The notes under the pieces: model-generated | What the model was told of the DNA's origin: nothing | What the model saw: only the letters and a program-made list of their open reading frames with translations | Databases searched by the model: none | Shown: piece by piece, positions 1 to 64,000 of the stretch | Numbering within the stretch: the first letter of the stretch is position 1 | Layout of the letters: each line of letters begins with the position of its first letter | From: a bacterium | Lineage (GTDB): Bacteria > Planctomycetota > Planctomycetia > Planctomycetales > Planctomycetaceae | Direction of reading: 5' to 3' | Assembly: GCA_016124895.1 (NCBI GenBank) | Contig: WGMU01000068.1 | Span: 1-64,000 of the forward strand | Length of the DNA stretch: 64,000 nucleotides | Made by a program: the position numbers and the translations under genes

Positions 1-3000
1 ATGTCGACGCCTGTGCCACCGTCGATGGCGTCGTCGCCTTCATTACCTCTGATCTGGTCAAAGCCTTCTCCGCCGGAAATGACGTCGTCGCCCATGCCGC
101 CAGTGATGAAGTCGTCTCCGGCACCGCCGCTGAGTTCGTCGGCCTGGTCGCCGCCAGAGATGGAGTCCTTGCCGGCACCACCAAAGACCGTGACCGAGGC
201 CGCTGTCATGGTGGATGCGTCGACGCCGTCGTCCCCGGCACCAGCGTCAACCAGAGCCTGAGTCGTAACAGCATCCAGTGTGATGTCGTCGTCGCCGCTG
301 CCACCAGTGACGTCGATGCGTTCGATGTCAGCAGCCGTGACGTCGGCGGTCCCTGTCAGCAGGCCGCTGACCGTCAGCACGTTGGCGGCTTCCACCAGAC
401 TCAACGTGTCGTCCGCTTCCGTTCCGTTGTATTCGACAACGTCGAAGCCACCGCCACCCGAGATGGTGTCGTCACCTCCGGAGAGAACAATCACGTCGTC
501 GCCCAGACCGCCGTTGATCGCGTTGGCACCTTCACCGCCTTCCAGCGTGTCATTGCCACCGTCGCCATTCAGCGTCGCGTAACCGGAGAGAACATCATTG
601 CCGGCTCCACCGTTGAACGTGATGGCGAGTTCCGTTCCCGCCGCGGCTTCAGCCGTCAACGTGTCGTCGCCTTCGAATCCGTTGACGGTCAGCGTGTCCG
701 TCGAGTCGGTCGTTCCCTGGATGAAGATCTGAGCGGACAGGCCGGCCACCAGAACCTGGTCCGTTCCATCCGCCACGACAGACACGTTGTCTGCGCCGAC
801 CGAGGTACCGATCACCACAGCGTCGGTGTCGCCGTCAGCGTCTGTCCCCAGGTCCAGCAGCAGGTTCGCCACGCCCGTCGTTGTCAGTTCATCGACGTTG
901 AACGAGTCAGCGCCGCCCATCGCGTCGATCGCGACGTTTTCAACACCAGCGATATCCATCGTGATGCTGCCGACATCGCGAGTCAGTTCCAGCCGCCCGC
1001 CGGTGTCAGACAGGCCGAAGGCTTCATCCGCTGCCGAGCCATTGAAGAGCAGGTTGTCTGAGCCCTCACCGCCTTCGACCAGGTCGCTGCCGTCGCCTAC
1101 GTTCCAGGTGAACGTGTCTGATCCGTCGCCGCCGAAGAACTGATCGGCTCCAGTGCCGCCCTCGACGACGTCGTTGCCAGCGCCGCCGAAGATCGTGTCG
1201 TCGCCGGCTCCGGCTGTGATCGTGTCACTGCCATCGCCGCCGTCGATCAGGTCCGCCACCGGGCTGCCGACCAGGTTGTCGTCGCCGGCTCCACCGATAA
1301 TCGTGGCGTCGACCGCGGCCGAAGCATCGATCGTGTCATCGCCGTCGCCACCGTCCAGAACCTTCAGCGTTGCCAGAGCACCCAGCGTGATGCTGTCGTT
1401 ACCGGCTCCCGCCAGAATGTTGGTCTGCTCGATCGTCCCATCGAACGTCACGGTGCCATCGCGAGTAATGCTGGTGGCCGTTGATGTGATCGTGTCGTCG
1501 TCAGCCGTGCCGAGCACTTCGAGGATATCGAAGCCGCCACTGCCGCCCGTGGCGTTCAGCGTGGAAGCCAGGCCGGAGTAGCTGACTGCGAGGCTGGAGC
1601 TGCCAGCGCTGTTCGAGATGCTGCCCGCCGTCGCACTGGTCGGATTAAAGACCAGCACGTCGTCGTCGGCCGTCCCGTCAACGGTGAGGCTCGCCAGGTT
1701 CGTACCGTCGATGTTCAGAGCCGACAGCCCGGTCGTCGAACCAAGTCCGTTGACCGTGACCGTATTGGTTCCGTCACCGCCGTCGATGTTCAGCGTTTCG
1801 GTTCCCGTCAGAGATACAGTACCGATCGTCGTCCCCGTGACCGTTCCCGCGACCAGGTCGACGACCACGTCATCGCCGGCGCCGGCAGTGACTGTGACTG
1901 CGTCGCTGCCCTCCCCGGACTGGACATTGACGGTCAGATAGCCTGCAGATCCATCAATCGATGCGTTGTCGTTGCCATCGCCAGTGACCAGCGTCAACTT
2001 CGGGATGTTCGTGACTGCGACGGGGACAAGGAGCGTCGAGTTGATACTGTCATCGGCGTTGACGAGAAATGTGTCATCAAGTTGCGTGCCCTGGATCACC
2101 AGCGTGTCGCCCGAGCCGACTCCGTCCAGACTGATGCCGCCACTCAGGCCAAGATCCTCGAAGGCGATCGGGATCAGAGCGGCAATGGCGGTTGCGTCGC
2201 TGATTCTCAGTTCACCGGCGTCGTAGGCACCTGATCCCAGGCTGGCACTGACCGACGGCAACAGGTTGAAGAGTTCGTTGTTTGCGCTGCCGGTTACCGA
2301 AAGTGTGTCGTTGCCACCGGCCCCGTCCAGTACCAGGTGTTCGGCTCCTGTCACAACAACCGTTGGCTGCATGACCGGAGTGCCGGCCGTGTCGAGCGTG
2401 ACATCCACAATGGCTCCGTCGGTCGAAACACCGGTCACGGCGATGGTGTCGGCTGTGCCGTTTGCGGTGACGATGACGGTGTCACTTCCGGCAGTCGGAT
2501 CACCGCCGTCAACGTTGATCGCCGTCAGGTCGGACGGAACGTCGCGATGATTCAACGAGATTTCGTCGCTGCCGGAGCCGGCATTGATGTTCAACGTACC
2601 GAAGTTCGAGAACTCCAGACCTTCAAAGCCATCGACTTCGATCAGGCCAGTGACCGCTCCGCCAGCAACACCTGTTGCCGCAGCTCCAAACACTGGATGG
2701 AATTCGGACTGGCTGTTGTCACCTTCGCGATACGTGATCGTATTGGCGCCGTCGAGTGCCTGTGGGAACCCGGCTCCCAGAACGATCGAACCCAGTACCA
2801 GCGTGTCGCCGGCTCCAGTACCAACGACCTGGACTGGTTCCAGGCCGAAGAACTCGACGCGCTGCGTGATTGCGTTGTTCTCCTGGAAGATCGCGCCGGA
2901 GTCGGCTGACTCACCCGGGTTGTAGGTGGTCGTGGTTGGCGTCGATCCGCGCAGAACCAGCGTGTCAAATCCACCTGGGTTGAAGACGCTGGACGGCGAT

Positions 3001-6000
3001 GGCGTTCCCGTCCCGTCACCATCGAAGATGATGTGCGACTGAATCAGGCCTTCGCTGTTATCCATGATCAGCGTGTCGTCGTCGGACGAACCGCGGATGA
3101 TGATCTGGCCGGTGGTTACGGCACTGTCACGGAAGACCTCGACGGAGTTCACGTAGACGACGACTTCGTCATCAGACGGATCAGCCGTGCCCATGTTATC
3201 CTGGATGATGACGAACTCATCCGGGTTGCCGTCATTCGCCTGAGCACCGGCATCAATCACGAAGCCGTTGAGCTGGACTTCGACCGCACCAATGTCGTCG
3301 CGGCTGGCCTGCGGACGGTCTGTGTCGTTCTGGTCAACAGGAAGAACCGTGTCACCGGTGCCGATCGCCGGGCTGCCGGCGGACGGCAGGTGCGTCGGAA
3401 TCGGCACACCGTTGACTTCGTTCGGATTCCCGTTGTCCTGCAGCGGGCCGAGGATCGCATCGCCGTTGAAGATCGTCTCGTTCGTCGGAGCCTGCAGGAC
3501 GCCGTTATCGGGATCGCCGATCAGGTTGTAGTCCGTGCTGTCGACCGAGCCGAACAGGTTCTCTTCGGTGCCACCGCCAGGGTTCTGAGCGACAATCGTA
3601 TTCCGCAGCGTGACTCCACCAGCGCCGCTGGCGATACCTGAGCCGTTGCCGCTGCCCGCGTCGTTCAGCGTGATCGTGACGCTGTCCGCATCGACGACGC
3701 CTGAGCCTCCACCGACCGAGAAGATACCGCCGCCGTCACCGCTGGTGGTCGAGTTGCCGCTGATCGTGACATTGGTCAGCGTCATCGTGCCGTCAGCCGA
3801 GTTCCACAGACCGCCACCTTCGTTAGCGGCGATGTTGCCGGAGATCGTCACAGCGTCGAGCGTTACGGAACCGTCATTGCTGATATGGACACCACCGCCG
3901 TTACCGGGGCTGGATCCGACCGTATTACCTGTGATCAGGCTGTTGGTCAGTGTCAGTGTTCCACTGACAATTTCGATACCACCGCCGGACCGAACAGCCG
4001 TGTTGCCGTCAATCAGAATGTTGCCGATCGCAGTGCCAGCACCATCGGCGTCGACGCTGCCACCGATCGACAGGATGCCGCCGCCGCTGCCGTAGGTGGC
4101 ACCAGTTGCGTCGTTACCCTGAATGATCACAGCGTTGTCATTGTCCGTGCCAGTGATCCGGACCGAACCGCCGTCATTGAAGAGACCGCCGCCGCCCTGG
4201 AGCAGCGTGATGTCGCCTGTCGGGTCTGCATCACCTGCGGCTGTGTTATTCGTGATGAAGAGATCATCCGCCCCGTTGGCGTTCAGGATCAGCGTACCGC
4301 TCGACGAATTCCACAGGCCACCACCTTCAGCGGCAGCCGTGTTGCCGTCGATCGTGCTCGGGCCAAAGACACCGTTCGAGTTGATCGTCACATTTCCGGC
4401 ACCGGTGATATGCAGACCACCGCCGTTGCCCGGATTGGCGACTGCCGGCGCGACACCGGCGTTGTTGCTGGTCAGCGTGATGTCGTTCAGGATCACGGTA
4501 CCGACATTGGTCTCGATACCGCCGCCAGCCCGGTTCGCCTGGTTGCCGTCGATCAGTGTGCCGGTCGCCGTGAACGATCCACCGTCATTGAAGACGCCAC
4601 CGCCGCTGCCGGACGTGCCGTCAGCAACGTTATTGGTGATCGTCGTTCCTTCGTTGGTTGTCACGATACCGGCCGCATTGAAGATACCGCCACCGCCGTT
4701 GGTGCTGGCATCTCCACTGGCGGTGTTACCGTCGATCTGTACGTCGACGATGGTCATCGTACCGGTGTGGTTCCACAGACCGCCGCCTTCTTCTGCGGCG
4801 GTGTTGCTGTTGACGGTTCCGCCGGTGATGTTGACGTCGCCGCCGTTCGAGACGTGCAGACCACCGCCATTACCCGGAGCAGACACATCGGTTCCCAGCG
4901 CGTGGTTGCTGTCGAGGGTTACGCTGGTCAGGATCACACCCAGGCCGGCACCGGAATTGTCTTCGATACCACCACCCGCTCGTTCGGCCGAGTTGTTCGT
5001 GATGGTCGTGCCGTTCAGAGTCAGCACGCCGCCCGTATTGTTGAAGATACCACCACCGCTGCCCTGCGTACCGTCGGCGTCGTTACCGTCAATCAGCACC
5101 GTGCCGTCGAGCGACAGCGTGTTGCCGTTGTTGTAGATACCACCACCGCCGTTAGTCGCAGCGCTACCGCTGGCGGTGTTCTCGGTAATCATTGCGTTCT
5201 GGATCGTGTTTGTTGATCCGCTTTCCAGATACAGCCCACCGCCGTTGACACCGGCTGTGTTCTGGTCGAACAGCGCCCCATTGACAGTCAGCGAGCCGCC
5301 GTTCCAGATGCCGCCGCCGTCTCTGTTCGCGTCGTTGCTGTTGACAGTCGAACCGCCGATGACGACCAGTGTGCCCTCGTTCCAGACACCGGCTCCGTCA
5401 GTTCCGGCCGTGTTGCTGGAAACATCGGCTCCGTTCAGTTGCAGCACGGAACCCGTCGGGTTGTAGACGCCGCCGCCGTCTTCGTTGGTGGCGTCGTTGC
5501 CAGTCACGGTTGTGCCGTTGAGTGTCACGTCGCCGGAGTTCGAGTTGAACAGTCCGCCGCCGTTACCGGCCGAGGCAGTGTTGTTTGTAATGCTGGTGGT
5601 GCTGCCGATCACCAGTGTCAGACCATCGTTAAAGATACCGCCACCACCTTCGGTCGCTGTCGCGCCGTTAGCCGTGTTGCCATCGATCGTTGCACTGCCG
5701 ATCGACACCGCACCACTTGCACCGTCGAGGTACACACCGCCGCCGTCGCTGCCGGCTGTGTTCGCGGAGACCTCGGCGCCGCCCTGCAGCGTCAGATCAC
5801 CGTCGTTCCAGATACCACCGCCATCGGCACCCGCCATGTTGCTGGTCCCGGTGCCGCCAACCGTTGCGCCGTCGACAATCAGAGTGCCGGTGTTGTAGAT
5901 ACCGCCGCCGTCACTGGTGGCGCTGTTGCTGCCGACCGTTGCACCGTTCTGCACGGTGGCCATGCCGGCATTCCAGATACCGCCGCCGTCCGTTCCAGCC

Positions 6001-9000
6001 GTATTGCTGCTGACGTCGGCACCGTCGACATCCAGCGTGGCACTGCCGTCGTTGAAGATGCCGCCGCCACTGCCGACTGTTGCATCGTTATTGTTGACCG
6101 TCACCGTCGCGCCGCTGAGCGTGATATCCCCACCAGAGTTGAAGATGCCGCCGCCGTTACCGGCCGACGCCGTGTTGTTCGTAATCGAGACGTTGCTGCT
6201 GAGCGAGAACGTCACGCCTTGATTGAAGAGACCACCGCCACCTTCAGTTCCCAGCGTTCCGTCGGCTGTATTGCCATCGATGCTGGTGTCCGAGATCGAC
6301 ACAGACGTCGTTCCGCTGGACAGAAACAGGCCGCCACCGTTGTCTCCGGCCATGTTGCCGGAAACGACGGTCGTGTTCTCCAGCGTCAGGCTAATCGAAC
6401 TCCAGATGCCCCCACCGTCGCCGTTCGTTGCGGTATTCCCGCTGACGGTCGAACCATCCACGTCCAGCGTGTCCTGGTTGTAGATACCGCCACCGTTGGT
6501 GGTCGCTGTGTTCCCGGTGACCATCGAATTCGACTGAATCGTGGCCGTGCCGGCGTTGAAGACACCACCGCCGATTGCGCCTGCGGTGTTGCTGCTGATC
6601 GTGGAGTTCGTGACGGTCAGCGTGCCATTGTTATTCGCGATACCGCCACCGGCGGTGTTGGTCGCGTCGTTCAGCGTGACCGTCGAGTCTGTGATGTTCA
6701 GCGTCCCGCTTTCGTTCACGAAACCGCCGCCTCGACCGCTGGTTCCGTCGGCCGTGTTTCCGGTAACGAGTGAGCCGTTCTGTACATTGACGGTGCCACC
6801 GGCCGAAACGAAGACGCCACCACCGCCCTGGTCAAAGAGGTTCCCGCTGGCTGTGTTGCCGCTGATCGTCACTCCGTCGATCGTCATCGTGCCGGAGCCG
6901 TTCCACAGTCCGCCGCCCTCTTCAGCAGCATCGTTGCCACTGACCGTTCCACCGGTGATGTTGACACTCCCGGCACCGGTGACGTGCAGGCCGCCGCCGT
7001 TGCCTGGGTTCGGAGAACCCGCTCCGCCGTCCACATCGTTGTTCGTCAGCGAAACGTTCGTCAGCGTAACGCCCAGACCGGCGCCCGAGTTATCCTCGAT
7101 ACCACCACCCGCGCGATTGGCGCTGTTGCTGTCGATGATCGCACCGGTCGCCACCAGGGTTCCGCCCGCATCAATGAGGATACCACCGCCGGAACCCATC
7201 GTTCCGTCGGCAACGTTGTTCGAGATCGTGACGGTGTTCGGACCGTTGTCCTGAATCACCACGTCACCGCCAGCGCTGAAGATGCCGCCGCCGCCCTGAT
7301 CCATGCTGTTACCGCTGGCCGTATTGCCGTCGATCAGCACGCTGCCCGACGTGTCGCTGATGGTCAGGATACCCGTGCCGATCCACAGACCGCCGCCTTC
7401 TTCACGGGCGTCGTTGCCGGTGATCGTGCCGCCATCGATGAGGACGTCACCGGCTCCGGTCACGTGCAGACCGCCGCCGTTACCTGGATTCGGTGAGCCT
7501 GCTCCACCATCAACATCGTTGTTCGTCAGCGTGACGTTCGTCAGCGTGACACCCAGACCTGCGCCCGAGTTGTCTTCGATACCACCACCGGCGCGGTTTG
7601 CGCTGTTGCCGTCAATCAGCGTCCCAGTCAGATTCAGAACACCGCCGGTATTGTTGAAGAGACCGCCGCCGCTGCCGGCTGCGCCATCCGCCTGGTTGTT
7701 CGTGATCGTAACGGTGTTGTCGAGCGTCAGCGTCAGGCCGTCGTTGAAGACACCGCCGCCGCCGTTCGTCGATGCCGCTCCGCTGGCGGTGTTGCCATCG
7801 ATGTCGGTATCGCTGATCGAAATCGTCCCCGAGGCGCCGTCCAGATACAGACCACCGCCGTTCGTGCCGGCCGTGTTCGCGGAAACGTTGGCGAGGTTCT
7901 GCAGTGTCAGATCGCCGGTGTTGTAGATACCGCCGCCGGAACCGGCTGTCGCATCGTTGCCGTTGCCGGTCGTACCAATCGATGAAGCATCAACGGTCAG
8001 CGAAGCGCCATCGTTGTAGACACCGCCGCCGTCACCGTTCGTCGCCGTGTTGTTCGTAATGGTCACTCCGTTCTGCAGAACAACGTCGTCGTTGGCATAA
8101 ATACCGCCACCATTGCCGTCGGCCGTGTTCCCGTCGATCGTCGTTCCGTCGATGGTCAGCGTTCCGCCAGAGCCGTCGCCGTAGTAAATGCCGCCGCCGT
8201 CATCGGCTGTCGCCATGTTGCCGCTGACGGATCCACCTGTGATGTTGACGTCGCCCGTCACGTCAACGTCCAGACCGCCACCGGCCACGGCCGTATTGCC
8301 GTCCAGCGTCACGCTCGTCAGCGTCAGCAGTGTCGTGGCGTCGTGCTCGATACCACCGCCCCAGCCGTCCGTAGCACGGTTGTTGGTGATGGTGCTGCTG
8401 GTGACGGTGAGCGTTCCGCCATTCGTGTTGTAGATACCGCCGCCCGCGGCATCGGCCACGACCTGAGCTTCGTTGTCGTCGACCAGTGAACTGTTCTGGA
8501 TTGTGACCGTGCCGCCGTTGTTGAACAGGCCGCCGCCCTGGCCCGTCACGGTGTTACTCTGAATCGTGACGCCATCAAGCGTGGCGGTCGCGCCGCCGTC
8601 GAGATACAGGCCACCGCCATCGTCGGCCGTGTTGCCGCCAAACGCCACGCCCGTGAGCATTGCCGTCGTGTCGGTGCCACTCGTGCTGTTGACGATCAGC
8701 GCACCACCGCCGACGCCTCCAGTCGCGTCGTTGTTCGCAATCGTGCCGCCGGTGATGTTCAGGGTTTCGACTTCCGTCACCAGCAAACCGCGACCATTGC
8801 CGCCCGTGTCGATGTCGACATTGGTCATGTCGACCCGGTCGGACGCCGTACCGTCGCCGTTGATGATCAGCGACGCGCCGTAGCCCGTGTCGAATGTGTT
8901 GACCGCCAGCGTGTCTCCCATCGTGCCGAGATTGACTGTCAGCGAACCGGACGGGTTCATGAAGAACGTATCCTCAAACGTGGAGCCGGTCAGTTCGTTG

Positions 9001-12000
9001 ACTCCATCGTTATTGGCTCCACTGTCCTGCAGGACGGCATCACTGTTGGCAACACCTGCCGGCAGATTGAAGATCACATCGGTCGCGGTGCCGGTGTTTG
9101 AAATCGGCTCCAGTCCGGTGTAGGTGATCGTTCCGAAGGCACTCATCATGACGTCGCCGTCGCCAGCGGTTGTGGCGTCGTAGTTGTACGTGACCGTGCC
9201 CTGAGCACCACCGGTAATCGTCAGCGAATCGTTCCCGCCGGTTCCGCCATTGAACTGAATGCCTCCGGCCGGAATCACGTCACCGCCGGTCAGGTCAACG
9301 TTCAGGATGTCGTCTTCACCGTCAGCACCGTTGAAGATCATGTCCGTGATGCTGGCAAACGACCGACTGGTCAGCAGAGTCGCGCCTGAGTAAACCTCGA
9401 TGGTGCCGGCGTTGTTCACGATGCGGATCGTGTCGGCGCTGCCGTCAGCCGGGAATTCGAAGAAGGCCGTCGAGGTGTCGTCGTCGTTGATCGTGACCTG
9501 GTGCGTGTCGGACGAAGTGACCTGACCGCCGGTATTGTCCGTGTTGATCGATGTGGCCAGATTGATCGTCTCGGCATCGTCATCAACGATGTCTTCGCGG
9601 ATCTGGAGAGTGACCGAATCTGACGCGGTCGACACGCCGTTGAACGGGCTGAAGGTCAGCGTTGTCGGGCTGGTGTACGTGTAGTCGTCGTTAACCGCTG
9701 TTCCTTCGGTCGCCGTGCCGGTTCCCGCGTCGGTCACGTCGACTGAAACGGAGCGGTCCAGACCGTCGGTGCCCACAGTACCGACTGCGTTGATCGTCAG
9801 TGTGACACCGATCACATGATCGACCGTATCTTCGTCGACGTTGCTGGTGGCCGAATCGAACGTCACCGTCGCGGTATCGTCATCGAGAATGTTCGGCGAC
9901 CCGGTCAACACTCCTGACAACGCTGAGCTGGTTCCGCCAGCGCTCAGATTCTCAAGCACCAGATCGACAGTTTCGTCACCTTCGACGCGACGGTCATCGA
10001 CGGGGTTCAGCGAAGTCGTCCGAGTCGACGCAGTGGCGGCGTTCGAGTCGAACGTCACGGTCTGCGTGCCCGGCGTCGCGTAGTCGGTTGTATCGACCGC
10101 GGTGCCGGTCCCCTGATCGTTGATGTCGGCGGAGAGTGTGATTCCGTTGCCGAGTTGAACCGGACCGGCGCCTGTCGAGGTGATCGTCAGAGTGACCGTG
10201 GCGACGGTCTGAACTCCGCCGCCTTCCGCGACGTCCGAGTACGCGACGGACAGAGCACCGGTTTCGTTGTCGTTAACATCGACCTGGCGGCTGCCACTGG
10301 TGCCGCTGATGGTCACGCTGGCGCCACCGGTCATCAGGTCCGTCAGGGTCTGGCCAGCGTAGCTTTCCGTGGTGGCTTCGAGCAACTGGTCGTCGACAGC
10401 CGTCAGAACGATATTCTGCATCTGCGAGGCGCCGTCGGTGGCCGCAGCAAACGAGGCGTCTGCATCAGAGAAGTCGGCATTGGTTGTCAGACCGACACTG
10501 ACAGTGACGTCCGTACCAATTGTCCCGGTTCCGTCCGAGGTAATGTCGAGTGTCGCTGTGACGTTGGCCGTTGCACCATTTTCCGTGACCGTGTCCGTTG
10601 CGGAACCGATTGAGACGATGGCTGACTCGTTATCTGCAACATCGACCTGACGCGAACCACTGCCACCGTCAACCGTGACGTCGGCACCGTTGGCTCCCGT
10701 GACGCTGAGCGTCTGGCCGGCGAAGCTCTCCGTGATGGCTTCCAGGCGGTTGTCGTTGATCGCCGTGACGGTGAGGTTCTGCATGGTCGACGTGAAGTCG
10801 CCGGTGCCGAAGGACGCGTCGGAGTTACTGTAGTCGGAATTGCCGGCGAGCCCTGCGGTGATCGTGACGTCAGACCCCACTGTGCCGGTACCGCTTGAGG
10901 TAATCGTCAGCGTGACGGGTACGGTGGCACTGGGTGTTCCACCGGCATCTTCCGTCAGGGAATCAGTGCCGCTGCCAATCGACACGGTGGCTGATTCGTT
11001 ATCCGTCACGTCGACCTGTCGTGAGCCACTGGTTCCACTGATGGAGACGTCTGCTCCGCCTGTCGTCAGCGAGGATCCATCGAGCGTCTGACCGGCAAAG
11101 GACTCAGTCGACATTTCGAGTCGCAGGTCATCCACAGCGGTCAGGACGATGTCATCGGTCAGCGATGCGCCATCACCAGCAGCGATCGAGGCATCTGCGT
11201 CCGTGAAGTCGCCGTTCGTCGTCAGGCCCACGCCGACCGCAACGTCAGAACCAACCACTCCTGTACCGTCAGAAGTGATGTCCAGCGTGACGGTCACGTT
11301 GGCGGTGGCGCCGCCTTCGGTGACTGCGTCCGTGCCGTTGGCGATCGAGACGACGCCGGACTCGTTGTCCGTCACATCGACCTGACGCGAACCGCTGGCA
11401 CCGTCGACGGTGACGGCAGCTCCACTGGATAACGTCACGGCCAGCGTCTGGCCGGCGAAGGATTCCGTGGTCGCTTCGAGGCGGTTGTCGTTGACCGCCG
11501 TGACGGTGAGGTTCTGCATGGTCGACGTGAAGTCGCCGGTACCGAACGACGCGTCGGTGTTGCTGTAGTCCGAATTGCCGGCGAGCCCTGCGGTAATCGG
11601 GACATCAGACCCGACCGTGCCGGTGCCGCTGGCAGAAATTGTCAGTGTGACAGGTACGGTCGTACTCGGCGTCCCGCCCGCGGATTCTGTCACCGAATCG
11701 GTTCCACTGCCGATCGACACAGTGGCTGACTCATTGTCGGTAATCGTGACGTTCTGGCTGGTTGTCGAGCCCAGCGTGATCCCTGATGAGGGGTTTGAGA
11801 TCGTCAGTGTGGCTGTCTCGGTTGCTTCCAGACGCTGATCGTCAGCAATCGTGAATGTAACCGAGCCCGTAGTCATGCCATCGGGGATGGTGATTGTCGT
11901 ATTTGAGAGGCTGTAATCGCCCGCTGTAATCCCGGTTCCAGAGACTCCCAGATCGATTGTCTGGGCACCACTGACCGCCGAGTCTGCGGTGGCGGTGACG

Positions 12001-12878
12001 GTCACGACGGTCCCGGCCGTCTCACTTCCAGACGAGACATCCACGGAGAGATTGACTGCCGGTCCAGCCGCCTGCTGAATGTTGGCGCCGGCATGGACGA
12101 TTGCGGTCAGCGCGTCGGTCTCCGTCCACGTCATCGCGACGTTACCAGCAGCGCCCGCTTCTGTACTGACACCGACCGGTGTGTCAGTAAAAGTGTCCGC
12201 GTTAGCCTGCACGACCTGAGAACCATCGGCGGTCAGTGTTCCGGTGTCGTTAGTCTCAAAGAGGATAATCGCATCGAGGACATGATCCCCGACCGCAGAC
12301 GGCACAGAAATATCAAGCCCCGTGGCGGTACTGGTATCTGAAACGGTGGCCGAGATTGGTGCCACTTGGTCTGCACCGTCGAACGCTGTCGCGATCACGC
12401 CCTGTACTGTGCTCATTGTGTCGTAAGTAACGACGATATCGCCCACTGTGGCACTTACACTGTCACCCAGTGCGAGATACCAGAACTCAAGTCCCAGGCC
12501 ATTCGAGCCCGAGATGAAGTCGCTTTCCTTAGTCATAGGATTGCCGTCGAACGTCACCGAAAGCACATCGCTGCCGTTCGTGCTGGCGTCGCTGTAGCCC
12601 ATCGTTGTTGTGACAATCAGAACACGGTCGGATCCTGCATCCACCGAGTAGGAACTGAGCGTTTCAGTCGTGTCCGTAGCGCTGATGTCAAACGAACTGG
12701 CCGATGCCCCCAGGACGTTGACCGTCAGCAGAGTTCGCGTTTCCAGGAACTCAGTTGGATTGCTGAGAGCTGCGCGGCGGTACCAGCCTGCGGTGTGCTG
12801 CTTGCGTCCCTTGCGACGACGACGTGCTGATGTGCGGGTGCGCTGGGCCAGATTCTGAAGCCAGTTTTGCCATTTCAT
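1..12878 (-). CDS. Giant LEPR-XLL / Calx-beta / Pmp-like / RTX surface protein (3' end outside window)
   Basis: An open frame starts at ATG 12878 and is still open at base 1, giving at least 4,292 residues; I found no in-frame stop in the segments I translated. Order of parts: a basic N-terminus (MKWQNWLQNLAQ, then RRRRKGRK) ending in LETRTLLTV, the LEPR-XLL-type export signal of very large planctomycete proteins; a beta-sandwich-like region to about residue 270; several Calx-beta repeats (about 270-1120) with linkers such as GSRQVDVTDNES; a long beta-helix-like region (about 1270-3080) of repeats like GGGIYNNGTLT and SGNTA, resembling chlamydial Pmp repeats; a choice-of-anchor Q-like segment (about 3085-3210, GSPAIGTGD then DIGAVE); and RTX nonapeptides (about 3790 to the edge, GGAGDDFITGGMGDD), which bind calcium in this family. 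Likely role: secreted or surface adhesion. The C-terminus and any secretion signal there are not visible. Confidence 0.93.
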   Translation of the reverse strand, partial: MKWQNWLQNLAQRTRTSARRRRKGRKQHTAGWYRRAALSNPTEFLETRTLLTVNVLGASASSFDISATDTTETLSSYSVDAGSDRVLIVTTTMGYSDASTNGSDVLSVTFDGNPMTKESDFISGSNGLGLEFWYLALGDSVSATVGDIVVTYDTMSTVQGVIATAFDGADQVAPISATVSDTSTATGLDISVPSAVGDHVLDAIILFETNDTGTLTADGSQVVQANADTFTDTPVGVSTEAGAAGNVAMTWTETDALTAIVHAGANIQQAAGPAVNLSVDVSSGSETAGTVVTVTATADSAVSGAQTIDLGVSGTGITAGDYSLSNTTITIPDGMTTGSVTFTIADDQRLEATETATLTISNPSSGITLGSTTSQNVTITDNESATVSIGSGTDSVTESAGGTPSTTVPVTLTISASGTGTVGSDVPITAGLAGNSDYSNTDASFGTGDFTSTMQNLTVTAVNDNRLEATTESFAGQTLAVTLSSGAAVTVDGASGSRQVDVTDNESGVVSIANGTDAVTEGGATANVTVTLDITSDGTGVVGSDVAVGVGLTTNGDFTDADASIAAGDGASLTDDIVLTAVDDLRLEMSTESFAGQTLDGSSLTTGGADVSISGTSGSRQVDVTDNESATVSIGSGTDSLTEDAGGTPSATVPVTLTITSSGTGTVGSDVTITAGLAGNSDYSNSDASFGTGDFTSTMQNLTVTAINDNRLEAITESFAGQTLSVTGANGADVTVDGGSGSRQVDVADNESAIVSIGSATDTVTENGATANVTATLDITSDGTGTIGTDVTVSVGLTTNADFSDADASFAAATDGASQMQNIVLTAVDDQLLEATTESYAGQTLTDLMTGGASVTISGTSGSRQVDVNDNETGALSVAYSDVAEGGGVQTVATVTLTITSTGAGPVQLGNGITLSADINDQGTGTAVDTTDYATPGTQTVTFDSNAATASTRTTSLNPVDDRRVEGDETVDLVLENLSAGGTSSALSGVLTGSPNILDDDTATVTFDSATSNVDEDTVDHVIGVTLTINAVGTVGTDGLDRSVSVDVTDAGTGTATEGTAVNDDYTYTSPTTLTFSPFNGVSTASDSVTLQIREDIVDDDAETINLATSINTDNTGGQVTSSDTHQVTINDDDTSTAFFEFPADGSADTIRIVNNAGTIEVYSGATLLTSRSFASITDMIFNGADGEDDILNVDLTGGDVIPAGGIQFNGGTGGNDSLTITGGAQGTVTYNYDATTAGDGDVMMSAFGTITYTGLEPISNTGTATDVIFNLPAGVANSDAVLQDSGANNDGVNELTGSTFEDTFFMNPSGSLTVNLGTMGDTLAVNTFDTGYGASLIINGDGTASDRVDMTNVDIDTGGNGRGLLVTEVETLNITGGTIANNDATGGVGGGALIVNSTSGTDTTAMLTGVAFGGNTADDGGGLYLDGGATATLDGVTIQSNTVTGQGGGLFNNGGTVTIQNSSLVDDNEAQVVADAAGGGIYNTNGGTLTVTSSTITNNRATDGWGGGIEHDATTLLTLTSVTLDGNTAVAGGGLDVDVTGDVNITGGSVSGNMATADDGGGIYYGDGSGGTLTIDGTTIDGNTADGNGGGIYANDDVVLQNGVTITNNTATNGDGGGVYNDGASLTVDASSIGTTGNGNDATAGSGGGIYNTGDLTLQNLANVSANTAGTNGGGLYLDGASGTISISDTDIDGNTASGAASTNGGGGVFNDGLTLTLDNTVTITNNQADGAAGSGGGLFNNTGGVLNLTGTLIDGNSANRAGGGIEDNSGAGLGVTLTNVTLTNNDVDGGAGSPNPGNGGGLHVTGAGDVLIDGGTITGNDAREEGGGLWIGTGILTISDTSGSVLIDGNTASGNSMDQGGGGIFSAGGDVVIQDNGPNTVTISNNVADGTMGSGGGILIDAGGTLVATGAIIDSNSANRAGGGIEDNSGAGLGVTLTNVSLTNNDVDGGAGSPNPGNGGGLHVTGAGSVNITGGTVSGNDAAEEGGGLWNGSGTMTIDGVTISGNTASGNLFDQGGGGVFVSAGGTVNVQNGSLVTGNTADGTSGRGGGFVNESGTLNITDSTVTLNDATNTAGGGIANNNGTLTVTNSTISSNTAGAIGGGVFNAGTATIQSNSMVTGNTATTNGGGIYNQDTLDVDGSTVSGNTATNGDGGGIWSSISLTLENTTVVSGNMAGDNGGGLFLSSGTTSVSISDTSIDGNTADGTLGTEGGGGLFNQGVTFSLSSNVSITNNTASAGNGGGIFNSGGDITLSGATVTVNNNDATVGSGGGIFNDGSATLDVDGADVSSNTAGTDGGGIWNAGMATVQNGATVGSNSATSDGGGIYNTGTLIVDGATVGGTGTSNMAGADGGGIWNDGDLTLQGGAEVSANTAGSDGGGVYLDGASGAVSIGSATIDGNTANGATATEGGGGIFNDGLTLVIGSTTSITNNTASAGNGGGLFNSNSGDVTLNGTTVTGNDATNEDGGGVYNPTGSVLQLNGADVSSNTAGTDGAGVWNEGTLVVIGGSTVNSNDANRDGGGIWNGGSLTVNGALFDQNTAGVNGGGLYLESGSTNTIQNAMITENTASGSAATNGGGGIYNNGNTLSLDGTVLIDGNDADGTQGSGGGIFNNTGGVLTLNGTTITNNSAERAGGGIEDNSGAGLGVILTSVTLDSNHALGTDVSAPGNGGGLHVSNGGDVNITGGTVNSNTAAEEGGGLWNHTGTMTIVDVQIDGNTASGDASTNGGGGIFNAAGIVTTNEGTTITNNVADGTSGSGGGVFNDGGSFTATGTLIDGNQANRAGGGIETNVGTVILNDITLTSNNAGVAPAVANPGNGGGLHITGAGNVTINSNGVFGPSTIDGNTAAAEGGGLWNSSSGTLILNANGADDLFITNNTAAGDADPTGDITLLQGGGGLFNDGGSVRITGTDNDNAVIIQGNDATGATYGSGGGILSIGGSVDADGAGTAIGNILIDGNTAVRSGGGIEIVSGTLTLTNSLITGNTVGSSPGNGGGVHISNDGSVTLDAVTISGNIAANEGGGLWNSADGTMTLTNVTISGNSTTSGDGGGIFSVGGGSGVVDADSVTITLNDAGSGNGSGIASGAGGVTLRNTIVAQNPGGGTEENLFGSVDSTDYNLIGDPDNGVLQAPTNETIFNGDAILGPLQDNGNPNEVNGVPIPTHLPSAGSPAIGTGDTVLPVDQNDTDRPQASRDDIGAVEVQLNGFVIDAGAQANDGNPDEFVIIQDNMGTADPSDDEVVVYVNSVEVFRDSAVTTGQIIIRGSSDDDTLIMDNSEGLIQSHIIFDGDGTGTPSPSSVFNPGGFDTLVLRGSTPTTTTYNPGESADSGAIFQENNAITQRVEFFGLEPVQVVGTGAGDTLVLGSIVLGAGFPQALDGANTITYREGDNSQSEFHPVFGAAATGVAGGAVTGLIEVDGFEGLEFSNFGTLNINAGSGSDEISLNHRDVPSDLTAINVDGGDPTAGSDTVIVTANGTADTIAVTGVSTDGAIVDVTLDTAGTPVMQPTVVVTGAEHLVLDGAGGNDTLSVTGSANNELFNLLPSVSASLGSGAYDAGELRISDATAIAALIPIAFEDLGLSGGISLDGVGSGDTLVIQGTQLDDTFLVNADDSINSTLLVPVAVTNIPKLTLVTGDGNDNASIDGSAGYLTVNVQSGEGSDAVTVTAGAGDDVVVDLVAGTVTGTTIGTVSLTGTETLNIDGGDGTNTVTVNGLGSTTGLSALNIDGTNLASLTVDGTADDDVLVFNPTSATAGSISNSAGSSSLAVSYSGLASTLNATGGSGGFDILEVLGTADDDTITSTATSITRDGTVTFDGTIEQTNILAGAGNDSITLGALATLKVLDGGDGDDTIDASAAVDATIIGGAGDDNLVGSPVADLIDGGDGSDTITAGAGDDTIFGGAGNDVVEGGTGADQFFGGDGSDTFTWNVGDGSDLVEGGEGSDNLLFNGSAADEAFGLSDTGGRLELTRDVGSITMDIAGVENVAIDAMGGADSFNVDELTTTGVANLLLDLGTDADGDTDAVVIGTSVGADNVSVVADGTDQVLVAGLSAQIFIQGTTDSTDTLTVNGFEGDDTLTAEAAAGTELAITFNGGAGNDVLSGYATLNGDGGNDTLEGGEGANAINGGLGDDVIVLSGGDDTISGGGGFDVVEYNGTEADDTLSLVEAANVLTVSGLLTGTADVTAADIERIDVTGGSGDDDITLDAVTTQALVDAGAGDDGVDASTMTAASVTVFGGAGKDSISGGDQADELSGGAGDDFITGGMGDDVISGGEGFDQIRGNEGDDAIDGGTGVD

Positions 12879-13784
12879 CTTTTACAACTCCCTGCAGGTA
12901 GAGGTGGTGGACGCGTGGGTTACGGAGCGACGCGCAGGAATTGCGCGGCAGAAAAGGGGTAAAGCAACGATGACGGCCGGCCATCGGTCAAAGCGCGCAA
13001 TCCGGAAGCGACCCGGAGCGGGGTACGGCTGCATCGAGTGAACAGGCTCAATCCGTGATCCTGACAAGCGAGGAGATCCTCGATTTCAGCGCTGACAACT
13101 CGCGGAAGGGTTTCTGACTTCCCGAGGAAGTGGGCTGTGAGGCTTCCATACCACACAGTGCCCAGTGAAACCGCGACACTGGTCAGCCAATGTTCACAGT
13201 TTTCACGTTTGGCGGTCATACCGCACGGCCTGAGACCTCTTCAACTGACCCAGAGACCCCAGCATCGTCGCGGTGGATAAAGGATACCGCCTCAAAGCGT
13301 CAAGACCGAAATTGAACACCTTTCACGGTAGCGATGACATTTCCGACTTTGACACCTGGGAAAAGTTATCGGCCGCAGTCTGCTCCCGGTTTCCCTGTGT
13401 TCTCTGTTTTTCGCACAGTTGACTGCAAAACCTTGACGGCCACCGGGAAGTGACCGACCAGAAAGTTAAAATGGGGCAAATAAAACTGTTCAGGAAGTTT
13501 CGGGCGACTGTCCGATTAAGGAAGCCCCGCCGGTTATCCGGGACGTACCGCTCGGCGCGACGCCACGGACCCGGATCCGTTCGGGAAGTGCGAATTCTTC
13601 CGACGATGCCGATTCGTTTCTGACGATTCTTCCACCGATCACGTCCTGACGGCCTGAAAGGAATAGGCCGCTCACGACGCCTGACCCGGTTGCGAGCATC
13701 AGACCAGATGCCTGCAGAATCCGGATGATCTGCTGGACCTGCTCACAGCAAACCACTGCTTCCATCAGCAAGGAAGGATCCGAG
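12879..13784. other. Divergent intergenic region, no convincing gene
   Basis: About 900 bases separate the divergent giant-protein and beta-barrel genes, so both promoters should lie here. A minus-strand frame (13219 to 12920) and another (13771 to 13490) are open but have no signal peptide, domain or convincing ribosome site and look like chance frames. At 13098-13115 the bases AACTCGCGGAAGGGTTTC resemble one arm of the palindrome at 60408-60465 and may be a decayed copy. I could not assign a promoter with confidence. Confidence 0.5.
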
Positions 13785-15095
13785 ATGAAACGTTTGTTCG
13801 CGCTGTGTACGGCGACCGCTCTGTCAATGAGCAGTCTGACGTACGCCCAGGATTACTCGCCGGAAATCGTCCAGACCGGCTGGAGCGACGCCATTCCGAA
13901 ACCGGATATGTCGTCGCTGACGATGCCGAAGATGCCTCAGGTCGCAATGCCTGACGTCTCCATGCCGAAGTTTTCGATGCCGGACGTCTCGATGCCGAAG
14001 ATCCCTCGGCCGAGTATGCCGCATGTGTCCATGCCGGAACTGCACGTCCCGCAGATGCACATGCCGTCATTCTCGAATGTCACGCACACGTCCTGGGTCA
14101 GCAAAGTCAAAGACGCCTGTGGTGATGCCTGTGGCGCGTGTGGCAGTGCAGCAAAGGCGGCCTGCGGAGCGTGCTGCATGAAGGACTGCTGTGAACCGCC
14201 GGAAATCTGGGAACACCAGAACCGTATTTTCGGCGACTTTCTGTATCTGTCGCCGCGCGGTGCCGATGTGGCCTACGCCACGGCGTCGATGGGGTCGTAC
14301 GCGAACTCAAACCCGGTCGCCCCGTCTGAGATGGCCGACCCGACCTATCAGCCTGGCTTCCGGGTCGGTGGTGCCTACGCTCTGGACTGTATGAGCAGCA
14401 TCGTCGGCACTTACTGGTGGTACGACTCCGGCAACAACGGGACAGCGACTCTGCCCGGAACCGCCGGAACGTTCTTCCGTCCTGAAACACTGCGGGTTGA
14501 TCCAAACGTCGACTTCGGCACAACTCTTGATGTCGGTACTCGTTATGACGTCCGCTTCCAGATGGCTGATCTGGAACACCGCAAGGTGCTGTGTGGCGAC
14601 GAGTGCCACGTCATCAACCGCGTTGTCGGCGTCCGCTACGCGAATCTTCGCCAGGACTTCAACGCCAACTACGGAATCAACCACCTGGCGAACGTCGACA
14701 CTCAGATCGACTTTTACGGTGTCGGCCCGCGTTTCGGCCTGGCCGGAGAATGGGCCAGCAAATGCGGCTTCTACTACTACGGCGAAGGGTTTGTGAACAT
14801 TCTGGCGGGCCAGATCGTGGCCGACTACAACCAGAGAGACAACCAGGCACTGCAGATTGCCCGAGCCGGAATCTCCCAGGATCGATTCGTCCCGACGCTG
14901 GAAATGGAAATGGGCCTCGGCTGGAAAAACCGCTGTGGCAACATTCATCTGCGAGCCGGCTATTATATGAACCACTGGTTCAACGTGATCACGACGCCGC
15001 GCTTCATTGACGGAGTTCAGGCCAACCAGATTGACCACCTGAGCAATACGCTCAGCTTCGACGGTCTCACCGCACGGGCTGAGGTGCGGTTCTAA
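13785..15095 (+). CDS. Outer-membrane beta-barrel protein with Met-Pro repeats and a cysteine cluster
   Basis: 436 residues from ATG 13785, preceded by AAGGAAGG at good spacing; an upstream ATG at 13725 would bury the signal peptide. Residues 1-21 form a signal peptide ending TYA. Residues about 40-95 are a low-complexity run of short MPDVSMP / MPKFSMP-type units, followed by a cysteine-rich patch (about 108-135, ACGDACGACG then CGACCMKDCC). The rest looks like an outer-membrane barrel: alternating strands, FGDFLYLSPRGADVAYA at its start, and a terminal ARAEVRF with the aromatic last residue common in barrels. It resembles the Lpg1974 / BBP7-like pore families of planctomycetes, inferred from pattern only. 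The Met-Pro and Cys segments may form a periplasmic stalk or metal-binding and cross-linked region. Confidence 0.75.
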   Translation: MKRLFALCTATALSMSSLTYAQDYSPEIVQTGWSDAIPKPDMSSLTMPKMPQVAMPDVSMPKFSMPDVSMPKIPRPSMPHVSMPELHVPQMHMPSFSNVTHTSWVSKVKDACGDACGACGSAAKAACGACCMKDCCEPPEIWEHQNRIFGDFLYLSPRGADVAYATASMGSYANSNPVAPSEMADPTYQPGFRVGGAYALDCMSSIVGTYWWYDSGNNGTATLPGTAGTFFRPETLRVDPNVDFGTTLDVGTRYDVRFQMADLEHRKVLCGDECHVINRVVGVRYANLRQDFNANYGINHLANVDTQIDFYGVGPRFGLAGEWASKCGFYYYGEGFVNILAGQIVADYNQRDNQALQIARAGISQDRFVPTLEMEMGLGWKNRCGNIHLRAGYYMNHWFNVITTPRFIDGVQANQIDHLSNTLSFDGLTARAEVRF

Positions 15096-15127
15096 GCGAC
15101 CGATCGCGGTTGACTGATGGAAGCAGG

Positions 15128-15161
15128 AAAAGGCGGCAGTTTTTGGACTGCCGCCTTTTTT
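15128..15161 (+). terminator. Rho-independent terminator after the beta-barrel gene
   Basis: A perfect 9-bp stem, GGCGGCAGT (15132-15140) with ACTGCCGCC (15147-15155), has a 6-base loop and is followed by six T. It lies about 30 bases after the beta-barrel stop and separates it from serC. Confidence 0.92.
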
Positions 15162-15375
15162 CGTGCGCTCATTGCCTGACCGGAATTGTCCGAGCCGAGG
15201 CTCATTTCCTTGAGGTCGCGTCGCTGGAACGGTTCGTATTGTCAGACCTGAGAGGCAGTTGCGGCAGTCAGACCAGGCTCGTTGACGACGGCACGGCTGC
15301 TGAATATAGAGACGAGACGCCGCGTTTCCGCGCCGGCCCCAATTTCACAAGCATCCAGAGCGTTCAGGAATCGAA

Positions 15376-16455
15376 ATGACCAGTCGCGTTTATAACTTCT
15401 CCGCCGGTCCCGCTGTCATGCCCGTCGAAGTGCTCGAAGAAGCCCGCGAAAATCTGCTCTCACTCGGCGAGACCGGCATCGGCATCCTGGAGCACTCGCA
15501 CCGCGGCAAAGCCTTCATGGCAGTGCGCGACGAGGCGGAAGCGCTGATTCGCGAACTGGCCTCGATCCCCGACAACTACGACGTCCTGTTCCTGCAGGGG
15601 GGAGCGTCGCTGCAGTTCGGCATGATTCCGATGAACTTCCTGTCCGAAGGGCAGACGGCCGACTACCTCGTGACCGGTGCCTGGTCAAAGAAGGCCGTCA
15701 CAGAGGCGAAGCTGTTCGGCAACGTCCACATCGCGAGCACCAGCGAGGATCGCAATTTCTGCTACATCCCAAAGCAGGCGCAGTTTTCCTCCTACCCGGC
15801 GTACATCCACTTCACGTCGAACAACACGATCTTCGGCACGCAGTACGCGGCCGAGCCTGACGTTCCGGAAGACTCGATTCTGATCTGCGATGCCAGCAGC
15901 GACATCTTCTGCCGCCCGATCGACGTCTCGAAGTACGCAATGATTTATGCCGGAGCCCAGAAGAACCTCGGCCCCAGCGGCCTGACACTGGTCATCATCC
16001 GCAAGGATCTGGTCGAAGCCGGCAGCGAATCGCTGAGTGCGATGCTGCAGTACCGGACGCACGCCGAGAATCAGTCGCTGTACAACACGCCGCCAACGTT
16101 CGGGATTTATCTGGTCGGTCGAGTCTGTGCCTGGCTGAAAGCTCAGGGCGGACTGGCGGCGATCGAGGCGAAGAACCGGGCGAAGGCCGGCGTTCTGTAC
16201 GACTACCTCGATTCCAGCGAACTGTTCCGCCCGACGGCCGATCACGACAGCCGCTCGCTGATGAACGTCACGTTTGTTACCGGCGACGCCGACCGCGATG
16301 CCGAATTCCTCAAGCAGGTGACCGCAGCCGGTTTCCAGAATCTCAAGGGCCACCGCAGCGTCGGCGGCATGAGGGCGAGCATCTACAACGCCTTTCCTGC
16401 CGAAGGTGTCGACGCCCTCGTTAACTTCATGCGCGATTTTGAAGCCAAATCCTGA
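15376..16455 (+). CDS. serC: Phosphoserine aminotransferase
   Basis: 359 residues, the normal SerC length. It converts 3-phosphohydroxypyruvate and glutamate to O-phosphoserine and 2-oxoglutarate in serine synthesis (EC 2.6.1.52), and often serves pyridoxal phosphate synthesis too. The N-terminus ([18 protein letters not shown]) and the block [14 protein letters not shown] are SerC signatures; K196 in [11 protein letters not shown] is the expected PLP-binding lysine, and the C-terminal [15 protein letters not shown] is the conserved substrate-binding segment. The gene follows a strong terminator and appears monocistronic; the next gene is convergent. Confidence 0.97.
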
Positions 16456-16470
16456 CTGGGCGGAGCACAG

Positions 16471-16546
16471 ATTGGCCGCAGATACACGCAGATAAACACG
16501 GATCTCCGTGAAGCATCTGTGTCAATCCGAGTGCATCTGCGGCCGA
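16471..16546. repeat. Palindromic element between convergent serC and glycosyltransferase genes
   Basis: Outer perfect arms GGCCGCAGAT (16474-16483) and ATCTGCGGCC (16535-16544) enclose an inner perfect hairpin, CACGGA (16497-16502) and TCCGTG (16505-16510). Intermediate bases (CACGCAGATAAACAC against CATCTGTGTC) are also partly complementary. The CGCAGAT/ACACGGAT motif style matches dispersed intergenic repeats of large environmental bacterial genomes. It fills nearly the whole gap and could end transcription from both sides, although it lacks a T-tract. Confidence 0.75.
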
Positions 16547-17683
16547 TTACTGACCCACTGACTCGATCTCCAGCAGCGCGTTCCACTGCTCGAAGTAGCG
16601 CTCGACGCTGAACTGGTCCCGCACAGTCTGTGCTGCGTCGGCAAGCCGTTGCCGCAGGTTGTCGTCGCTCATGATCCGACTCAGCGACTCAGCGAGCGAG
16701 GGCACATCGCCGGCTGAAACGAGCAGTCCGTTCGTTTCGTGCCGAATGATCTCCCCCGGCCCACTCGGGCAGTCAAACGCGACGGGACACAGGCCGGCCG
16801 ACATTGCTTCGAGCAGCGCGTTCGGGAAACCCTCGTACCGGGATGAGAGGACATAGGCGTCGGCGTGCTGGCTCAGCGGATGCCAGGGAGCCTCGACCCA
16901 GCCCGGCAGCAGAACGCGTTCGGTCAGCTTGCGATTGGCGATCTGCGATTCCAGTTCGCTCCGCAGGGGGCCGTCGCCGATCAGGACGAGATTCCAGTCC
17001 GGGTGCTGATCGGCGATCAGGTCGAACGCGTCCAGCAGCAGATCGAAGCCCTTCTGCCGGTCGAATCGCCCGACCGACGCCAGCCAGCGGCGGTTGCCCG
17101 GTAGTTCGAGCTGTCCCTGCGAAGCATTCTCTTCCGGTGGCCAGACGCAGTTGGGGATGACCGCAACCGGAGCCTGCCCGGCAATCGGCAGCACGGCGTC
17201 GCGGATGCCTGCCGTCTGCACGACGATCGCCTTCGCCCGCGGATACGTCCGCCGCCGCAGACAGCTCCACAGGCGGCCGATCGAGTGGTGCCGAATGTCG
17301 ATCCGCTCGGAGACGACTGGCCGCAGCTTCGTACTCCGGCAGGCGAGCAGCGTCACAACATTCATCCGGTCGGTCAGTGAGACGATGTGCTCGGCGTTCG
17401 TTTCCCGCAGAGCGCGCCTCAATTCCCGAACGCGTCGCCAGTTAGCAAGTAAAGCACTGACCAGTCCGGGCGAGTCCTTTATCAGGCCCAGCCCGACACG
17501 TCGGACTTCCGGGGAAACCGGGATCGCGTCGTTCTCAACCGAGTCCAGCGTGAGCAGCGAAACCTCGTGCCCGTGCTTCGCCCACCACGACGCCATCCGC
17601 GCCGCTACGTGCTCGCTGCCGCCGCCGGTCAGAGAATGAATCACGACAGCAATCCGAGCCACGACAGAATGCCCTTCGTTCAA
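16547..17683 (-). CDS. GT4-family glycosyltransferase
   Basis: 378 residues with a GT-B fold. The N-terminal domain starts ARIAVVIHSLTGGGSEHVA, the glycine-rich acceptor-side loop of GT4 enzymes; the C-terminal domain has VGRFDRQKGFDLLLDAF, a GDGPLRSEL segment and the nucleotide-sugar binding block SRYEGFPNALLEAMSAG ending near CPVAFDCPSGPGEI. It resembles GalNAc/PglH-type transferases, but donor and acceptor cannot be told from sequence. It should act at the cytoplasmic face of the membrane on lipid-linked or surface glycans. No glycan genes adjoin it here; the glycan cluster lies near 53-57 kb. Confidence 0.88.
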   Translation of the reverse strand: MNEGHSVVARIAVVIHSLTGGGSEHVAARMASWWAKHGHEVSLLTLDSVENDAIPVSPEVRRVGLGLIKDSPGLVSALLANWRRVRELRRALRETNAEHIVSLTDRMNVVTLLACRSTKLRPVVSERIDIRHHSIGRLWSCLRRRTYPRAKAIVVQTAGIRDAVLPIAGQAPVAVIPNCVWPPEENASQGQLELPGNRRWLASVGRFDRQKGFDLLLDAFDLIADQHPDWNLVLIGDGPLRSELESQIANRKLTERVLLPGWVEAPWHPLSQHADAYVLSSRYEGFPNALLEAMSAGLCPVAFDCPSGPGEIIRHETNGLLVSAGDVPSLAESLSRIMSDDNLRQRLADAAQTVRDQFSVERYFEQWNALLEIESVGQ

Positions 17684-17705
17684 GCCGCTGGAAGAATCAC
17701 AGAAT

Positions 17706-17763
17706 GATGAATCACAGAATCATATTCTCAGCCAGCTTGAAATGATTCTGCGACAAATTCATC
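17706..17763. repeat. Palindromic CAGAAT(C/G)AT repeat, copy 1
   Basis: Inverted pairs GATGAAT (17706-17712) with ATTCATC (17757-17763) and CAGAATCAT (17715-17723) with ATGATTCTG (17742-17750) surround a short centre. The CAGAAT(C/G)AT unit recurs in the element at 63004-63098, so this is probably a dispersed intergenic family. It lies upstream of the glycosyltransferase start and downstream of the permease stop. Confidence 0.65.
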
Positions 17764-17821
17764 CTGCGTGCCCGGAACTCGATCGAATCCTGATCAAACG
17801 ATCCCTCCGGCGCCCGGCACG

Positions 17822-20800
17822 TTACTTCCGCGTGTCATCAACCTGCTCGGATTTGTCGGCCTCGGCAGGAAACAGCCAGACGGTCGGCCGGCTCTTCAGC
17901 GGACCCGCGTTCGACTCTGCCTCGTGGATGACGAATTCCCGGCGAGCTTCCCAGCGGACGTTCGAATCGGTAGCCGCGGCTCCAGATGCTCCCATCCCGC
18001 CGCCTGGGCCGAAGAACTCAATGACCCCTGCGGCAGGCGGGAACGCCTGAACTTTACCCGGTGGTGGCGTCCGCGACTCCTTGTCCGAGCGTGTCTCGCC
18101 CTGAACTGCTCCTCTGTCGAGCGGGATGACTTGCGGCGGCGGATCAAACGGCCCTTCAACACGGACCATCACTTCCTGCTCCTGCAGGTAAGCTCCCCAC
18201 GGCCCGCCACTGAACAGGAACGGCGTGTGGGCCGGGATGGGTGGATCAGTCGTTTTGATCTCATTGGGAATCCCATTCGGATACCAGGCAAACGGTCGCC
18301 CTGACCACGGCTCAATCACCACTCTTGCTGGCAGATTCAGTTCTTCAAGCGTCTGCGGAAACTCACCATTTTCGCGGAGTGCCAACCACAATTGCATGAC
18401 AATCTGCGTGCCGCGCGCCTGTGTTTTAAGATCGGTTTCAGAATAGACCAGGCTGAGCCCGATGTCATCGATCAGTCCGCGAGCGAGCGGCGTTGTCTGA
18501 ACCCAGCGTCGAAAATCGGCAACCGGCAGACCACCAAGGTCGGCCGAGGACTTCCCGACTTCCTGCCGGTACCAGTTTCCCAGAGTCGAGCCACCGGAGC
18601 CGCCTTGCGTTTCGCGCTTTTGAGCTTCCGCGATCAGACGAGCCGATCGGGCCTCATACCAGTCGACCAGCCGCCCGGCACGCTCGCGCGTGCCAGGAAA
18701 CTTGACACTCATGAAAGCAAAGAAGAACTCGTCATTCGAGTGCGACCGCCCCCGCTGCATCGCCAGCAACTGTTCGACTGGTAATTGCAGCGTGTTGCGA
18801 AGGACCTGGTGACGGGCAAACGAGACGGCGTAGGGGTCAGGTGACTTTGCCAGATGATCGTTCACGATCTCTGCTGCCTCGGAGACAAGCTCAGACGTCA
18901 CGTCAGCAGATTTGGACCAGTCGGCCAGCGAGTTAAGGGCAGCCAGAGTGATCACTCGCCACTGGTTGAATTCGCGATCGACTCCCCGGCCAGCCGCGTG
19001 CCGAGCCATTGCAAACGCATCGTGATGTATCGCCAGTGCCTCGGAAGGATTGCCGGCCCGCAATTCGCGTTCCGCGTACACGAGCATCAGATTGGCGAGC
19101 CCGGGCATCCGATTCACATACACGTTTTTGTAAAAGGGGGCATTCTCACCTGCGATGCCGGTTACTGGCGACTCACTGGCACACACTTCTCGGACCGCCG
19201 CTTGACGACACAGTTCGAACGCCTCGGTCGAATGTTCCAGTGTCAACCGATTTCCTTCGGTGATGATCTTCATCATTTCAGGATCGTCGCGAACGGGCGG
19301 AGGTGGATCGGGTTGCGGAATCCCAAAGATGAGTTCGCGTGTGTGCTGACTGACCTGGCTTGATCCTCCCAGCGAGAACGTCTCAGCGGCTCGTCGGTAC
19401 AGGTCGGCCGTTGTCGCTTCTTCGTCACTGACAGGAGCCAGAATCGCTTCGCGTTCGGCATCAGTCAGGCCATTGATCGTCTCGACTGTTGAGCCATCAT
19501 CAAGCGTTTTTGTGGCGACCAGCGGCTCGGCGGACGGGATCTCGTAGATTCGCCAGGTAGCTGTCGTCAGCCAGCAGGCGGCGATGCCGAGCACTCCCGC
19601 AGCGCCGGGCAGTAGCCAGCACTTCAGGCGGTCATCACCAATCAGCCAGCTCCGCGTTCGCAGCCGGGTCATCAGCAGCAGAGCTGGAACCATTGGTAAC
19701 GCGGCCACAACGACCGGTACGTCAAAGTTCGCGGCCGCGCCGTGCCACATCCCCATCAGGATACAGCACAGCAGGGCAAAGAAGATCGACAACGCCGCCC
19801 GCCGCCACGTCAACGACGCCATCTGGCAGATTGAGAAATAAATCAGTCCGGCGAACAGAAGAGCAATCAGTGACGGTAGCCACGCAGATTCCTGCAAGGT
19901 TGCTGACTGGTTCCCTGAAAGCATCCAGAGGAAATATCTGAGCGGCAACACCCCGACGCCCACAGCCACGATCGTCAGAACGGCCAGGACGATCATCAGC
20001 AGACGAGTCAGCCAGACCATCTGCTTGCTGGCCCAGACGTATCCAGGGTTCAGTCCATGATCGGACAACAGTCGGTAGCTGTCTCCGGACTGCTCGCCGC
20101 GAAACGACATCAGTCCGCAGACGAAGACACACAGGAAGCTGTACATCATCAGAAATGGCAGCTCATTGCCCGGTCGAACCTGATAGACGGAGTCCAGGAC
20201 ACGTGCCGCTCGGAGTGAGCCCGTCGCGAAGAGTGCCAGAACAATGCCAGCAACAAGCAGCACCTGAAAGATTCGTCGTGACTCGGCGGCTTCCTTCCAG
20301 CAGAGGAATCTCAAGACGCGCGAGCGGCCTCGGCCCCAGTTGTTGTAGAGCAGGCTCAGACCAAATCTCGGGGCCGGCAGGATGCGGGCCTGGTCAGCAG
20401 TCAGCACCTCGAACGCCGCGCGGTCCGCGCCGCCGATCTCCAGCGTGACCGAACCATCCAGCCCGTCCCGCTGCACGCGAACCCGCCGGAACAGTGATCG
20501 CTCCCGGACCTTTGGCATTTCGGAGAAGCCGCGGTTCATCCACCAGCCAACCAGTACGAAATCGACCAGCCCGAGGACTCCGATGGCGACAATCAGAAAG
20601 ACCATGAACCAGATTGCTTCCGGGTTATCCAGGCGGAAGTGTCTGTCATACCTGACGGCTGCCTCTGACCAGATGCCAAGCAGGATAGGAAAACCGACAA
20701 AAGACAAGACGCAGGCGCAGATGACTGCGGGCAGGACTTTGCGGAACAGCAGCGAGCAGCAGGATCCAATCACAAGCCCACCACACACGGCAACCACAGA

Positions 20801-21244
20801 CCAGTACACGCTGGCAAACCACTCGTCCCGCGAGACTTGCCGTATTGCTTCGGCAAAGCCGCCAAAGCCTGTCGACAGGCTGACTCCGATTACCGTTGAG
20901 ACAGCAAACAGCAACACCACTCCCAGCAACCCGACGGCGAACTTGATGCCCAGCGCCAGTCCTGGCGGGCAACTCAGCGAGACCAGCCGCAGGTGAGTGC
21001 CCTCTTCCCGCTCGATCGCAAACGAGATGGCAGCCGAGCAGACCGCAAACATTCCGGTCATCATCGCCGCCGTGCCGACGTGTAGCGGCAGCAGCGAATG
21101 GTCCCACATGCCCTTCTTCGGCTCTTCGATAAAGAGCCAGAAGATGAGCTGCAGCAGCGTCGCTCCGAACAGCAGCGCGAGCCACAGGTTCCGCTGCTGG
21201 CGGTATTCCTTCCACAACAGTCGTGTGGCGATGGCGGTGTTCAT
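17822..21244 (-). CDS. ABC-2-type permease with large extracytoplasmic domain
   Basis: 1,140 residues from ATG 21244 (MNTAIATRLLWKEYRQQRN); the frame is open further upstream but that extension is arginine-rich and covers an intergenic palindrome. The first half has two sets of hydrophobic segments typical of ABC-2 permeases, starting with NLWLALLFGATLLQLIFWLF, with a soluble insert and a second LLMIVLAVLTIVAVGVG set. From about residue 590 to the end it is soluble, with no recognised domain; near residue 1030 it has LNLPARVVIEPWSGRPFAWY, a block seen in other planctomycete membrane proteins of unknown role. It lies downstream of the ATPase gene and is probably its membrane partner. The substrate is unknown; the regulator type suggests envelope or antibiotic stress. 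Confidence 0.82.
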   Translation of the reverse strand: MNTAIATRLLWKEYRQQRNLWLALLFGATLLQLIFWLFIEEPKKGMWDHSLLPLHVGTAAMMTGMFAVCSAAISFAIEREEGTHLRLVSLSCPPGLALGIKFAVGLLGVVLLFAVSTVIGVSLSTGFGGFAEAIRQVSRDEWFASVYWSVVAVCGGLVIGSCCSLLFRKVLPAVICACVLSFVGFPILLGIWSEAAVRYDRHFRLDNPEAIWFMVFLIVAIGVLGLVDFVLVGWWMNRGFSEMPKVRERSLFRRVRVQRDGLDGSVTLEIGGADRAAFEVLTADQARILPAPRFGLSLLYNNWGRGRSRVLRFLCWKEAAESRRIFQVLLVAGIVLALFATGSLRAARVLDSVYQVRPGNELPFLMMYSFLCVFVCGLMSFRGEQSGDSYRLLSDHGLNPGYVWASKQMVWLTRLLMIVLAVLTIVAVGVGVLPLRYFLWMLSGNQSATLQESAWLPSLIALLFAGLIYFSICQMASLTWRRAALSIFFALLCCILMGMWHGAAANFDVPVVVAALPMVPALLLMTRLRTRSWLIGDDRLKCWLLPGAAGVLGIAACWLTTATWRIYEIPSAEPLVATKTLDDGSTVETINGLTDAEREAILAPVSDEEATTADLYRRAAETFSLGGSSQVSQHTRELIFGIPQPDPPPPVRDDPEMMKIITEGNRLTLEHSTEAFELCRQAAVREVCASESPVTGIAGENAPFYKNVYVNRMPGLANLMLVYAERELRAGNPSEALAIHHDAFAMARHAAGRGVDREFNQWRVITLAALNSLADWSKSADVTSELVSEAAEIVNDHLAKSPDPYAVSFARHQVLRNTLQLPVEQLLAMQRGRSHSNDEFFFAFMSVKFPGTRERAGRLVDWYEARSARLIAEAQKRETQGGSGGSTLGNWYRQEVGKSSADLGGLPVADFRRWVQTTPLARGLIDDIGLSLVYSETDLKTQARGTQIVMQLWLALRENGEFPQTLEELNLPARVVIEPWSGRPFAWYPNGIPNEIKTTDPPIPAHTPFLFSGGPWGAYLQEQEVMVRVEGPFDPPPQVIPLDRGAVQGETRSDKESRTPPPGKVQAFPPAAGVIEFFGPGGGMGASGAAATDSNVRWEARREFVIHEAESNAGPLKSRPTVWLFPAEADKSEQVDDTRK

Positions 21245-21273
21245 GGCCGATGCCTTTTGAATGTCACGCACTC

Positions 21274-21360
21274 GTTTGACCTCAGGCCGCAGGCGTGCGT
21301 GTTTCTGGTTCAAGCTGCGCTTTCCAGGACGACGCGTACGCCTGCGGCTTGCGGTCAAAC
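21274..21360. repeat. Imperfect palindrome inside the ABC operon
   Basis: Left arm 21274-21301 (GTTTGACCTCAGGCCGCAGG...) and right arm 21333-21360 (...CCTGCGGCTTGCGGTCAAAC) are imperfect inverted repeats of about 28 bases around a 31-base centre. It occupies the gap between the ATPase stop and permease start, so the transcript would carry a long hairpin. It may lower permease expression relative to the ATPase or protect mRNA ends; dispersal elsewhere in the genome is an inference. Confidence 0.75.
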
Positions 21361-21368
21361 AACGGTGG

Positions 21369-22268
21369 TCAGTTCCGTTCCTCAATGTCGCCCTGCATAA
21401 AGCCGACATAGATGTCTTCCAGACTCGGATGCCGGACCTCGACGCTGCCGACGTTGTCGCCGCGGCGGAATTCGTCGAGACCAGCTTCCTCGAAGTCACG
21501 CACCAGGAGCCGGATCTGGCGGTCCTGCTGGACGCGATAGATCAGCGTGCCGGGCGTCTGAGGGATCACCGTCGCTCCGTTACGCAGCGTGACCGTCAGC
21601 TCGCGTATCGACTCTTTCAGTTCCGCCAGCGGCTCGACAAGCTCCAGCCTGCCGTGCCGGATGATCGCGATCGTGTCGGCGACGCGTTCGACCTCGTTGA
21701 TCTGGTGGCTCGACAGCAGCACGGTCCGACCGGCCGCCGCGACATCGACCATGCTTTCCAGGAATTCGCGCCGGACGATCGGGTCGAGTCCCGAGGTCGG
21801 TTCGTCGAGCACCAGCAGCTCCGGTTCATGCGACATCGCCAGAGCCAGGCTGACCTTGGCCTTCATGCCCTTCGACATGGTGCCGATTTTCTTTTTCAGC
21901 GGCAGCCCGTAGTGGCAGACCCGCTCGCGGTAGTTCTCGACGAAGTCGCGTTCGTAAAAGCCGCCACAGAACCAGCCCATTTCATCGACCGTCATCCAGT
22001 CATACAGCGTCGGACGATCCGGCACGTAGCCGACGCGACGCCGGATTTCCTCGCCGTGAATCCAGGCATCAAGGCCGTGGACGCGGGCGGAGCCACCGTC
22101 TGGTTCCAGCAGGCCGAGCAGAATCCGAATGGCCGTCGACTTGCCAGCCCCGTTCTCACCCAGCAGCGCGATGACGTGTCCCGGTTCGCCGACCAGGTTG
22201 ACGTTGTCGAGAGCGACCTGTCGGCCGAACCGCTTCGTCACGTTCCGCAGTTCAAAGATGGCACTCAT
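21369..22268 (-). CDS. ABC transporter ATP-binding protein
   Basis: 299 residues of the ABC-2 export ATPase type. Walker A is LLGENGAGKST, the signature is a variant (MSKGMKAKVSLA), Walker B is LLVLDEPTSGLD, followed by the D-loop and the H-loop histidine in LLSSHQINEVE. A C-terminal extension of about 80 residues follows the catalytic core. Its ATG overlaps the stop of the GntR gene as ATGA, so the two are translationally coupled. It should energise the permease encoded downstream. Confidence 0.95.
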   Translation of the reverse strand: MSAIFELRNVTKRFGRQVALDNVNLVGEPGHVIALLGENGAGKSTAIRILLGLLEPDGGSARVHGLDAWIHGEEIRRRVGYVPDRPTLYDWMTVDEMGWFCGGFYERDFVENYRERVCHYGLPLKKKIGTMSKGMKAKVSLALAMSHEPELLVLDEPTSGLDPIVRREFLESMVDVAAAGRTVLLSSHQINEVERVADTIAIIRHGRLELVEPLAELKESIRELTVTLRNGATVIPQTPGTLIYRVQQDRQIRLLVRDFEEAGLDEFRRGDNVGSVEVRHPSLEDIYVGFMQGDIEERN

Positions 22269-22681
22269 ACGGACTCTCCCTGAGCTGTGCCGGCAGCGCT
22301 CCGGCCGTTGAGCTGTGACAGTTCGGATTCGGCGAGCTGCCGGATTTCGTCGACGTCGAGCTGACTGAGCTGCGCTTCCTTGAGCACCGACCGCAGCCGT
22401 TCGCGAATCAGACTGACGCGTTCCGACCGACAGTGTTTCGGAGCCGCCTTCGTGACAAGCAACCCGGTCCCGCGGACGGATTCGAGTACCCCGTCGTTCT
22501 GTAACTCGCGATACGCGCGGGCAACCGTGTTCGGATTCACGGCGACCTGCTTTGAGAGTTCTCTGACTGACGGAACCAGTTCCCCCGGCAGCACCGCCTC
22601 GCTGGCGATCGCAAACTTGATCTGCCGGACAATCTGGTCATAGATCGCCAGCCCGTTTGATGGGTCGACTGAAATGAGCAT
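22265..22681 (-). CDS. GntR-family (YtrA-like) transcriptional regulator
   Basis: 138 residues from ATG 22681. The N-terminal winged helix (IYDQIVRQIKFAIA then PSVRELSKQVAVNPNTVARAYRELQNDGVLESVRGTG) is a clear GntR DNA-binding domain; only about 60 residues follow, as in the short YtrA subfamily that controls ABC operons. The frame stays open to 23245 upstream, but the extension has no domain and covers the operator, so I chose the ATG that gives the family's normal N-terminus. It heads the operon and probably represses its own promoter through the palindrome 11 bases upstream. Confidence 0.93.
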   Translation of the reverse strand: MLISVDPSNGLAIYDQIVRQIKFAIASEAVLPGELVPSVRELSKQVAVNPNTVARAYRELQNDGVLESVRGTGLLVTKAAPKHCRSERVSLIRERLRSVLKEAQLSQLDVDEIRQLAESELSQLNGRSAAGTAQGESV

Positions 22682-22692
22682 GACCAGCCCCT

Positions 22693-22720
22693 CTAGTGTT
22701 CTAGTTGAATAGAACACTAG
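22693..22720. promoter_or_regulatory. Perfect palindromic operator for the GntR regulator
   Basis: CTAGTGTTCTA (22693-22703) and TAGAACACTAG (22710-22720) are exact 11-base inverted repeats with a 6-base spacer. It lies 11 bases upstream of the regulator's ATG, where RNA polymerase or the leader would be blocked. YtrA-type regulators bind such sites next to their own genes, so autorepression relieved by a ligand or stress is the natural reading. Confidence 0.88.
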
Positions 22721-23563
22721 CATTCCGCTTCGTCCTGTCAACGCCAAAGTCACGTATTTGCCCGGAAAGACCTTCTCGACAGTGTTAATTACATGCACTT
22801 GCGTTCTGAGGCCGCCTGCCTGGCCAACAGAAGAAAATGAAAGCGAAGATGCACTTGGATGGACAGCGCCACGTTGTGGCGAGAGGTTGTGGCAAGTCGA
22901 GAGCGCAAAAGGGGCATTGTCATGTGGGGGTGCGAGGGTTGAGGCAGGGCCTGATGCGGGTGACGTCGAGTCCCGGGATGCCGGAGTCGACATGCGAATC
23001 TTACGGCGAGACCGGCGGGCGTGTTTGTTCCGGGTGCTGTGGTATTCCTGTGGCTCCAGTTCTTCCGTGAAACGTGCGTGGCGGCAACCCGGACACAGTT
23101 CCGTCGTATTCAGGCAGACGTACATTGCGCTCCGCACGCCTTCCAGAGTCACTCGCACCGACGGGTCCGGAGACGCATTGAACTCCGCCCGCATCCGCCC
23201 ACAGAACAGGTGGATCAAGGTCGTCACAAAGAAAAGAATGGCCACACCGACGCCGACAGACTGACCTTCGCATACCGCCGAGCCGTCACACGTCCGCCGG
23301 CGAATGCAGAACTCAACGTCCCGTCAACGCTGCTAAGTCTGTGCGCGAGCGATTCTCGAAACCCACCGCCGCCAGTCAGTTCTGCGAACTGGCTGGTGAG
23401 ACGTCATCAAAAGACGACGAAGAGCCAGCTTCGGAACACGTCGCCTGGACGATCACCCGCCGCGTCATCCTCAACCTTGACGGAGCCATTACGAAAGAGT
23501 GAGCAGCGGGCCTGTGGATTTACCTGTTCGGCATGTAATTTGTATTTTCTTACACGTTCTCGA
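22721..23563. other. Long region without a firm gene; possible minus-strand small ORF
   Basis: A minus-strand frame from GTG 23245 has GC-rich third positions and could encode a short protein: a hydrophobic segment (AILFFVTTLIHLFC), then a paired-cysteine stretch (YVCLNTTELCPGCRHARF) and an Arg/Lys-rich tail. It runs in frame without a stop into the GntR gene, so its true end is unclear; it may be chance or a decayed gene. A plus-strand frame covering 23021-23701 is antisense to it and looks spurious. The last 50 bases are AT-rich and lead into the promoter at 23564. Confidence 0.35.
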
Positions 23564-23593
23564 TTGACACACTTCCGGGGGGGGGGGTATATC
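23564..23593 (+). promoter_or_regulatory. Sigma70-like promoter with an 11-G spacer tract
   Basis: TTGACA (23564-23569) is a perfect -35 hexamer; TATATC (23588-23593) is a good -10 match. The 18-base spacer contains an unbroken run of eleven G (23577-23587) directly before the -10. Loss or gain of one G would change the spacer to 17 or 19, the arrangement that makes porA and similar Neisseria promoters phase-variable. AT-rich sequence lies upstream. Transcription would begin near 23600, about 58 bases before the ATG of the cysteine-rich protein gene. Confidence 0.6.
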
Positions 23594-23658
23594 TGCTCTC
23601 CAGTGACAACGGGCCGTCTGTTGCCTGTCCTTCTGACTCAAGCTTTCTGGAGAACACG

Positions 23659-24141
23659 ATGCGAACTGTTACGTCTCTCTGCGCTGGCGCGGCACTCCTG
23701 ATCTCAGCGACCTGTCTTCCGGAGTTGAACGCTGCACGTCCTCTGAATGCTGCATCGCAAGCACAGGTTTACGGCGGTAGCAATGCACAGAATCCGGGGT
23801 CATGCCTGCCTGGGGCCTCCGGAACGCAATGCAACGGCACTCCGGAAGTATGTGACCCTGGTACTCCATACTGTCAGGAAACGCATGAGGAGTACCTGTG
23901 CGGGGCTGAGGTGCAATACTACAATCCCACCAGATGCACTGCGGACACGACACCGCCGTATCTGCTGCAATGTGACGAAGTTGATGACCCCAAAATAGAA
24001 TGTTACCGGACGCGATATTGCTTTTGCGTTGATGATGCAATGTCAGGCTGGATATGCAAGGCTGAGCAGGCTGGCGAAGAGACGCCATGGTTCAACATTA
24101 ATGTCGGAAAGTGTACCAATTCGCCAGCAGACGGATCATAG
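23659..24141 (+). CDS. Small cysteine-rich secreted protein with a VYGG motif
   Basis: 160 residues, start supported by TCTGGAGA 8 bases upstream. Residues 1-25 are a signal peptide (LCAGAALLISATC, cut near LNA). Then comes LNAASQAQVYGG, ending in a double glycine that resembles the leader end of peptides cut by C39 peptidases. The remaining part has 12 cysteines spread evenly (for example CYRTRYCFC), an even number fitting a disulfide-rich fold. I recognise no family. A C39-like peptidase is encoded 2.5 kb downstream on the same strand, so this protein could be its substrate; that link is an inference. Base composition is lower in GC than neighbouring housekeeping genes. Confidence 0.8.
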   Translation: MRTVTSLCAGAALLISATCLPELNAARPLNAASQAQVYGGSNAQNPGSCLPGASGTQCNGTPEVCDPGTPYCQETHEEYLCGAEVQYYNPTRCTADTTPPYLLQCDEVDDPKIECYRTRYCFCVDDAMSGWICKAEQAGEETPWFNINVGKCTNSPADGS

Positions 24142-24389
24142 AATCGATTTGGCCTGTTAACACGATGGTGTCATGCCTGCTCCGGATGGCATTGACCATC
24201 AGGGCAACAGTATGACGATATCAGTCAGCGGCGTTTGTGACTCGGGAACGCATTGGTGTTCACGCTGACGCGTGTTTTTGATGCAGTCATCCCGCTCCTG
24301 TCTGCGACGTAGAGCATCCTGTTGGCGGTTGTATGTTAACAGGTGCAGCACGTCCTGCTGGATCGATGCTTAGAATCGGAAGAATATAC
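24142..24389 (+). other. Spacer between the cysteine-rich gene and the downstream operon
   Basis: The 248-base gap contains a weak terminator-like hairpin at 24261-24279 and then 110 bases leading to the next start. The hairpin could let most transcripts end after the first gene, giving much product from it and less from the five genes behind it. I see no separate strong promoter. Confidence 0.45.
24261..24279 (+). terminator. Weak hairpin followed by five T
   Basis: CACGC (24261-24265) pairs with GCGTG (24270-24274) around a 4-base loop, followed directly by TTTTT. The stem is short, so partial termination is more likely than complete. Confidence 0.4.
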
Positions 24390-25562
24390 ATGTGCGTCCC
24401 GAAATACTGTGACGGTGATGTGCTGCGGTATCGGCGCTCTCCAGCGCGTTGTACGATACTGGCAATTGCTCAATGTCTATGCTTTGCAATATCCGCACTC
24501 GGTCAGGATTCAGTGAAGGATGTGCTCGCAGAGGTGTGTGCAGGCTCTGATGAGAATCTCTCGCGGATTACACATGCTACCCTCACGTACGAGTCCGAAG
24601 GAAAGTGGAAAGGGCCATCTACTCCACCTGGGCTGGAGCAGATAAAGGATCCGCTGACACGCGAGCATATCCGGGAAGCATATCAGCCCGAGACAACATC
24701 GTTAGCCAGAAAAACGGTATTCTGGGATGGCTTACGGCTACGGGTTGACCGCACACTCCCTCCCGAAAGAAAAGAATACACGATCGTTGGGACTGAGGAC
24801 GCAATTGTTTTTCTGGCGCCGTGGCTGGGCACAGACAAACAATACGAACCGATCGAGTATGTCGTTCGAATCAGGACACGTGAAGATGTCGGCATCCCTG
24901 ATGGCCATCCATTGAACCAGGGAGTGCCGATGGATGGGCGTGATCAGAGACTTGCAATCAGTGATTATCTGAGTATAGCCCAGGAGCGAAATCTTGACAT
25001 TGATGTTTCTCGCGAAGGTCAATTGATTCGGCTTCTGGTTGACGATGTCGAACGAAAGTCTCGCAGGGAGTTTGTGATCGATCCAGACCAGGGCTACAAC
25101 GCTGTCACTTACAGGCACTGGTCAACAAAACGTTCGGATGTAGAGCCTGATGGCGTAATCGAGAGCGAATACGCAGAGGGGCCGCCGGGCGCATTTCACA
25201 TGGTTCATCAGACAAACTGGTCGTCGGCAGGAGTTTCCCCATCGACTCCGGAGCGCATTGTCCGCGAAAGCGAAACGCGCCTGGTTGATTCAGACTTCAG
25301 TGCGCCACCTGATCCGTCGGTGTTTTCGCTTGATGGGTTGGGAATACCAGTCGGAGCGAGAATTGAAGATCAGATCACCGGCGAGACGTACCACTACGGA
25401 GTTGATGCACCGGCGGGCGGCACTCTGGACGGCATCGAATGGAAGGCCAGCGGGCCGAAGAACGGTCAGGACTGGTGGAAGTGGGTTGTTCTGGCTGCGG
25501 TCATGCTGTGTGGCGGGCTGTTTTTTGTTCGCCAGCGCTACCGGTCTCGGCTGGGAACATAA
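24390..25562 (+). CDS. Signal-anchored membrane protein of unknown function
   Basis: 390 residues from ATG 24390, preceded by CGGAAGA at 24377-24383; ATGs at 24333 and 24366 are in frame but lack ribosome sites. A hydrophobic segment (about 20-38, ILAIAQCLCFAISALG) is a signal peptide or anchor. The large middle part is soluble, with a beta-rich look recalling LolA-like or outer-membrane lipoprotein-sorting folds (phrases such as TIVGTEDAIVF), but I cannot assign a family. Near the end is FSLDGLGIPVGARIEDQITG, then a transmembrane helix (WVVLAAVMLCGGLFFV) and a basic tail RQRYRSRLGT, so the bulk is probably outside the cytoplasm. DUF1573 follows after 21 bases. Confidence 0.8.
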   Translation: MCVPKYCDGDVLRYRRSPARCTILAIAQCLCFAISALGQDSVKDVLAEVCAGSDENLSRITHATLTYESEGKWKGPSTPPGLEQIKDPLTREHIREAYQPETTSLARKTVFWDGLRLRVDRTLPPERKEYTIVGTEDAIVFLAPWLGTDKQYEPIEYVVRIRTREDVGIPDGHPLNQGVPMDGRDQRLAISDYLSIAQERNLDIDVSREGQLIRLLVDDVERKSRREFVIDPDQGYNAVTYRHWSTKRSDVEPDGVIESEYAEGPPGAFHMVHQTNWSSAGVSPSTPERIVRESETRLVDSDFSAPPDPSVFSLDGLGIPVGARIEDQITGETYHYGVDAPAGGTLDGIEWKASGPKNGQDWWKWVVLAAVMLCGGLFFVRQRYRSRLGT

Positions 25563-25583
25563 CTACCGTATGAGGGCTTCAAC

Positions 25584-26708
25584 ATGAAACCGCATATCGG
25601 CGTGCTCGTCCGACTGCTGGTATTTTCCGGCAGTGTCGTGCTCGCTGGCTGGGTCTGGACATCGACCTCTTCTGTAGATTCGGCCGCTGGAGAACAACTG
25701 TTGGCTCTGTCGTCTGCGCCAGCATTCATTGACCTTGGCGCGGTCACGTCGGCTCAATCCGAAGTGAGTTATGCAGTCACGAACCGATCGGATGCGGAAG
25801 TGCGTGTGCAGATTCTGCAGGCGTCGTGCGGCTGCATGGACGCGGAAATTGACCGCTATCAGATTCTGCCAGGCGAGTCGGCCAGGGTGACAGCGGTCAT
25901 CCGTCACAATCGGATGGGGGCTGGTGCAGAGATCCCGTTCTCGCGCCGGATCACGGTGGTGTATGCCACGGGTGATGAAGTGAATGAACTGCACCTGATT
26001 GCGAATGGCAGTTTCCTGCCCCCGGCCTGGATCGAGGAACAACGAGCAGAACTCAAGAAGAGTGACTCCGACGAAATGCTGGTCGCGGATGTCCCTGTGT
26101 TTCTTCGGGCCGAGCCACGGGTGGAAATCAAGGCCACGCACGTTTTCGGCCGAGACCTGGACTGCACTGCTGAAGTCATCGACGTAACCGATGAGCGGCG
26201 ATCAGAATCTGAAAGACGATGGCTTCGAGCAACTGTTCGAGTTCAGGGAATCGCCCGGAAGCTACCTGCGACCGGGTTGCTGACGGTGACGACTGACTCG
26301 CCGGAAACACCACAAATCAGAGTGTCACTCGTCTGTCAGTCAGATGACCCGTTTGCCGTCGCGTGCGTCCCTGAAACTCTGGCTTTCGGTATTCTCGAGT
26401 CGGGGCAGGTGGCAACTCGGCGAGCGGTGATTTCCTGGAATCGCGAGGCCCATTCGCGGATCGTTGCAGTTCAGGCCAGTGAGGGCTTCAAAGTGCTGAA
26501 TTCCCCAGAGACCAGGCCGGACGGCACACGCCTTATCTGCCCGATTGAAGTCTCAACGACTGGCCCGGTCTCGACATTGGGCGAGTTGAAAGGGCACATT
26601 CACGTCGAGTTACTGAGCGATACCGACCCGACAAAGGCAACGGAAATTCGCATTCCAATCTCGGGGTTTGTCAAAGCTGCGTCTGCAGAACCGGAGAGCA
26701 GCCGATGA
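25584..26708 (+). CDS. DUF1573 domain protein
   Basis: 374 residues. An N-terminal hydrophobic stretch (LLVFSGSVVLAGWVW) directs export or membrane anchoring. The DUF1573 domain (about 45-140) has the hallmark SCGCM (C82, C84) followed by ILPGES, an Ig-like beta-sandwich found in many Bacteroidetes and planctomycete envelope proteins. A second similar sandwich, without the CGC motif, spans about 255-370. Function in the family is unknown; the CxC pair may bind metal or take part in disulfide chemistry, notable beside a cysteine-rich secreted protein. It overlaps the next gene by 4 bases. Confidence 0.9.
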   Translation: MKPHIGVLVRLLVFSGSVVLAGWVWTSTSSVDSAAGEQLLALSSAPAFIDLGAVTSAQSEVSYAVTNRSDAEVRVQILQASCGCMDAEIDRYQILPGESARVTAVIRHNRMGAGAEIPFSRRITVVYATGDEVNELHLIANGSFLPPAWIEEQRAELKKSDSDEMLVADVPVFLRAEPRVEIKATHVFGRDLDCTAEVIDVTDERRSESERRWLRATVRVQGIARKLPATGLLTVTTDSPETPQIRVSLVCQSDDPFAVACVPETLAFGILESGQVATRRAVISWNREAHSRIVAVQASEGFKVLNSPETRPDGTRLICPIEVSTTGPVSTLGELKGHIHVELLSDTDPTKATEIRIPISGFVKAASAEPESSR

Positions 26709-27187
26709 GAAAAATCATCGCTTTCCTCCTGTGCTGTGCCGTGCCATCGGTGATCTGCGAAGGAGCATCGTTCAGTCAGACGGTTGCACGCCGCTTTTAC
26801 GGAGTGAATTCGTGCGGTCCGGTTGCTCTGGCGATTGCCTGCCGCGTCGCTGGCCGATCTGTTCCCTGGATTGATGTTTGCGAAGCGACTCATTTCGGTG
26901 GAGACGCGATCAGTCTGCTTGATCTGTCGCAGGGAGCTGGGGAGCTGGGCTTCAAAGCTGAGGCTTTTCAATGCAATGCTCGACAACTGGAACGGTTTGG
27001 TGGACCAGCGATCGTTGATTTTCCGAAAGGGCACTTTTCGGTCTTCCTCGGGTGGTCGGATGACGGCAAGGTTCGTGTCGGCGATTTGCGGACGGGTGTT
27101 GTCAGTTATCCGACCGCGGAGTTTGCCACCAGATGGGGCGGCCACCTGTTGACCATTCAGGTACCAGACTCAGCCTCCAGGCCATGA
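26705..27187 (+). CDS. Exported C39-like cysteine peptidase
   Basis: 160 residues with a signal peptide (KIIAFLLCCAVPSVICEG). The catalytic triad of a papain-like C39 fold is visible: C37 in VNSCGPVALAIACR, H110 in KGHFSVFLGW and D127 in VRVGDLRTG, with the correct order and spacing. In ABC-linked C39 peptidases a glutamine six residues before the cysteine forms the oxyanion hole; here that position is F31, so activity or mechanism may differ. Unlike bacteriocin exporters it stands alone and is itself exported. ATGA overlaps at both ends couple it to DUF1573 and to the next gene. A role in cutting the VYGG protein at 23659 is inferred. Confidence 0.85.
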   Translation: MRKIIAFLLCCAVPSVICEGASFSQTVARRFYGVNSCGPVALAIACRVAGRSVPWIDVCEATHFGGDAISLLDLSQGAGELGFKAEAFQCNARQLERFGGPAIVDFPKGHFSVFLGWSDDGKVRVGDLRTGVVSYPTAEFATRWGGHLLTIQVPDSASRP

Positions 27188-29040
27188 AAACGCATCTGGC
27201 AGTACGACGCGGGCTGATGGTGATGCTCGAATCACCAACTGCCGTCGCTGCAGTGGTTGTGCTGCACGTTCTGCTGCTCGTCAGGGCGGCATGGAGTCTG
27301 TCGCCGACGATCGATGAGCCCGGTCATCTTGCTTCCGGAATCAGTTACTGGCGACAGGGCCATGTGAAACTGTACCGCGTCAATCCTCCGCTCGTCCGGA
27401 TGATTGCTGCACTGCCGGCAATGGCAGCAGGAGCCCAAGCGGAACCCGAAAAATGGGATCAGTACGAGACGACGCGGCCTGAATTCCCGGCAGGAACAGA
27501 TCTGTTGCTGAGTAATGGCAGGCAATCTCTGCACCTGTTCTCACTGGCAAGGATGCCCGTCATCGGCTTCAGCGTCTTCGGCGCTCTGTGTTGCGGGGCG
27601 TGGGCCAGAGACATGTTCGGACCGATTGCCCGGTTCTTCGCCGTGACGGTGTGGTGTTCCCACCCGCTCGTACTTGGACACGGTGCAATGATCACCGCCG
27701 ATGTGGCAGCAGCCGCAACTGGTGTGTTTACGGCATACCTCTTTGCCCGCTGGCTGCGTCAGCCGCTGTGGGCTCATGCGACCGCATGGGGGTTCGCCCT
27801 GGGGATCAGTCTCTGCGTGAAGTCGCTCTGGTGCCTGCTGGGACCATTCTGGCTGATGTGCTGGGGATGCTTCCGTTTGGTCGTCCGACGCCAGCGGATC
27901 GGGCGTGAGTTGCTTCAGTTGCTCCTCGGCGGATGTTTGAGCTTCATCGTTGTTAACAGCGTGTATTTGTGGAGTGACGTCGGCAGACCGCTTGGCGAAC
28001 TGGACTTTCGGAGTCACTTTCTGACAGGCCGCGAGACAGTGACGTCACTATCCGAACCGACCAGTAATCGATTCCGCGGGACGCTGGTTGGGAAACTGCC
28101 GGTTCCGATTGCCGCCGACTATCTCGAAGGCATGGATTTGCAGCGGGTCGATTTTGAACGAGCTTACAGCACATGGATACTGGGCAAAAAACGGATGGGG
28201 CCGGTTCATGAGTTTTACCCTGTTGCGCTGATCCTGAAGACTCCGCTGGGAATGATCGCATCTGCACTGCTTGCGCTGCTTTTCCCGCCGAAACTCCCAC
28301 TGGCGGACGGAATCGTCCTGTTCGGGATCAGTGCGTCTGTCGCAGCGACCCTGGGCTTGCACGCGACGGTTAATCATGTTCGCTATGCGCTACCTCTGTT
28401 GCCGTTCGCTGCGATCTGGATCGGTGGAGCGGGGAGCGGGTTGTTACGACATCACTTCGGAGTATTCGCTGGCTTTTCCGGCTGCCTTGCTGCCGGTGCC
28501 GCCAGCAGCATTCTGGTCAGTCCGTGGCATCTCTCTTACCTGAATGAATTGGTGCGGCCCGGCAGGCAGGCCGCTCTGTGCTTCGTCGACTCGCAGACGG
28601 ACTGGGGACAAGGGCTTCTGGCTCTCAGAGACTGGCTGGATGCACATCCCGAAGTTGACCGACTGAAGATGGCGTACTATGGAACCGTGCCGCCCTCGCT
28701 GGCCGGAATCGAATTTGAGTTACCACCTGCCTGGCCGGTCTCGGAGGCGCTGCTGAATGTGGCAGCAAAATCGGGCTCAGTTATCGGGCCTGACGAGGGA
28801 TGGTACGCGATTAGTGGCTCGCTGCTCGTTGGTGCAGACGGCCGAGTCATCGCCCCCGATGGCCGACGAATTGATATCCAGTCGCCCTGCTTCCGATGGC
28901 TGCTTCAGGCCGAACCCGCTGCCGTTGTTGGGGGAAGTATTTTTCTGTTCCACATCACAGCGGCGGAAGCGCATCACATCCGGTTGCAGTTCGGTCTGGT
29001 TGCCCTCGCAAAGTCGACCGATGCAGGCGAACGGGAGTGA
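27184..29040 (+). CDS. GT-C / GT39-like polytopic membrane protein
   Basis: 618 residues from ATG 27184, which overlaps the C39 stop as ATGA; an ATG at 27133 is unlikely because it lies deep in that gene. About ten hydrophobic helices. The first periplasmic loop has SPTIDEPGHLASGISYW, with the acidic pair seen in GT-C enzymes of the ArnT/PMT (GT39) class, which move sugars from a polyprenyl carrier to protein or lipid. It may glycosylate a secreted partner, for instance the cysteine-rich or DUF1559 protein of this cluster; this is an inference from position only. Confidence 0.8.
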   Translation: MKTHLAVRRGLMVMLESPTAVAAVVVLHVLLLVRAAWSLSPTIDEPGHLASGISYWRQGHVKLYRVNPPLVRMIAALPAMAAGAQAEPEKWDQYETTRPEFPAGTDLLLSNGRQSLHLFSLARMPVIGFSVFGALCCGAWARDMFGPIARFFAVTVWCSHPLVLGHGAMITADVAAAATGVFTAYLFARWLRQPLWAHATAWGFALGISLCVKSLWCLLGPFWLMCWGCFRLVVRRQRIGRELLQLLLGGCLSFIVVNSVYLWSDVGRPLGELDFRSHFLTGRETVTSLSEPTSNRFRGTLVGKLPVPIAADYLEGMDLQRVDFERAYSTWILGKKRMGPVHEFYPVALILKTPLGMIASALLALLFPPKLPLADGIVLFGISASVAATLGLHATVNHVRYALPLLPFAAIWIGGAGSGLLRHHFGVFAGFSGCLAAGAASSILVSPWHLSYLNELVRPGRQAALCFVDSQTDWGQGLLALRDWLDAHPEVDRLKMAYYGTVPPSLAGIEFELPPAWPVSEALLNVAAKSGSVIGPDEGWYAISGSLLVGADGRVIAPDGRRIDIQSPCFRWLLQAEPAAVVGGSIFLFHITAAEAHHIRLQFGLVALAKSTDAGERE

Positions 29041-29045
29041 GTCCC

Positions 29046-30041
29046 ATGAATGCTGTATTCGACCGGTCAGCAATTCCTCGACATTGCAGAACATGTCGTG
29101 AGCGTCGTACAGGACTGACTCTGCTCGAACTGCTGGTGGCCATTGCGGTTATTGGTGTGCTGCTGGCCCTGCTCCTGCCAGCGATCCAGTCTGCTCGTGA
29201 GGCAGCGCGACGAACTCGATGCAGGAACAATCTGCGGCAGATCGGGCTTGCCACGGATCTGCACGTCGACGCGTGGGAGCATTACCCGACCAATGGCTGG
29301 GGCTTTCGATGGGTTGGAATGCCGGACCGCGGATTCGGTCCCGAACAGCCGGGAGGCTGGCTTTACAACATCCTTCCCTATCTTGAGCACGTGGAACTAC
29401 GCCAGGCAGGTAGCGGACAGCCTTTTGCGGTCCAGCGTCAGGCATTGGCTCGCGTTGGATTAAACGGGCTGCCCGATTTCGCGTGCCCGAGCCGGGCGAG
29501 CGGGCTCCGGGGGCCTGCTGAGCCAAATGTCATTCCGGTTAATGCTGACTGGCTGCCAGTCGTTGCAAAAACGGATTATGCAATCAGCGAAGGCGACACT
29601 ATTACCGGTACAAACGGCGGTCCTGGCAGCTTGGCAGAAGGAGACTCCGTTACATATCTGTGGCCGTCGACAGACAAGGTAACAGGTGTCTCTTTTCTTC
29701 GGAGCACGGTCCGTCGTTCATTCATTACGGATGGTCTGTCGAACACGTTGCTGGTCGGCGAGAAAAACGTTTCCCGCGATGGTTACTCGACCGCCTCTGA
29801 TCCGGGAAATGATCAGTCGATGTTTTGCGGTGTTGACTGGGATATCAATCGCTGGACGATCGAACCGCCATTGCCTGACGGCGATAGCCCGCAACCGACA
29901 CGATTCGGCAGCGCTCATTCTGGTGGCAGCCAGGTCGTTTTCTGTGACGGCCATGTTTCTCTAATCTCATGGGACATCGATTCGCAGATTTTCAGGCGAC
30001 TTGGTAATCGAGAAGACGGGGAACCGGTATTCGTGCCGTAA
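29046..30041 (+). CDS. DUF1559 protein with type IV pilin-like N-terminus
   Basis: 331 residues from ATG 29046, five bases after the previous stop. The N-terminal part holds GLTLLELLVAIAVIGVLLA, the prepilin cleavage and methylation helix, followed by SAREAARRTRCRNNLRQIGLA, which opens nearly all planctomycete DUF1559 proteins. The C-terminal part ends with the family's FGSAHSGGSQVVFCDGHV box. The family is very numerous in planctomycetes and is thought to form pseudopilins or surface fibres. Being last in the operon suggests a surface-exposed or secretion-related product. Confidence 0.95.
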   Translation: MNAVFDRSAIPRHCRTCRERRTGLTLLELLVAIAVIGVLLALLLPAIQSAREAARRTRCRNNLRQIGLATDLHVDAWEHYPTNGWGFRWVGMPDRGFGPEQPGGWLYNILPYLEHVELRQAGSGQPFAVQRQALARVGLNGLPDFACPSRASGLRGPAEPNVIPVNADWLPVVAKTDYAISEGDTITGTNGGPGSLAEGDSVTYLWPSTDKVTGVSFLRSTVRRSFITDGLSNTLLVGEKNVSRDGYSTASDPGNDQSMFCGVDWDINRWTIEPPLPDGDSPQPTRFGSAHSGGSQVVFCDGHVSLISWDIDSQIFRRLGNREDGEPVFVP

Positions 30042-30086
30042 CGAGCTGAAAATTATGGCTCAAGTCCGTGCCGTGAGAGTCGCGGC

Positions 30087-31286
30087 TTATTCCTCGTCAA
30101 GGAGTTCGACAGCTTCGAACTTTTTGCCTTCGAGCATTTCGAGGCTGGCGCCGCCGCCGGTGCTGATGTGCGTGACTTTGTCGGCGAAACCAAGCTGCTG
30201 GATCGCGGCCGCGCTGTCTCCGCCGCCGATGATGCTCGTCGCGCCGCTGTTCGCAATTGCTTCGGCGACGATTCGCGTGCCGGCGTCGAACGGTGGCATT
30301 TCGCAGACGCCCATCGGGCCGTTCCAGACAACCGTCTTCGCCGAGCTGACCAGCCCGGCGTAACGCTTCGCGGTTTCCGGTCCGATATCCAGCCCTTCGA
30401 AGTCGTCTGGAATCTGGCCGGCGGTGACGACGACCTTGTTGCAATCGGCGCTGAAGTCGTCGCCGCAGTGCGTATCGACCGGCAGTTCCAGCTTGTCGCC
30501 GGCAGACGCCATCAGTTCTCTGGCCAGCTCGATTTTGTCCGGCTCGACGAGGCTCTTACCGACCTTGTTGCCTCTTGCCAGTTCAAACGTGTAAGCCATC
30601 GCGCCGCCAATCAGCACCTTGTCGCAGACCGTCAGCAGATTGCGAATTACGTTGATTTTGTCTGAGACCTTAGCGCCGCCAACGATTGCGACGAACGGCC
30701 GATCGGGGTTGCTGATCGTGTCGGCGAGATAGCGGATCTCCTTCAGCAGCAGAACTCCCGCAACGCGCGGCTTGCCGGCCATTTTCAGCGGCACCAGGTA
30801 CATCGACGAGTCCGTGCGGTGGCAGGTTCCGAAGGCATCGTTGACATAGACGTCGGCGAAGGACGCGAGCGTTTCGGCGAACGGTTCTTTAACGCTGTTA
30901 TCTGACTTGCGATCCTCGCCCGGATTGAAGCGCAGGTTTTCGAGCACCAGTACCTGGCCGTCCTGCAGCGCGGCGACCTTCGCGGCGGCGTCATTACCAA
31001 CCGTGTCCGTCGCGAAGGCGACGTCATGGCCGAGCAGCTCGGCGAGTTTGTCAGCGGCCGGCTTGAGGCTCAGCGACGCAACGATTTCGCCCTTCGGACG
31101 GCCGAGATGGCTCATCAGAATCACGCGGCCACCGCGTTCAAGAATCGACTGGATTGTCGGCAGCGCCATACGGATACGCAGGTCGTCAGTGACGTTCTGG
31201 CTGTCGTCGAGCGGCACATTGAAGTCGACTCGCACCAGCACTCGCTTTCCGGAAACGTCAAGGTCGGCAACAGTTTTTTTGGCCAT
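30087..31286 (-). CDS. pgk: Phosphoglycerate kinase
   Basis: 399 residues from ATG 31286, preceded by CCAGGA. It moves the phosphate of 1,3-bisphosphoglycerate to ADP in glycolysis (EC 2.7.2.3). Signatures: [21 protein letters not shown] at the N-terminus (substrate arginines), [28 protein letters not shown] and the nucleotide-binding end [11 protein letters not shown] with [11 protein letters not shown]. Length is normal. Its terminator is not obvious in the 45-base gap to the convergent DUF1559 gene. Confidence 0.98.
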
Positions 31287-31547
31287 AATCTGGTCCTGGC
31301 GGAATCGCACGCTCGGTCGAGCGCGACGGGATGATCGATGTCGAAACCCGAAGAATGTTCGAAGTCCTGAAGCGAGGCGGATCCTAAGTCGTGCCACCTC
31401 GAACGCAAGCCGCGACAGATGCCCGCCTTAACCGATCGCCACCCACCAATGCGTTCGCTGGTCGCAGTTTGCCAGGCGAACTATCGTGAGACAGAGTGGC
31501 GAGCAGGACCGCCGCAGCGCACGCGGCTTACCGTCGGGGAGTCACAC

Positions 31548-32651
31548 ATGGCGAAGTACCGGGTCGGCATTATCGGACACACGGGTCGGGGCAACTATGG
31601 GCACGGGCTCGATCTTCCGTGGCAACACCGGAACGACTGCGAAGTCGTGGCCCTCGCCGATCCGCACGATGGCGGCCGCGCGGCGGGAATCAAGCGAACC
31701 AGTGCGGCGAAGGAGTACGCCGACTATCGCGAGATGCTGCAGCACGAGCGGCTGAACATTGCTGTCATCTGCCCACGCTGGATCGATCAGCATCGCGATA
31801 TGGTCATTGGCTGTGCCGAGCACGGCTGCCATATCTATATGGAGAAGCCGTTCTGCCAGACGCTGGCCCAGGCCGACGAGGTTGTTCGAGCCTGTGAGAT
31901 GCGGCATCTCAAACTGGCGATCGCACACACCAACCGCTACTCGCCCGTGCTGAGTGTTGTTAAGCGGCTCATCCGCGACGGCGAAATCGGCGAGGTGCTC
32001 GAAGTCCGCGCTCGCGGAAAAGAGGACGCTCGACGAGGCGGCGGCGAGGATCTGTGGGTGCTCGGAACTCACATGCTCGACCTGACGCGAGCGCTCGTCG
32101 GCGATGCGGAGTCCTGCTTCGCGACCGTCAGGCAGGACGGTAATCCCGTTACGAAACAGCACGTCGCCGAGGGCAACGAAGGCATCGGGCCACTTGCCGG
32201 AGATCACATTCAAGCGACCTACCGCTTCCAGAAAGGAGTCACCGCTTACTTCGCCTCGAAGCGTGGTGCCGGCGGCGGAGCGGGCCGATTCGGCCTGCAG
32301 ATCTGCGGCTCGCGCGGCCTGATCGAAATGCAGTCTGGTTATCTGAAACCGGCGTACCTGCTGAAAGACCCCGCCTGGTCACCAGGCCGCACGGGATCGA
32401 AGTGGGAGATCATCACGTCAGCCGGAATCGGCAAGCCGGAACCAGTCACCGAAGGCGGACACGACGGAGGCAACGAAGCCGCGGCCGCCGACCTGATCTC
32501 GTCAATCGAAAGTGACCGGCAGCCGATCAGCAGCGTTTACGACGCTCGCGCGTCGACGGAACTCATCGTCGCGACCTTCGAGTCTCACCGCGTCGGCGGT
32601 CTGGTAAACCTTCCACTCGAAAACCGCCAGAACCCGCTGACGATGCTGTGA
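31548..32651 (+). CDS. Gfo/Idh/MocA-family oxidoreductase
   Basis: 367 residues from ATG 31548 with GGGGAG 7 bases upstream; the frame runs further upstream without signal. The N-terminal Rossmann domain starts KYRVGIIGHTGRGNYGHG, a dinucleotide loop; EKPFCQTL (about 105) is the family's conserved EKP motif, and the H in LGTHMLDL (about 180) fits the usual catalytic histidine region. It probably oxidises or reduces a sugar or polyol with NAD(P). It is divergent from pgk across a 260-base promoter region. Confidence 0.92.
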   Translation: MAKYRVGIIGHTGRGNYGHGLDLPWQHRNDCEVVALADPHDGGRAAGIKRTSAAKEYADYREMLQHERLNIAVICPRWIDQHRDMVIGCAEHGCHIYMEKPFCQTLAQADEVVRACEMRHLKLAIAHTNRYSPVLSVVKRLIRDGEIGEVLEVRARGKEDARRGGGEDLWVLGTHMLDLTRALVGDAESCFATVRQDGNPVTKQHVAEGNEGIGPLAGDHIQATYRFQKGVTAYFASKRGAGGGAGRFGLQICGSRGLIEMQSGYLKPAYLLKDPAWSPGRTGSKWEIITSAGIGKPEPVTEGGHDGGNEAAAADLISSIESDRQPISSVYDARASTELIVATFESHRVGGLVNLPLENRQNPLTML

Positions 32652-32691
32652 GGGCAGCCTGCGAGGGCACTCTTCAGAGAATACAGAGCCA

Positions 32692-33870
32692 CTATTCCGT
32701 GAAGTAGATCCACGGAACGAGTGCGGCAGCGATTTCGGGGCGTTCATAAAAGCACGGCCAGATGTGGTTGACGCCAAGCTGTTCCGAGACGTCGAAGTCA
32801 GCGACCTGCCCGGCGCGCGAGCCCAGTTGACGCAGGTCGCGCGAGGTAAAGCCTGTCTGACCAAGCGCCAGCCGGGAAAACGGCCGACGCAATGGATAGA
32901 TCGCGAGCGCCCAGTCGGAACGCGATTTCAGATTGAGGACACATTCGGCAGCGCACAGCGCCCGGTCGTAACGCTGGCCGGGATTCAGCCAGTCGTGGTC
33001 AATCGCCGCTCCAGCGAAGACGGCTCGGACGCGGTGCCCCGGTCCGTTGGCGATCCAGATCCCCTGCACCTGACCGCCGCCCAGAAAGTGGCACGCGGAC
33101 GCGACCATCCTGGCACCGTGGCTGTGGCCGAGCAGGCAGATCGGTGAATCTGCCGGTAACGACTGAACCAGGCGGGCGAGCCGGCAACCGTTCATCTCGG
33201 CACGGCGTCCGAGAATGCTGACGTCCAGCGATGGCACCAGCGAGGTCGCGGCGATCGACGGATTGAATGTGAAAATGCCGTCGCTCGGCCACGTGACGAA
33301 GACAACATTCAGTGGCAGATGCGGAGCCGCCTGCCTCAGCCAGTGGAACGTGTTGCGGCTGTCTTCAGCAACCGTATCGGGCGTCACAAAACTGCCGTGG
33401 ACCATCACGCAGGTCGGAGCCCCGGGGATCAGCGACTGCTGAAACTCGCTCATGTTTGAGGGCTGCCAGCAGCCGTTCCAGTCAGCGCGGCGGACATCGA
33501 AGTCAAACCGGCAGGCACACTGTGGGCAACAGTCTTCGCAGTGTCGAATACTGAGAATCCAGTGTGGCTCGTCGCAGATTGACGGTGCATGCTTCAGCGG
33601 TGAACCGGAGTCTGCAAAGAGGGCCTCGTCCGGATTCGGCACGACCGCCAGTGGCACCCAGTCAGCGGAGTCGTTCGCTGAGTTGCTGCCGGTCCGCTTG
33701 CTGTCCGCCGGAGCGGCCTGAACTTCGATGGCGGCTGGTCGCTCTGCGGCATCCGACTCAGGTGGAACAACCAGCGGAGCGTCGGCGCCCAGCGCAACCG
33801 GAGCGGCCACCGTCGCCATGACGAGGAGCGCGAGGAGGGCCAGCAGTGTCGTAAGAAGAACTCGCAGCAT
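32692..33870 (-). CDS. Exported alpha/beta-hydrolase-like protein
   Basis: 392 residues from ATG 33870. Residues 1-29 form a signal peptide (LLTTLLALLALLVMATVAAPVALGA). A cysteine-rich stretch follows (IRHCEDCCPQCACRFDFD). The core has a strand and oxyanion region VMVHGSF and the nucleophile elbow GHSHGAR (serine 256), a typical GxSxG of alpha/beta-hydrolases, with a possible catalytic histidine in LGVNHIWP near the end. The substrate is unknown; an exported lipase or esterase is plausible. Related short planctomycete proteins are annotated as hypothetical. Confidence 0.78.
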   Translation of the reverse strand: MLRVLLTTLLALLALLVMATVAAPVALGADAPLVVPPESDAAERPAAIEVQAAPADSKRTGSNSANDSADWVPLAVVPNPDEALFADSGSPLKHAPSICDEPHWILSIRHCEDCCPQCACRFDFDVRRADWNGCWQPSNMSEFQQSLIPGAPTCVMVHGSFVTPDTVAEDSRNTFHWLRQAAPHLPLNVVFVTWPSDGIFTFNPSIAATSLVPSLDVSILGRRAEMNGCRLARLVQSLPADSPICLLGHSHGARMVASACHFLGGGQVQGIWIANGPGHRVRAVFAGAAIDHDWLNPGQRYDRALCAAECVLNLKSRSDWALAIYPLRRPFSRLALGQTGFTSRDLRQLGSRAGQVADFDVSEQLGVNHIWPCFYERPEIAAALVPWIYFTE

Positions 33871-34391
33871 GGTCGCCGGATGGAAATCGGAGTAGAAGGT
33901 CTCGATGGCAAGCGGTGACTGGGAGTGAAAATAGCTCACTTCTGCCGGCCGTGACTGACGCGGTGACCCTGCCGGTTGCAATCTGCGGTGACACCTGTCA
34001 GGAGAATCCGATCGCTCGGATTCTGACAGGAGGTGTTTCGCAGCGATCGACTGCTTCCAGTCACTGGAACACTGCCGGCGCGAGACATCGCCTTTCAGCC
34101 GGCATTTCAGGGCACACGTTGTCGGAGTTCGGCAGCGGAGTCGGGTTGAACCCAGGCGAATTCCAGCCTGCTGCGCAATGAGTACGCATTGCCGACTGCT
34201 CCCTGTTCTGCAAGAGCTGTACTGATTGCGCCACCTGTATGCAGCTTGCTGCGTTTTCGGGGCTCTCCTACACTCGACTGTTTCGCTCGGCTGCCGGTTC
34301 CGGTCACGATCGCTGGCTGCGGCAGCGGGTCCGATCGCTCGGAAGAAGTCTCTCGCGGAACAGCAGTTTCCGCAGGAAGGAGTGAGCAACG
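33871..34391. other. Divergent promoter region with a strong hairpin
   Basis: No gene is supported here. At 33991-34036 an imperfect inverted repeat closes with a perfect core, GAATCCGA (34004-34011) and TCGGATTC (34016-34023), around a TCGC loop; flanks ACACCT and AGGTGT also pair. The loop region CCGATCGCTCGG recurs at about 34330. It lies between the divergent hydrolase and Ctp genes and could be a regulatory or repeat element. Confidence 0.6.
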
Positions 34392-35771
34392 ATGAAGGTC
34401 GATCAACGCTGGTTTCTTCAGACGATCTGGATCACGGTCCTCGTCCTGCTGGTCAACTCAGTTCGCGGCGATGACGAGGAGAAAAAGAAGCCCGCGAACA
34501 GCGACGACGAATACTTTCAGTTGATGCAGCTTTTCGCCGACACGTTCGAGCAGGTTGAACGCAACTACGTCAAGGAAGTTGACCGCCGCAAACTGATGGA
34601 AGCCGCCGTCCGCGGCATGTTGCTCGAACTTGATCCGTACTCGACTTACATCTCGCCGGAAGAGTTGTCGCAGTTCAATCAGCGAGTTGAGCAGGAATTC
34701 GGCGGCATCGGTATTCAGGTCCAGGCTGACCCCGGCACGCGGCGCATTCTGGTGATTTCTCCGCTGCCTGATACACCGGCCTACAACGCAGGGGTGCGTG
34801 CAGGTGACATCCTGCTGGAAATTGAAGGCGAGGACACCGAAAACATGCCGCTCACTCGGGCTGTCGAATTGATGAAAGGTCCTCCTGGCGAAGCCGTCGC
34901 CGTCAAAGTTCAGCACCTTGGGGGCGAAGAAGAAGAGTTCAAGGTGGACCGGGCAATCATCCAGGTGAAGTCGGTGCTCGGTGACTACTACAAGTCAGAC
35001 GGGCACTGGGAATTCATGCTCGATCAGGAGAACAAGATCGGCTACGTCCGCCTGACACAGTTTGGACGCCAGAGCGCCGATGAACTGGCTGCTGCGCTGC
35101 AGGAATTGCGTGAGCACGGCATGAAAGCTCTGGTGCTCGATCTGCGTTTCAACCCCGGCGGACTGCTCTCACAGGCAATCAGCATTGCTGACCTGTTTGT
35201 CGACAAAGGCACGATCGTCAGCACGTCGGGACGCAACAGCGAGCCGAGGACCTGGGAAGCCTCCGAGCCGGGTACTTTCAGCGGGTTTCCGATGGCCGTC
35301 CTGGTCAACCGCTTCAGCGCATCAGCCAGCGAAATCGTCAGTGCCTGTCTGCAGGACCATAAACGAGCGATCGTTGTCGGCGAACGAACCTTCGGCAAAG
35401 GGCTCGTGCAGAACGTTGTGGATGTCGATCAGGGACGCTCGGCTCTCAAGTTGACGACGGCCGGTTATCTGCGTCCCAGCGGGGCGAACATTGATCGCTA
35501 TACCGCAAAAGACAATCAGGAGTGGGGAGTCACGCCGAACGACGGCTACTCTGTGAAAATGTCGCGTGAAGAACTGGTGCAGTACTCCGAGGTGCGACGT
35601 GATCGGGACATTCTGAAAGACGAAGCACCGTCGAAGTCAACGTTCGAGGATAAGCAGCTCAACAAGGCACTCGAATACCTGCGGTCGCAACTTGACGAGA
35701 AGCCGGCGACCGATGACGCGAAGGACGATTCCCAAGACGGGAAAAAGCCCGAAGAGAAGAAGGCGGCGTGA
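34392..35771 (+). CDS. Carboxy-terminal processing protease (S41)
   Basis: 459 residues, GGAAGGAG 9 bases before ATG 34392. An N-terminal anchor (FLQTIWITVLVLLVNSVRG) places it in the periplasm. A PDZ domain (about 95-180, FGGIGIQV) precedes the S41 core (about 200-400) with catalytic serine in FSASASEI and lysine in ERTFGKGLVQ. Ctp proteases trim or degrade envelope proteins. The C-terminal 60 residues are highly charged (KPEEKK). Confidence 0.95.
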   Translation: MKVDQRWFLQTIWITVLVLLVNSVRGDDEEKKKPANSDDEYFQLMQLFADTFEQVERNYVKEVDRRKLMEAAVRGMLLELDPYSTYISPEELSQFNQRVEQEFGGIGIQVQADPGTRRILVISPLPDTPAYNAGVRAGDILLEIEGEDTENMPLTRAVELMKGPPGEAVAVKVQHLGGEEEEFKVDRAIIQVKSVLGDYYKSDGHWEFMLDQENKIGYVRLTQFGRQSADELAAALQELREHGMKALVLDLRFNPGGLLSQAISIADLFVDKGTIVSTSGRNSEPRTWEASEPGTFSGFPMAVLVNRFSASASEIVSACLQDHKRAIVVGERTFGKGLVQNVVDVDQGRSALKLTTAGYLRPSGANIDRYTAKDNQEWGVTPNDGYSVKMSREELVQYSEVRRDRDILKDEAPSKSTFEDKQLNKALEYLRSQLDEKPATDDAKDDSQDGKKPEEKKAA

Positions 35772-36103
35772 CCGGTCTGCGGACGGATTTTCGCCGACCG
35801 AACTCCTGCAGAAGTCGGCACTCAGACTGCCGGAAAATGCACGATTTGGGCACCTTGACACTCTGAAATGGCAGAACTACGATCCCGCGCGGACGTCCAG
35901 AACAGGTGGAAGAATCGAGTGAATCTGCCGGTTTCTGAGACTTCACCGGAAGGCTGAGCAACCCTCTGCCGATAATTGCCGAAAACCTGAACTGTCTTCG
36001 TTCTGAGCAACCGTTTGGAACGTTCAACTTACTCTGATTTACTCTGGCCCGTGCCGGTTGCCGCAGCTCTCAACGGGATCGACACACAAGAAAGGGACAA
36101 CCG
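35772..36103 (+). other. Intergenic region upstream of fdxA
   Basis: A gap of 332 bases with no supported gene. Its last bases contain AAAGGGA, the ribosome site of fdxA. I saw no clear terminator for the protease gene or a recognisable operator. Confidence 0.5.
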
Positions 36104-36379
36104 ATGACTCACGTCGTTGCCGAACCCTGTTTCAACTGCAAGTACACCGATTGTGTCGTTGTGTGCCCGGTTGAGTGCTTCTACGAAGGCGAAGCCATCG
36201 TCGTGATCAGTCCCGACGAGTGCATCGACTGCGAAGCCTGCGTTCCGGAATGCCCCGTGGAAGCCATCTTCCACGAAGACAACCTTCCGGAACAGTGGGC
36301 TGATTACAAGCAGCTCAACGCCGACATGTCGAAAGAATGGCCGGTCATCACTGAAAAGAGAGAGCCGCTGGGCGACTGA
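36104..36379 (+). CDS. fdxA: 7Fe ferredoxin (FdxA family)
   Basis: 91 residues. Two iron-sulfur sets are visible: the first, [14 protein letters not shown], has the altered spacing of a 3Fe-4S centre, and the second, [12 protein letters not shown], is a normal 4Fe-4S motif, giving the 7Fe FdxA class. The C-terminal tail (residues 60-91) is the extended type of that class. It is a cytoplasmic electron carrier. A strong terminator follows at once, so it is expressed alone. Confidence 0.95.
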
Positions 36380-36407
36380 TCTCCCCGGCTATGCTTGAAG
36401 AATTCAG

Positions 36408-36446
36408 CAGGCGATCGATTCTCCTCAGAATCGGTCGCCTGTTTTT
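36408..36446 (+). terminator. Rho-independent terminator after fdxA
   Basis: A 14-bp stem, CAGGCGATCGATTC (36408-36421) with GAATCGGTCGCCTG (36428-36441), has one G-T pair and a 6-base loop, and is followed by five T. Confidence 0.95.
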
Positions 36447-36474
36447 ATTGATCGTTGTCTGAAAGGCCGCTGCA

Positions 36475-37443
36475 GTGTCGCTCCGTCTTGTCATGCTGGG
36501 AACCGGTTCGTTTGCCGTGCCGACGTTTCGCGGGCTGTACGAGTCGCGGCACGAAGTCGTCGGGCTCGTCACGCAGCCGGATCGGACCGGACGCGGACAT
36601 CATCGGCATGTCAATCCGATGAAGGAACTCGCCGAACAGTATGGCACACCGGTCTTTCAGCCAGAAAAGGTCAACCTGCCGGAATCGCTCAGCCGACTGC
36701 GCGAGTTCGGCGCCGACCTGTTCGTAACGGCGGCGTACGGGCAGATTCTCTCGGCCGAATTTCTCAGCATCCCGCGACTTGGAGCGATCAACGTTCACGC
36801 CTCGCTCCTGCCGAAGTATCGCGGCGCCGCGCCGATTCAGTTCGCCATGATCAACGGAGAAACGGAAACAGGCATCACAATCTTTCAGATCGAACCAAAG
36901 CTCGATGCCGGCCCGGTCCTCGGCATCGAACGCACACCGATCGGTGAGCGCGAAACTTATGGTGAGCTGCAGGACCGCCTGGCCGAACTGGCCGTCCCAC
37001 TGACGCAACGAATCATCGATCAGATTGAGGACGGGACAATCGAGCCGATCGTTCAGGACAATTCGCAGGTGACGAAAGCACCGCGGCTGAGTAAGTCCGA
37101 CGGCGAGATTCCCTGGCAGAAACCCGCACGGCTGGTCGACTGCCACATTCGCGGCGTGCAACCGTGGCCAAAGCCATCAGCCATTCTGCAACTGGCAGAC
37201 GGGCGTCAGCTTCGCCTGCTGGTTCTGGAAGTCTGCCCTGCGGATGAGTCTGTTCCCGGCAAACCCGGCACGGTTACGGTCATTGACCGCAAACGACTGC
37301 TGGTCGCGACCGGTGAAGGCAGCGTCGAGATACTGCAGGTTCAGCCCGAGGGCAAACGCTCGATGTCGGCGACTGAATTTCTGAATGGAACTCCCATCAC
37401 GAACGGCGCTTGCTTTCTGCTTCCGCCGCTCAGTCAGGATTAG
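36475..37443 (+). CDS. fmt: Methionyl-tRNA formyltransferase
   Basis: 322 residues, GTG start at 36475. It formylates Met-tRNA(fMet) with 10-formyl-THF (EC 2.1.2.9). The N-terminus RLVMLGTGSFAVPTF and the hallmark INVHASLLPKYRGAAPIQ contain the catalytic Asn-His pair; GITIFQIEPKLDAGPVL holds the catalytic Asp; a C-terminal OB-like domain starts near 210. Length is normal. No def gene is adjacent, unlike many genomes. Confidence 0.96.
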   Translation: MSLRLVMLGTGSFAVPTFRGLYESRHEVVGLVTQPDRTGRGHHRHVNPMKELAEQYGTPVFQPEKVNLPESLSRLREFGADLFVTAAYGQILSAEFLSIPRLGAINVHASLLPKYRGAAPIQFAMINGETETGITIFQIEPKLDAGPVLGIERTPIGERETYGELQDRLAELAVPLTQRIIDQIEDGTIEPIVQDNSQVTKAPRLSKSDGEIPWQKPARLVDCHIRGVQPWPKPSAILQLADGRQLRLLVLEVCPADESVPGKPGTVTVIDRKRLLVATGEGSVEILQVQPEGKRSMSATEFLNGTPITNGACFLLPPLSQD

Positions 37444-37948
37444 ATGGTCTGCCAGCTCTCAGTGTCATCGAGCCAGCGAGTCGCAGTTCATCGGCAATCA
37501 CAGAGTTGACAGGTCTGGTGATCGAACTTTGACAGAACTTTGAAGCTGTCGTGACTGAGTTGTCCTCCCGCGCATTTTGAGCGGCGGCAGAATATCGACG
37601 GTGTTGCCGATGACACTGTTTCCGGCCATGCCGGGGCGCTGTTGCCCTGCTGCTGCTGCTGCTGCTGCTGACTGGCCCTGATTCCCGCCCGTTTGAGCTG
37701 GCCACGTAGCTGCCGGTTGTCGAACGGAGCCGACCTCTGCCGCGACGGCGCCGAGGAGCCTTGTCTGCCAGGTGTGCGGACGCTGTCTGTTCTCGTGTCT
37801 GAGCCCTGCCTGCTGCGCGGATATACCGACCAGCTTTGACTGGCCGTTCTGATGGCACCTGCCCGATTCGCGTCGGCCATCCGACCCTGTCCGCCAGCGC
37901 GTTCCTTCCTCATCAGATTCGCCTGGAATCCACCACAGAAAGACTGCC
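37444..37948. other. Intergenic region with a trinucleotide repeat
   Basis: The 505-base gap has overlapping minus-strand frames but no domain, signal or ribosome site I trust. It holds (CTG)8 at 37647-37670, which in one minus-strand frame reads as a glutamine run. Confidence 0.5.
37647..37670. repeat. (CTG)8 microsatellite
   Basis: Eight perfect CTG units, unusual in bacteria outside coding repeats. It lies about 280 bases upstream of the desaturase start. Confidence 0.95.
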
Positions 37949-38941
37949 ATGAGCACAGCAACTCGACCTCCCGATTCTTCCTGTTCTGAAAACCCTGTCG
38001 GACCGCAAGCCACAACAGCGACAGCTCAACCGGTCCAGAAGTCGGCTGCGGCGGCCGAACGCCAGCTTGTGCTCGACGGATTCAGCCGGTCGCGACTGTC
38101 ATTGAAGACCATCGACTGGGTTGTGCTGAGCTGGATGGTCACCATGCACGTCGGTTGTCTGGCCGCGCCGTTCTTTTTTGACTGGCGTGCCGTCGCCGTT
38201 GCTGTCGGGCTGCACTGGCTGACGTGCAGCATCGGTGTGTGCCTCGGTTATCACCGCTGTCTGTCGCACGGATCGTTCAGGCTGGCGGCACCGGTTCGCT
38301 TTTTCACGACGCTGTGTGGCGTGCTGTCGGGCGAGGGTTCGCCGCTGATGTGGTCCGCCACGCACCGCGTTCATCACGGCCGGTCTGATCAGGACGGCGA
38401 TCCCCACTCGCCGAAGCATGGCGTTTTCTGGTCGCACATCGGCTGGCTGTTTCTGCATCGATCGGCGGAGCATCGCGAGGCTCTGTATCACAGCTACGCG
38501 CCGGATCTCGCGCGCGATCCAATGCTGCGTTTCTTTGAGAAGACGTACATGCTGTGGCTCGTGGGATTTGCTGTTGTGATGTACGCCATCGGCGGTTGGT
38601 CGCTGCTGCTGTGGGGCGTCTGTGCCCGTATCGTGATCGGTTATCACACGACATGGCTGATCAACTCGGCGTCGCACATCCGGGGTTATTGCAATTACCA
38701 CACGTCAGACAATTCACGCAATCTGTGGTGGGCCGGCCTGCTGGCGTACGGAGAAGGCTGGCACAACAACCATCACGCCTGGCCGCGAATTGCGTGTTAC
38801 TCGCACCGCTGGTGGGAACTCGACATCACCTGGCAGGCGATCAAAGTGCTGAGGTTTCTGCATCTGGCGACCGACGTCGATGACCGGATTCCATCCGCCG
38901 ATGCCGTTCCGCCAGGCGGTTCTCTTCGTACGAACCGGTAG
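37949..38941 (+). CDS. Membrane fatty acid (acyl-CoA Delta9-type) desaturase
   Basis: 330 residues. Three histidine boxes of the membrane di-iron desaturases are intact: HRCLSH (about 102-107), HRVHH (about 139-143) and GEGWHNNHHAWP (about 270). Hydrophobic pairs flank them in the usual arrangement. It introduces a cis double bond into saturated acyl chains, using an electron donor such as a ferredoxin. An N-terminal tail of about 40 residues is variable. It faces a convergent VWA-like gene. Confidence 0.93.
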   Translation: MSTATRPPDSSCSENPVGPQATTATAQPVQKSAAAAERQLVLDGFSRSRLSLKTIDWVVLSWMVTMHVGCLAAPFFFDWRAVAVAVGLHWLTCSIGVCLGYHRCLSHGSFRLAAPVRFFTTLCGVLSGEGSPLMWSATHRVHHGRSDQDGDPHSPKHGVFWSHIGWLFLHRSAEHREALYHSYAPDLARDPMLRFFEKTYMLWLVGFAVVMYAIGGWSLLLWGVCARIVIGYHTTWLINSASHIRGYCNYHTSDNSRNLWWAGLLAYGEGWHNNHHAWPRIACYSHRWWELDITWQAIKVLRFLHLATDVDDRIPSADAVPPGGSLRTNR

Positions 38942-39060
38942 CAGACGATTGCGTCGACGGGACGCGGCAGGACCGCTCTGTGCTGCTCTGACTGCTTCTG
39001 TAGCTGCGTGTTTTGTCCGCGGAGCGAACAGCGACTTTCCTCGGCCCTGAGTTCCAGTCA

Positions 39061-41256
39061 TCAAACCGTTCCCGCCAGCTTGCGGCCGGTCCAGAAGCAG
39101 CCCAGCAGGAAGATCAGCGCGCCGGCCGTCGCTGGATGGCACCAGAGTCGCAGGCGGCGGACGACGGGGTCAGGCTCGGGGAGGTCAGCGACGTCGCGGA
39201 TCAGTTGAGAGAACTCGGCCGTTGTGACCGACCGGCCGCGGGAGATTTGTGCGACCTCAGCGAGTACGTCGAACCTCGCCGGCTGGCCGATCTGCTCGCG
39301 ACTGGTTCCCTGCACGGATAGAGTTGTGTTCAACGTCGAGCCATTCTCGCGGCAGATCATCGTCAGTTCGTAATCACCGCTTTCGTCCGGGTGAAATGTC
39401 CCGGTGAACAGGCCCCAGTCCTCGCCGCGTGGCGACAGTTGAACCGTCTCAGTTCCGCCGCTCGGCGAGAGGACCTGTACAACGACCGTGCCGTTCTGCA
39501 GCGGCTCACCGGTTGTCGCCATCACGTTGGCGTTGAGCGTCACAACATCTCCGGCGGTTGGACGATCGGGCGAGTAGAACAGCCGCATCGATTCGCCCTC
39601 GGCCATGTTCCGCTGGTACGCCATCCAGCGGGCGACCTGCCCCCAGAAGCGGTAGTGGTACAGATCCTCAACACCCTCGCGCCACCGCCACGCACCGTCG
39701 GTCCCCATGAACAGAATCTTGCCGGTCCCGAACGACCGGGTCACCAGTAGCGGAATGCGGCCGTAACGGTTCGATTCGGTGTGATGGATCACGAGCACCT
39801 CGCTGCCGGCGCGGGCACGCAGCACCGGAGCGAACCACTGAAAGCCGGGCAGAGCTTCCCACAGTTTGGCGTTATCGGCTTCGGGTTCGGTCAGTCGGGT
39901 CAGCAGACTGCGGCGTCCGGCTTCGGTCAACTCGAACTGCTGCGGAATTCGCGAGCCCCAGCCGCGTGGCTGCCCTTCATCGAGCACCACCGGATAGAGC
40001 TCGGCGAGTTCCGTACTCAGCAGTGAGAACTGGTTGCCGCGCAGACCGGGCATCAGGATCAGCCCGCTGGCCTGATTCTGCACGAGCCCCTTCAGCAGCC
40101 GGCATTGCTCGGCCGTGAGCTGTCCTTCGCCTGTTCCAACATCGCCAAGCATGATGACGTCGTATCTGCCGAGTTCGTCGAGTCCAGCCGGGAACTCCTT
40201 GAGATAGCCGCGTCCGCCGCCGACGCCCGGCAGGTTCGGATGAAACAGCAGGCAGGAGACCTCGACGCCGGGATCGCGTTCCAGCGCGTTGCGGAAGTAG
40301 CGGTACTCCCAGCGTGGAAACGATTCGATCAGCAGCACCTGCAGAGCCTCTTTGCGGATCGCGATCGGCACCGTGAGCTGATTGTTGTCCGGGATGCGTT
40401 CGGCATCGCTCGGGGGAACCTTCAGCGTCAGCTCGAAGTCACCAGTCGTTTCCGGCAGCCAGGACACGGCATCGCTGAGCTGTCCCATCGCGGGGATCAG
40501 AATCTGCTTCTCCGCACGCTGACCGTCGCTCGCTTCGAGCGTTACGGTGACGGGATAATCACGCGGCAGCGAGCTGCGAATTGTGAACGGAATTCGCGCC
40601 GCCTTGCCCGCCACACCGAACGTCGGCGCGTCGAGGCTGACGATCTGAATGTCCGGCAGAGCGGTCTCACTGCCGACACCGACGCCGAAAACCGGCACGC
40701 CTTTCATCCGCAGTTTCGTCGCCGCGTTCGCCGGAGCTTCGCCTTCGTTCCAGTCACCGTCGCTCAGCAGCACGACGGCTCGCAGATTGAGGTGCTTCTC
40801 CGGAACGGCCTGCAGAGCGGCGTTGATGTCTGTTCCGTCGGGCTTGCCTTCGCTCGATGAAAACGGTTCGAAGACGACGTCGACGCGTTCAGCCGCGGCC
40901 TGCCAGACGCCGGGTTCGAGCAACGGCTGCACCCAGTCGCGGCGCGTGACCGGCGGATCGCTCGGCCGTTCGTCGTTGAGCACGTCGCGCGTCGCCATGC
41001 TGCCGGAATCGTCCCACAGCACGACGACGGTTGGCCGTTCAGTCGGGAGGAACTCCTCGATCCACTCGGGCTGATTGAGCAGGACAGCGACGGCGATGAC
41101 CAGCAGCAGCCGCAGCGTTTCGAGCAGCCCTGTCACTCGACGGAAGCCGCTCCGCCGCCAGGCAGTCCAGCAGAACGCGGCGGCGATCAGCACGACGACG
41201 AACGAGACCGCGATGGCGGTCGGCGTTGTCTGAAAAGTCAGCGTCGAAGTGCTCAT
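39061..41256 (-). CDS. Membrane protein with VWA-like and amidotransferase-like regions
   Basis: 731 residues. Two N-terminal helices (IAVSFVVVLIAAAFCW and LLLVIAVAVLLN) and one at the C-terminus (ATAGALIFLLGCFW) anchor a large domain. Residues about 75-190 form a VWA-like domain with the metal site DDSGSMA and VVLLSDGDWNEGE. A following beta domain is Ig-like. The middle (about 325-540) has VLLIESFPRWEYRYFRNAL and RSFGTGKILFMGTDGAWRWR, the class-I amidotransferase-like fold found in planctomycete proteins of this kind. Such genes often accompany MoxR/DUF58 genes, but none is next to it here. Role unknown, probably envelope. Confidence 0.85.
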   Translation of the reverse strand: MSTSTLTFQTTPTAIAVSFVVVLIAAAFCWTAWRRSGFRRVTGLLETLRLLLVIAVAVLLNQPEWIEEFLPTERPTVVVLWDDSGSMATRDVLNDERPSDPPVTRRDWVQPLLEPGVWQAAAERVDVVFEPFSSSEGKPDGTDINAALQAVPEKHLNLRAVVLLSDGDWNEGEAPANAATKLRMKGVPVFGVGVGSETALPDIQIVSLDAPTFGVAGKAARIPFTIRSSLPRDYPVTVTLEASDGQRAEKQILIPAMGQLSDAVSWLPETTGDFELTLKVPPSDAERIPDNNQLTVPIAIRKEALQVLLIESFPRWEYRYFRNALERDPGVEVSCLLFHPNLPGVGGGRGYLKEFPAGLDELGRYDVIMLGDVGTGEGQLTAEQCRLLKGLVQNQASGLILMPGLRGNQFSLLSTELAELYPVVLDEGQPRGWGSRIPQQFELTEAGRRSLLTRLTEPEADNAKLWEALPGFQWFAPVLRARAGSEVLVIHHTESNRYGRIPLLVTRSFGTGKILFMGTDGAWRWREGVEDLYHYRFWGQVARWMAYQRNMAEGESMRLFYSPDRPTAGDVVTLNANVMATTGEPLQNGTVVVQVLSPSGGTETVQLSPRGEDWGLFTGTFHPDESGDYELTMICRENGSTLNTTLSVQGTSREQIGQPARFDVLAEVAQISRGRSVTTAEFSQLIRDVADLPEPDPVVRRLRLWCHPATAGALIFLLGCFWTGRKLAGTV

Positions 41257-41458
41257 ACGAAGTGCGTCGAAGTTGCGTCGTCGTGCGAACGGAAACCGGC
41301 GACTCGGGCCGACGTCAGGTCAGTCGATCCGAACATCAGACGCGCGAGCCGGCAGTCGCGTCACTCGATCGTCGCGCTCCGATCTCAGCGACCAGTCACG
41401 CGGCGGAACAACTTACTTGCCCGCTGAACCGATTGCGACCAGATCGGCGTGTCGCCGC

Positions 41459-42397
41459 TCAACTGCAGTGAGCCAGCAGCAGTAGAATTTCGGCCCACTG
41501 AATGCGGCGGGCGATCGAGGCCAGTTCCGAAGTCGCATCGAGCGCCGCGGCCTGACAGAGGTCGACGAAGGCAAACGGGTCCCAGGTGTTCGAGACGCCG
41601 AGCTGCCGGCTCCAGCGATCGGCGTCGGACAGCGAACTGCCCGCCAGCAGTTGTCCGGCGATGGCAGACAGCTCGAAAAAGATCGGGTGATCGCCGACGC
41701 GACGGAACCAGTATTTCGAGTTCGACCAGTCGGGCTCACGGCGGTGCATGATGCCGTGCCAGTAGTCGCCGTTCCGATCTGCACCGCGGCCTTCCATGCT
41801 CTGCGAGAGTTTGTGACTCTCGTCGAGAAAATCGTGAATCAACCACAACCCGGCACACAGCGCGACCGGATCACGTGGTGCGGCATCGAGCGTCGACACA
41901 TTTGATTGAAATCGCCTGAGGCACTCGGCAAGCCAGGCTCGATCTCGCGGTGGCCAGTGCGGAGCGATCTCTGGCAGCCCGGCATCGATCGGCAGCAGAT
42001 CGCCGACCACCAGGTTGTCGGTCGGCGAGTTATCGTCCACTGGGAGCACTTCAATCGACGTCCCGGCCGCGGCGAGCCGGATGATGAGTTCCCACACCGG
42101 CGCATCGTCGTTCTGAAACGGCTGCTCGCCGAGCTGGTCCGGATCGAACACCACACGACCGCGACTTTCCGGCGGCATGACGAGTGCTGCAGCCGGAGCG
42201 GCCAGTTTCCACCAGACAAACCGTAGATCACAGGCCGAGTCCTCGGGAATCAGAATGACCGCGCTGCCGCTGATCGGGCTTCCTTCGGCCGACGTCGAGC
42301 GTTCACTGGCAATCGAAGCGTTGGCATCGACACAGACCCTGGTCCCGGCCGCCACGCCGGCAAGCATCTCGTTGAGCTGTTTCGCTGAAGCTACCAT
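41459..42397 (-). CDS. Protein of unknown function
   Basis: 312 residues from ATG 42397, with GAGGAA 5 bases upstream. An in-frame ATG at 42589 with GGAG before it would add 64 residues and is a real alternative. No signal peptide. The first 130 residues look alpha/beta (ILIPEDSACDLRFVWWKL); the last 150 are helical with tryptophan- and histidine-rich phrases such as YWHGIMHRREPDWSNSKYWF and HPIFFELSA. I recognise no family. It is 200 bases upstream of the VWA-like gene on the same strand. Confidence 0.75.
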   Translation of the reverse strand: MVASAKQLNEMLAGVAAGTRVCVDANASIASERSTSAEGSPISGSAVILIPEDSACDLRFVWWKLAAPAAALVMPPESRGRVVFDPDQLGEQPFQNDDAPVWELIIRLAAAGTSIEVLPVDDNSPTDNLVVGDLLPIDAGLPEIAPHWPPRDRAWLAECLRRFQSNVSTLDAAPRDPVALCAGLWLIHDFLDESHKLSQSMEGRGADRNGDYWHGIMHRREPDWSNSKYWFRRVGDHPIFFELSAIAGQLLAGSSLSDADRWSRQLGVSNTWDPFAFVDLCQAAALDATSELASIARRIQWAEILLLLAHCS

Positions 42398-42869
42398 CAC
42401 CGTTCCTCGCTGTCCTGACTGGCACTGACTAAGAGCGACACAGTCTTGCGGAGTGACGCGTGATCGCAACTGACCAGCCGCAGACCGTTTTTCCGGGACC
42501 TGCAGATCCAAAGCGCGGCGGAGCCGCAAGTCAGAAACTGCAGGCTCAGACAAATACGGATTCACTCGGATCGATGAAGTAATCGGCATCGGACACTCCA
42601 CGCGACCGTGTGAGCTTCGTCCAACGAATTTTCTGTCAGAAAAACAAGTTGTTGCTGGCGAGCCATGCAGAGCAAACACTGCAGAGTCTGCAAGGCTGTG
42701 CCACGAAAGGGGCTCAGGATAGTCAGAGCCTGGGAGCCGGATGATCGAACTGACTCGCATCTGGAGAGCAAGTCAGAGTCTGAATCCGAGCTGGCTGGCA
42801 CAGGGTGTCACCGCGCTTTGTTCGTAACCGTGGCTGGTCTTGAAACCTGAGAGGGAGACTTCCGTCCTG
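42398..42869. other. Divergent region upstream of the histidine kinase
   Basis: About 470 bases between divergent genes. Part (42398-42589) may be coding if the longer start of the unknown gene is used. I see no clear operator or repeat. Confidence 0.4.
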
Positions 42870-45800
42870 ATGACGCGTCTGCCTGACAATCGTGACTCCG
42901 ACTCTGGAGATGCCCTCCGTGCAGGCGGCGACGGGCAGGTTGTGAACAGCGAGACAGACCGCTTCAAGGCGCTGCTTGCAGCGTCGCTGGATGCGGCAAT
43001 CACGATGGACACTGCCGGCATCATCCGGGACTGGAACCGGGCGGCGACGATTCTGTTCGGCTGGACTTCGAGCGAAGCCAAGGGGCGGTCGCTCGCGGAG
43101 CTTCTTGTACCGGCACGCAACCGGATTCGTCTGCTCAAGCAGCTCCAGGCATTCGTTGACAGTGATGACTCGGTTCTGGTGACCAGGCGATTTCAGACGG
43201 AAACGCTGCACCGAACCGGTCATGAGTTTCCGGTTGAGATCTCCATCATCCCGATGCCGCTGGAGGGGACGCTGCTGTTCACAGCGTTTGTCCGGGATAT
43301 TCGTGACCAGCTTGACGAAGCCGAAGAACGCGGACGACTGGCGGCGATTGTTGACTCGTCGACCGATGCCATCATCGGCAAGGATCTGAATGGCGTGATC
43401 ACGAGCTGGAACGCTGCTGCCGAACATGTTTATGGATACGCGGCCGACGAAATGATCGGTCGCTCGATCGCGATCGTCATTCCGGAAGACGCCACAGAAG
43501 AAGAGCTTGAGCTGCGGGAAGCGCTGACGGCCGGCCAGACACTGCAGAGATTTGAAGCCGTCCGACGCCGCAAAGACGGGCAGTTGATCGACGTCTCGAT
43601 CTCCGTCTCACCAATGCGCAACGCCCGTGGCCAGATCGTCGGTTCTGCGACGATCGAACGCGACATCACTCAGGAACGTTCCAATCTTCTGGCCCTTGAG
43701 GAACGCGAAGAGCAGATTCGGATGCTGCTTGAATCAACGGCCGAAGCGATCTACGGAGTTGATCTCCACGGAAACTGCACGTTCTGCAATCCGTCGTGTG
43801 CGCGACTGCTGGGTTACGAATCGCCACGCACACTGATCGGTCAGAACATGCACGAGCTGACCCACCATCATCGTGCCGACGGTTCTGAGTATCCCGCCAG
43901 CGAATGTCCCGTGCTGGGCACGATCGACAGTCACCGCGGCGCGCACGTTGACGACGAAGTGCTGTGGCGGGCAGACGGAACGTGCTTTCCCGCCGAGTAC
44001 TGGAGCTTTCCCATCCGGCGCGACGGCCGCGTCATCGGTGCGGTCGTCACATTTCTGGATATCTCTGATCGCCTGGCGGCCGAGCATGACCGCTTTCGGC
44101 TGGCGGCACTTGTCGAATCATCGGTGGATCCGATCGTCGGCCTGAATCTCGATGGCGTCATCGAAAGCTGGAACGACGCAGCGCTGCGCGTCTTCGGCTG
44201 GACGGCCGGGGAAGCCGTTGGCAGGCCGGTTGATCTGCTTCTCGCGCGTGAGTTTCAGGAAGTCGTGCGCACAGCCATTGCCGGAGGCCGACGATTCAGC
44301 CAGGAAGAGGTTCGATGTCTGAGAAAAAACGCCGGTGAGTTTTCGGCAGCTCTCACGCTGTCTCCCATTCATGATCTCTACGATCGTCATGTCGGAGCGT
44401 CGATCATCGCGCGCGACATGACAACACGGAAGGAACATGAGTTGGCGCTGCAGAAGGCGACGGTTGAGGCTCAGTCCGCCAACAAAGCCAAGAGCGCCTT
44501 TCTGGCGAATATCAGCCACGAACTGCGGACGCCGATGAACGCCATCATCGGAATGCTCGAACTCGCACTGAGCGAAGAACTTTCAGAGGTGATGCAGGAT
44601 TACCTGGGGACAGCGCGAGATTCGGCGCAGACACTTCTGTACCTGCTGAACGACCTGCTGGATTTTTCCCGGATCGAGGCCGGGCACTTCGAACTGGACG
44701 CGGAGCCATTCAGTCTGCGTGAGACGCTCAACCGCACCGCCAGGACGCTCTCTCTGCGGGCTCAGCAAAAGGGGCTGGAGCTGACGTGCCGAATCCGACC
44801 AGACGTGCCGGACATTCTCAACGGCGACGGGATGAGACTGCGGCAGGTCGTCACGAATCTTGTCGGCAATGCCATCAAGTTTACAGACGCGGGTGAAGTG
44901 ACGATCGATGCTCAGATCGCAGACGCCGCCGAGTGCGAGGCAACTGATGCAGCCATTGCCGCCAACAGCCAGTCCAATCGTCCGCTGGTGGAGAATGCCG
45001 GGACCGACGTTTCAGCGAAGGCCCCTGCCCAGACTCTGCTGCATTTCACTGTCTCTGACACCGGTGTTGGCATCTCGCCGGAAGATCAGGATCGAATCTT
45101 TGCGGCCTTCACACAGGCGGACACGTCGAGCACGCGTCGCTTTCAGGGTTCGGGGCTCGGCCTGGCGATCTGTCGCGAACTGATCACTCGCATGGGCGGC
45201 CGTATTTACGTCGACAGTGTTCCCGGCCAGGGCAGTCAGTTTCACTTTACGGCGCGATTCCCAATCGTTCGCCAGTCGGTGTTCGACGATGCCGAATTGC
45301 GGCTCGCGGTCGCGAAACTGCGGGACACGCGAGTGCTCGTTGTTGACGACAACGCCTCGAACTGCCGCATTCTGGACGAGACGCTCAAGCAATGGCGGAT
45401 GCGACCGTTTGTGACCGATCGAGCTGACGTCGCACTCGACGAGCTGCGTCGCGTCAGAACTGTCGGCGACTCGTACTCGGTCGTTCTCGTCGACGCGTTG
45501 ATGCCCGAAATGGACGGGCTCCTGCTACTGGAAGCTGCTCGCGCGGAGAATCTGGTGGGTGATTCCGCCGTCCTGATGCTGTCGTCGGCTGACCGTCAGT
45601 CGCTCCGCCAGCGATGCGAGGAAGTCGGCGTTACGAGGTATCTCGAAAAGCCTGTTTCTCAGTCGGATCTGCTCGATGCCGTCACGCAGGTGCTGCGCGG
45701 TGCCAGGTTTGAGATCGAAGAACGGACTCGGATGCGGAGTACCTCACGACCGCTGCGGCTGCTCGTTGCCGAAGATACGCTGGCCAATCAGAAGGTCGTG

Positions 45801-46652
45801 CGGGCGATTCTCGAAAAACGCGGCCACGAGGTCGTGATCGCGGACAATGGCCAGCACGCGGTCGACCTGCTGAACGGGTCCGAGTTTGACGTCGTGCTGA
45901 TGGATATTCAAATGCCGGTGATGGATGGGTATCGGGCCACCCGGTTGATTCGGCAATCGAGTGATCCGGCTGTCGCGACAATCCCCATCATCGCGATGAC
46001 AGCTCACGCTTTGCGGGAAGACATGGAGCGCTGCCTGACTTCGGGAATGAACGCGTACGTGTCGAAACCGCTGCAAGCCGCGAAGTTGATCCGTGTCACG
46101 GAAGAAACCGCGACACGGGCTCATCAATTGAGAACGCAGAAGCCATACGCTGAGCCCGGTGCTGAAAGCTCCGCTGCTGACGCCGGTCTCACTCCAGTGC
46201 CTGCCTCCTGCGAGGAAGGTGTTTCAGACGTTGCGACCGCTGAGAAACCCGAACTCCTGGAAGACATCTGGGAGACACAATCGACAGTCGACGGCGAAGC
46301 CGCGTTGGAAACTGCCAGCGTTTGCTTCGATCGAAAGCAGGCTCTGCTGCGACTCGGCGGTGACGAGCAGTTACTGCGGGAGCTGATGAAATGTTTTGTC
46401 GAGGATGCTCCGACGCTGCTGTCGGAACTGGAGAAAGCGATCTCAGAAGCCCGTTTTGATGACGCCACACGAGCGGCTCACAGCCTCAAGAGCCTGGCTG
46501 CCAACTTCGAGGCCGTTCTCTGCCGCGACGCGGCCGCTGCCATGGAACATGCCTGCGGTCACAGCGACCGCGAAGATGTCTCGACGAAAACTCCCCGGCT
46601 GCGTCGACACGTCGAAGAGCTGATCTCATTGCTGAAGAGCGATCCGGAATGA
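42870..46652 (+). CDS. Multi-PAS hybrid histidine kinase with two receiver domains and Hpt
   Basis: 1,260 residues from ATG 42870 (GAGGGAG upstream); an in-frame TTG at 42840 is less likely. Four PAS domains (about 30-140, 150-270, 280-405, 410-535) are followed by a HisKA domain with H550 in NISHELRTP, a HATPase domain with RQVVTNLVGNAIKFT, DTGVGIS and GSGLGL, two receivers with D875 (VLVDALMPEMDG) and D1012 (VLMDIQMPVMDG), and a C-terminal Hpt with H1204 in AAHSLKSLAANF. No transmembrane helix is seen, so it is a cytoplasmic sensor. It is a complete His-Asp-Asp-His relay in one chain with no adjacent response regulator. Confidence 0.96.
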   Translation: MTRLPDNRDSDSGDALRAGGDGQVVNSETDRFKALLAASLDAAITMDTAGIIRDWNRAATILFGWTSSEAKGRSLAELLVPARNRIRLLKQLQAFVDSDDSVLVTRRFQTETLHRTGHEFPVEISIIPMPLEGTLLFTAFVRDIRDQLDEAEERGRLAAIVDSSTDAIIGKDLNGVITSWNAAAEHVYGYAADEMIGRSIAIVIPEDATEEELELREALTAGQTLQRFEAVRRRKDGQLIDVSISVSPMRNARGQIVGSATIERDITQERSNLLALEEREEQIRMLLESTAEAIYGVDLHGNCTFCNPSCARLLGYESPRTLIGQNMHELTHHHRADGSEYPASECPVLGTIDSHRGAHVDDEVLWRADGTCFPAEYWSFPIRRDGRVIGAVVTFLDISDRLAAEHDRFRLAALVESSVDPIVGLNLDGVIESWNDAALRVFGWTAGEAVGRPVDLLLAREFQEVVRTAIAGGRRFSQEEVRCLRKNAGEFSAALTLSPIHDLYDRHVGASIIARDMTTRKEHELALQKATVEAQSANKAKSAFLANISHELRTPMNAIIGMLELALSEELSEVMQDYLGTARDSAQTLLYLLNDLLDFSRIEAGHFELDAEPFSLRETLNRTARTLSLRAQQKGLELTCRIRPDVPDILNGDGMRLRQVVTNLVGNAIKFTDAGEVTIDAQIADAAECEATDAAIAANSQSNRPLVENAGTDVSAKAPAQTLLHFTVSDTGVGISPEDQDRIFAAFTQADTSSTRRFQGSGLGLAICRELITRMGGRIYVDSVPGQGSQFHFTARFPIVRQSVFDDAELRLAVAKLRDTRVLVVDDNASNCRILDETLKQWRMRPFVTDRADVALDELRRVRTVGDSYSVVLVDALMPEMDGLLLLEAARAENLVGDSAVLMLSSADRQSLRQRCEEVGVTRYLEKPVSQSDLLDAVTQVLRGARFEIEERTRMRSTSRPLRLLVAEDTLANQKVVRAILEKRGHEVVIADNGQHAVDLLNGSEFDVVLMDIQMPVMDGYRATRLIRQSSDPAVATIPIIAMTAHALREDMERCLTSGMNAYVSKPLQAAKLIRVTEETATRAHQLRTQKPYAEPGAESSAADAGLTPVPASCEEGVSDVATAEKPELLEDIWETQSTVDGEAALETASVCFDRKQALLRLGGDEQLLRELMKCFVEDAPTLLSELEKAISEARFDDATRAAHSLKSLAANFEAVLCRDAAAAMEHACGHSDREDVSTKTPRLRRHVEELISLLKSDPE

Positions 46653-46978
46653 TCCCCTCGATTGATCGATGCGCGATCAATCCGGTGTTTGAGCGGACGT
46701 CAGTAATCGCCCGACGGACTCAGTCAATCAAAACCCAGATACGGGCCTCGCGAGATCGTCTCGTCAGACCGAAGCTGTCCTGAGATCGCAGCAGTGCGTC
46801 ACTTCGCTGCCAGTTCACATCCAATCGACGGAGCTGGAGCAGGTCGCTTCTGGGCAGGTCGTATGAGTCTGGCATGGTGGTTGCTTTTCCTCAGGCGACG
46901 GCCGCTTCAACGAACTCCGAGTTGACGACGCTCGATCTGCAGAGGAATCAACCAGGCGAAACACGAGGTTCGCGAGCC
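46653..46978 (+). other. Intergenic region with a hairpin after the kinase
   Basis: 326 bases without a supported gene. ATTGATCG (46661-46668) and CGATCAAT (46674-46681) form a perfect 8-bp stem with a 5-base loop, 8 bases after the kinase stop and without a T-tract. The rest shows nothing clear. Confidence 0.5.
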
Positions 46979-47446
46979 ATGTTCAGTTTCCAGCGAATTC
47001 TTGTCCCCATCGACTTCGGCGAGGTCTCGCGTGCGGCTGTCAAAGCGGCCTGTGATCTGGCTGAGCGGATGTCGGGACAGATCGTGCTGCTGCATGTGCT
47101 GTCACCTGCGGCTGTCCTGCCGCCGCTGGAACGAGTTCCTGTGCGGGTTCGAGATGTCGACGGAGTCAGTCATGCTCAACGTCAGCTCAATCAGATCCCC
47201 GAGTCCACCGACTGGCGCGACCTGATCACTGAACGCTGCATTCAGAGCGGCGACCCGGCAACGACCATCGCAAAGTTCGCCAGCGAGAACGGAATCGACA
47301 TCATCGTGATGGGCACACACAGCCGGTCGGGGCTCAAGCACCTGCTGCTCGGCAGCGTGACGGAGTCGGTCGTGTCGAAGGCGAGTTGCCCGGTACTGAC
47401 CGTCCCAACCGCCGTGGCCGAGTACCGCTCTGCGATGGCGCACTGA
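46979..47446 (+). CDS. Universal stress protein (UspA family)
   Basis: 155 residues from ATG 46979. It starts FQRILVPIDFGEVSRAAV, the UspA strand with the nucleotide-binding Asp, and ends with GTHSRSGLKHLLLGSVTESV, a G-2x-G-9x-G-(S/T) ATP-binding motif, followed by CPVLTVP. It is an ATP-binding type stress protein that may act with the second UspA at 51063. Confidence 0.95.
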   Translation: MFSFQRILVPIDFGEVSRAAVKAACDLAERMSGQIVLLHVLSPAAVLPPLERVPVRVRDVDGVSHAQRQLNQIPESTDWRDLITERCIQSGDPATTIAKFASENGIDIIVMGTHSRSGLKHLLLGSVTESVVSKASCPVLTVPTAVAEYRSAMAH

Positions 47447-47485
47447 CGAAGCAGCCCGCCGTTTCAGTGCCGTGCAGCATCGGCA

Positions 47486-47536
47486 GCCTGCGGTTGCCGC
47501 AGGCCTGAACGATCGCCCCTGTGGCTTGCGGCAACC
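47486..47536 (+). promoter_or_regulatory. Mutually exclusive hairpins upstream of a small membrane protein
   Basis: Hairpin A: GCCTGCGG (47486-47493) with CCGCAGGC (47497-47504). Hairpin B: GGTTGCCGCA (47492-47501) with TGCGGCAACC (47527-47536). They share the middle segment, so only one can form. This resembles an attenuator or a riboregulator leader, 30 bases before the small protein's start. A simple terminator for uspA is another reading, but no T-tract follows. Confidence 0.5.
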
Positions 47537-47565
47537 TGGAAATTCAGGGGCAAAGGACAGTCACC

Positions 47566-47874
47566 ATGCGAACTTTACATTTCCCTCACTATTCGACCGA
47601 CTCCAGGAAGAAAGGCAGCCAGCAGGCAGAAGCCGGCAGTTCAGTCTTGCCTCATCTGTTTGTCGAGGCACGAAGCGCGATCAGCGGGCTGGCCACCACG
47701 ATCGACGAAATGATCATGGTGGTGTTGTTCGCAGTCGGAAACGCCATCGGCGCCGCTGCCGCCGCAATCATTGGCATCCTGCTGGTGGTGGCTGGCGGAT
47801 GCGGCATCGTGCTCGCCTCGTCAGCACTGACTCTGGCGATCGGGTCGGTGTTCAGTTTTCTGCATCTCGTCTGA
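47566..47874 (+). CDS. Small Gly/Ala-rich membrane protein
   Basis: 102 residues from ATG 47566, with AAAGGA 8 bases upstream. The first 50 residues are soluble; the rest forms two hydrophobic helices (MIMVVLFAVGNAIGAAAAAII and VVAGGCGIVLASSALTLAIGSVF) linked tightly. I recognise no family. It lies between uspA and glutamate dehydrogenase on the same strand and may belong to a stress operon. Confidence 0.65.
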   Translation: MRTLHFPHYSTDSRKKGSQQAEAGSSVLPHLFVEARSAISGLATTIDEMIMVVLFAVGNAIGAAAAAIIGILLVVAGGCGIVLASSALTLAIGSVFSFLHLV

Positions 47875-47976
47875 TCTCTGATGCCGCGAGAGTCGACAGG
47901 AGCCCGTGACACTTCCCGAACGCAGGTCCCCCCCTGAGTCTGAACCGGAATCCGTCGTTTCAGAAGGAGCATTGAC

Positions 47977-48294
47977 ATGACCGTTACCGCCACCCTCACA
48001 GACAAACCGGGCTCTGGTTTGTCGCAATCTCCAGCCCCCGAGGAAGCCTTGCAGTCAGTTAATCCCGCTTCGGGTGAGGTCATCCCACAGCGAAACCGCG
48101 TCGCCGTCCGCTTCCAACAATCGGCGCACTGCAGCGCCGGCAGCCAGACACGTGCCTGTCGCACGTCGAGGGGACTGGCGTCGCAGTCGATTGACCAGCG
48201 ATCAGACCGCCCGGCCGTCAGGCGGTGCGAGCGCCCGGAGGACAATCAGTCTTCAGCCCGAAGGCCCGGCAGAACGCACGATCGAATTTGCTGA
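47977..48294 (+). CDS. Possible small hypothetical protein
   Basis: 105 residues, with a strong site GAAGGAG 7 bases before the ATG. The first 45 residues look coding (EEALQSVNPASGEVI) while the second half is arginine- and glutamine-rich and less convincing; a frameshift or decay there is possible. No domain or signal. The remaining gap bases (47875-47976, 48295-48465) hold nothing I can name. Confidence 0.35.
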   Translation: MTVTATLTDKPGSGLSQSPAPEEALQSVNPASGEVIPQRNRVAVRFQQSAHCSAGSQTRACRTSRGLASQSIDQRSDRPAVRRCERPEDNQSSARRPGRTHDRIC

Positions 48295-48465
48295 AAGTTC
48301 GGCATGGCGAATGCGTCGCGGATCGGTGCTTCTGAATCCGTTTGCGGGAGTTTCCGATCTTCGCCCGCCTGTAGACCGGACGATCAGGATCCGCCGCTGC
48401 ATCTGACACCTCGCAACTTCGCCGGGATGATGTCCCTGGCTGATTCGCTGCGACAAGGAGTGACA

Positions 48466-49767
48466 ATGACCACCGCGACGTTGCCGCAACCTTCTCAGCC
48501 CTCCACTGCCAATCGCCGGGAACGCCGCAAACTGGACGAGCGCTGCAGCGGCTTTCTCGATTGCGCCCTGCAGCGGCTGCAGGTCAACGACGAGATTCAG
48601 GCTTTGCTGCGTTCCCCTTTTCGTGAGATTAAGTTTGAACTGCCCATTCGCATGGGAGATGGACAGATTCGGCTGTTTCACGGGTTCCGTGTGCAGCACG
48701 ACAAGAGTCGCGGCCCCTTCAAAGGTGGTCTACGCTATCACCCGGATGTCGATATGGAACACTTCCGGGCTCTTGCTTCGGTGATGACCTGGAAATGTGC
48801 GCTGGTTGACATTCCATTCGGCGGCGCGAAAGGGGGCATCAACTGCGATCCGTCGAGTCTCAGCCGGCAGGACCGCGAAGTTCTGACGAAGCGGTTCACT
48901 GAACGGCTCGGTCACATGATCGGCCCCGATCGCGATATTCCGGCCCCGGACATGGGGACCGGCCAGCGTGAAATGGCCTGGATTCTTGAAGGGTACTCGG
49001 AGGAGAACGGATACACGCCCGACGTCGTCACCGGAAAGCCGATTCAACTGGGCGGCTCGTACGGTCGCCAGGAAGCGACAGGCCGCGGCGTTTCGCTCGT
49101 CACCTCCTGGGCCGCAGAAGAAACCGGAATCGACCTGAAGAAAGCGACCGTCGCGATCCAGGGTTTCGGAAAAGTCGGTCGTCACGCTGCCAAGTGTCTG
49201 TCTGAGAAAGGCGCAACGATTGTTGCCGTCAGCAATGTGAAGGGCGGCGTGTACTCCGCAGACGGCCTCGACATTCCCGAACTGTTCGCCGCAACGAGCG
49301 ATTCCGAGAAACTGACGGATCTGTCGGCAGTTGCCACCTCGGCCGACAAGCTCTCGAATAATGAACTGCTTGAGCTGAAGGTCGACATCCTGATCCCGGC
49401 GGCCGTGTCAGACGTCATCAACGAAGACAACGCGGATCACGTTCAGGCCGACATGATTGTCGAGGCCGCCAATCTGCCAATCACGTTCGACGGAGCGGCA
49501 ATCCTGACGGATCGGCGCATCCGGGTCGTGCCGGACATTCTTGCCAACGCCGGTGGCGTTACCGTTTCCTATCTGGAGTGGGTGCAGAACCGTCAGCGCT
49601 ACCGCTGGTCGGAAAAGAAGGTGAATCGCAAACTGAATGACACGCTTCGGCGTGCCTGGCAGGCCATGCTCCGACGGGCCGACGAAGAAGAGGTCACCTT
49701 CCGCATGGCCGCACTGCTGATCGCGATTGAGCGAGTCTGCGAGGCGACGGAACTTCGCGGCTTCTGA
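48466..49767 (+). CDS. Glu/Leu/Phe/Val dehydrogenase (glutamate dehydrogenase)
   Basis: 433 residues from ATG 48466, AAGGAG 5 bases upstream. It interconverts glutamate with 2-oxoglutarate and ammonia. The dimerisation domain holds the lysine-rich active site GPFKGGLRYHPDVD and PFGGAKGGI (catalytic Lys); D in APDMGTG is conserved; the Rossmann domain has VAIQGFGKVGRHAA. The C-terminal helix is normal. NAD or NADP preference is not clear. It sits within a UspA-rich cluster, suggesting a link of nitrogen metabolism to stress or starvation. Confidence 0.96.
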   Translation: MTTATLPQPSQPSTANRRERRKLDERCSGFLDCALQRLQVNDEIQALLRSPFREIKFELPIRMGDGQIRLFHGFRVQHDKSRGPFKGGLRYHPDVDMEHFRALASVMTWKCALVDIPFGGAKGGINCDPSSLSRQDREVLTKRFTERLGHMIGPDRDIPAPDMGTGQREMAWILEGYSEENGYTPDVVTGKPIQLGGSYGRQEATGRGVSLVTSWAAEETGIDLKKATVAIQGFGKVGRHAAKCLSEKGATIVAVSNVKGGVYSADGLDIPELFAATSDSEKLTDLSAVATSADKLSNNELLELKVDILIPAAVSDVINEDNADHVQADMIVEAANLPITFDGAAILTDRRIRVVPDILANAGGVTVSYLEWVQNRQRYRWSEKKVNRKLNDTLRRAWQAMLRRADEEEVTFRMAALLIAIERVCEATELRGF

Positions 49768-49923
49768 CGACTGCGCCGATTCAGATGCTGGATCCCGACG
49801 CCCGGCGAACTGTTCCGAATCCCCACCGGATCGTTGAGACAGGCGCGGCGGGCAGAACTGCTGCAGACTGAACGCACTGTGTGGTCCTGCGCAAGACAGC
49901 GTCCGCAAGGTGGCTCGTGGCGT

Positions 49924-50382
49924 CTATCGAAATCCCTGCGGGTCACGAACGGCCCAGGACTGGTTCTGCATCCGGCTTTCGGTGTACTCGCGGAGGGTCC
50001 GAAACAGCTCCTGAACGCGCGGGACAGAGCACGACGATTCCAGTTGTCCGTAAAGCTGCAGTATCGCCACGTCAAACCGCTGCTTGCGGGCGACGACTTC
50101 GTCAATGGGCAGGTCCGCATCGAACCACAGTCCGTTGAGTGCGCCAGTCAGTTCGTCAGTTGGCGCGTACTGCAGCCAGGTATTCAGAACTGCCGCGTCT
50201 TCGTCTGCACCGATTCGTGTCAGGATGATCTGCAGTTCGCGCTCGTCCTGACAGAGTGCCTGCATCAGTTGAGATGTCGCGCCGTCGCTCGTCCCGGTCC
50301 GGGGAAGTTCGAGACACTCGTGCATATGCTGATGGCCGTTTCGAATGAGCGCGATGATGTCTTTGACCTGTTGAAATGTCAT
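49924..50382 (-). CDS. Small helical protein of unknown function
   Basis: 152 residues from ATG 50382, with AGGAGGG 8 bases upstream, a very strong site. All helical by pattern; HQHMHECLEL early and several acidic-histidine pairs recall ferritin- or hemerythrin-like helical bundles, but the metal set is not complete. No membrane segments. It is the last of four minus-strand genes. Confidence 0.75.
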   Translation of the reverse strand: MTFQQVKDIIALIRNGHQHMHECLELPRTGTSDGATSQLMQALCQDERELQIILTRIGADEDAAVLNTWLQYAPTDELTGALNGLWFDADLPIDEVVARKQRFDVAILQLYGQLESSCSVPRVQELFRTLREYTESRMQNQSWAVRDPQGFR

Positions 50383-50497
50383 GAGAGTGCCCTCCTGGTT
50401 GGCAGTCAGGCTGTGTACCGAACCCGCGGAGTCCGGTGGGCGGGATGAGTGAGTCTGCAACCGTGGTCCGAAGTTCGTCTGCTCATCACGGTCGTCG

Positions 50498-50959
50498 TCA
50501 ACCGACGCTGCCGCTGTCGCGATAAACGGACTCATTCATCCAGGTGTTGATGGCGACTTCCTGGCCCCGGACCGCCAGCACCAGTCGCAACCCGTCGTCG
50601 ATTACGGTGAAGACTTCCGAGTCCATCTGGCCTTCGTCCGGCTCGACCTCGCTGATCCTTTCCGGGATGTCGCTGCAGCGTGCCAGCAGGCTTTCGAGCA
50701 GCCTGAGGTTCTGCTCGTCAGTCTTCTTTAGATTGACTGCCTGCACCGTCAGCTCAGGGTCTTCGATGGCGATCTGCTTGATCGTCTGATGATGAACGCG
50801 TCGAACATGATCGTTCAGAACAGGAACCAGTGCCGTCAGACTGTCCCGCACGGAGTGCGCCCACGCGACCATCTCCCCCGGAACGATTGGCGAATCCAGA
50901 CTGAATTCCAGTTCCTCAATCGCGTCAATCAAGCTGGAATTGGATTTCGTTCGAAGCAT
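50498..50959 (-). CDS. Small helical protein of unknown function
   Basis: 153 residues from ATG 50959 with GAGAGGGA upstream. Helical, soluble; LNDHVRRVHHQTIKQI has three histidines that could belong to a hemerythrin-like bundle, though key residues are not certain. It lies between the UspA and the 152-residue gene on the same strand, with spaces of about 100 bases, so an operon is likely. Confidence 0.75.
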   Translation of the reverse strand: MLRTKSNSSLIDAIEELEFSLDSPIVPGEMVAWAHSVRDSLTALVPVLNDHVRRVHHQTIKQIAIEDPELTVQAVNLKKTDEQNLRLLESLLARCSDIPERISEVEPDEGQMDSEVFTVIDDGLRLVLAVRGQEVAINTWMNESVYRDSGSVG

Positions 50960-51062
50960 GACTGGATCCCTCTCTGTTTGTTGCCATGCGGCTGCTTCTC
51001 GTGAAGCGTTCGTCGATCGTTGTTCTATCTGTTCTTTTCAATCTTTCAGGTTCGGACGCCGG

Positions 51063-51527
51063 TTAGTGATTTCCAGGCGGCGGTACGATCAGCAGCGGGC
51101 ACGGCGAATGTCTGAGAATCGCTTCGGCCACGCTGCCCAGCAGCAGTCGCTGCATGCCTCTGCGCGCGTGAGTCGCCAGCACGATCAGATCGATCTGGTG
51201 ACTGCGTGCGTAATCGAGAATCTGAACGTCCGGCGGTCCCTGCCGGACTTCGCGAACAACCTTGATCCCCCGTTTGTCAGGATCCCCCGCCTCGGCCACA
51301 CCTTCCGGAAACTTCAGCAGCGTCCGATGAGCGTCCGATATGAGATCCTCACGCGACGGGATCGTGACAGCGGCGTCGAGCAGATGCCCGATCATCCCGC
51401 TGCTAACGATGTGAAGCAGGTGCAGAACTCCACTGCAACGCTCGGCCTCTTCCGCAGCGAAAGCGACTGTCCGCCGGGAACGGTCTGAGAAATCGGTCGG
51501 GGCGAGAATCTGGCGAAACTGAGTCAT
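51063..51527 (-). CDS. Universal stress protein (UspA family)
   Basis: 154 residues from ATG 51527, with AGGAGA upstream. It starts FRQILAPTDFSDRSRRTV; the ATP-binding end is ATHARRGMQRLLLGSVAEAI followed by CPLLIVPPP. It is similar in plan to the UspA at 46979 but clearly different in sequence. It starts 15 bases after the stop of the 166-residue gene. Confidence 0.95.
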   Translation of the reverse strand: MTQFRQILAPTDFSDRSRRTVAFAAEEAERCSGVLHLLHIVSSGMIGHLLDAAVTIPSREDLISDAHRTLLKFPEGVAEAGDPDKRGIKVVREVRQGPPDVQILDYARSHQIDLIVLATHARRGMQRLLLGSVAEAILRHSPCPLLIVPPPGNH

Positions 51528-51541
51528 GGCTGTTTCTCCTG

Positions 51542-52042
51542 TCAACAGCAGCACAGTTGGTCGCTGCAATCTACCGATGCTTCCTCTGCTTCATCGTGGA
51601 CGGCATTGTGATCGGCGTTGACTGCCGGGCCGGATCCAATTGCCGTATCACACGGTGTGTCCGGAGCACTGTCATCAACGGACGACGACGCACTCCGGCC
51701 CACGTCTGCCTCCAGTCGTTGAAACCTTGCCTCGATCCTTCTGAGTTCGGTTACTGCCTCTTGAGCGAACTGCTTCCACTCCTCTCGGGCTGTCGCGTTG
51801 ATCAACACAGTGGCCACACCGGCTGAATAAAAGCTGTGAACCCGCTGGCGCAGCCACCTCACTGTGACCAGCAGTTCGTGGACATCTTCCTCAAGCAATT
51901 GCTGCTCAGGACCGGAGACAGACTCCCGCAGCGCTTCGCCGCGTGTTTTGATTTCGGTTTCCACTTCGCGGCAGTAACGGCGGAGTTCGCACCGGATCGT
52001 TTCAAAGTTCAGTGACGGATGAATCTCGGAAATTGAAATCAT
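51542..52042 (-). CDS. Coiled-coil small protein of unknown function
   Basis: 166 residues from ATG 52042 with GGGAGA upstream. The first 115 residues are charged helix (ELRRYCREVETEIKTRGEAL), probably coiled coil; the tail is acidic and ends in CSDQLCCC, a terminal cysteine cluster that could be modified or bind metal. No family recognised. First gene of the minus-strand stress cluster. Confidence 0.72.
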   Translation of the reverse strand: MISISEIHPSLNFETIRCELRRYCREVETEIKTRGEALRESVSGPEQQLLEEDVHELLVTVRWLRQRVHSFYSAGVATVLINATAREEWKQFAQEAVTELRRIEARFQRLEADVGRSASSSVDDSAPDTPCDTAIGSGPAVNADHNAVHDEAEEASVDCSDQLCCC

Positions 52043-52509
52043 GGTGATATCTCCCGGTGCTTCGCGCACGCTCCCCGGAGATTCGCCAGGGGCATTCCCT
52101 GCATCCGGGCACGATCACCGGTGCATACGAGCTGGTTATACAGACCTCGCGCTCCACCTCTTATGACGGCTCTTCCGCGACTGCCAGGGGACGTCCGCAG
52201 GCTTGATTCTGTAATTACGTGCCGATTGCGGCCGTGCCGCCAAAATCTGATCCGCAATGCTCATGCCATTCACCGTGAATCCCGATTGCCGCCGCAATCC
52301 ACCGTCATCCCACCGGCGATCTGATGGCAGATCGACCGATCTGGTGGTCTGTCGGTCAACATTCTGATTCGGCAAAGTTCCCAGGCGTGCCGGTACTTTG
52401 CGGATTTGAGTAACCTCGCTGGACGATGCCAGCTCAAGCTGGCCGGTCTGAAATCAACCGGAACTGCCAACGCGCTGCGCGGCCAGCGACGGCCGATGGA
52501 ACTCGCGAC
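52043..52509. other. Intergenic region with nested hairpins
   Basis: No gene is supported. CGATCTG (52317-52323) with CAGATCG (52328-52334) is a perfect hairpin, directly followed by ACCGA/TCGGT (52335-52356). The promoter of the minus-strand stress cluster should lie in the left part. Confidence 0.5.
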
Positions 52510-52719
52510 TCATTCATCCCGCATGTCGAGGAACCGGTCATTGCGACCATACAGTTCGTCAAACGTCGAGGCCGAGACGCGGATGCCGTTGGCCAGAACT
52601 CGACCGATCAGATCCACGGCGATCTGCGGTTTGGTCTGAAAATGGACAGCCTCGGGCACGTACGTTTTTCTCTGCGTGAGGTCGCCGACCAGGTGCTCGG
52701 GCAGGGGCAGCGCGCCCAT
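52510..52719 (-). pseudogene. Remnant of an IS701/IS4-like DDE transposase
   Basis: A 69-residue frame with the phrases PLPEHLVGDLTQRKTYVPEA, HFQTKPQIAVDLIGRVLANG and TFDELYGRNDRFLD. These match the catalytic-core region of IS701-type transposases, where LPE-W...VPE-V-F-TKP-LA precedes G(D/E)-YG-D-RF. Intact enzymes have about 400 residues; here both ends are missing and no terminal repeats were found. It is an insertion sequence relic next to the sulfotransferase gene. Confidence 0.75.
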
Positions 52720-52758
52720 CGTAGCCTCCGACGAATTCTCAGGCGTCGCTGCTCCTGG

Positions 52759-53607
52759 TCAGTCACGGAGCATGGACGCGTAGGGCGTTCCGTCGAGCAC
52801 CGCGCGAATCTCGTCGCAGTTCTCGATCAGATCGCGATGGCTCGTCGCGTTCAGCTTGCGGAGTTCCGATGTCAGGTGCTCAATGTTCGGGTCGACGCCC
52901 AGCAGTTTGAGCGTCGGGGCGAGACTCGCGACGTCCTGCACGACATCTTCATAAAAGACTTCGCACGTCGGCACGCCGAGCGTTCGGCAGTAGAGGCGCG
53001 CAGCCTTGATCTCGCTCGTTGCTTCGTCGAGGCGATACCGCAGCGAGTGTGCTTCTACCGGAATCTTCAACGTACCGACCGTCGCTCCCGAGGTTGCGTG
53101 CGCAATACCGCGAACACGGGCCGCTTCGGCGGACAGGATTGCGTCGAGACAATTTCGACGGATCAGATGAATCACCCGCACACCCCTCAGTTTCACGTAA
53201 AGGGGCACGGCAATCGACGATACTGCCTGGTTATACATCAGCTTCAAACCGGTTGCCTTAACACCGGGTCTGTCGCGAAAGACTTCCTGATCGAGATATT
53301 GAAAGTAGAGCCGGGTGCGGGCGAGCCGCTGCGTCGGCCACCCGTGTGCGGCGCGGTATGAGTTCCAGAAATAGATCTCGCGGTGCCCGCCTATCGGCGG
53401 CCGGCCGAATTCATCTGAATGAAACAGCTCGGAAAATCCGATGATTTGCGGGTGGCTGTTGAGCAGGTCCATTACCCAGGTCGATCCGCTGCGCTGCCGG
53501 GCCAGCAGAACAAATGGCGTAGCGGTCAGGGCGGCAGGACACCTCGGCATCAGCAGGCCGGTCAGCGATGAGGCAGCGATGAGCGGCTTCCAGCGGCGAA
53601 GCAGCAT
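52759..53607 (-). CDS. Sulfotransferase family protein
   Basis: 282 residues from ATG 53607 (M20 at 53550 is an alternative; neither has a strong ribosome site). LLARQRSGSTWVMDLL is the 5'-phosphosulfate loop binding PAPS; VRVIHLIRRNCLDAILS is the 3'-phosphate motif. It should transfer sulfate to a glycan or lipid. Sulfatases and sulfated glycans are a hallmark of planctomycetes. It stands beside methyltransferase, glycosyltransferase and epimerase genes of likely surface-glycan function. Confidence 0.9.
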   Translation of the reverse strand: MLLRRWKPLIAASSLTGLLMPRCPAALTATPFVLLARQRSGSTWVMDLLNSHPQIIGFSELFHSDEFGRPPIGGHREIYFWNSYRAAHGWPTQRLARTRLYFQYLDQEVFRDRPGVKATGLKLMYNQAVSSIAVPLYVKLRGVRVIHLIRRNCLDAILSAEAARVRGIAHATSGATVGTLKIPVEAHSLRYRLDEATSEIKAARLYCRTLGVPTCEVFYEDVVQDVASLAPTLKLLGVDPNIEHLTSELRKLNATSHRDLIENCDEIRAVLDGTPYASMLRD

Positions 53608-53904
53608 GGGACAGTTGTTTCAAACTGAGGGGAAGTATCGTCCTGTCAGGCGGTCCGAGCATCGACTGAGTCGGCCGGTGACGGCGCGGGAGTTTCGTCA
53701 ACGTTTCGAGGCCTGTCGACTCAACCGAACACGCGCGGTTCCGTCCGGTTCGACTGCGGGGACGCCCTTCTGATAGTGTGCCCGGATGCCGCACCTTGCT
53801 GCGGCCGCTGAGATATACTTCCGCCAGATGGACTCTGGTGACGACTGCGGCGTTCACCAGACTCAGGCACTTCTGCGTGACACAGCCAGAGAGTATTCCG
53901 ACTG
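53608..53904. other. Divergent intergenic region
   Basis: About 300 bases between the divergent sulfotransferase and methyltransferase genes. I see no gene or strong signal; CGCGGGAGTTTCGTC at about 53687 faintly recalls the arm of the 60408 palindrome. Confidence 0.4.
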
Positions 53905-55059
53905 TTGACCGAAGCGGCATCTTCATCACCGATCCAACTCGAAACCGTTCCGTGTCCGCTGTGCGGCTCTGACCGTTTCCGCGTTTGTGCTCGTACAGAA
54001 GATGTTCTTCATGGAGTGCCGGGCGAGTTTCAGGACGTCCGGTGTCTTGACTGCGGCCACTTCTTTATGAATCCGCAACCGACAGCGGATTCACTCCCGG
54101 CGTGCTATCCGGCAACGTATGGTCCTCATGAGTCGCGACCGTTGATGCAGTCTGAGTCTGCCGGAGGGCCTCGACTGCTGGCACGGGATTCGTTGGGAGC
54201 AGCCGAAACAGCGCCGCTGGCTGCAGAGGTGACGGCAGCGCCCGTCGCACCGTGGTATCTGCGTTGCGGGCTGCGTCGTGTGCCGGGGTTGCGGGCGCTC
54301 TACCGCTGGCTGACCGAAAGCCGTTCGGAGTTCATCCCGCCAGTTGTCGGTGGCAGGAACCGGGCGCTCGAACTTGGCTGTGCGACAGGACGGTTTCTTG
54401 AGCGACTGCGCGAGCACGGCTGGAACGCGCGGGGTGTAGAACCAGCGGAATCGCCCGCTGGAGAAGCGCGACGCCGGGGATTTGACATCCACACGGGAAC
54501 GCTGGAATCGGCAGCGTTTCCGGACGGTTCATTTGATGCTGTGTTCGGCTGGATGGTGCTCGAGCATCTGTCGCATCCGCGCGAAACGCTCTGGGAGATT
54601 GCCCGCACGCTGCGGCCGGACGGGTGGCTGGCGTTCAGCGTTCCCAACGTCGCGTGCTGGGAACGCATCATATTCCGCAGTTGCTGGTATGTCTGGGAGC
54701 CGCCGCGGCATCTGCAGCACTTTTCGTCGGCCAGCCTGCGGCGCTTGCTCCGGGATGCCGGTTTCGACCGCGTCGAAGTTATTCACCAGCGGAATCTGCT
54801 GAACGTCGCTGGCAGTCTGGGGCTCGTCGTTCATCGTCTCGCTCCCCGCAGTCAACTTGCCCGCCGCCTGCTGGACTTTCCGGATAATCCGACCATGTGG
54901 TCGCAGCTCCTGATGGCTCCTCTGGCGATTCTGCTTGCAGCGTTGCGTCAGAGTGGCCGACTGACGATCGTCGCCCGCCGAACTGTGGGCACAGATGACC
55001 GGCCGGTCGAAACGACCGCGTCCACACGTTCCCCGGAATCCCAGCAACCGGCATCGTGA
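53905..55059 (+). CDS. SAM-dependent methyltransferase with zinc-ribbon N-terminus
   Basis: 384 residues with a TTG start at 53905; an in-frame stop lies 25 bases upstream and no earlier ATG or GTG exists. Residues 17-52 hold CPLCG and CLDCG, a four-cysteine zinc site common in sugar methyltransferases. The Rossmann part has ALELGCATGRFLERL (SAM loop) and FDAVFGWMVLEHL. A C-terminal hydrophobic stretch follows. It probably methylates a surface glycan precursor. The next gene begins 6 bases after its stop. Confidence 0.88.
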   Translation: MTEAASSSPIQLETVPCPLCGSDRFRVCARTEDVLHGVPGEFQDVRCLDCGHFFMNPQPTADSLPACYPATYGPHESRPLMQSESAGGPRLLARDSLGAAETAPLAAEVTAAPVAPWYLRCGLRRVPGLRALYRWLTESRSEFIPPVVGGRNRALELGCATGRFLERLREHGWNARGVEPAESPAGEARRRGFDIHTGTLESAAFPDGSFDAVFGWMVLEHLSHPRETLWEIARTLRPDGWLAFSVPNVACWERIIFRSCWYVWEPPRHLQHFSSASLRRLLRDAGFDRVEVIHQRNLLNVAGSLGLVVHRLAPRSQLARRLLDFPDNPTMWSQLLMAPLAILLAALRQSGRLTIVARRTVGTDDRPVETTASTRSPESQQPAS

Positions 55060-55065
55060 ACTCGA

Positions 55066-56106
55066 ATGAGAATCCTCCTGCTCAGTTCCGGAGACCGCGT
55101 TCCGTCTTCGCGCTTCCGAATGCTGCCCTACGTGCCGCATTTCCGCAAAGCTGGACATCGATGTGTGCTGGCGTCGAGTTTTCCGCAGAAGTACGACTAC
55201 TTTCGAGCGATCGGTTTCCGTCCGAGTCAGATGCTGAAGCAGGCGACTCGCTGGCTGCACTGGCTGACTTCGCGCTGCCGCAGAGACGACATTGTCGTGA
55301 TCGACCGCGAGATTTTTGACTCGCCCGATCTGACATTTGAGGAACGGTTTCGCTGGACAGCGAAACGGCTGGTGCTGGATCTCGATGATGCCGTGTTCCT
55401 GCGCTATCCCGAAAAGTTCGAGCGGCTGATCCGGTTTGCTGACCTGGTAATCTGCGGTAATGCCTTCATTGAGGAATGGGTCCAGGAACGCAACGCGTCG
55501 ACAATCGTCATCCCCACCTGCGTCGAGATGGCCAGGTATCCTCAAAAGGACTGGTCAGTTACGACCGGTCGCCCCGTCCGAATCGGCTGGATCGGAACGA
55601 CAGCCAATCTGCGGTACTTCGAGGTGGTCGCTCCGGCACTGCGGCAGCTCGCAGTCCGATACGACTTCGAGTTTCGCGTGATTGTCCCGGACGCTGCTCC
55701 GCTGGCGGAACTGAATCTCACCGGAGTCAACGTTTGCCCGGTGACGTGGGACAAGGCTTGCGAAGTCGACCAACTGAGCGAAATCGACATTGGCATCATG
55801 CCTCTGTTCCAGACTGACGACTGGGATCGCTACAAGTGCGGCCTCAAGCTGGTTCAGTACATGGCCGTCGGAATGCCAGCGGTTGCGTCACCGGTCGGAG
55901 TCAATGGCTCAATCGTTTCACCGGGTGTCAACGGCTTCCTCGCGGCAAATGACAACGAATGGACCGACAGCCTGCAACGGCTGCTTGAGGATGCTGAGTT
56001 GCGCGAGTCAATCGGCACGGGAGCCCGGGAAACTGTCCGGACCGGATACTCGATCGAAGCCAACTTTCCCCGCTACGAGGCGGCGCTTAAGAACCTGTTC
56101 GCGTAG
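55066..56106 (+). CDS. Glycosyltransferase (GT-B fold)
   Basis: 346 residues. The N-terminus MRILLLSSGDRVPSSRFR is typical of GT4-like enzymes that act on glycans; RLVLDLDDAVFLRYP is a block of the DUF1972-like or GT4 class; the donor-binding end has GLKLVQYMAVGMPAVASPVG. It is co-transcribed with the methyltransferase. Sugar specificity unknown. Confidence 0.85.
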   Translation: MRILLLSSGDRVPSSRFRMLPYVPHFRKAGHRCVLASSFPQKYDYFRAIGFRPSQMLKQATRWLHWLTSRCRRDDIVVIDREIFDSPDLTFEERFRWTAKRLVLDLDDAVFLRYPEKFERLIRFADLVICGNAFIEEWVQERNASTIVIPTCVEMARYPQKDWSVTTGRPVRIGWIGTTANLRYFEVVAPALRQLAVRYDFEFRVIVPDAAPLAELNLTGVNVCPVTWDKACEVDQLSEIDIGIMPLFQTDDWDRYKCGLKLVQYMAVGMPAVASPVGVNGSIVSPGVNGFLAANDNEWTDSLQRLLEDAELRESIGTGARETVRTGYSIEANFPRYEAALKNLFA

Positions 56107-56160
56107 CTGGAACGCTCGGCCTGAGCCGGCATGTGCAGGTCAGGCAGCGTGACGTGACGC

Positions 56161-57204
56161 TCAATGCTGTGTCGTCACGTCGCTCCAGGACGGCGGCAGA
56201 TTCCGCGTGACTTCAATGCTGGAAAACCGTCGGCTCTCGCGAGGGCCGACGGCGCGAGCCCATTCGGCCATTCGCCGGACGCCCTCGGTCAGCGGCGTCT
56301 CGGGTGCCGGATCGAAGACCCGTTGCGCCTTGGAATGATCTGCCCAGGCGAGGTCGACTTCAACTCGGGGTGGGAGATAGTTGATAGCCGGATCGACTCC
56401 GAATTCCGCGGCGACGGTCCGAGCAAGCTCGTTGACGGAAACAGCCTGGTTCGCACCCACATTGAAAGCTTCGTTACGGGATGCTGGAACAAACGGCGCT
56501 GCAGCAATCTGGGGTGAGACATCACTGACGTAGGAAAACGCCCGCCTCTGCTCACCCGTTCCGAACACCGGCAGCGACTGACCGCGCATGATCCGGTTCA
56601 TGAAGATCCCGACAACGTTGCGGTACCGGTCTCCGATGTTCTGAAACTCGCCATACACGTTGTGAGGACGGAACACCGTATAATCGAGGCCGAACGTTTC
56701 ATGCGCCGCCTTCAGATCCAGTTCGACGGCATACTTCGCGACTCCATACGGGTCTTCGGGGCATGGAACGGTTTGCTCAGTCATCGGGACCTGAGCACTC
56801 CCGTAGACTGCGATGGAACTCGTAAAGACGAACCGTTCGGTCTCATGCCGGATCGACGCATTGATCAGATTGACGCTGCCGATCAGATTGTTCGTGTAGT
56901 TAAACCGGCGGATAAAGTGACTCAGCCCTTCGGCAGCATACGCAGCCAGATGCCAGACAAAGCGGAACGAGTGTACGTCGAACATCTGGTTGATAAGTGT
57001 TTCGTCGGTCACTGAGCCCTGCACGAAGCAGACGCGAGGATCGTCCGGAACGTTTTCACGAAAGCCGCCGGAAAGATCGTCCAGAACGACGATCCGGGCG
57101 TCCTGGAGTTCGGGGCGGCTCAGCAGATCGCGCGTCACGTGCGCTCCCATAAAGCCGGCACCGCCCGTCACCAGGCACGTCGCGGGCTGCTCCGTCAGAG
57201 TCAT
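56161..57204 (-). CDS. NAD-dependent sugar epimerase/dehydratase
   Basis: 347 residues of the extended SDR class. GGAGFMGAHV is the NAD loop; the catalytic Ser-Tyr-Lys set is seen in VFTSSIAVYGSA and DPYGVAKYAVEL. The substrate region (RPHNVYGEFQNIGDRYRNVVG) resembles UDP-glucose or UDP-GlcNAc 4-epimerases. It probably makes a nucleotide sugar for the neighbouring glycosyltransferases. Confidence 0.92.
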   Translation of the reverse strand: MTLTEQPATCLVTGGAGFMGAHVTRDLLSRPELQDARIVVLDDLSGGFRENVPDDPRVCFVQGSVTDETLINQMFDVHSFRFVWHLAAYAAEGLSHFIRRFNYTNNLIGSVNLINASIRHETERFVFTSSIAVYGSAQVPMTEQTVPCPEDPYGVAKYAVELDLKAAHETFGLDYTVFRPHNVYGEFQNIGDRYRNVVGIFMNRIMRGQSLPVFGTGEQRRAFSYVSDVSPQIAAAPFVPASRNEAFNVGANQAVSVNELARTVAAEFGVDPAINYLPPRVEVDLAWADHSKAQRVFDPAPETPLTEGVRRMAEWARAVGPRESRRFSSIEVTRNLPPSWSDVTTQH

Positions 57205-57376
57205 TTTGAGGCTCCCGTCCGTCCGTCCGGCCCTGATTTTCCGGTATTTGACATGCTACAAACGCGCAGAATACGATCTTGCGACCTTTCCGCAAAGCAG
57301 CCATTCACGGTCACATTTCCGAATGCTGCTCGCTCAGGCCTCCTGCCAGACCGGCACGTCCCCGGGAGTTGACGCC

Positions 57377-59065
57377 ATGCTGCGAACCATGTTGCTCGCC
57401 GCAGTTCTGTTCGCGCTGAACTCCGTAGCCTCTGAGGCTGCTGCGCCACCGACGGGAGTTCCTCAGTACGACCAGGCGGTTGCCAGAGGTGTCACCTGGC
57501 TCAAGCAGGAAATCACTGAACGGGTCCCGCACGGCGGCTACCGATCGCTGGCGGCCTATGCACTGCTGAAAGCCGGCGAGCCCGCGTCGTCTCCCGCCAT
57601 TCGGGATGCGATTGCCGACGTGCGGAAAAAGGTGACCGACGGCGTTTACAAGCCGACAAACACCGAGCACCACATCTATGAGGCTGGCGTCGACGGGATG
57701 CTGCTGGCTGACGCCGACGAAAACGGAACACGCGCCGAAGTATTCGCAATCGGCAGCTACATCGTCTCACAACAGGGAGCGGACGGATCCTGGGACTATC
57801 CCGCCCGCACCGTGGGTGACACAAGTATGGCCCAGTACGCCCTGCTGGGGCTGTGGGCTGCAAAGCGTTCAGGATTTGATGTGCCGCTCGAAGTGTGGGA
57901 CAAGGCCGCGGCATGGCATCTCAAAACGCAAGACTCCACCGGTGGCTTTATATATCACCCCGGTGTTTCCGTGAGCGCAGGGACCGGCGGCGCCGCTCCG
58001 ACACTGAATATGACAGCGGGAGCAACCGGCACGCTGGCCATAGCCCGAATGCAGTTGTTCGGAAACAGGCCGAAAACCTCACAGCCCGAAGAATCTCAAA
58101 AGTTGTTCGGAGTGCTTGAAGCGAAGACGGAAGAACCAGGGAAACCATCGTCGGCCTATCGACCGCAAATGACGGAATCCAACGTCAGCAGCGCCATCTC
58201 CCGCGGGCTTGGCTGGTTGTCAGGGCGGTTTCTTCCAGTCAGTGATCTTCCTCACAAGCTGTACTTCACATACGCGCTGGAACGCACCTGCGCTTTGAAT
58301 GAAATCAAAGAACTGGGCGGCAAAATCGACTGGTTTCGGGCCACCGGTGATACGCTGCTCAAGTTGCAGGCGAGCGACGGAAGCTGGGACACAATTGATG
58401 GCCCGGTCGTCGGCACTTCATTCGCGGTGCTGTTCTATATCCGGCCGACAAAGAAGACGATTGTCGAACAGTACGGTGCTGGTCTGCTGACCGGTGGTCG
58501 TGGGTTGCCGGAAGACCTGTCGAAAGCAGAACTTGACGGCGGCACGCTCAAGGAACGCAAAATGCAGGGGCCGCTGGATGATCTGCTGACGGAGTTGTCG
58601 AAGGTTGATCCGGACAAACTCGAAGCCGCGCAGGCGGCCATTGTCGAAAAAGTTCAAATCGGTAATCGCGAAGAACTCCTCGGCCAGATTGACCAGATCC
58701 GCAAACTGATCAATCACTCCAGCCCGGACGTCCGCCGAACCGCCATCTGGGCGCTCGGCCGCAGCGGAGACCTGAAGGATGCGAATCTCCTGATCAGGGC
58801 TCTGCAGGACAACAACGTCGACGTTCTGGTCGAAGCGTACAACGCGCTGTGTTATCTCAGCCGTAAGATCACCGGTGTCGGTCTACCATCGAATCCACTG
58901 GACGACCTCCCCGTTAACGCGTCTCAGGCACAGATTGATGCGGCTGTGAATCGCTGGCGTGAAGAGGCCGTCAAACGCTGGACTGCTTGGTATCTGCGAA
59001 TTCGCCCCTACGAGGAGAAGAACGACCTCTTCCAGTTACAGTTTGGATCGCAGAAGAAGGGTTGA
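57377..59065 (+). CDS. Exported prenyltransferase/squalene-cyclase-like repeat protein with HEAT repeats
   Basis: 562 residues from ATG 57377 (GGGAG upstream). Signal peptide (MLLAAVLFALNSVASEA). Residues about 30-375 contain alpha/alpha-barrel repeats with QW-like motifs QGADGSWDYP and QASDGSWDT, as in terpene cyclases, though no catalytic DxDD is visible. Residues about 440-520 have HEAT-like repeats (VRRTAIWALGRSGDLKDANLL). Planctomycetes have many such secreted cyclase-fold proteins of unknown role; a binding function is more likely than catalysis. Confidence 0.85.
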   Translation: MLRTMLLAAVLFALNSVASEAAAPPTGVPQYDQAVARGVTWLKQEITERVPHGGYRSLAAYALLKAGEPASSPAIRDAIADVRKKVTDGVYKPTNTEHHIYEAGVDGMLLADADENGTRAEVFAIGSYIVSQQGADGSWDYPARTVGDTSMAQYALLGLWAAKRSGFDVPLEVWDKAAAWHLKTQDSTGGFIYHPGVSVSAGTGGAAPTLNMTAGATGTLAIARMQLFGNRPKTSQPEESQKLFGVLEAKTEEPGKPSSAYRPQMTESNVSSAISRGLGWLSGRFLPVSDLPHKLYFTYALERTCALNEIKELGGKIDWFRATGDTLLKLQASDGSWDTIDGPVVGTSFAVLFYIRPTKKTIVEQYGAGLLTGGRGLPEDLSKAELDGGTLKERKMQGPLDDLLTELSKVDPDKLEAAQAAIVEKVQIGNREELLGQIDQIRKLINHSSPDVRRTAIWALGRSGDLKDANLLIRALQDNNVDVLVEAYNALCYLSRKITGVGLPSNPLDDLPVNASQAQIDAAVNRWREEAVKRWTAWYLRIRPYEEKNDLFQLQFGSQKKG

Positions 59066-59106
59066 GTCTGTCTTCGATTTTTGTCGGGACTCAATCCTGA
59101 CCGACT

Positions 59107-60375
59107 TCAGTGACTGCTTCCGACGGCGATCAGATTGCCTTCGCCATCAAACGGCATTTCAAACGGGCCGTCAACAATTTCCAGATCGTCACGGGCTTCG
59201 ACATCCGACAGGTACGCCTCGCTGACGAGGACCTCGCCCAGGTGCAGCGTATTGGCGATGTGGACGACGCGGGCGTTTTCCGGTTCGACCAGGCCGATCG
59301 TCTGCAGAGCCTGTTCCAGAACCTGCTGATCGGTTTCGTACCAAGCCGGGATTGCGGCCGACGTCGGATGGTTGCCAGTCATCGAGTTGATCTGAGTGAT
59401 CGCCCGGTCGACAGAATTCACGCAGCGTTTGTTCGTGAACTCGGCCATGCCCAGCCCGCAGGCGTTGCCGTGAGTTGCTTCGGTCAAACCGCGAACGAAG
59501 ATGCGGCGGACTCGGACCTTGTCCTGCTCCGTGGCCGCGTGGTCGTTGTATTTGCGGCCGATCACGTTGGTATCCATGCCGGATCCGCTGATGTCCTTGC
59601 CGATCTCATCGACGATCAGCAGACCGACGTCCCGGAACGGCAGGCGCGGCATCCAGGCTGTCGCGGTTTTCAGGAGTTCAACTTCACGCTCGTAGAAGTC
59701 CGCCGGAGCGACAGCCGCGATCATCCCGGTTTCGTCGTACGCATTTTCGACGATAGCGACACCCGCGATGACGCCGCACTTCTGCAGCACGGACGCGGCG
59801 ACGGCGCGAATGATTTCCAGAAAGCTGAAATCGGCGATCGCGCGATGATAAATCTTCGCACCATTATGTTTGCCCAGGCCGATCAACATCATCTTGTGCA
59901 GACCGGATTCGATCGGGCCGACGAAACCGGTATGCGGTTTGACGCGGCCGGCAACGATCACATGATCGCACTCGAAGGCGTTTCGGTCAAAGTGGACCGG
60001 GATGCCCTGGGGCGTTTCGTCGACGACGACCGTCTCCATGCTCGACCGGATTTCCGCTCCACAGAAATCCGACGTAATGCCATAGCCTTCGAGGATTTCC
60101 CGCTGGCCTTCCGCCGTTCCGCCACCGTGGCTGCCCATCGCGGGAATGACGATCGGCACTCCGCCGATCTTCTTCACGTGATCGCAGATGGCTTTCGTGA
60201 TGACGGCGATGTTCGCAATGCCGCGACTGCCGGCGGTGATCGCGACGGTCTGGCCGGGCTGGACGACCTGACCAAGCTGCAGCCGGTCGAGTTGCGAATC
60301 GACCTCAGCCGGGATGTTTTCAACTCGCTGAGCGTCAAACTTCTGCCGCACGCGGAGCATTCGGGGAAACGCCAT
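59107..60375 (-). CDS. LarA-like (DUF2088) protein
   Basis: 422 residues from ATG 60375; 20 further residues upstream lie in a palindrome and were excluded. The N-terminal domain has VAITAGSRGIANI and IPAMGSHGGGTAEGQ, the DUF2088 blocks of nickel-pincer lactate racemase homologues; RVKPHTGFVGPIESGLHKMM is also family-typical. Length matches the family. Lactate itself is not proved as the substrate; other planctomycete members probably act on different 2-hydroxyacids or sugar acids. Larger operon genes (larBCE) are not present. Confidence 0.85.
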   Translation of the reverse strand: MAFPRMLRVRQKFDAQRVENIPAEVDSQLDRLQLGQVVQPGQTVAITAGSRGIANIAVITKAICDHVKKIGGVPIVIPAMGSHGGGTAEGQREILEGYGITSDFCGAEIRSSMETVVVDETPQGIPVHFDRNAFECDHVIVAGRVKPHTGFVGPIESGLHKMMLIGLGKHNGAKIYHRAIADFSFLEIIRAVAASVLQKCGVIAGVAIVENAYDETGMIAAVAPADFYEREVELLKTATAWMPRLPFRDVGLLIVDEIGKDISGSGMDTNVIGRKYNDHAATEQDKVRVRRIFVRGLTEATHGNACGLGMAEFTNKRCVNSVDRAITQINSMTGNHPTSAAIPAWYETDQQVLEQALQTIGLVEPENARVVHIANTLHLGEVLVSEAYLSDVEARDDLEIVDGPFEMPFDGEGNLIAVGSSH

Positions 60376-60407
60376 AATGGGGGCCTTGAGAGGGTTTGAA
60401 ATCGGTA

Positions 60408-60465
60408 GCGAAACTCGCGAAGGGTTTCGGTTCATTGTCAGGCCGAAACTCTCCGCGAGTTTCGC
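60408..60465. repeat. Near-perfect 23-bp palindrome upstream of the DUF2088 gene
   Basis: Arms 60408-60430 (GCGAAACTCGCGAAGGGTTTCGG) written in part as GCGAAACTCGCG...GTTTCGG and 60443-60465 (CCGAAACT...GCGAGTTTCGC) match at 21 of 23 positions around a 12-base loop. It lies 32 bases upstream of the DUF2088 start and just before the PLD-like stop. Related arm-like bases occur at 13098. A dispersed REP-like element or a terminator between the two genes is likely. Confidence 0.85.
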
Positions 60466-60495
60466 TGCGACGACTGACGAACGCGTTGCTCTACT

Positions 60496-61191
60496 TTAAA
60501 ACGGGTCGCACGAGTTCCACAGTTTGTCGAACTCCCGCCGAAATGGTCCAACGAGTCGCGGGTCGCCGGTGACGATCAGGTTCTCCGAATTGTACTCGGC
60601 GGCCGACCGCGTCCAGTTATAGCTGCCGGTGACCAGCCGGGCATCGTCGAACAACGCGAACTTATGGTGCATGTGGTAGCTGGTCCGGTCGATACGGACA
60701 GGGATGCCGGCTCGCGCCAGACGGGCCGCATCCGAACCTTCGTCATTCGCTTTATCGTTGTCGGTAACGACGTGAACGGCGACGCCGCGAGCGTGTGTGT
60801 CGAGGATCTCCGTCGTGATCCGGTTGTCTGTCACCGTAAACACGCAGATATCGACACTCTCCCTTGCCGTCCGCAACAGACCGACAATGCGATTCCAGCA
60901 GGCGTCACCCGGACTGAAACACGCATCGGCCTCGTGTCCGGTCGAGTCCCCGGCTGCCGCGCGTCTCAATACGCCCGTCACGTCACGCAGCCACTCAAGA
61001 ACGTCTGAGACATTCGTCGCATCGACCGCCTGCTCGGCGAGTTCAAACGCGACCTTCTGTAGCAGGACGAGGTCCGCTTCCGACTGTGAAGCCTCATCCA
61101 GCCGGCTGCTCAACGCCCGCTTTTCAGTTCGCGACAGTCGGTAATCGTCGAGCGTGTCACTGAGCAGTTTTCGCAGTTCGTCGGGAGTCAT
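60496..61191 (-). CDS. PLD-like phosphodiesterase domain protein
   Basis: 231 residues from ATG 61191 (MTPDELRKLLSDTLDDYR); the frame continues to 61377 but that part is an intergenic repeat. Residues 1-90 are helical and unassigned. The C-terminal half is a single phospholipase D domain with the HKD motif HMHHKFALFDD and GSYNWTRSA, as in Nuc-type nucleases and PLD6-like proteins that act as dimers. Likely a DNA/RNA or phospholipid phosphodiesterase; no signal peptide, so cytoplasmic. Confidence 0.88.
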   Translation of the reverse strand: MTPDELRKLLSDTLDDYRLSRTEKRALSSRLDEASQSEADLVLLQKVAFELAEQAVDATNVSDVLEWLRDVTGVLRRAAAGDSTGHEADACFSPGDACWNRIVGLLRTARESVDICVFTVTDNRITTEILDTHARGVAVHVVTDNDKANDEGSDAARLARAGIPVRIDRTSYHMHHKFALFDDARLVTGSYNWTRSAAEYNSENLIVTGDPRLVGPFRREFDKLWNSCDPF

Positions 61192-61258
61192 CGTGACGGC
61201 TTTTGTCAGAACAGATCGTGGGGCGGGCAGATTCTCTGCTGACAATGCAGTCGTCTGA

Positions 61259-61403
61259 CGCAAAGTCGCAAAGACGTCGAGAAACGCAAAGTACAGCCAG
61301 GTTCGTTTTCGCAAATTGTCTGTGGACCTGGACATGTTTGTCTTTGCGGGAAAGACGGAAGACTTCATCTCCACCACCTCGCGAACCTTCGCGTCTCTGC
61401 GGC
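61259..61403. repeat. Intergenic CGCAAAG repeat element
   Basis: Three direct CGCAAAG copies (61259-61265, 61267-61273, 61285-61291) are answered by an inverted CTTTGCG at 61342-61348 and by CTTCGCGTCTCTGCGG near 61388. Such CGCAAAGACGCAAAG motifs are spread between genes in several environmental phyla. It fills most of the gap before the PLD-like gene. Confidence 0.6.
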
Positions 61404-61426
61404 CGCGTCTGTCTGGTCTGAATCTG

Positions 61427-62944
61427 TCATCGGATCGCCAGGTTCATGATGTCTTCCTGCGTGGCTGACTCGACATCGGTAATCTCGCCAGTCACGCGGC
61501 CTTCGTGCATCACGATGATGCGGTCGGCCATGCCGAGCACTTCGGGCAGCTCGCTGCTGATCATCAGGACGGCCTTGCCATCGGCGGCGAGCTGCTGCAT
61601 CAGCAGGTAGATCTCGTACTTTGCTCCGACGTCGATGCCGCGCGTTGGTTCGTCGAAGATGACGACTTCAGCGTTGCGCTCAAGCCATTTCGCCAGAACG
61701 ACCTTCTGCTGATTTCCGCCCGAGAGGTTTCCCGCCCGCTGGTCCGGGCTCGAAACACGGATGCGGAGCTGTCCAACATAACGCTCAAAAGCCGAGCGTT
61801 CTCGACGTCGATCAATCACTCCGCCATGCGAAAACGACAGCAGGTTCGGCAGGCCGAAGTTCTCCAGTACGCTGCGATTCAGCACGAGCCCCTGATGCTT
61901 GCGGTCTTCAGTCAGCAGGCAGATGCCCGCACGAATCGCATCACGCGGACTGCGGATCGACAATTCGCGGCCATCCAGTTTGATCGTTCCTGAGGCGCGC
62001 TGATCGGCTCCGAAGATCAACCGCACGGTTTCCGTTCGACCGGCTCCAACCAGTCCGGTCAACGCGACGATCTCGCCGCGCCGTACGGCAAAAGAAACGT
62101 CCTGCACGTCGTGACCGCGGTTCAGGTTCGAGACAACCAGTCCCTCGCCTGGGTTACGGTCTTCAGCCAGCGGCTCGCGATGAGGAAACTCGTTTTCGAG
62201 TTTGCGGCCGACCATCAGTTCGATGATCGACTCGCGTGTCAGTTCGCTGATCGGCCGAGTCGCGACGTGTTCGCCGTCGCGGTAAATCGTCGCCCGGTCG
62301 CAGATCTCGAAGATCTCATCGAGGCGATGGCTGACGTAAACGATGCCGATGCCCTGCGACTTCAGTTCGCGGATGATCCGGAACAGGCCCTCGACTTCGC
62401 GCGGCGACAGTGCGGCGCTTGGCTCGTCCATGACGATGATCCGCGATTCGAGCAGCAGGGCTTTGGCGATTTCGACGACCTGCTGCTGTGCGACGGTCAG
62501 CCGGCGGATGAGTGATTCCGGATTGAGATCGACGCCCAGCCGCTCGAACAGTTCGCGCGTCTTTTGGCGTTCTTCCCGGACCGGCAGGATGCCGATGCTG
62601 GAACGCTCCTGACCGAGGAAGATGTTCTCCCGCGCGGTCATCGCCGGGACGAGATTGAATTCCTGGTAAATGACCCCGACGCCGGCCCGCTGCGAATCGG
62701 CTGGACTGGCGATCTCGACAGAATGACCGTCGATTTCGATCGAGCCTTCGTCCGGTCGATGAGCCCCGCCGAGCACCTTGATCAGTGTGCTCTTGCCAGC
62801 CCCGTTTTCACCCAGCAGGGCATGAACCTCGCCGGGGAGCAGGTCGAGTTCAACCCCCTTCAGCGCCCGCACGCCGGGAAACGACTTGACGATCCCACGC
62901 ATCGACAGCAACGGGGCAGAAGTGGCAGTGGCGGAATCGGTCAC
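61427..62944 (-). CDS. Sugar ABC transporter ATP-binding protein (RbsA/MglA type)
   Basis: 505 residues from GTG 62944; an in-frame TTG at 62986 is less likely. Two fused ABC domains: the first has GENGAGKST, the signature region RLTVAQQQVVEIA and VMDEPSAALS; the second has a degenerate Walker A (TGLVGAGRTE), an intact LSGGNQQKVVLAKWL and IFDEPTRGID. This layout is the hallmark of ribose/galactose importers. Its binding protein is encoded upstream; the permease gene is not in view and may lie beyond the right edge or elsewhere. Confidence 0.95.
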   Translation of the reverse strand: MTDSATATSAPLLSMRGIVKSFPGVRALKGVELDLLPGEVHALLGENGAGKSTLIKVLGGAHRPDEGSIEIDGHSVEIASPADSQRAGVGVIYQEFNLVPAMTARENIFLGQERSSIGILPVREERQKTRELFERLGVDLNPESLIRRLTVAQQQVVEIAKALLLESRIIVMDEPSAALSPREVEGLFRIIRELKSQGIGIVYVSHRLDEIFEICDRATIYRDGEHVATRPISELTRESIIELMVGRKLENEFPHREPLAEDRNPGEGLVVSNLNRGHDVQDVSFAVRRGEIVALTGLVGAGRTETVRLIFGADQRASGTIKLDGRELSIRSPRDAIRAGICLLTEDRKHQGLVLNRSVLENFGLPNLLSFSHGGVIDRRRERSAFERYVGQLRIRVSSPDQRAGNLSGGNQQKVVLAKWLERNAEVVIFDEPTRGIDVGAKYEIYLLMQQLAADGKAVLMISSELPEVLGMADRIIVMHEGRVTGEITDVESATQEDIMNLAIR

Positions 62945-63003
62945 GGGCGATCTCGATCGAACATCCACGAATCGAAGGTCGAACAATTCAGTGATTCAGA
63001 GTT

Positions 63004-63098
63004 GACAGAATAATGCGGGGCAGAATGACGAAGTGCAGAATTGTTGAGAGACTCTGTCCGCGTCGCACTGAAATCATTCTGCCCCGAATCATTCTGCC
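63004..63098. repeat. Palindromic GGGGCAGAATGA repeat, copy 2
   Basis: Left arm 63004-63028 (GACAGAATAATGCGGGGCAGAATGA in pieces) and right arm 63074-63098 (TCATTCTGCCCC...CATTCTGCC) match at about 22 of 25 positions around a 45-base centre. It shares the CAGAAT(G/C)AT unit with 17706-17763. It lies between the binding-protein and ATPase genes of the sugar transporter and could act as a 3' mRNA barrier. Confidence 0.75.
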
Positions 63099-63112
63099 AA
63101 TTCCCGCTCCGA

Positions 63113-64000
63113 TTATTCGGCAGTTGCTTCTGCGGCAGGCTCGGAAGCGGCGCCGCTGAGTTCCGGGTCGGTTTCGGCGTCGGCTTTGCGGTACAGTTCG
63201 GTCGGGATGAGTTCGACCTGCTCGAACTCTTCGCCGTCCAGATATTTGATGATGTTCTGCACCGAGACCGCGCCCATCTTCCTGGGGAACTGAATCGGGT
63301 CGGCGTAAATCTTCCCATCGCGGATCGCCTGTTTGCCTTCGAGTTGTCCGTCGAAACCGACGATGGTGATCGTGTCGGTTTTGTTCGCCTGCCTGAGCGC
63401 CGTCCAGGCTCCCAGGGCAGACGGGTCATTGATGGCGAAGATGCCTTTCAGATCCGGATGGGCCTGCAGTGCGTCCGAGGTCGCGCGAAAGCCTTCGTCC
63501 TGCAAACCGCCGCCTTCGAGTTCCGCAACAATCTCGATCTTCCCGTTCTCGCGGTCAGCGTTGTGCGCCTCGATGACTTCGCGGAATCCCTGAACCCGCA
63601 GCACACACGAGTTCGCCTGTTTGAAGTGCAGAATGAGGACCTGGCCACCGTCCTCGCCGAGTGCTTCGATCATCGCGTCGCCAGCGAGCTTGCCGCCCTG
63701 GAAATTATCTGTGCCGATGTGTCCGGCGATTCTGGCATCCTCAGCAGTGCATTGCAGATCGCAGGTGAAAACAGGGATGCCGGCGTCGTTGGCTTTACGG
63801 ATCGCCGGGCCGATCGCCAGACGGTCGGCCGGATTCAGTACGATTGCCGTGACGCCCTGGGCAATGTACGCGTCGATGTGTTTCGACTGTTCGCTGACGT
63901 CGCGCGCGGCATCGTTGACGACAACGGTGAAACCATTCTTCTCCGCTTCCTGAGTCATACTGTCGGCGATGATTTTGAAGAACGGATTCTTCAGTTCGAG
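63113..64000 (-). CDS. Sugar ABC transporter periplasmic binding protein (5' end outside window)
   Basis: At least 295 residues; the frame is open to the right edge (LELKNPFFKIIADSMTQEAE reads in frame), so the start and signal peptide are missing from view. It is a type I periplasmic-binding fold of the RbsB class: HIDAYIAQGVTAIVLNPADR, GHIGTDNFQGGKLAG, DPSALGAWTALRQ and IVGFDGQLEGKQAIRDGKI. Ends in an Ala/Glu-rich tail. It should bind a sugar and deliver it to the RbsA-type transporter encoded just downstream. Confidence 0.93.
   Translation of the reverse strand, partial: LELKNPFFKIIADSMTQEAEKNGFTVVVNDAARDVSEQSKHIDAYIAQGVTAIVLNPADRLAIGPAIRKANDAGIPVFTCDLQCTAEDARIAGHIGTDNFQGGKLAGDAMIEALGEDGGQVLILHFKQANSCVLRVQGFREVIEAHNADRENGKIEIVAELEGGGLQDEGFRATSDALQAHPDLKGIFAINDPSALGAWTALRQANKTDTITIVGFDGQLEGKQAIRDGKIYADPIQFPRKMGAVSVQNIIKYLDGEEFEQVELIPTELYRKADAETDPELSGAASEPAAEATAE

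Follow-up and report, generated by a model that had tools for sequence, protein, structure and literature searches.

A candidate phase-variable promoter with a poly-G spacer upstream of an operon for a cysteine-rich secreted-type protein in a planctomycete

In the window, the 64,000-nucleotide stretch of planctomycete DNA that was analysed in this study, a promoter-like element lies upstream of an operon whose first gene encodes a cysteine-rich protein (the promoter parts, the operon genes and the gene remnant described below are on the forward strand). A -35 hexamer TTGACA (23564..23569), identical to the consensus at six of six positions, is followed by the stretch CACTTCC (23570-23576) and by a tract of eleven G (23577..23587), which closes the 18-bp spacer and abuts the -10-like hexamer TATATC (23588..23593). 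Direct reading thus confirmed the original prediction, which had described TTGACA and TATATC separated by 18 bases including eleven G. TATATC agrees with TATAAT at four of six positions and lacks the T at position 6. Therefore, the site is absent from a strict sigma-70 scan, which requires this T. Hexamers flank the tract as in promoters of the PorA/Tp0126 type, weakly so on the -10 side. The tract is uninterrupted and exceeds the length of about 8 from which slipping is expected, and the spacer of 18 is near 17, where changes by one base would matter. The ATG of the cysteine-rich ORF, at 23659, is located 65 bases past the -10 hexamer.

Long G runs are rare in this genome. Within the window, searched on both strands, no other G run of at least 9 was found; this tract gave three overlapping matches against 0.44 expected, a number reached in 3 of 100 shuffles. 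The whole genome (G000; 8,134,610 bases) contains 14 separate G runs of at least 9, three of which are 11 long. TTGACA with a hexamer matching at least four of six positions at a spacing of 15-20 occurs at four places in the window. Scaled up, this would give approximately 500 such hexamer pairs per genome, and by a rough estimate a run of at least 9 would be expected inside such a spacer about 0.004 times per genome.

The first gene of the operon (23659..24141) encodes a secreted-type protein of 160 aa with 14 Cys residues, 12 of which follow a QVYGG motif. By eye, its start resembles a signal peptide and a leader motif is recognizable. The tract had been predicted to precede a secreted cysteine-rich protein and an envelope operon, and the signal-peptide-like start of this gene agrees with that and points to a surface or secreted product under its control. 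The second gene, here called gene-2 (24390..25562; the reading frame extends back to an ATG at 24333), encodes a secreted-type protein with a C-terminal hydrophobic segment. Neither protein belongs to a Pfam or NCBIfam family, and in single-sequence searches each matched itself in a single genome (one of 40 for the cysteine-rich protein, one of 59 for gene-2). The structure model of gene-2 (pLDDT 52) was too poor for fold identification, and Foldseek ranked LolA first (E 3.3e-3, with no match at 1e-3), a weak hint of a LolA-like fold. Next are a DUF1573 protein of 374 aa (25584..26708; E 3.3e-10, above cut-off) and a C39 peptidase of 160 aa (26705..27187; E 2.7e-12, above cut-off). The C39 domain alone covers the whole length of this peptidase, which has no ABC exporter part; in NCBIfam it matched NHLM_micro_ABC1, FilB and FapD weakly, all far below cut-off. 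By eye, a GG-like motif is present in the cysteine-rich protein (QAQVYGG), and motifs of the GS/GH type in three relatives (G159, G227 and G045). A multi-pass membrane protein, recognized by eye (27133..29040; ORF of 635 aa, the true start being perhaps later) and without a Pfam or NCBIfam family, and a DUF1559 pseudopilin-like protein with a prepilin motif (28896..30041, probable start 29046) complete the set.

Just upstream of the promoter region, the 3' remnant of a gene was found (23233..23498), which resembles a gene ending in contig G001:C586 (68.6% over 274 columns; DUF1553-type by eye). G001 is a sister species of the same genus, and its assembly is 84% complete. PGK and the next gene are present there at 85%, and no match to window positions 26001-30087 was found in the remaining 10 kb of that G001 contig. 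In G159 (L064), the operon is located between a gene at 760-1371, which by eye is sugar-nucleotide pyrophosphorylase-like, and a second copy of the 3' part of this gene at 6140-6751 (612 bp, 90.7% identical). This arrangement suggests an insertion in which the end of the gene was duplicated. Taken as a whole, these observations suggest that the operon is mobile and accessory. Separately, window positions 21273-21362 gave several weak matches on both strands in G001, as expected for a dispersed and partly palindromic repeat.

A second tract was observed in the same genome on contig C61 (L059 3804-9765). Here, a G9 run lies between TTGATT and TAGCAT with a spacer of 18, a weak promoter; 46 bases separate the end of its -10-like hexamer from a methyltransferase ORF. 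Downstream of this ORF come a secreted-type protein with 12 Cys, a protein of gene-2 size, a weakly matching DUF1573 (18.8 bits, below the cut-off of 26.1), a 421-aa ORF and a DUF1559 protein. The gene-2-sized protein was unrecognized by the gene-2 profile described below.

The layout was then followed across related genomes. A strict pattern, TTGACN{3,12}G8N{0,6}TATA, gave three sites in 170 genomes of the family and none for the backward control. Apart from the window site in G000, these are TTGACA and TATACT with a spacer of 18 containing G10 in G159, and TTGACG and TATAAT with a spacer of 14 containing G10 in G045. Each of the three heads a cysteine-rich secreted-type gene followed by a gene of 343-433 aa. 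DUF1573 was recognized in the operons of G000 and G159 by Pfam and in that of G045 by eye, C39 in G000 and G159 by Pfam, and DUF1559 in G000 by Pfam and in G159 by eye.

A looser pattern, TTGACN{3,12}G8N{0,6}TANNNT, was searched in 397 genomes of the class Planctomycetia with the reversed pattern as control; it misses the window site, since TATATC has no final T. After three rows that repeated a site with another -10 had been left out, it matched at 82 distinct sites spread over 61 genomes, and the reversed pattern at 31 sites in 29 genomes. The difference was pronounced for long tracts: runs of at least 11 were present at 24 of the 82 sites and at 0 of the 31 control sites (Fisher p 0.0002), and runs of at least 10 at 32 and 2 sites, respectively (Fisher p 0.0005). 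The other 50 sites have runs of 8 (36 sites) or 9 (14 sites), and many of these must be chance matches. The reversed pattern is a harsh control, because base composition favours it: in 1.36 Mb of fetched planctomycete DNA, TANNNT (10,258 occurrences) is 2.2 times rarer than TNNNAT (23,063), and TTGAC (2,655) is slightly rarer than CAGTT (2,860), in a sample of 306 sequences that includes pattern sites and overlapping loci. When 334 genomes were drawn from across the phylum (27 within the class and 307 outside it), the pattern with G10 or longer gave 23 matches, corresponding to 22 sites, in 17 genomes, all of them outside the class, against 3 for the control. The class and phylum samples are largely separate genome sets. 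Beyond the planctomycete samples, a wider contig scan contained at least 118 stretches of the form TTGACA-N-G9-TATA. Of the 80 matches listed, roughly half had titles naming Clostridia or Bacilli, and a few named Saccharibacteria; downstream of L091, the sole Planctomycetota-titled match among these 80, no ORF of at least 60 codons starts within 400 bases.

Sites with long runs tend to precede genes for predicted exported proteins. This was scored with a home-made rule rather than SignalP (an ATG at most 300 bp away, 70 or more codons, a positive start and a hydrophobic 11-mer). Sites with less than 300 bp downstream were dropped, which left 31 of 32 sites with runs of at least 10, 46 of 48 with runs of 8-9, 29 of 31 control sites and 18 of 22 phylum sites; two of the 82 sites (G113:C26 and G060:C95) had been left out of the neighbour analysis. 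A signal-peptide-like first gene was present at 18 of the 31 long-run sites compared to 3 of the 29 control sites (Fisher p 0.0001), at 16 of the 46 sites with runs of 8-9 (Fisher p 0.03 against the same control), and at 11 of the 18 sites of the phylum set. Among the 107 ORFs within 4 kb downstream of long-run sites (107 of 109, after two references repeating a G212 gene had been dropped), Pfam recognized 9 DUF1559, 7 DUF1573, 3 PEP-CTERM, 2 C39 and 2 MauE. The 124 ORFs near run-8 sites included 8 DUF1559 and 4 DUF1573 together with housekeeping families, and the occurrence of the latter argues that many run-8 sites are due to chance. Near the control sites (98 ORFs), DUF1559 and DUF1573 were not among the 25 commonest of 107 families, where counts of 1-2 are possible. 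The contrast in Pfam families between long runs and run 8 is modest, and the signal-peptide contrast is the better test.

Counting the G run in related genomes, which the original prediction had named as a check, revealed that tract length varies between near-identical copies of such promoters in other genomes. G030 and G031 have a locus in common in which the tract is G11 in one and G14 in the other, with 94 identical columns before the tract and 218 after it. To the hexamer picked by the pattern, their spacers are only 11 and 14; a more distant TATTTT would give spacers of 18 and 21. In the one-contig assembly of G212 (L241), two paralogous promoters located 1.9 kb apart carry G14 and G12 and are 94.6% identical over 204 bp. 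This similarity spans the promoter, the leader, the start codon and the first codons, after which the cysteine-rich coding regions diverge, so that an exchange of cargo behind a common switch is possible. Copies at contig ends of G580 have G10 and G11 and are also one T apart further upstream. Paralogous promoters of G435 and G368 have TTGACA and a CGCC core in common, with runs of 10 and 8, respectively, and two copies at contig ends of G378 both have G9. These data represent differences between copies and not switching as such, and the window species is represented by one assembly.

Gene sets of this kind do not always carry the tract. For gene-2, a profile was built from 8 proteins; in a leave-one-out test, 8 of 13 candidates beat all decoys, the window protein weakly (15.6 bits). 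The candidates from G159, G242, G198, G253 and C61 failed this test and were dropped from the profile. Since homology is unrecognizable by sequence there, the sharing of gene-2 in G159 and C61 rests on position and size only. The profile matched in 123 of 397 genomes. At the 24 non-seed loci among the 30 gene-2 loci listed, no G run of at least 7 was found over the 1.5 kb that precede the matched stretch, counted from a point that often lies inside the gene. Likewise, all six C39 relatives in other genomes, among the 170 family genomes, had no tract in the 4-7 kb upstream. On these counts (0 of 24 independent gene-2 loci and 0 of 6 C39 relatives), we rejected a general rule by which all operons of this type would carry a poly-G promoter. 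Among 16 gene-2 matches inspected over a wider region, a tract was present only at the seed L398, at G230:C113 (G12) and in G212 (C9). The G12 of G230:C113 (L354 914-925, reverse strand) immediately precedes the start codon ATG of a gene-2 homolog, a position in which it could affect translation instead of a promoter spacer. The C9 tract in G212 (L387, G212:C1:1823000-1830000) lies a short distance past a TTGACT, upstream of a further gene-2 homolog, and is possibly a poly-C version. Operons that combine cysteine-rich and gene-2 genes but have no tract were seen as well; one example is a tandem array in G386 (L400), which contains two MauE-like genes (by eye), two cysteine-rich and three gene-2-type genes without poly-G.

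The original prediction of a possible phase-variable promoter that acts by spacer slippage is supported by this comparative evidence, namely the enrichment over the backward control, the signal-peptide-like genes and the length differences. We therefore consider it likely that the window contains a sigma-70-type promoter of the PorA/Tp0126 kind, in which a hypermutable G11 in the spacer would control the operon of the secreted 12-Cys protein. Slippage in the window strain, the use of TATATC as -10 and an effect on transcription are inferred. During replication, slippage would add or remove G residues and shift the spacer through values such as 16, 17, 18 and 19; RNA polymerase would use the promoter well near 17-18 only. 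Potentially, a clonal population would then become a mix of cells in which the operon is on, reduced or off. In the window copy the operon is probably on, because its spacer of 18 is near the optimum of 17. The cysteine-rich protein would be exported and act at or outside the cell surface, and the C39 peptidase may trim it after the GG-like motif. The presence of this motif after a Sec-type signal, together with a stand-alone C39 peptidase, suggests by eye that such trimming would take place outside the cytoplasm.

A comparable arrangement was described for porA of Neisseria meningitidis, where a poly-G tract lies between -35 and -10 and the transcript level tracks the number of G (PMC3899988, PMC7864442). 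As a model, porA fits in that a homopolymeric G tract in a promoter spacer is combined with an exported product. However, the -35 of the window promoter is a perfect TTGACA, this promoter is known from sequence alone, and the planctomycete operon encodes cysteine-rich, DUF1573, C39 and pseudopilin-like proteins. In Treponema pallidum, tp0126, which encodes an OmpW homolog, has poly-G between -35 and -10 with the best activity at 17 (PMC7864442). The position of the tract is the same as in the window promoter, whereas the effect was reporter-tested there and is inferred here. A poly-G or poly-C of variable length in the promoter is also a feature of T. pallidum tprL and N. meningitidis opc. The combination of a C39 domain, a GG-like motif and a small cysteine-rich product resembles C39/double-glycine systems (bacteriocin exporters, FapD and FilB). 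In contrast to these, the window peptidase stands alone without an ABC transporter part, and its product seems by eye to use a Sec-type signal peptide. The window operon was not assigned to these secretion systems, because its peptidase is not fused to an ABC exporter.

It might be argued that the promoter is real and that its G-rich spacer is fixed at 18 without any switching, the tract being neutral or tuning promoter strength. A promoter can work with a spacer of 18, the window species is known from one assembly, and the 24 further gene-2 loci and 6 C39 relatives manage without a tract. A fixed spacer does not account for the scarcity of G runs of at least 9 in this genome (14 in 8.13 Mb), for the enrichment of long runs in promoter position (24 against 0 in the backward control) or for the variation in G number between copies with near-identical flanks, and we regard it as unlikely.

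Less probable again, and in our opinion very unlikely, is that the tract matters as a DNA structure of the G-quadruplex type or as a recombination hot spot for new coding sequence, rather than through the spacer. The G212 copies, which are alike up to the first codons and then diverge in their cysteine-rich regions 1.9 kb apart, would suit such a role, as would the G159 operon between a gene and the 612-bp, 90.7% copy of its 3' part. Neither activity requires that TTGAC be paired with a TA-rich hexamer at a fixed distance, though, and the orientation preference is promoter-like. Moreover, 11 G are too few for a three-layer intramolecular G-quadruplex, which counts against a structural role of G11. 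Chance, or a sequencing or assembly artefact caused by poly-G read errors, is the explanation to which we give the least credence: the genome is indeed a draft of 195 contigs and several other sites are located at contig ends (e.g., G378:C31, G016:C296 and G580:C124), but the window tract lies in the interior of a contig of 108.8 kb, assemblies that consist of one or two contigs (G212, G030 and G382) contain the same layout, and the backward control matches far less often.

Promoters that switch by spacer slippage have been described in host-adapted bacteria, among them Neisseria and Treponema. The mechanism as such is thus already known; the host group and the breadth of its occurrence are unexpected. 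In line with the original prediction, which knew of no described phase-variable promoter of this kind in planctomycetes, no paper on switching promoters in Planctomycetes was found in the part of the literature that was covered. In PMC5845749, the term 'phase-variable' occurs in connection with microscopy, and PMC4060949 describes G patterns as over-represented in the planctomycete Isosphaera pallida.

It is tempting to speculate that poly-G spacer promoters switch secreted, matrix and cysteine-rich proteins stochastically throughout the phylum and that, at some loci such as the one in G212, a cassette of promoter and signal peptide is re-used with exchanged cysteine-rich cargo. We hold these two proposals jointly as a tentative view, quite possible without being probable. 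If true, they would amount to a diversity system resembling antigenic variation or bacteriocins in bacteria that are not known as pathogens. The analysis yields a list of loci at which switching of the tract can be tested directly, and points to a little-described operon that comprises a cysteine-rich protein, gene-2, DUF1573, sometimes MauE, C39 and DUF1559. Because the layout is enriched and variable in length in many planctomycete families, this study suggests that environmental bacteria may also hedge by switching secreted proteins.
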